A DNA stretch of 20,797 bases. Source: a virus. The DNA lies in IMG/VR virus record IMGVR_UViG_3300021363_000024, positions 1 through 20,797 of that record. One strand, written 5' to 3'. Made by a program: the position numbers and the translations under genes. The notes under the pieces were generated by a model, which was not told where the DNA came from, ran no database searches, and saw only the letters and a program-made list of their open reading frames with translations. This document shows, piece after piece, positions 1 through 20,797 of this stretch. Numbering within the stretch: position 1 is the stretch's first letter; each line of letters opens with the position of its first letter.

Positions 1-909
1 TCGACTGTCGAGCCCCATCACTACGGCCACGACACCCCGTCTCCCCACGGCAAGCAAGACGAAATGGTCAAGCTGATCGAGGATGAAGAGAAGGAGGGTG
101 GCTCCGGCGGCGAGGGTGGCTCCGGCGGCGGCTCCGGCGGGGAAGACAAATGGAACGCCTGGACGCGTGAGACCAAAGACACGCACCACCTGATCATCCG
201 CAAGAAGGAAGAGCAGAGCGGGGGCGGCGGCGCGGAAGGTGCTGACAGCGGCGGTGGAGGTGGCATGGATGCCATGAACTCCAAGGGCGGCCAGAAGCAG
301 CAAAAAGAACGCAAGATCCCCGAGATCGAAGAGGACGGCGACGAGAAGACCACCCAGGTCCAGTCGACGAAAGACCACATCCTCAAGACGGTCGGCAAGA
401 ACAAGTCCTACTACAAGCAGACCAAGGACGACGTCCACATTCGCTACGGCGAGCAGGACGAGAAGGCCGACATCCTCATGAACGAGGATGAGATGGTCGC
501 CCAGTTCAAGGACAAGAAGGCCAAGGTCAAGTGGACCGAGAAAGACCTGACCGTCCAGATGGGGGAAGACGACAATTCGAAGATGGTGATGACGGAAGAC
601 AAAGTCACCATCACGCAGGGGGGCGACGACGCTTCCAAGATCGTTATGAAAAAGGGCAGCGTCACCATCAGCCAGGGCGGAAGCTCTTGGAAGCTGCAAG
701 ACGGTGGGCTTTCGATCTCGATCGGCGGCACGCTCTGGGTACTTGGCGGCGGCGGATGGAGCCAGACCGGCGGTAAAGTTGGTCATAACCTCAAAGACAT
801 CGGCAACACCCACATCCACGGAGCTACTCCTCCTCCGAGCCTTCCTGTCCCGGCTATCGAAGCCCCTCCTGAGGCTCCTGACGGCACCGAAGGCATCCCA
901 ATGTCCTAA
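1..909 (+). CDS. V: Phage baseplate assembly protein V / central spike (5' truncated)
   Basis: The frame is open from base 1, so the start and the N-terminal OB-fold lie outside the window; the first internal ATG is at 64. The visible part has acidic and Gly-Ser-rich linkers (about 100-150 and 220-265), then alternating short beta repeats with VTITQGG and VTISQGG cores (about 590-720), as in the triple-stranded beta-helix of contractile-tail spikes. Near the C-terminus is NTHIHG, a His-X-His motif like the one that binds iron at the apex of P2 gpV-type spikes, followed by a Pro-rich tail. The spike sits under the tube and pierces the host envelope. It heads the baseplate gene run V-W-J-I. The family call rests on the motif and the gene order. 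Confidence 0.8.
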   Translation, partial: STVEPHHYGHDTPSPHGKQDEMVKLIEDEEKEGGSGGEGGSGGGSGGEDKWNAWTRETKDTHHLIIRKKEEQSGGGGAEGADSGGGGGMDAMNSKGGQKQQKERKIPEIEEDGDEKTTQVQSTKDHILKTVGKNKSYYKQTKDDVHIRYGEQDEKADILMNEDEMVAQFKDKKAKVKWTEKDLTVQMGEDDNSKMVMTEDKVTITQGGDDASKIVMKKGSVTISQGGSSWKLQDGGLSISIGGTLWVLGGGGWSQTGGKVGHNLKDIGNTHIHGATPPPSLPVPAIEAPPEAPDGTEGIPMS

Positions 910-939
910 CGCTTCTCAAAACATCAACAAGGAAACTCA

Positions 940-1182
940 ATGCCCAAATACAACGTCGACACCGCCTTCTGGCGCAAAGGCGAACTCCTGGCCGTCGACT
1001 CGGAAGTCACGATGACGATTGCGGAGGCCAAATACCTCAAGCACGCCATCTCGGAAAAGGGCGCCAAGGCCGCACAGCCGGTCGAAGCGGTTGCCGCTGA
1101 ACCTGAGCCGGTCCGGCCGATCGCGTACGCGGCTGTTGAAGAGCAGCCCTCGCACGGCAAGCGGCGCCGCCAGGCGGAGTAA
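940..1182 (+). CDS. Small phage protein of the 'Y-V...G...EV.L...A' type
   Basis: An 80-aa protein with an AAGGAA ribosome site just before ATG 940, lying between spike V and wedge W, 6 nt before W. The first ~45 residues follow the pattern of small phage structural-region proteins: a short Y-x-V strand, a K/D-G turn, an EV(T) strand and an Ala-rich helix. The C-terminal half is Ala/Pro/Glu-rich and ends in basic residues (KRRRQAE). The 55-aa protein at 6050-6217 has the same pattern, so the two may be paralogues. Co-transcription with the baseplate genes is likely from the spacing. Function is not known. Confidence 0.65.
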   Translation: MPKYNVDTAFWRKGELLAVDSEVTMTIAEAKYLKHAISEKGAKAAQPVEAVAAEPEPVRPIAYAAVEEQPSHGKRRRQAE

Positions 1183-1188
1183 GTCAAC

Positions 1189-1548
1189 ATGGCGATCGAT
1201 CAAACCGAGCATCTGATCGACATCGATCGGCTTAACGGCGATCTCATCCAAGGGTGGGATCGCATAAAGCAGAGCATCTTCGTCATCCTCACCACCCGGC
1301 TGCGCACTCGTTTGATGCGGCTGTGGTGGGGGTCACGCTTCATCGACATGCAGGATAAGCCCGGCAACGAGGAAGTGTTGATGACGGGCATGATGGCTGC
1401 GATCGTGGCGATCAACACCTATGAGCCCGAGTTCAAAGTCACCCGAGTGACAATCGAAGAGTTCGATGCGACCGGCGCGATCACCTTCACAGTTGAGGGT
1501 GTCGACCTAGTCGATGAGGTGCTGCGCAGAATGAAACAAACCATCTGA
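1189..1548 (+). CDS. W: Baseplate wedge protein W, gp25-like
   Basis: A 119-aa protein. It shows the GPW/gp25 family pattern: a helix with IKQSIFVILTT, then R-x-RLMRLWWGSRF (family: ...GSR...REYGSRL), a D-KPG turn, a helix ending AINTYEPEFKV (the usual EPR-type motif) and a final beta pair with TFTVEGVDL. Length fits the family (about 110-130). In contractile tails gp25/W links the sheath's first ring to the baseplate wedges. It lies between the small protein and baseplate J, as in P2 (V-W-J). ATG 1189 follows a GGCGGAG stretch. Confidence 0.88.
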   Translation: MAIDQTEHLIDIDRLNGDLIQGWDRIKQSIFVILTTRLRTRLMRLWWGSRFIDMQDKPGNEEVLMTGMMAAIVAINTYEPEFKVTRVTIEEFDATGAITFTVEGVDLVDEVLRRMKQTI

Positions 1549-1559
1549 GCGAGGGTAGA

Positions 1560-2477
1560 ATGCCCAATTACGAGTCTCCCGCGCTTTACATCGACTTCGC
1601 GCGCCTCCCGCCTCCGGCGGTGATCGAGGAGCTGGACTTCGAGGTGATGCTCGCCCGCTACAAGGCGGAAGTGCTTGCCAAGAACCCCAGGCTCGAAACC
1701 GCCCTGCGGCTTGAGCAGTCGCCGACCAACGTCATCCTGGGGGCTGAGGCCTACGGGGAGATGCTGGTCCGCGCCCGCATCAACGCGGCGGCTCGCGCCG
1801 TCATGCTGGCCTTCTCGACCGGCACCGACCTCGACAATCTGGCGGCCTTCTTCGGCGTAGAGCGCATGCGCACGCTGGGAAATCCGAACGCAATCCCGGT
1901 CGTTCCGGACACGCTTGAGAGCGACGACAGCCTGCGCCGACGAGCGCAGATGGGACCGGAAGCGTTCACGACCTCCGGCTCCGAAGGTGCCTACATCTTC
2001 CAGGCTCTGTCGGCGCACATCGGCGTCCGCGACGTAACCGCGGTCAAGATCAACGATAAGGGCGGCGTCAAGATCACGGTCATGGCGTTGGGATCCAATC
2101 CGGTTCCCTCCCAGGAGGTCCTCCTGGCTGTCGCCGAACGGCTGAACCGCAAGAATATCAAGCCGCTCACCGCCGTGATGACGGTCGGCCCGGTCAAGGT
2201 GCTCCACACCAACATCGTCGCCAACCTCAGCCTGTACCCCGGCCCAGACAGTGCGTTGGTTATGGCCGACGTCGGCAAGGCGCTGACGAGGGTGAGGGAT
2301 CGTCTCACTCTAATCGGCCGCGACCTGACCAGGTCTTCAATCATTTCGGCCCTCAACCAAGAGGGTGTCCAATCAGTCGACCTGGTGTCGCCGCCGGCCA
2401 ACATTTCGGCGATATCCGACCAGTGCGTTGTCATCGACTCCGCGGCTATCAACACGCTTCCGACGAGGGTGGATTAA
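1560..2477 (+). CDS. J: Baseplate assembly protein J
   Basis: A 305-aa protein matching P2 gpJ / Mu gp47 in length and layout. The N-terminus has PPPAVIEELDFEVMLA, the usual J start (P-x-V-I-E-x-L-D-x-E). A middle region ARAVMLAFSTGTDLDNLAAFFGVER is the family's A-G-x-x-LD-x-L-A hallmark. It continues with DDSLRRRAQMGPEAFTTSGSEGAY. The C-terminal third has alternating strands and the SIISALNQEGVQSVDLVSPPA segment. J forms the arms of the baseplate wedge with W and I. A GAGGGT ribosome site precedes ATG 1560, and tail I begins 3 nt after its stop. Confidence 0.92.
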   Translation: MPNYESPALYIDFARLPPPAVIEELDFEVMLARYKAEVLAKNPRLETALRLEQSPTNVILGAEAYGEMLVRARINAAARAVMLAFSTGTDLDNLAAFFGVERMRTLGNPNAIPVVPDTLESDDSLRRRAQMGPEAFTTSGSEGAYIFQALSAHIGVRDVTAVKINDKGGVKITVMALGSNPVPSQEVLLAVAERLNRKNIKPLTAVMTVGPVKVLHTNIVANLSLYPGPDSALVMADVGKALTRVRDRLTLIGRDLTRSSIISALNQEGVQSVDLVSPPANISAISDQCVVIDSAAINTLPTRVD

Positions 2478-2480
2478 GCA

Positions 2481-3689
2481 ATGAGCCAATTTCCGCCTCG
2501 CCTGATGGATCACATCCTTGCTCCGAACGCCACGGAATACGAGCGAGCGCTTGCTTCCCAGGTCGATCGGCTGTTGGAACTGAACATTCCCATCCGGGAG
2601 CTTTGGAACCCCTGGATCTGCCCTGAGAACCTGCTGCCGTATCTGGCTTGGGCGCTCTCGGTCGACTTGTGGGATTCCTCCTGGCCTGTCACCAAACGAC
2701 GGAGCGTGGTCGCCAACGCGATCAAGCATCACCGCCTCAAAGGGACGTTGGCTGGCACCGAAACCTATCTCGGTCTCATGGACTCGACCGTCATCAAGGC
2801 CACCGTCCCGCCGGCCAAGCTTTTCTCTGGACCTTCGCTGAGTAAAGAGCAGCGAGAGGGCTGGCTGAAGAAGCTGCCCCAGGTCCGCGTCTTTCGTCTT
2901 TACGAGCGATCGATTGCGGGCAAGAGGATCTTCTCCGGCGGCCAGCGGTACAGCAGCTTCTTTGAGGCCAAGGCCAATCAGCCGAACGACGCGATCACCA
3001 GATTGCGCCGCCGTGCCCGTTGGGTCGTCGACGGTGTCGAAACCGACTCCCGCGTCGAGAACTTCGAGAGCTATTTCAGGGTCTTCCTGAAGGCGAACCT
3101 GCCGTACTCGACCTTCTGCAACACCCCGTTGCGCATGAAGAAGAAGTTCCCGGTTCCTTCGACTGCCTACCAGCGCATCGTTACGATCGAGCCAACCTCG
3201 CTTTCGCCGTGGCGAACCACAGTCGGACCTCAGCTTGAGCCGGTCACCTCCGAGCCCGAGCTGGTCGCCGAGCCTGGCGTCGAGGGGCACGCCGTCTACT
3301 CCGGCCGCTGCTTCGGCAACCGACACTTCGTTCCCTCTCGCGCCGGCTTCCGGATGTTCGAGCGATACGCGGTCAATGACGGCTCCGCTGTCACCAAGCG
3401 ACCGTCGATCCAGTTCATGGGCGTCGGCCGCTACGGCATCAAGCCATTCAGCGCCGAGCTTAAGGTGCGGATGCGTTCGAATTGGAAGCCGTGGAAGGCA
3501 AGGGTCAACGGCACCTACATTCCGCGATCCAGGTTCTGGACGCCGCATGATCACTCGCTGATGGAAAAGAACAGGAAGGCGGCCATCGCTTCAAAGAGCC
3601 TCACCGACCAAATCTTGTTCGACACAAACACGAAGCCCGGGTTCATCTCCGGGCTCCCGCACTTCGCTGGCGACCTGATCGTCATCTGA
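2481..3689 (+). CDS. I: Phage tail protein I (long form)
   Basis: A 402-aa protein. Residues ~10-105 match the tail protein I family: LAPNATEYERAL, then PIRELWNP, C-PENLLPYLAWALSVDLWD, KRRSVVANAIKHHRLKGT and ETYLGLM. P2 gpI is under 200 residues, so this is about twice as long. The extra C-terminal part (about residues 110-402) is rich in basic and aromatic residues and not recognised; it may be an extended fibre-docking arm. Gene I normally connects wedge J to the fibre H, which fits the next genes being fibre-type. It starts 3 nt after J and is followed at once by a hairpin. Confidence 0.9.
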   Translation: MSQFPPRLMDHILAPNATEYERALASQVDRLLELNIPIRELWNPWICPENLLPYLAWALSVDLWDSSWPVTKRRSVVANAIKHHRLKGTLAGTETYLGLMDSTVIKATVPPAKLFSGPSLSKEQREGWLKKLPQVRVFRLYERSIAGKRIFSGGQRYSSFFEAKANQPNDAITRLRRRARWVVDGVETDSRVENFESYFRVFLKANLPYSTFCNTPLRMKKKFPVPSTAYQRIVTIEPTSLSPWRTTVGPQLEPVTSEPELVAEPGVEGHAVYSGRCFGNRHFVPSRAGFRMFERYAVNDGSAVTKRPSIQFMGVGRYGIKPFSAELKVRMRSNWKPWKARVNGTYIPRSRFWTPHDHSLMEKNRKAAIASKSLTDQILFDTNTKPGFISGLPHFAGDLIVI

Positions 3690-3704
3690 CAACACTTTCA
3701 ACCG

Positions 3705-3748
3705 CACGAAAGCCCACCATTCCGCGGGGAGTGGTGGGCGTTTTCGTG
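3705..3748 (+). terminator. Hairpin terminator or attenuator after tail gene I
   Basis: A stem with arms CACGAAA/TTTTCGTG outside and GCCCACCA/TGGTGGGC inside, loop about 12 nt. The T-rich stretch is inside the lower 3' arm, not after it. It sits 15 nt past the tail I stop and 20 nt before the next start codon, too close for a new promoter. It probably lowers rather than ends transcription of the fibre cassette. Confidence 0.65.
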
Positions 3749-3768
3749 CCCAAATGAAGAGGCCCTAG

Positions 3769-6039
3769 ATGGACCGCCAAGTTATCTTCCGCGACTACCA
3801 GGAACAGGTCGCATCTGACCACAACAACATCCAGGACTATGTCCAGACCGCCATGGACGACATGGCACGGGATGCGATCAGCGCCGTCCGAAAGTATTCG
3901 GGCCTCATGGTCACGAAGACCGGCCAGGTCGAAACCACCATCGGCATGGGTCGGGTTTACGAAGCAGGAGCTTCCTACACGCGCCGCTCGGTCCTGACGC
4001 AGTCGCTCGCCACCTACGTGGCAGCCGCGGCGAAGCGCATCGTCACCCTCTCGGCCTATGGCCAGGAAGTGGAGACCGACGTCGAGACCCGCGACTATCT
4101 GACCGACGTCGACACCGGCCAGGTCGAGCCGCGAGCCGTCTCGATGACCCGTTCTCGCGATGCCCAGCTGGTCTTCACGGCCGGCGCCGAGGCAGCCGAT
4201 CCGGTTCCAGCCGCGATCCCGGCGACCCACGTCGTCGTGGCGCACATCCTGCTGGACTCCACCCAGATCATCTCGATCGACATGGTGGAAGAGAATGCGG
4301 TCGTCTCGACCGACGCGCTCGACATCCGAACCGACTTGCTCGAAGCCTTCAAGGCGATCATCGAGCCCCGCGTTTCTTCGCTGGCCTCCGACCTCGCCGA
4401 CCTTGCTGTCCGCATCAGCTCGCTGGGCGAAAGCTCGCAGATCTATCGGGTCATGGAAGATCTGGCGCGCGTGAAGGAAAGCCTGCGCTATCCGCCGGAC
4501 GCTTCCGGCTTCGGCGCCGACTTCTATCTGGATCCGGGCGACTCCGACATCACCAACGCCTCGCTGCTGGCTTATGACTGTAAGCTTGAAGAGGGTATCC
4601 GCTTCGCGGACGCCAACGCCAACCAGTTCGAAATCTCGCTGTTCTCGGCCAACGATCCGAACGCTTCGAACATCGGCGGCTTTTTGATGCCGAAGTACGA
4701 CGACGAGCTGAAGATCACGACCGGCGCCTACGACTCAGAACTCGGCATCGCCCAGTACGGCTACCAGGTTCTGTCGATGAAGCAGGGCTATATGTCCCGC
4801 TCTCGTCTCCGCTACGGCGGAGGCCTGTCGGTCTGCACCAACGGCAGCCAGTACAACTATCCTGGCGAGGTCACCGACCTCTCCAATCTGTACGATCTCA
4901 CGAGCGTGGACTTCTCCACCTCCTACATCAAGGAGCGGGATCCTTACAACTACTACCACTACAACCAGCGCACCGATCAGTGGTGGTTTGATACATGGAA
5001 AGAGCCGTATATGTATGCGGTCACCACGGATCTCGCGATCACGGGCGCGAAGGTCGCGCAGACCTTCCTCGTATCCAACGACATCATCGCGACGAAGTGC
5101 GGTTTCTACATCACGGCCAAGGCCGCGAACGAAGACATCCACATCGCGCTCTGCGAAGTGTCGAACGGCGTGCCGGATACGGACAAGGTCATCATGAAGA
5201 CGACCTATCCGCAGGCCAACATCGTGGTGGGTTGGAACCGTGTGGGCATCCAGCCGACCTTCCTCCAGAAGGGCAAGCGGTACGCCTTCCTGTTCGTCTC
5301 AAACGCGAACCACAAGATCGGCATGGCTGCAGGCCAGAGCTACCTGGACGGCACGTTCTTCTATTCGACGGACGGCATCTACTACCAGGGCGACCTGACC
5401 AAGGACATGATGCTTGAGGTCTACGGGGCCAAATTCCGGTCCTCGCAGGTCGCGATCGAATTCGCGCCGATCAGCTTGGATGGTGGTTTCCGAACCATCG
5501 ACATTCTCGCTGAACAGTGGGCTCCTGAGTCGACGGAACTCGTCTTCGAGATGCGGCCGAACGGCACGGGTGAATGGAAGCCTCTGGTCGCAGACAATGC
5601 CGGAGTTCTGGCAGCTGCACCTCCTCTCGCTCAGTTCCGAGCGCGCTTCATCGGTACGAGAGACATGATGCCGATCCTTCATCTGACGGGATCGCGCATC
5701 AAGATCTACCGGCCGAAGACGGCTTACAAGCACATCTCGATCCCACAGACCGTTCCGGCGCTCTCTGCTTCTGCCGGGAACGTGGTCGTCAAGATCCTGC
5801 TCGAAGGCTACGACTCCATTCCGCACACCCACACCTGCAACCTGCGGGTCGGTGCTGCTGACGTGGCGCCGACTTCGACGGTATCCAAAATTCTCGATGC
5901 GGCATCGAAGCGGGTCGAAAAGACCCTCAGCTTCAACGTGGCTGCTGGAACGACCTCCTTCCGGATCGTTCAGACCGGCACCACCAACTCACCGCAGGTG
6001 ACGTTCCACGTCGCTCAGCGGACCTTCTACACCAAGTAA
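3769..6039 (+). CDS. Large tail appendage protein, probable fibre/baseplate-attached (756 aa)
   Basis: Not assigned to a named family with certainty. The N-terminal ~190 residues look like a baseplate-docking region (TKTGQVETTIGMGRVYEAG, then DVETRDYLTD and TQIISIDMV strands). About residues 195-245 is a heptad-rich helix (RVSSLASDLADLAVRISSL), likely a short trimeric coiled coil. A Tyr/Trp-rich stretch lies near residues 385-410. Residues ~430-560 read as a beta-sandwich (ATKCGFYITAK..., SNGVPDTDK, KGKRYAFLFVSN), resembling jelly-roll modules in adhesins. The rest is more beta-strand sequence. Its place between I and the fibre suggests an extra receptor-binding or fibre-support protein; this is inference. 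Confidence 0.7.
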   Translation: MDRQVIFRDYQEQVASDHNNIQDYVQTAMDDMARDAISAVRKYSGLMVTKTGQVETTIGMGRVYEAGASYTRRSVLTQSLATYVAAAAKRIVTLSAYGQEVETDVETRDYLTDVDTGQVEPRAVSMTRSRDAQLVFTAGAEAADPVPAAIPATHVVVAHILLDSTQIISIDMVEENAVVSTDALDIRTDLLEAFKAIIEPRVSSLASDLADLAVRISSLGESSQIYRVMEDLARVKESLRYPPDASGFGADFYLDPGDSDITNASLLAYDCKLEEGIRFADANANQFEISLFSANDPNASNIGGFLMPKYDDELKITTGAYDSELGIAQYGYQVLSMKQGYMSRSRLRYGGGLSVCTNGSQYNYPGEVTDLSNLYDLTSVDFSTSYIKERDPYNYYHYNQRTDQWWFDTWKEPYMYAVTTDLAITGAKVAQTFLVSNDIIATKCGFYITAKAANEDIHIALCEVSNGVPDTDKVIMKTTYPQANIVVGWNRVGIQPTFLQKGKRYAFLFVSNANHKIGMAAGQSYLDGTFFYSTDGIYYQGDLTKDMMLEVYGAKFRSSQVAIEFAPISLDGGFRTIDILAEQWAPESTELVFEMRPNGTGEWKPLVADNAGVLAAAPPLAQFRARFIGTRDMMPILHLTGSRIKIYRPKTAYKHISIPQTVPALSASAGNVVVKILLEGYDSIPHTHTCNLRVGAADVAPTSTVSKILDAASKRVEKTLSFNVAAGTTSFRIVQTGTTNSPQVTFHVAQRTFYTK

Positions 6040-6049
6040 CGGAGTCAAT

Positions 6050-6217
6050 ATGGCCAAACAACCGACCATCAAGCCGGAAGCGACTTACCGGGTAGAGCTG
6101 GCGCGATCCATCGAGATCGCGCCGGGCATCTGGGCTCGGCCGGGCAACGAGGTCACGCTGATCGGCGCTGACATCGCCACTCACGGTGAAGCGATCAAAA
6201 GCTACGAAGAGGTTTAA
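6050..6217 (+). CDS. Small phage protein, 55 aa
   Basis: ATG at 6050 follows GGAG at 6041-6044; the TAA at 6215-6217 is 3 nt before the fibre start. The sequence runs MAKQPTIKPEATYRVELA..., then a W-x-RPGNEVTLIG turn-strand and a short helix ending SYEEV. The Y-x-V / G-x-EV-x-L pattern resembles the first half of the 80-aa protein at 940-1182 and small proteins common in phage structural operons. Tight packing and a good ribosome site argue that it is real. Function is unknown. Confidence 0.65.
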   Translation: MAKQPTIKPEATYRVELARSIEIAPGIWARPGNEVTLIGADIATHGEAIKSYEEV

Positions 6218-6220
6218 TCC

Positions 6221-7639
6221 ATGGCTCGCCGGTTTGATCAAATCTATCGGGTCAAGCCGAGGCAAAACCTCGGCGATCCCGACTTCTGGAACCGGCGCTT
6301 CGAGGATATCGACCGCCGAATCAATTCCACCGAAGATGGGCTGGATGAGATCGGCGGGCTGTCGGCATACGTCGAGGGCCTTGCCCTCGACCGCCTCAAC
6401 CTCGTCCTGGCTCCGGCCTTTGCGAAGATCTCGCTGATCTCGGAGCAGGGCTTCTTGCTCGCTCACTCGATCAGCAACGTGACGCTCACCACGAGCGCCA
6501 CCAACACCTTCGCTATCGAAAACATGGCGGAGAGGGAGATGTTCGCTCCTTCTCCCTTCGTGACGATCACGCGCGAAGCAAACCAGACCGACTACGCGTT
6601 CGCGAAGGTCGTGGATTGGAACAACGTTTCCGGCCAGCTGGTCGTGCAAGTTCTGGAGAAGTTCGGTAATCCCGGACCTTTCACGGACTGGACGATCTAT
6701 GTCGGCTCCGCCATTTCGAAAGCGGTCGAGTCTTACCTGTTCACCATCATCTCAGCTCGCGACTCTGCTTTGGCATACCGTGACACCGCATCCGGATATG
6801 CTGCAACAGTCCTCTCTGACAAGAATGCAGTCGCCCTGATGAAGGGCGACACGCTGGCGGCACGCGATGCCGCGGCTTCTTCGGCTGCTGCCGCCGCCCT
6901 GTTCAATCCGGCTTCGTACATCGCTAAGACGGCGGCCGGCACCTACGATCAGACTATCACCTTCACGATGAGTCCGATCGTTCCCACCGTGACGTCGACT
7001 GACAACTCGGCCAAGGCGGCCTCAACTGCCTTCGTGAAGACTGCGATTAACGCTCTCATCAACGGAGCGGGTGCTTCCCTCGATACGCTCAATGAGTTGG
7101 CCGCCGCTCTCGGCAACGACGCCAACTTCTCGGCGACAATCACTGCCTCGCTTGGCAACAGGTTGCGGGTCGATACGGCGGCGCAGGGGTTGAACGCCAC
7201 GCAGCAGTCCAACGCTCGGACCAACCTCGGCCTTGCCAACTCGGCGACGCTGGCCATGGCAACGGCAGCGGGCATCAGACAAAACGTTGGGGTCAATCCC
7301 ATCGGCGTCGATCAGGCATGGGTGGCCACTGCTTTCGTTAACCTTGGCGCCAAGACCGGATCTGTTGTTCTCGACATGAGCACCGGCTCCAGGTTCTGGA
7401 TGCAGGCAGTGGGGAACATCACCATTTCGGTGGTCAATCAAAAAGACGGCCAGCCTCTCGACATCGCAATCGTTCAGGATGCAGTTGGAGGTCGAACCGT
7501 CAGCTGGGCCGCCATGTTCTACTTTCCTGACGCCACCGTTCCCACGATCAGCACTGCAGCAAACACTTGGGCGGTATTTTACTCCGGCGTTTTTCATCCG
7601 AACGGATGGTTTATGGGCGCGGGGTGGAAGATCAACTGA
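6221..7639 (+). CDS. Tail fibre protein
   Basis: A 472-aa fibre. The N-terminus (about 1-65) has a short helical region with RRFEDIDRRIN, probably for attachment. Residues ~178-230 are Ala-rich helix, like trimeric shafts. Residues ~255-305 carry two classic tail-fibre signatures, DNSAKAASTAFVKTAI and GASLDTLNELAAALGNDANF, followed by ATQQSNARTNLGLA, which is also a fibre repeat. The C-terminal 100 residues are beta-rich (TISVVNQ, W-FMGAGWKIN) and may be the head-binding tip. Its TGA overlaps the next ATG (TGATG), so the tip-like gene is translationally coupled. It corresponds to gene H in P2 order. Confidence 0.88.
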   Translation: MARRFDQIYRVKPRQNLGDPDFWNRRFEDIDRRINSTEDGLDEIGGLSAYVEGLALDRLNLVLAPAFAKISLISEQGFLLAHSISNVTLTTSATNTFAIENMAEREMFAPSPFVTITREANQTDYAFAKVVDWNNVSGQLVVQVLEKFGNPGPFTDWTIYVGSAISKAVESYLFTIISARDSALAYRDTASGYAATVLSDKNAVALMKGDTLAARDAAASSAAAAALFNPASYIAKTAAGTYDQTITFTMSPIVPTVTSTDNSAKAASTAFVKTAINALINGAGASLDTLNELAAALGNDANFSATITASLGNRLRVDTAAQGLNATQQSNARTNLGLANSATLAMATAAGIRQNVGVNPIGVDQAWVATAFVNLGAKTGSVVLDMSTGSRFWMQAVGNITISVVNQKDGQPLDIAIVQDAVGGRTVSWAAMFYFPDATVPTISTAANTWAVFYSGVFHPNGWFMGAGWKIN

Positions 7640-8211
7640 TGCTGATTGTTCATCAACGGATGATTCCAAACGTAGGACCTACCGTCACCCCAGGGTCAAT
7701 GTCGTTCACGGTGCCTGGCACCTACAGCTTCACGGTGCCCGCGTATCACACATTCGCCGCGGATGCGCGAGGATCGGGCGGTGGTGGTGGTGGCATCACG
7801 AATGGTGGAGGCGACGGTGCCGCTGGTGGGTATAGCTACTTTAATGCGCCCACTGGAAATCTGGTCGGTTACGGCGGAAACGGAGGAACGCACGGCGACT
7901 ATACGACCGGCATTCATGGAACGAACGGAGCGCCAGGAACCGGCGTTGGTGGAGACGGAAACATCACCGGAGGCGGTGCTGCTGGAGGAAATCCGGTAAC
8001 ATATCCCGCGAATGGTAGCGTCTATGACGGCGGTTATGGTGGCGCCGGGGGGCGCGCGTACAAGGCGTGGGCAAAGGGAAGCCTGCTAACCCCACGCTCA
8101 GTCATCACCATTGTTGTTGGTTCTGGTGGCGCGCCAGGGCCAATCGGAAACGGCCTTTTCACTCCCGGCAGTTATGGGGGCAATGGCGCAGTCTATCTTT
8201 CATGGAGTTAA
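7639..8211 (+). CDS. Glycine-rich tail-tip / adhesin-like protein
   Basis: The ATG at 7639 overlaps the fibre stop as TGATG and gives 190 aa; an earlier in-frame ATG (7567) lies inside the fibre gene and is unlikely. After MLIV and a strand pair with MSFTVPGTYSFTVP comes a long Gly-rich domain (RGSGGGGGG, GGGDGAAGG, GGYGGAGGR) ending in VITIVVGSGGAPG and GAVYLSWS. This is the layout of Gly-rich domains at the ends of phage fibres, where packed polyglycine helices expose variable loops for receptor contact. Here it is a separate gene. Its base composition is less GC-biased than its neighbours, consistent with module exchange. The receptor is unknown. Confidence 0.75.
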   Translation: MLIVHQRMIPNVGPTVTPGSMSFTVPGTYSFTVPAYHTFAADARGSGGGGGGITNGGGDGAAGGYSYFNAPTGNLVGYGGNGGTHGDYTTGIHGTNGAPGTGVGGDGNITGGGAAGGNPVTYPANGSVYDGGYGGAGGRAYKAWAKGSLLTPRSVITIVVGSGGAPGPIGNGLFTPGSYGGNGAVYLSWS

Positions 8212-8217
8212 CAACAA

Positions 8218-8820
8218 ATGCTGATCGTTAAAGAGACAGCGGCAGGGACGTTCGAAGAGATTTTGCCAGGGTCTTCGTTCGTGGGCTCGGACGGGAACCT
8301 GAATGGCTGGCAGTGCGCCGAACTTTGGACCGACGCCGAACTGGATGCGATCGGTGTGCATCGCGTGCAACCGGTGGCGCCTCCGCCGGACCCCGATACG
8401 CAAATTACCGGGTATCATTTCGAGCGCTCTGCCGGCAGCATCATTCAGGTGCTCGAAATTGCCCTGGCGCTGCCGCTGACCAAGGCGCAGCTCGCGGCAT
8501 ACGCAGCAGCAAAGCGATTTTACGTCGAGGTTGGGGGCATTGTTTCCCCGACGTTCGGAGCGCTTATGACTGATCGCGACACCAGGGCGATCATCGCCCA
8601 GACAATCCAGTCGATCGACCTTGGCATTGTCCAGGCGCCGGTCAACTTCAAAACCGCGAATGGCTTTGTTCCGCTCGACCGTGCGGCCTTCGTGGGAATC
8701 GCTACGGCCATCGTTGGTCACGTCCAATCTACCTTCGACAAGGAAGGTCTCGTCGACATCCAGATCAACGACGGAACGATCACCACGAAAGCGGAGGTCG
8801 ACGCCGCGTTCACTGCCTAG
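8218..8820 (+). CDS. DUF4376-type tail fibre accessory / assembly protein
   Basis: A 200-aa protein. The C-terminal half matches the DUF4376 pattern: ALMTDRDTRAIIAQTIQ, VNFKTANGFVPLDRAAFVGIATAIVGHVQSTFDKE, and a short end DGTITTKAEVDAAF. These domains occur in tail fibre accessory proteins next to fibre tips. The N-terminal ~100 residues (MLIVKETAAGTFEEILPG..., then a Trp-rich segment and a Pro stretch) resemble the start of fibre assembly proteins. GGAG at 8204-8207 is the ribosome site, inside the preceding gene. The likely role is folding or capping of the fibre. It is followed by a strong terminator. Confidence 0.78.
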   Translation: MLIVKETAAGTFEEILPGSSFVGSDGNLNGWQCAELWTDAELDAIGVHRVQPVAPPPDPDTQITGYHFERSAGSIIQVLEIALALPLTKAQLAAYAAAKRFYVEVGGIVSPTFGALMTDRDTRAIIAQTIQSIDLGIVQAPVNFKTANGFVPLDRAAFVGIATAIVGHVQSTFDKEGLVDIQINDGTITTKAEVDAAFTA

Positions 8821-8876
8821 ACCGCATCAGGAGAAGACCATCTTCCCCTGATCATCACCAATCCAATCACCCCCAT

Positions 8877-8901
8877 GCCGCCCCTCCCGGGCGGCTTTTT
8901 T
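8877..8901 (+). terminator. Rho-independent terminator between fibre cassette and sheath
   Basis: Perfect 7-bp stem GCCGCCC / GGGCGGC with a 5-nt loop (CTCCC), then six T. The sheath's GTG start is only 16 nt downstream, leaving no room for a promoter in between, so sheath expression needs read-through, antitermination or a promoter farther upstream. Confidence 0.85.
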
Positions 8902-8916
8902 GTTTGGGAGAACTAA

Positions 8917-10368
8917 GTGACTGTTCAATATCTCCACGGCATCGAGACGATCGAACTCGACAGCCCCTCAGGCCCGGTTGAAACCGTCAAGTCGAACGTG
9001 ATCGGCCTGATCGGTACCGCGCCGAACGCCGACCCGGACATCTTCCCGCTCAACACTCCGGTGCCGGTGTTCGCCGACGCGCTCAAGGCTGGTCAGCTCA
9101 AGAGCGACGGTACGCTGCTCGATGCGGTCGATGCGATCTACAGCCAGAAGTCGGCAGTGGTCGTGGTTGTCCGTGTCGCGGAAGGCAATGCCGGACCCAA
9201 CCAGCTGCACGAAGCTTGGTCCAACGCTGTCGGTTCGCCGAGCGGCAAGACCGGCATCTGGTCGATGCTCAAGTCGCGTCCGATGCTCAAGCTGGTCCCG
9301 AAGATTTTGGTGGCTCCCGGCATGACCAGCGGCCGGCCGACCAACGGCCTCGCCAACGTCAACGTCACCGAAGACGGTGCCGGATACGTCCTGTCTACCA
9401 CGACCGTCACCATCGGAGCTGCTCCGGCCGGCGGTCGCACTGCCAAGGCCGTCCCGCAGGTTGTTGGCGGCTCGCTGACCGGCATCATCATCACCGACCC
9501 CGGTTACGGCTACGTCGCAGTCCCGACCGTCACCATCGCTGGTGCGGGCGCGGGCGCAACTGCCACCGCTATCCTCGGCGGTGTCGCCAACCCGGTTGGC
9601 ATGGCGCTTTCCTCGATCGTCGACCGCCTCCGCGCCGTCGCGTTCGTTGACGGTCCCGGCACCAACTACGAAGACGCGATCGCGTACCGAAACGACTACG
9701 GCTCCCAGCGGGTCGCTGTCATCGACCCCGGCGTTCTGAGCTGGGACATCGCGAACTCGGTCTATGTCCAGAAGCCGGCCTCGGCCTACGCTGCTGGCAT
9801 CCAGGCGCGCGTCGACGAAGAAAAGGGCTTCTGGTACTCGTTCTCAAACGAGCTGATCCAGAACATCGGCGGTCCCGCCCGTCCGGTGGACTTCATGCCG
9901 AACGATCGCGCCTGCGAAGCGAACGTCCTCAACTCGAACCAGGTCACGACCATCATCCACGATGACGGTTTCCGGTTCTGGGGTCTGCGCGGCACGGGCA
10001 CTGACCCCCTCTGGGCTCAGCTGTCGGTCCGCCGCACCGCGGACATGGTGTACGAGAGCCTGGAGCGAGCCGAGCGTCACCGCTTGGACAAGCCGTTCAG
10101 CTTCCAGCTGCTCGCCGGCATCCAGGGCGATGTCAACACTTACCTCCGACTGCTCCGCGCTCGCGGCGCTCTGATCGGTGGTCAGTGCTGGATCGACCCG
10201 ACCCTCAACACCCCGGCGACCTTCGCCAACGGTGAGCTGTCGGTCGACTTCGATCTCGAGCCCCCGGCTTGCTTGGAGCATCTGCAGTTCCGCGCCCGCC
10301 GCAACCCGACCTACTACAACGACTTCGTCGAGGAGTTCACCCGGCGGCTCACCTCCGGCAACGGCTAA
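8917..10368 (+). CDS. FI: Contractile tail sheath protein, with inserted repeat domain
   Basis: Starts at GTG 8917 after a GGGAG ribosome site; 483 aa. Sheath features: N-terminal HGIETIELDSPSGPVETVKSNVIGLIGTAP, then LRAVAFVDGPGTNYEDAIAYRNDYGSQRVAVIDPGV, then PVDFMPND, GFRFWGLRGTGTDP and SVRRTADMVYESLERA, all typical of P2 FI-like sheaths. Residues ~146-225 are not usual sheath: two beta repeats, GAGYVLSTTTVTIG and PGYGYVAVPTVTIAGAGAGATATA, of a kind seen in adhesins, inserted after the LVAPGMTSG strand. They probably sit on the outer surface of the sheath. The sheath contracts around the tube to drive injection. Confidence 0.92.
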   Translation: MTVQYLHGIETIELDSPSGPVETVKSNVIGLIGTAPNADPDIFPLNTPVPVFADALKAGQLKSDGTLLDAVDAIYSQKSAVVVVVRVAEGNAGPNQLHEAWSNAVGSPSGKTGIWSMLKSRPMLKLVPKILVAPGMTSGRPTNGLANVNVTEDGAGYVLSTTTVTIGAAPAGGRTAKAVPQVVGGSLTGIIITDPGYGYVAVPTVTIAGAGAGATATAILGGVANPVGMALSSIVDRLRAVAFVDGPGTNYEDAIAYRNDYGSQRVAVIDPGVLSWDIANSVYVQKPASAYAAGIQARVDEEKGFWYSFSNELIQNIGGPARPVDFMPNDRACEANVLNSNQVTTIIHDDGFRFWGLRGTGTDPLWAQLSVRRTADMVYESLERAERHRLDKPFSFQLLAGIQGDVNTYLRLLRARGALIGGQCWIDPTLNTPATFANGELSVDFDLEPPACLEHLQFRARRNPTYYNDFVEEFTRRLTSGNG

Positions 10369-10469
10369 TCCCCGCCTTCGACCTCGAACGACCACCCACC
10401 CCATAAGCTAGTCACGAGCCGTCCGGTCCCACGCGGGCCGGGCGCGCTCTGGCTTGGCCGGAGAGATCT

Positions 10470-10766
10470 ATGAGCAACCTTCGCGACTCCAACATTTTCC
10501 AGGACTTCACCGTCTGGATCCGAGACATCGGCAAGATCGGTGAATGCCCCAACTTCCAGCCGCCCGAAATCAACATTCACACGGAAGAGTTCCGTGGCGG
10601 CGGTATGGACGGCACCGTCGAAATTCCGATGGGCGTCGAAAAGATCGAATTCGATTTCTCGCTCCACACCTGGGATGAGCAAGTCTGGCAGAACCTCGGC
10701 TACGGCCCCGGTTCGATCGACGTGCCCATCTGGTTCCGTGGGACTGCCCTCGAGCTGAGGTTATGA
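10470..10766 (+). pseudogene. FII: Tail tube protein, C-terminally truncated at a junction
   Basis: Starts at ATG 10470 after GGAGAGA. The first ~92 residues are a P2 FII-like tube: NIFQDFTVWIRDIGKIGECPNF, then EEFRGGGMDGTVEIPMGVEKIEFDFSLHTWD and LGYGPGSIDVPIWFRG. The family is about 165-175 residues, so roughly the last 75 are missing. After FRG (10731-10742) the frame reads TALELRL and stops. From 10739 on, another frame encodes helicase sequence. The truncated product would lack the strands that close the tube ring, so it is most likely non-functional. The N-terminal part looks undamaged, with normal codon use, so the break seems recent. Confidence 0.88.
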
Positions 10767-12121
10767 TGTCGTTCCGAGCGGCATCCGATTCAACCTATAT
10801 CGCCCAATTGGTCGGCCGAATGGTTCGTTCTCCATTGGCTCGCCGCATAATCGATGATGAGGTGTTGAATACGGTTGCGTTGTATTTGCCCCACTATGAT
10901 ACGAAGGGATTGGAGAGGATCGTTTCTAGGCTTTCCAAGCCCGATGAAGGAATGCCTCCGGTTGACGTTGAACTTAGTGAAGATGTCATCGAACTTAATA
11001 AGTCTGCGAACAGCGACGGCGCGTTCCAAGCGCTTGGTATGATTCCCTCCTATGTGGTGCCTCGAAAAAGAAAGGCGAGCCAAGTCCGGCGACTGATGAA
11101 ATTTGCTCGCCTCTTAACCAACGACGATTTAGATGGAAATGCTCTGTCGTCGGCAAAGTCAAAATTACTAGCCGTACTCAACAAGGAGTACGCTAGAAGC
11201 AAGAACGATACTCGCTTCAACGAGATTGTCGAAGGGAAGCGTCTAATTGAAATTGAAGCGGTAAATTGGGATGTTGGCTCGGACACAACGAGCGATGGAG
11301 AAACGATCAAGGTTGATATCGCGTCGGAAAATGTAGAAGATTTATTCGAGGCTTCCGGGCGGAAGCTTAACGAAGGTCTACATAAAGCATGGTGGCGTGC
11401 GCGCGTGTCGCGTTTTCCTGATGACCGTGAGAAGGCGAAACTAGAATTGTTTGCGCTTTGTGCCGATCCAGACGTAATGAGAAAAATCGAGAAAGAAGCC
11501 CAAGACACAGTCCAGAGCTGGCTTCAGAAATTTCGAACCGCTATCGCCAAACTGGATGAGAAAAGTAGAGCCGCTTACGACGAAATAAGAAATCTAGCGG
11601 CTAGCCCGGAACTGAGTCCGTTAGTGTTTCCTGCCACACTCCAAGGACACAGCGCCGACAAGACCTGGAAAAAGCATTTATACGTTAACGAAGCGAAAGT
11701 ATTCCCAGCGGAGTTCAACGAGCCAGAGAGGGAAATACTGACGCGGGAATTGGCTGCGAAAGATGTGGTTGCTTGGTTGCGAAACATTGACCGCAGACCT
11801 TGGGCGCTCTGCGTTCCATACGAGGTCGATGGAGAAATTCGCTCTATGTATCCCGACTTTTTAATCGTGAGGTCCGAGGGAGAGGGTCTCGTGGTGGACG
11901 TAATTGACCCACACACAATCAGCCTGGCAGACGCGCCCGCGAAAGCCGCCGGTCTCGCAAAGTTCGCATCTCAACACGCAGATAAATTCGGTAGGATCGA
12001 ACTTATTATGCTTGATGGAAACACTTCGAAGCGACTTGAGCTCACTGACGAGACGGTCAGGAACAAGGTCCGAGGCATCACGCTACCGAACCAGCTTCGC
12101 CAGCTTTTCGAAGCTTCCTAG
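10739..12121 (+). pseudogene. 3' fragment of an SF2 (DEAD/DEAH) helicase, restriction/defence type
   Basis: The first in-frame ATG is at 10763, but homology starts earlier: from 10739 the frame reads WDCPRAEVMMSFRAASDS, the motif V region of this helicase type (GWDCP-x-AEV-MM), then IAQLVGRMVRSPLARR, which holds motif VI (Q-x-x-G-R-x-x-R). The remaining ~400 residues are the family's C-terminal part, including a helical middle and, near the end, YPDFLIVRSEGEG-LVVDVIDPH, which could be a degenerate PD-(D/E)xK nuclease core. Motifs I-IV (ATP site and DEAx) are absent, so the gene is broken. Its base composition is markedly more AT-rich than the tail genes. If expressed from 10763 it would make a 452-aa protein without ATPase. 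Confidence 0.82.
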
Positions 12122-12248
12122 GGTAGAAGCTAAAAACCTAAGTGCCTGTTAAAGCACAACAACGCCACGGTTTTTGGCGGGCCCTGACCGACGATGATGA
12201 GCACCAAGTCTACCCTACAGCACTCTAATCGAACCGAACGTCCATAAC

Positions 12249-13391
12249 TCAACGGCAAAGGCTTCTTACCTTGGCCGTGATGCCCACGAAACGACGGCGC
12301 CACTCGTCGTCTTCTCCAGCATCTCCAAGGAATTTGGAAATCGGGCCGTTATTAGCCCCGCTTGCATGGGGCATTCCGGCGAGAATCCTATTGTTGGAAA
12401 TGGCCATTTTCGGACCAATGCGCGTTAGCACCTCCGAGACCATGTCTCCCATGGGGACGATCACTGCATCCGGGAACAGTGAGAACTCTTCCTCGAGCCA
12501 GTTCCTCGACCGATCGAACAAGAATGGCACGCCATTCATGTCAGGCGACCGGCTATAGTTCTCGCCATCGACGAAAGTCGGGTACCTGATCGCGGAGGTG
12601 AAATGGGCGCGATGGCTATCGACCTCCCAGAGGCTTGCCGTCGAGGCTATGCCTAGCAGTACATTCAGGCCCACGGCATCCATCAGCTTCACGAGGTTGG
12701 TCCTCATGGTCCCTGCAAAGCTCGCATGGACTTTCGCGCGCGCGAGGACCTCTGCTTCCGATAGACCAAACATCATCGCCCTGCGGGCCTCCTCGATGGC
12801 CTCGCGCATCTGTTGCTTTCCTGGCGTGATGCCAACGATGACGATATCCGCCCCGATACTCACGTGGTCGAATGGAGCGTAGGCAATGTCGAGACGCTTT
12901 GACTTGTGTACGTGGGTTCCCATAAGGAGCCTACGGGGATTGTCTATTTCGGCGGCGACCTCCGCCTGTGACATGGATGCGACAATCTGCAGGTATTCAG
13001 TCACTGTGCCAGCGACTGGTTCGGCCTCCGGCGCTACGCGAACAAACTGTACGGGCTTCCTTTCCACCATTCGGGCCAGAGGCCGTGCGGCGACAATCTT
13101 GGCGTGCGGAACGACACAGGGGGCGGGTTCGGCCTGCGGCGGATCGGCATCAATGATGCCTTTGGAAATCAGACGCCGGTCTCTAGTACCGCGGATAGAC
13201 ATCCAAACCGGCCAGCCTTTGCGGAGATATTCCTTCAGTTCCTCAATACTTGCAGCGACAACCCTGTTCGCGATGTGGTGTCGCTTTTTGCCGAGGTCGG
13301 GATCGGCTGCGCCATAGGCGTCGTCTTCGAAGACGTGAGGAACAAGGACTTCGCCAGTCTCAGGATTGATGCGGTACACGAGAACTCCCAA
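12249..13391 (-). CDS. Uracil-DNA-glycosylase-superfamily-like protein (start uncertain)
   Basis: The frame runs back through tRNA-Ser, so the true start is downstream of 13434. No ATG is available near there; TTG at 13391 (380 aa) and GTG at 13379 are candidates and neither has a clear ribosome site. An N-terminal domain (VYRINPETGEVLVPHVF ... LKEYLRKGWPVWMSI) is not recognised. After a Pro/Ala-rich linker, the C-terminal half has ADIVIVGITPGKQQ near residue 187, like the G-x-x-PG motif of UDG-fold proteins, followed by DAVIVPMGDMVSEVL, as in their second substrate-pocket strand. The fold call is tentative; catalytic activity is not shown. The gene converges on the helicase fragment. Its 5' end may have been cut at the tRNA. 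Confidence 0.6.
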   Translation of the reverse strand: MGVLVYRINPETGEVLVPHVFEDDAYGAADPDLGKKRHHIANRVVAASIEELKEYLRKGWPVWMSIRGTRDRRLISKGIIDADPPQAEPAPCVVPHAKIVAARPLARMVERKPVQFVRVAPEAEPVAGTVTEYLQIVASMSQAEVAAEIDNPRRLLMGTHVHKSKRLDIAYAPFDHVSIGADIVIVGITPGKQQMREAIEEARRAMMFGLSEAEVLARAKVHASFAGTMRTNLVKLMDAVGLNVLLGIASTASLWEVDSHRAHFTSAIRYPTFVDGENYSRSPDMNGVPFLFDRSRNWLEEEFSLFPDAVIVPMGDMVSEVLTRIGPKMAISNNRILAGMPHASGANNGPISKFLGDAGEDDEWRRRFVGITAKVRSLCR

Positions 13392-13433
13392 TGCCGAGGC
13401 AATCGGCTGCCATGTAGCGAGGAATTGGCATTC

Positions 13434-13523
13434 TGGCGGAGAGGGAGGGATTCGAACCCCCGATAGGCTTGCACCTATGCCGCATTTCGAGTGCGGTGCA
13501 TTCGACCACTCTGCCACCTCTCC
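13434..13523 (-). tRNA. tRNA-Ser (anticodon CGA)
   Basis: A complete cloverleaf on the minus strand, 90 nt with encoded CCA (13434-13436). Acceptor stem GGAGAGG / CCTCTCC, discriminator G, anticodon loop CTCGAAA flanked by CCGCA/TGCGG, a long class II variable arm, and a TTCGAAT T-loop within GGGGG/CCCTC. Reads UCG codons. The translated gene gives the familiar AEWSNAPHSK...VRIPPSPP artefact. Confidence 0.96.
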
Positions 13524-13566
13524 AGTCACCATAACGGGTGGTTTCCCAGCCCTCGGTCTCGGCCGA

Positions 13567-13595
13567 GTTCTAGGCGAGGATGGTGGAACAGACAA
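13567..13595 (-). promoter_or_regulatory. Possible promoter of tRNA-Ser
   Basis: On the minus strand TTGTCT (13595-13590), 17 nt, TAGAAC (13572-13567); about 43 nt upstream of the tRNA 5' end. The 13524-13764 interval otherwise shows no gene. Confidence 0.35.
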
Positions 13596-13764
13596 GGCGT
13601 GGCAGCATGAAAGTTTACCTTGTCACGCACGACCCTACGGCGTGAAAAACGGCCGTGTAGGCGTAGCGACCGGTTTGGTGAACTGACCTCGTGGCCTTGC
13701 GGGCCATCTGGCGGACACCCAATGTCGCAGAAGACGCAGCCGCAGCTGCGCGTCACCTTGATCT

Positions 13765-14073
13765 TCACTTCTTCTCTTCCAACCACTTCGGGTTCCAGTT
13801 GGCTGCCTCGTCGATCAGCTTCGGCTGCAGCACGTCGGCCTTCGTCTCAGCGGTGACCGCCTGAACCAGCAGGGCATCGGGCAGGATCGACAGACACGGA
13901 TGCTTCTTGTCCGGTCGCTCGCATCCCTCGGACGTCAGCTTCTCGCGGACGATGGACATCTGTCGGGTGGGTCCGAAGCGCTCGACGAGACGGGCGGTGT
14001 TCAGCCGACCCTCCCGATCGCACTTGGCGCATTTGACCCTCACGAAGGGCAGGGGCCAACGTTCAAGCTGCAT
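13765..14073 (-). CDS. Small zinc-ribbon-like phage protein
   Basis: A 102-aa protein whose ATG (14073) overlaps the end of the dCMP deaminase frame by 11 nt, so it is the last gene of the minus-strand operon. It begins MQLERWPLPFVRVKCAKCDREGRLNTARLVERFG: a C-x2-C pair, then a G-R/Y strand and a helix. A second pair appears as C-x8-C in GCERPDKKHPC. The four cysteines are likely to bind zinc, and similar short proteins are common in alphaproteobacterial prophages. The C-terminus (NWNPKWLEEKK) is basic. DNA or protein binding is possible; the function is unknown. Confidence 0.72.
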   Translation of the reverse strand: MQLERWPLPFVRVKCAKCDREGRLNTARLVERFGPTRQMSIVREKLTSEGCERPDKKHPCLSILPDALLVQAVTAETKADVLQPKLIDEAANWNPKWLEEKK

Positions 14074-14509
14074 CCTGTTTCTCCATGTCGATCAGCTCCC
14101 AGGCAACGCCGGCCTCGTCGTACATCTCCTGGGACAGCTTCAGAGAGTCGGCCCAGCGTTCCAGATCGAAGATCGGAGACACGATGCGCTTGATGCCGGC
14201 CTGAATGACGAGCTTCGCGCAGTTCGAGCACGAGAAGAATGTCGTGTAGATCGTGTAGCCGTGCAGCGGCTCGCGAGCCGTCAAGATGGCGTTGACCTCG
14301 GCGTGCGTCACGAGGGAATACTTGGTCAGACGGTCGTTGAGCCGTTCTTCCGTGTCGGCGATGCCCCGAGGGAAACCATTGAAACCCACCGATGCGACTG
14401 TGCGATCCGGGCGCACGATCACGGCCCCGACTTTCGTCGAGGGGTCCTTCGACCAGCTCGCGACTGTTTGTGCGAGGTTGAGAAATCTTAAATCTCACTT
14501 CACGTTCAC
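14063..14509 (-). pseudogene. dCMP deaminase with an in-frame TGA at codon 5
   Basis: From GTG 14509, which overlaps the upstream stop as GTGA, the frame reads MNVK-stop-DLRFLNLAQTVASW..., then SKDPSTKVGAV. Codon 5 is TGA (14497-14495), where family members have a conserved Trp (K-W-D-x-RFL). The rest is intact and typical: NGFPRG, HAEVNAI (zinc His 69 and catalytic Glu 71), and CSNCAK (zinc Cys 94 and 97), 148 codons in all. The enzyme turns dCMP into dUMP to feed dTTP synthesis. The only clear restart is GTG 14422 (119 aa), which would drop the first helix and KVGA strand and probably fail. Either a recent nonsense mutation, a sequencing error, or read-through. Confidence 0.88.
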
Positions 14510-15021
14510 TGTCGGTCCTTCGGAAAGTTGAGAGATGCAAACTCGCCATAATTCGCGAGCGCTGCTACGTCGTATGCGCGAGCTGCGTCTTCGGCGCTGT
14601 CGAAGCGACCGAGAGCTTTCCTCTTGCCGTTCAGTCCGATGCCCGCCTGGAATGTTCTGCGGTTCTTATCGTACGATACGCCCTTGAACCCGGTGGTGTT
14701 GTTTTTCCGGAGACTTTGGTTCCTATTGTTCTGGGCGACAGTCGCTGATCTGAGATTGCTGCGTCGATTGTCAGATCTATCGCGACTGCGATGATCACCC
14801 TGCGTTTCTCGACCATTGATGCCGAGGACGCGCCGGTGCAGCAGTTCACGATCACCATCTATGCGGATGTAGATGTACCCATCGTCCCGCATCACGATAG
14901 ATGTGGCGGAGAGTACGACGCCAATGTCGTCCTGGGAGATCAGGAACGGCAGATTAAACTGATCATGCATCGCCACTCCACGATCCAACAGATCACTGGG
15001 GAGGAGACCGAGGTCGACCAT
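14506..15021 (-). CDS. HNH endonuclease with AP2 DNA-binding domain
   Basis: ATG 15021 overlaps the upstream stop (TGATG); GTG 15024 is an alternative. 171 aa. Residues ~60-105 form the HNH nuclease core: ELLHRRVLG, then QGDHRSRDRSDNRRSNLRSATVAQNNRNQ (family: LHR...DH-x-n...DNR-x-NLR-x-AT-x-x-QN-x-N). Residues ~108-168 form an AP2 domain: TGFKGVSYDKNRRTFQAGI, GKRKALGRFDSAEDAARAYD and FASLNF. The pair occurs in phage homing-type nucleases, where AP2 gives DNA contact and HNH cuts. It sits in the operon between the AT-hook-like protein and dCMP deaminase, so it may be a free-standing homing endonuclease that has settled there. Confidence 0.9.
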   Translation of the reverse strand: MVDLGLLPSDLLDRGVAMHDQFNLPFLISQDDIGVVLSATSIVMRDDGYIYIRIDGDRELLHRRVLGINGRETQGDHRSRDRSDNRRSNLRSATVAQNNRNQSLRKNNTTGFKGVSYDKNRRTFQAGIGLNGKRKALGRFDSAEDAARAYDVAALANYGEFASLNFPKDRQ

Positions 15022-15758
15022 CACTTAGCCTCCTGGCCGGTCATGTGGTTGAAGCCATCGGAGCCGGTGAAGGGCGGGCGCACGGTGACCTTGCCTGCCG
15101 CGGAGAACTGCTCGATCTGGTCGAGAGTGTCCTTTGTCAGGACGGCCTTGCCGCCACCGAGCCGGTAGCGCTGCACGGCGCGAGCGCGCACCTGGGTCTT
15201 GATCGGCAGAGTCTCCATCAGCTGCTCGACTTCCGTCTGGCCGACCGGCAGGATCGGGAGAACCGGCTTGACGACGACCGCTTTGCTGACGACGGGCTTG
15301 ACGACGACCGCAATGTCCTTCGGTTTCGGCAGAAGGACGCCGCGCGCAGCTGCTGCCTGCTCGATCGAGAGGCCGAGACGCAGTTCTTCAGTGGTGCGGC
15401 GGAAGCGGGGTGCCTTGGCGGCGACAGGCTTCACCTTGGCGGCGAGGGGCGGGCGACCGAGCTTCTTCGGCTGCTGCATCGACAGTTCAACTGCCCGCAG
15501 CTCGATGCACTGCTCCTTGGTCAGGCCGCGCTGGATCTCTTTGCGGTTTCGCTTGAAGAAGCCCGGTCGCTTCGCGCGGGTCTGCTTTGCGATCGGCGCG
15601 GTCGAAGTTCCTATGTCAGTTGAGTGGCAATCAACTGGAGTTGGTAATAGGTCAGGTATGCTGACCGTTTTTTCAGCAGCTGCTTGTCGGGAAGATCCGG
15701 TGAATGCAGCAATTACGCGTGTCGCGATTGATAAAAACAAGAACGCCTCCGTTTGCAT
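15021..15758 (-). CDS. Basic, repeat-containing AT-hook-like protein
   Basis: Not a recognised family. 245 aa from ATG 15758, the only Met before residue ~94. Two related segments, KRPGFFKRNRKEIQRGLTKEQCIELR and APRFRRTTEELRLGLSIEQAAAARG, form a tandem motif (basic strand, E-E/I helix, GL-T/S-x-EQ). Between them KKLGRPPLAAK resembles an AT-hook. Pro/Val/Lys-rich linkers follow (VVVKPVVSKAVVVKPV). The N-terminal ~25 residues are hydrophobic and less convincing. The predicted promoter would start transcription about 3 nt before this ATG, so the message would be nearly leaderless. First gene of the operon; a DNA-binding role is inference. Confidence 0.65.
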   Translation of the reverse strand: MQTEAFLFLSIATRVIAAFTGSSRQAAAEKTVSIPDLLPTPVDCHSTDIGTSTAPIAKQTRAKRPGFFKRNRKEIQRGLTKEQCIELRAVELSMQQPKKLGRPPLAAKVKPVAAKAPRFRRTTEELRLGLSIEQAAAARGVLLPKPKDIAVVVKPVVSKAVVVKPVLPILPVGQTEVEQLMETLPIKTQVRARAVQRYRLGGGKAVLTKDTLDQIEQFSAAGKVTVRPPFTGSDGFNHMTGQEAK

Positions 15759-15783
15759 TTACCGTTTGCATTAGAGCAAACGG
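15749..15783. promoter_or_regulatory. Operator-like TGCAAACG repeats, minus-operon side
   Basis: On the minus strand ATGCAAACGG occurs at 15771-15762 and again at 15758-15749, 13 nt apart. On the plus strand GCAAACGG lies at 15776-15783, so GTTTGC/GCAAAC forms an inverted repeat with a 6-nt spacer. The repeats cover the -10 box and the presumed start codon. Confidence 0.55.
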
Positions 15784-15796
15784 CGAGGCGGGTCAA
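15768..15796 (-). promoter_or_regulatory. Promoter of the minus-strand early operon
   Basis: TTGACC (15796-15791), 17-nt spacer, TAATGC (15773-15768). The -10 is the first half of the repeat TAATGCAAACGG, so a repressor bound there would block it. Predicted start near 15761. Confidence 0.65.
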
Positions 15797-15873
15797 GTTT
15801 TAGGGGAACTGCTATGACACTAATTATCCAGCAAGATTTCGGGGTTTTTCTTCGTTATGCCACATGCCAGCGC

Positions 15874-15908
15874 TTGCGCGCTGATGCAAATAACATTAAT
15901 GCAAACGT
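15874..15908 (+). promoter_or_regulatory. Divergent promoter with overlapping TGCAAA(CG) sites
   Basis: TTGCGC (15874-15879), 17-nt spacer, TAATGC (15897-15902). TGCAAA lies in the spacer (15885-15890) and TGCAAACG overlaps the -10 (15900-15907), the same TAATGCAAACG arrangement as on the opposite promoter. It would drive the gene at 15951. Confidence 0.5.
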
Positions 15909-15950
15909 CAAGAAGTCGAACCCGATGGCGGGTTCCAAAAAGGCGAGAAC

Positions 15951-16367
15951 ATGCAAACCCCCTTCGAGTACCGATCCTACGAAGTCGCCAGCGAAGATGG
16001 CCGCTACTGCGCCAAATCCTTGGACGGGGAGAGCTGCGACCTTCAATCCAGATACCTCTTACGCGTGCTGCGCGCAGTTGACGTCCTCTGGACCTCGATC
16101 GAACTCTCTGTCGTCCCGACATGGTTCGCCACCTGGATGAACAACCCGACTCCATCAATCGATCTCGACGCTGCTATGGTCGATATGGGTGAAGCCGAAC
16201 ACCATCGCGAAACCCGGGACGACTTCCAGGATATGATTTCCATCCTGAAATTCCCGATCTCTCCGCTCGCTCTGGTTCGCAAGGCTGCAACGGCAGCTTC
16301 TGCCGCCGCGGTCTGCTTGATGACCGACGTCTCCTCCATGGGGGTCATCGAACTATTTGCGGCGTGA
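15951..16367 (+). CDS. Hypothetical protein, 138 aa
   Basis: Not recognised. ATG 15951 follows AAGGCGAG; the start itself is ATGCAAAC, another copy of the regional motif. Codon use is GC3-rich, like a real gene. The N-terminus MQTPFEYRSYEVASEDGRYCAKSLDG is polar; a Trp-rich helix (VLWTSIELSVVPTWFATWM) and an Ala-rich C-terminal stretch (KAATAASAAAVCLM) follow. No signal peptide is clear. It is alone on the plus strand, divergent from the early operon, and overlaps the end of the DUF4326-SLOG gene by 23 nt tail to tail. Placement opposite the early operon with shared repeats could suit a regulator, but no helix-turn-helix is visible. Confidence 0.6.
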   Translation: MQTPFEYRSYEVASEDGRYCAKSLDGESCDLQSRYLLRVLRAVDVLWTSIELSVVPTWFATWMNNPTPSIDLDAAMVDMGEAEHHRETRDDFQDMISILKFPISPLALVRKAATAASAAAVCLMTDVSSMGVIELFAA

Positions 16368-17004
16368 TCCCGTACTCAAGGCATCGCGTCGTCATATCCA
16401 GCGTCCCTTTGCCCATCGGCATGCTCGGAAAGCCAATGGCGCCATCCGGGCAACCATCCCTCAGCATTTGCTCATTTCGAAAAGGACCAGCCGCGGCATC
16501 GTAAAGCTTGCCGCGCCTGTTTCGTTTTACCACCGCACCGGGACGCTCTACGTTGTCCCAATCTGCCGGATAGGGATCAACGAAGATCCCACGGCTCTCA
16601 GCCCACAGGCGAGCCAGCCTGTCAGCTCCTGACGCCTCACCCTCGATGATCACTGTGATCGGATCGCGCTCATGGGCGGCGTCCAGGACGTCGTGCAGCC
16701 GTCTTCTATCGTCATAGGCGCGTCCGCCGTACACCAGCATGCGCCGGCCGAGCGCGGCCACAGCCTCGATCAGCGGATTGCCGTGACACGGAGCCGGGTA
16801 GCATGAGCACACGACCGACAGCCCGATCAGGGGACGAAGATCCAGGTGCGGCAGCTGCTCGCACTTGAAGCGCTCGATCGCTTCCAGGCGCGGCATCTCC
16901 GGCGTGATCGGAAACTTGTTTCCCCACGGCGTGCCTCGCCCGATGTAGACCGCACCCGGAGGCGCGTCCTTGTGGTAGCGGTTATAGACCCTCGGTTTCG
17001 CCAT
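16345..17004 (-). CDS. DUF4326-SLOG (DUF2493) fusion protein
   Basis: ATG 17004 is chosen for its GAGGAA ribosome site; an upstream ATG at 17043 overlaps the integrase end and is weaker. 219 aa. Residues 1-82: DUF4326, with VYNRYHKDAPPGAVYIGRGTPWGNKF, AIERF and the VCSCYPAPCHGNPLIE end (Cys-rich, C-x-C then CHG). Residues ~87-215: SLOG/YspA-type Rossmann domain, with MLVYGGRAYDDRRRLHDVLD, VIIEGEASGADRLARLWAE, YPADWD, FRNEQMLRDG and a GTLDM segment. SLOG domains bind nucleotides or nucleotide-derived ligands, and DUF4326 is frequent in phages, so a nucleotide-processing or sensing role is plausible. It lies 22 nt after the integrase on the same strand. Confidence 0.85.
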   Translation of the reverse strand: MAKPRVYNRYHKDAPPGAVYIGRGTPWGNKFPITPEMPRLEAIERFKCEQLPHLDLRPLIGLSVVCSCYPAPCHGNPLIEAVAALGRRMLVYGGRAYDDRRRLHDVLDAAHERDPITVIIEGEASGADRLARLWAESRGIFVDPYPADWDNVERPGAVVKRNRRGKLYDAAAGPFRNEQMLRDGCPDGAIGFPSMPMGKGTLDMTTRCLEYGITPQIVR

Positions 17005-17026
17005 CAGATGTTCCTCGACAGCCAGT

Positions 17027-18271
17027 TCATTTTTTCTTTCCAATAATCCGTCGCAGTTCGGTCCCCAGGATCTGGGTGACCGCCGTCTTCTCGTCGAGCA
17101 TGTCGTATTTGTCGTAGATGTCGGTGACGTCGCCCTCGATATGATCGAGCAACGCCTTCACGTCCGGTCGAGGTGCCTTGCCGCGTCGCGCCACGGTGGC
17201 CGCTGTCCGCCGCAGGTCGTGCGGAGTGAAATGCTCCATCTTCAGGAAGGTTCGAATACCGATCCGCTTCTCGCTCTTTTTGTCGTTAAGGGCGCGAGAG
17301 AGCGAGGCTCGGAGGATCGAGTCATTGTTGGCGCCGTACCGCGACGGGAAGACGACCTTCTGTTCCTTGCTCTTGATCGATTGGCTGATCACGGAGACCG
17401 CAAGGTCCGACAGCGGCACGATCACCTCCCGGCGCCCCTTCACCCGTTCCTTCGGCATGAGGTACTGCGGATCCTGCTTCTTGAAGTTCAGCAGTTCGTC
17501 GGTCCGCGCATAGGCCGCTTGGTAGGGGCGGACCATCGTGGTCAGGATCATCTTGAGGGCGAGGGCGGTCTGCCGATCGGCCGGCAACTCCGGATCGTCC
17601 AATCCCCACCAGAGAGTCTTGATCTCGTCGTCGTCGAGCACGCGATCCCGCGTGATCTCTTTGCCACCACGGCGAGCCAGTCCCTGGATCGGGTTCTTGG
17701 GGACGTATTTCCGGCCGGGCTGCTTCGCCCACTCGAACATCTTGTGGAGCACAGACTGTGTCCGGTTGGCGCTCACCGGCGCTCCGTCAGCAATCTCGTC
17801 CAGGACATCGGCGATGTCATCGTCCGTGACATCCTTGGCCAGCATCCACCCGAGGGCGGCGCGCACCGGCTTGAGGTAGCCCTCGTCATTCTTCCAGGAT
17901 GACTTGGTCGGGATGGCGTACTCGTCCATGTAACGCTGACACAGGTCTTCGAAGCTGATGTCCTCGCCCTTGGCGAACTGCCGGCGCTCCTTCCGCTTCT
18001 CGGCGCGCGGGTCCTTGTCCTCGGTGATCAGGGCGCGCTTGGCATCGGCATCCGTCCGGGCCTTGGCGTAGGTGAGGTCGGGGTATTTGCCGAGCGTCAC
18101 CGTGACGGTCTTGTTCATCAGGGGCGACCAATAGACGAACGCGAAGGATTTGCTTCCGCTCTTGGTCACGCGTAAAACCAACCCCTGACAGGAGCTGTCG
18201 ACGATACTAACCCGGTCTTTCCCGGGTGGACATTTCGCAGCTTTGATCGAGGTGTCTGAAAGTTTGGGCAT
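17027..18271 (-). CDS. int: Tyrosine-recombinase integrase (P4/DUF4102 type)
   Basis: ATG 18271 is preferred: the protein then begins MPKLSDTSIKAAK, the standard start of the DUF4102 arm-binding domain, with GGAT as ribosome site. A longer frame to 18418 adds 49 unlikely residues. 414 aa. Residues ~1-90 are arm-type DNA binding, ~105-200 core binding with SFEDLCQRYMDEY, and ~215-410 catalytic. Catalytic residues visible: Arg 248 (TTMVRPYQ), His 351 and Arg 354 (PHDLRRTAATVARRG), His 377 (LLDH) and Tyr 386 (TDIYDKYD). It inserts and excises the prophage at a tRNA 3' end, and such an end lies about 170 nt upstream of its start. Confidence 0.93.
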   Translation of the reverse strand: MPKLSDTSIKAAKCPPGKDRVSIVDSSCQGLVLRVTKSGSKSFAFVYWSPLMNKTVTVTLGKYPDLTYAKARTDADAKRALITEDKDPRAEKRKERRQFAKGEDISFEDLCQRYMDEYAIPTKSSWKNDEGYLKPVRAALGWMLAKDVTDDDIADVLDEIADGAPVSANRTQSVLHKMFEWAKQPGRKYVPKNPIQGLARRGGKEITRDRVLDDDEIKTLWWGLDDPELPADRQTALALKMILTTMVRPYQAAYARTDELLNFKKQDPQYLMPKERVKGRREVIVPLSDLAVSVISQSIKSKEQKVVFPSRYGANNDSILRASLSRALNDKKSEKRIGIRTFLKMEHFTPHDLRRTAATVARRGKAPRPDVKALLDHIEGDVTDIYDKYDMLDEKTAVTQILGTELRRIIGKKK

Positions 18272-18437
18272 TGAATATCCTTTGGGTGCGGATGCCATAT
18301 GCGGCCTTGTCCCGGGACAAGGAAATGGCTCAACACCCTGAAACGAGGGGAAACGGGTAGGAACGGAAAATGACTGATAAATAAGGAGAAGTGGTGTTTC
18401 AGGAGGTTTCAGGAACACACATAAGTGCTAGTTTTTC

Positions 18438-18486
18438 CAGTCTGGGAGACTAGGGGTCGGAGGTTCAAATCCTCTCGCTCCGACCA
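18438..18486 (+). other. attR: 3' portion of tRNA-Pro
   Basis: From about AGTCTGGGAG (anticodon loop, GGG) through the T-arm GGAGG-TTCAAAT-CCTCT to CGCTCCG, A and CCA at 18484-18486. No matching 5' half (a CGGAGCG acceptor strand and D-arm) precedes it; instead integrase-side sequence does. The 5' side of the anticodon stem reads CCAGT against ACTAG, so identity to the tRNA likely starts near 18438. This is the product expected at the element's right end after insertion into a tRNA; the intact tRNA-Pro should lie at the left end, outside the window. Confidence 0.8.
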
Positions 18487-18511
18487 TTTAACCAAATAAA
18501 ATCAAACGTTT

Positions 18512-18539
18512 AAGCCGGCCGATTTGAGGCCGGCTTTTT
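18512..18539 (+). terminator. Rho-independent terminator of tRNA-Pro
   Basis: AAGCCGGCC, loop GATTTGA, GGCCGGCTT plus further T. A 7-9-bp stem about 26 nt past the tRNA 3' end. It marks ordinary sequence downstream of the tRNA gene. Confidence 0.85.
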
Positions 18540-18550
18540 CATACGCAAGC

Positions 18551-18572
18551 CGTGTAGGCACCGTGTAGGCAC
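18551..18572 (+). repeat. 11-bp tandem repeat, two copies
   Basis: CGTGTAGGCAC occurs twice back to back, about 65 nt beyond the att site. CCGTGTAGGC also occurs once near 13651. Tandem short repeats near att sites can be integrase arm sites, but these lie on the host side of attR, so the meaning is unclear. Confidence 0.6.
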
Positions 18573-18630
18573 GGACGGAGATTGGCGACCGGACAGCGCT
18601 CCCGGGGCCTATGAGACAGGAACTGCTCGA

Positions 18631-19470
18631 ATGACGACTGATCGCTTTGCCTACGAAGCTTCAAGATGGTCCGCGGGGCAACCGGACCAAGCCAAACGCT
18701 GGTTCGATGAACTTGAATTGACCGGTCCCCAGAACGTCCGGGCGAGGCTGGCGCAGACGGACGCTGGTTCTGCCGGATCGATTGCGATCGGGGCGATGCA
18801 AATGACGATCGGCTTCACGCAAGAGTGGCTAGCTTGGCACGATCGCCAGCAGGAGGCCGCGGAGGCCAAGCGGCACAAGAAGCACTGGCTCGACTGGGCA
18901 GGGTGGGTGGTTGCGGTGGTATCACTCGGCATTACTGCGTTCGCGACCTACCGCACCGTCCTTTTTCAACGCGACGACATTCGGCTTGTTATGGGTAATG
19001 CTCTGACGGTGACACGCGACAAGAAGGATTTGCTGCTAGCGCAGGATCAGGAGTTCACGTTCATCAATTCGGGAAACCGCCAAGCCGTCATCAGCGAAAT
19101 CTACGGCGAGTTGGTACTGGTCACCGATCCGAACGCCAAGTGCGATGGCCGCTTCGCAAAATCCATCATTCTCAATCCAACCCAAATAGTCCTGAAGCCG
19201 GGCGACATTCTGCCTCTGCGGGCAAAGGTGGTTCAGCAATATCCTTGGGAGAAAGACAAGGATGGGCTTCGTTTCCGCCAGACCACCGAAGAACAGGGTT
19301 CGCATTATCTCGTCTGCCTACACCTTTACGTCACCACGCCCGAAAGTTCATCCGTCAAGTCGGTGCAGCCACTCTATTCGGTCTCGCCCGGCGACGGACC
19401 GCCTTCAGAATTGTTCCGTAAGGATGAACCGCTGAACGTGATCCAACGGACGCGTTTGGGCTTTGGCTGA
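18631..19470 (+). CDS. One-pass membrane protein of unknown function
   Basis: 279 aa from ATG 18631, after an AGGA ribosome site. The N-terminal ~85 residues are soluble and charged, ending in a basic patch (KRHKKH). A single membrane segment lies at about 88-112 (WAGWVVAVVSLGITAFATY). The C-terminal ~165 residues form a beta-rich domain (FTFINSGNRQAVISEIYGELVLV ... ILKPGD-LPLRAKVV ... HYLVCLHLYVTTP), which reads like a periplasmic or cytoplasmic Ig-type sandwich. The NSGNRQAVISEI segment resembles proteins with an N-x-G-N-R strand seen in small membrane proteins of genomic islands. Outside the prophage, 57 nt before the HEPN-like gene. Function unknown. Confidence 0.75.
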   Translation: MTTDRFAYEASRWSAGQPDQAKRWFDELELTGPQNVRARLAQTDAGSAGSIAIGAMQMTIGFTQEWLAWHDRQQEAAEAKRHKKHWLDWAGWVVAVVSLGITAFATYRTVLFQRDDIRLVMGNALTVTRDKKDLLLAQDQEFTFINSGNRQAVISEIYGELVLVTDPNAKCDGRFAKSIILNPTQIVLKPGDILPLRAKVVQQYPWEKDKDGLRFRQTTEEQGSHYLVCLHLYVTTPESSSVKSVQPLYSVSPGDGPPSELFRKDEPLNVIQRTRLGFG

Positions 19471-19527
19471 CGTCCTTCAGGATGAACGGATGGAAATCGA
19501 ACGCCGCGTCTTCAGGGGCGCCACCGC

Positions 19528-19971
19528 ATGGGTCGCCTAAGACCAAAAGATAATCCGCGGCGCCGCTTCCGCGGCCCGCGGCTGCCCGTCGATCCGCTCA
19601 CGCTGACGCTGGCGCAGGCCGCCACACGACAGGTCGACGCGGCGATCGACGCCTTGGAACGCGGCAAGTTCGATATTGCCCTGACGCTCGCCGGCGCGGC
19701 CGAAGGGATGATAAAGCGCGAGGGCAACCATCTGTTTGCCGGTCTGCGCGACAATCCCCGCGCTAAAGAGAAGTTTGCCGCGAAGAAGAACTGGATTGTC
19801 ATGCTCAATCGAGAGCGCGACTGGCTGAAGCACGGCGGCGACGATGCGATGGAAATCGAATGCTTCGACGTCGCCATGATGATCGCAAGGGCGGCGTCTA
19901 AACTGGAGGTCTGGACCCCGAAAATGGAGGACTTCCGAACTTGGTTTATGGCCAATCTAGATAACTTCTGA
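19528..19971 (+). CDS. HEPN-like small protein
   Basis: A 147-aa helical protein. After a basic N-terminus (PRRRFRGPRLP), helices run from ~25 to 140. Residues ~35-62, QVDAAIDALERGKFDIALTLAGAAEGM, look like the first HEPN helices. NRERDWLKHGG at ~94-104 contains R97-x4-H102, the R-x4-6-H motif of HEPN RNases. The end (SKLEVWTPKMEDFRTWFMANLDNF) is a conserved-looking helix. HEPN proteins cut RNA in toxin-antitoxin and phage-defence systems, often with a partner. The preceding membrane protein, 57 nt upstream on the same strand, could be one. Family and activity are inferred from motif and helix pattern only. Confidence 0.7.
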   Translation: MGRLRPKDNPRRRFRGPRLPVDPLTLTLAQAATRQVDAAIDALERGKFDIALTLAGAAEGMIKREGNHLFAGLRDNPRAKEKFAAKKNWIVMLNRERDWLKHGGDDAMEIECFDVAMMIARAASKLEVWTPKMEDFRTWFMANLDNF

Positions 19972-20287
19972 TTGCTGGTAGGGTGCCGCCGCCCCGCCAG
20001 CACCGGCGCGCGATCGTATCGACGAAGCAACGCTTCCCAAGAGACCCGGGCCGGTAAGCGGTCCGCAAAACCCTCTCTGCGGTCCATTCGACATGCAGGA
20101 CCGTCTTGCCGAGAAACCGCACGTCAAGCGTCGACGTCCGGTCTTCGTCGTCGATCAATCGCGAAAGCGTCAAGCGGAATTCGTTGTGACGGACTTCCGA
20201 CAGGCGCCAGCGGTCGCCGGCGCGATCGACAGTGCAACGCCCTCCGCACCGACGAATGATGGCCCTGCGCCAGTGCGCTAACTGCCC
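19946..20287 (-). pseudogene. Possible degraded coding fragment
   Basis: The minus frame is open from 20287 to 19946 but has no ATG; a TTG at 20173 is possible. The C-terminal part (LTLSRLIDDEDRTSTLDVRFLGKTVLHVEW) looks like real protein. A neighbouring frame begins with ATG at 20327 (MTAMTNDDRTERMRAVSALAQGH), so a frameshift between them could explain both. It overlaps the end of the HEPN-like gene. The 19972-20409 interval holds no other supported gene. Confidence 0.25.
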
Positions 20288-20409
20288 TCATCCGTTCGGT
20301 GCGATCGTCGTTGGTCATCGCGGTCATAGTCTTGCCCCGACAGCAAAGCGGCGGCCGAAGCCGCCGCCGTTGTCGTCATAGTGCAGCGAAGGCGCCAGAT
20401 CGCGGCGGA

Positions 20410-20604
20410 TCAGGTTTTCGCTATCGGGATGACGGCTGCGGCTTGGCCGACGATCACGCATCGCGTCGTCCACGTGCCGTCTGAGCGATGCCCTTCGTTG
20501 ACGACGCGCAAGATGACATCCACAAAGTTAGTATCAGCACGTTTCGACCGTGGCCGACGCGTCCAAGGCCCTTTTATGATATTATCGGCATTAGCTTGCT
20601 TCAT
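20410..20604 (-). CDS. Small hypothetical protein, 64 aa
   Basis: ATG 20604 is preceded by GGGGAT about 5 nt upstream. The sequence begins MKQANADNIIKGPW, then a basic stretch (RRPRSKRA) and TNFVDVILRVVNEGHRSDGTW, which reads like a short beta-helix domain. No family is recognised. It is the only convincing frame near the contig's right end. Possible upstream sequence exists but the promoter is not clear. Confidence 0.45.
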   Translation of the reverse strand: MKQANADNIIKGPWTRRPRSKRADTNFVDVILRVVNEGHRSDGTWTTRCVIVGQAAAVIPIAKT

Positions 20605-20787
20605 GGCTTATCCCCATTGTTGCAGGTCAGGGCCGTCGGCAGCGCGAACTGCCGGCGGCCCGTTCAGCATAGGCAAAAGTGCGAGCGGGAAACAAGTCCG
20701 GGCCAATTCCCGGCAATGTACAGGAGAATTCCCGCCGATCGTTCCCGGATAACGGGCCGCGCGGGCTGTTGCTGAGATTGAATCTTT

Positions 20788-20797
20788 GGGGGGGGGG
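20788..20797 (+). other. Poly-G end of contig
   Basis: Ten consecutive G at the very end. Terminal poly-G runs are a known artefact of two-colour sequencing chemistry, so these bases are probably not genomic. Confidence 0.7.

What the first reader, a model, noticed from the sequence alone, without database searches (positions are those of the whole stretch)
10730..10766. Out-of-frame junction between a phage tail tube gene and an SF2 helicase
The tube frame follows FII-like homology to FRG (ends 10742), while the helicase frame follows its own homology from WDCPRAEV (starts 10739). The two regions overlap at TGGGACTGCC, so both parent sequences may share 10-15 nt there. This deletes the tube C-terminus, the tape measure and later tail genes, and the helicase ATPase half. 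A microhomology deletion inside a prophage carrying a defence cargo gene after its late operon fits well; an assembly chimera is the main alternative, given the poly-G contig end.
Basis: partly seen in the sequence, partly recalled or inferred. Interest (0 to 1): 0.65.

Follow-up and report, generated by a model that had tools for sequence, protein, structure and literature searches.

The report
Large deletion in a Bradyrhizobium-type phage
A phage of the Bradyrhizobium phage BDU-MI-1 group appears to have lost about 15 kb between the middle of its tail-tube gene and the middle of a restriction-enzyme gene it carried as defence cargo, which leaves a defective phage; only the raw reads could prove that the join is not a sequencing artefact.

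Summary
The junction is real in the sequence and sharp. Left of it, the tube gene matches 18 phage relatives until codon 91 of about 174 and then drops to chance. Right of it, the sequence is the C-terminal 460 residues of a type III Res-like helicase whose intact homologues are about 825-840 aa. Column comparison places the crossover between 10738 and 10742. The parents share 2-3 nt (at most 5), not the 10-15 nt proposed. The key new evidence is synteny. Genes on both sides (baseplate to sheath on the left; a 102-aa gene, deaminase, DUF4326/YAcAr, integrase on the right) are collinear with one phage group (BDU-MI-1, G002, G348, G380 and others). In relatives tube-to-deaminase-block is 17-33 kb; here it is 3 kb. 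Five of seven distinct relatives carry R-M, DISARM/BREX-like or Argonaute genes on the same strand in this interval, so Res is plausibly the phage's own hotspot cargo. One deletion of about 15 kb (11.7-12 kb late genes plus Mod and Res N-terminus) explains everything. A chimera between unrelated organisms is unlikely; a library chimera within this phage group cannot be excluded without reads. Ordinary in kind; the defence hotspot is the more interesting by-product.

The parts
8917..10368 (+). tail sheath gene (FI-like), intact, 483 aa
   Evidence: PHROG 23 tail sheath E=1e-98; 79-83% to the close relatives
10470..10741 (+). 5' half of major tail tube gene (FII-like), codons 1-91 of about 174
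   Evidence: PF04985; 80-91% to the closer relatives, intact there at 174-178 aa
10738..10742 (.). crossover interval; bases certainly common to both parents are 10740-10741 (GG), T10739 probably
   Evidence: column counts in 18 phage and 83 Res homologues
10742..10766 (+). out-of-frame tail of the tube ORF (TALELRL, stop TGA 10764-10766)
10739..12121 (+). 3' part of a type III restriction (Res-like) helicase gene, 460 codons; lacks 365 N-terminal residues with Walker A and DEAH
   Evidence: 61% to L029 and 57% to L030, intact 823/826 aa; REase_III models
12249..13433 (-). uracil-DNA-glycosylase-superfamily-like ORF (weak Pfam match), no homologue in the related phages
13434..13523 (-). tRNA-Ser(CGA)
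   Evidence: ARAGORN and Rfam RF00005
13765..14073 (-). conserved phage gene of unknown function (102 aa) that marks the right flank
   Evidence: 58-65% in BDU-MI-1, G001-G003, G005, G007, G008 and 61-65% in G348, G380
14063..14494 (-). dCMP/cytidine deaminase
   Evidence: PF00383; same position in relatives
16345..17043 (-). DUF4326 plus YAcAr gene
   Evidence: collinear in relatives
17027..18418 (-). tyrosine integrase
   Evidence: PF00589; 63% in G002, 50% in BDU-MI-1, collinear

Best explanation
The window is part of a temperate myophage of the Bradyrhizobium phage BDU-MI-1 group that carried a type III-like R-M pair (Mod-Res) in a cargo hotspot between its dNMP kinase gene and the convergent deaminase/integrase block. 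One deletion of about 15 kb joined codon 91 of the tube gene to the motif V region of res by end joining with 2-3 nt of overlap. It removed the tube C-terminus, tape measure, remaining tail genes, lysis genes, A1, dNMP kinase, and presumably mod and the ATPase half of res. The product cannot build a tail or restrict DNA: it is a recently defective phage genome or prophage. Shown: the junction, the missing genes, collinear flanks, defence genes at this site in relatives. Inferred: that mod was present, that one event did it, that it happened in a cell.
For: Sharp switch in homology at 10738-10742. Genes on both sides of the foreign block are collinear and co-oriented with the same phages: W, J, I, fibre, sheath and tube on the left; 102-aa gene, deaminase, g15951, DUF4326 and integrase on the right, in G002 and BDU-MI-1, with most of them in other relatives. 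Tube-to-deaminase block is 17-33 kb in relatives and 3 kb here. In relatives the space between dNMP kinase and the convergent block is 1-1.7 kb (BDU-MI-1, G002) or 6-18 kb with defence genes on the + strand: MmeI-type IIG (G008), PLD-SNF2 helicase plus a large methyltransferase-like ORF (G005), D12 MTase with DndB-like protein (G003), type II MTase plus SNF2 helicase (G001/G380, same prophage), short Argonaute plus DISARM/Dpd-like genes (G348). Res lies on that same strand. Intact homologue L029 has an adjacent type III Mod. The other ORFs near the junction are unbroken, so the event is young.
Against: No raw reads; the junction occurs in no other viral contig. No near-identical intact parent was found: best tube 91%, best Res 61% in an Acidobacteria MAG. 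The absence of other broken genes is also what a chimera would show. No phage of this group was seen with this Res.
Confidence: 0.66

Rival explanations
1. The junction is a library or assembly chimera: two pieces of this phage, or of two related phages in the same sample, were joined in vitro or in the assembly.
For: Viral record with a poly-G end, as in Illumina-type metagenome contigs; junction unique; 2-3 nt overlap is also typical of amplification chimeras, where 76.8% of junctions had 2 bp or more (PMC1855051).
Against: An overlap of at most 5 nt is far below the k-mer length of an assembler, so a chimeric molecule would be needed. Orientation and gene order are preserved, whereas only 15% of MDA chimeras are direct (PMC1855051). 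Flanks belong to one phage group and Res sits in its expected slot and strand, which a random join would rarely give.
Confidence: 0.28
2. The Res fragment was never part of an intact Mod-Res pair in this phage: an already truncated piece with the UDG-like gene and tRNA-Ser was inserted, replacing the late genes (replacement rather than simple deletion).
For: UDG-like gene and tRNA-Ser also lack counterparts at this place in the relatives examined, and several small genes usually left of the 102-aa gene are missing too.
Against: The breakpoint in Res coincides exactly with the breakpoint in tube; under prior truncation this would be a coincidence. Relatives carry intact-looking systems in this slot.
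Confidence: 0.05
3. The C-terminal Res fragment is a maintained, translated small protein (start ATG 10763 or 10766 after GAGG, overlapping the tube-frame stop).
For: Open frame of 452 codons; GAGG at 10757-10760 upstream of ATG.
Against: These codons are internal and conserved in the intact homologues; no second case of this start was found; it lacks both ATP-binding motifs.
Confidence: 0.01

Closest known systems
Bradyrhizobium phage BDU-MI-1 (KY940711)
   Same: Gene order from baseplate to tube and from the 102-aa gene and deaminase to integrase; sheath 83%, tube 87%, baseplate I 75%, integrase 50% identity
   Different: BDU-MI-1 has intact tube and all late genes, no Res, no UDG-like gene or tRNA-Ser at this place
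Type III restriction-modification (Mod-Res)
   Same: Res fragment is homologous to full-length ResIII/DEAD proteins next to a type III N6/N4 methyltransferase in L029
   Different: Window has only the C-terminal 460 residues and no Mod; the intact homologue has no sequence match to a solved structure
Defence hotspots of P2-like phages and P4 satellites (PMC9122126)
   Same: Variable defence cargo between two conserved phage genes
   Different: P2 site lies between gpQ and gpA near cos and holds short systems of about 1-5 kb; here the slot lies between dNMP kinase and the convergent early block and holds up to 17.6 kb including DISARM/BREX-like and Argonaute genes

Membership tests
Phage tail tube FII (PF04985) | N-terminal half homologous to the family | tested here: met
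   E=5e-16, profile 3-75; up to 91% identity to phages
Phage tail tube FII (PF04985) | complete tube protein of about 174 aa | tested here: not met
   stops at codon 91 plus 7 out-of-frame residues; C-terminus absent from window
Type III R-M Res subunit | SF2 helicase with Walker A and DEAH motifs | tested here: not met
   the 365 N-terminal residues of the homologue have no match in window
Type III R-M Res subunit | C-terminal homology to Res | tested here: met
   61% over 459 residues to the intact ResIII protein L029
Type III R-M Res subunit | adjacent Mod methyltransferase | tested here: not met
   no Mod match in window; present next to L029
BDU-MI-1-like phage group | collinear structural and early genes on both flanks | tested here: met
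Prophage (integrated) | attachment sites with host DNA on both sides | tested here: inconclusive
   integrase present; right end genes absent from phages, one with partial homologues in bacterial genomes; no att-like repeat in the part searched
Microhomology-mediated deletion | shared bases clearly beyond chance at the joint | tested here: not met
   2-3 nt, at most 5

The most novel reading that the evidence does not exclude
BDU-MI-1-like large temperate phages of Bradyrhizobium and relatives possess a dedicated slot between dNMP kinase and the convergent deaminase block that takes large multi-gene defence systems (IIG R-M, PLD-SNF2/DISARM-like, Argonaute, and here type III R-M), and this window is a copy in which a deletion reached from the tail operon into that cargo.
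Probability: 0.65. Interest if true: 0.42.

Novelty: new member of a known kind. Interest (0 to 1): 0.25.

Why it matters
Defective prophages formed by deletion are common, so the junction itself is ordinary. It matters for annotation: the tube and helicase ORFs are fragments and should not be read as a fusion or as a functional defence gene. The comparison it forced shows where this phage group keeps defence genes, a defined interval from which more systems can be collected.

Tried and rejected
A chimera of phage with an unrelated bacterial contig: rejected as likely, because genes right of the Res/UDG/tRNA block are collinear with the same phage group. Shared sequence of 10-15 nt: rejected by column counts. 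Independent copy of the junction: degenerate pattern scan of viral contigs gave 0. L006 looked like a second broken Res with the same edge; reading it showed continuous Res before WDCPRA and a break some 25 residues later, so it is unrelated. UDG-like and integrase protein scans of viral contigs found no relatives, although G002 in that collection holds a 63% integrase, so an empty scan there means little. A near-identical intact parent was sought in 399 genomes of one family for sheath and Res: sheath 82-83% in two genomes, Res at most 39%.

Full report
The window is a linear viral record of 20,797 bases that ends in nine G. ORFs, Pfam and PHROG matches show a myophage late region on the + strand (baseplate W, J, I, fibres, sheath, tube) to about 10.74 kb, and a mostly minus-strand block from 12.2 to 18.4 kb ending in a tyrosine integrase.

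Junction. The tube protein matches PF04985 over profile positions 3-75 of 165. In 22 related viral contigs the gene is intact at 173-178 aa, and the window follows them to FRG (codon 91) and then leaves. Base by base against 18 relatives, identity is high up to 10741 except for the codon 10731-10733 (ACN to TGG), and falls to chance level from 10743. On the other side, 83 homologues of the Res fragment are invariant for TGGGA at 10739-10743, and all have GG at 10736-10737 where the window has CC. The crossover therefore lies between 10738 and 10742. GG is certainly common, TGG probably, five bases at most. The suggested 10-15 nt are excluded, and 2-3 nt is within what random end joining gives.

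The right partner. The fragment is 61% identical to residues 366-823 of a Res protein in L029 and 57% to one in L030. L029 Res matches ResIII (E=2e-15) and lies directly after a type III methyltransferase. The fragment has lost Walker A (GSGKT) and DEAH and begins at the conserved WDCPRAEV, upstream of QLVGRMVR. No Mod and no Res N-terminus exist in the window.

Same phage on both sides. The integrase has a 63% homologue in record G002, whose tube lies 22 kb upstream in the same orientation. Fetching relatives and BDU-MI-1 and comparing all window genes shows that the 102-aa gene, deaminase, g15951, DUF4326 gene and integrase are collinear with this phage group, as are the left genes. Only Res, the UDG-like gene, tRNA-Ser and the two ORFs right of the integrase have no counterpart; the HNH/AP2 gene has only a weak local match, in G010. 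In relatives tube-to-deaminase block spans 17 to 33 kb; here it spans 3 kb. Every BDU-MI-1 gene from the chaperone to the adenine methyltransferase that was tested is missing from the window.

Why a restriction gene sits there. In relatives the interval between dNMP kinase and the convergent block measures 1.0 kb (G002), 1.7 kb (BDU-MI-1), about 6 kb (G001, apparently the same prophage as G380), 6.9 kb (G003), 10.5 kb (G008), 11.5 kb (G005) and about 17.6 kb (G348). The larger intervals hold, on the + strand, a type II methyltransferase with an SNF2 helicase; a D12 methyltransferase with a DndB-like protein; a full MmeI-type IIG enzyme with a DEAD helicase and a T5orf172 protein; a PLD-SNF2 helicase with a large methyltransferase-like ORF; and a short Argonaute pair plus Dpd/DISARM-like helicase and methyltransferase. 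Res in the window has the same strand and relative place. The simplest account is that the phage carried mod-res in this slot and lost one stretch: 11.7-12 kb from tube codon 91 to the end of dNMP kinase (from the relatives) plus about 3.2 kb of mod and res, about 15 kb in all. That mod was present and that one event did it are inferences.

Artefact or real. An assembler is not expected to join on five bases, so an artefact needs a chimeric molecule. Among amplification chimeras 85% are inverted and 15% direct (PMC1855051); here order and orientation are kept. A join between unrelated members of a community would hardly give collinear flanks and cargo in its usual slot. This favours a real deletion by perhaps two to one; reads are needed to decide. 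No other viral contig shows the junction. If real, it is young, since both truncated frames and their neighbours are free of stops.

Consequence. Without a complete tube, tape measure, tail completion and lysis genes, the genome cannot make tailed particles by itself. The Res fragment lacks its motor and its partner and should not be annotated as a defence gene. The integrase suggests a prophage, but host flanks were not proven.

Noticed in passing
L135:6709-14886; L139:1276-7293; L126:8110-11315; L119:8494-13936; L162:14466 to L163:9605: Relatives of BDU-MI-1 carry different defence genes (MmeI IIG, PLD-SNF2, DndB-like, Argonaute, Dpd/DISARM-like) between dNMP kinase and the convergent early block: a hotspot of up to 17.6 kb.
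   Followed up: partly
window 10731-10733: Codon ACN (Thr) of all 18 close relatives reads TGG (Trp) a few bases before the junction; may be divergence or error-prone repair next to the joint.
   Followed up: no
window 11850-11920 and L029-L108: The Res family has YPDF followed by a (V/I/A)D-x-x-(E/D)PH motif where type III Res enzymes would show a PD-(D/E)xK lysine; the catalytic site may differ (pattern count only).
   Followed up: partly
window 12249-13433: UDG-superfamily-like ORF with an N-terminal extension of about 145 residues; only its C-terminal part has homologues, on plasmids and in a few genomes.
   Followed up: partly
window 13434-13523: tRNA-Ser(CGA) inside the phage block; related phages have tRNA genes elsewhere but none here.
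   Followed up: partly
window 14506-15024: HNH plus AP2 domain homing-endonuclease-like ORF between deaminase and its neighbour; not seen at this place in relatives.
   Followed up: no
window 18631-20797: ORFs right of the integrase are absent from the phages, but 18631-19470 has partial homologues in nine bacterial genomes; possibly host flank.
   Followed up: partly
L006:1120-1450: Another viral record holds a res frame that breaks off some 25 residues after WDCPRAEV, at a different place.
   Followed up: partly
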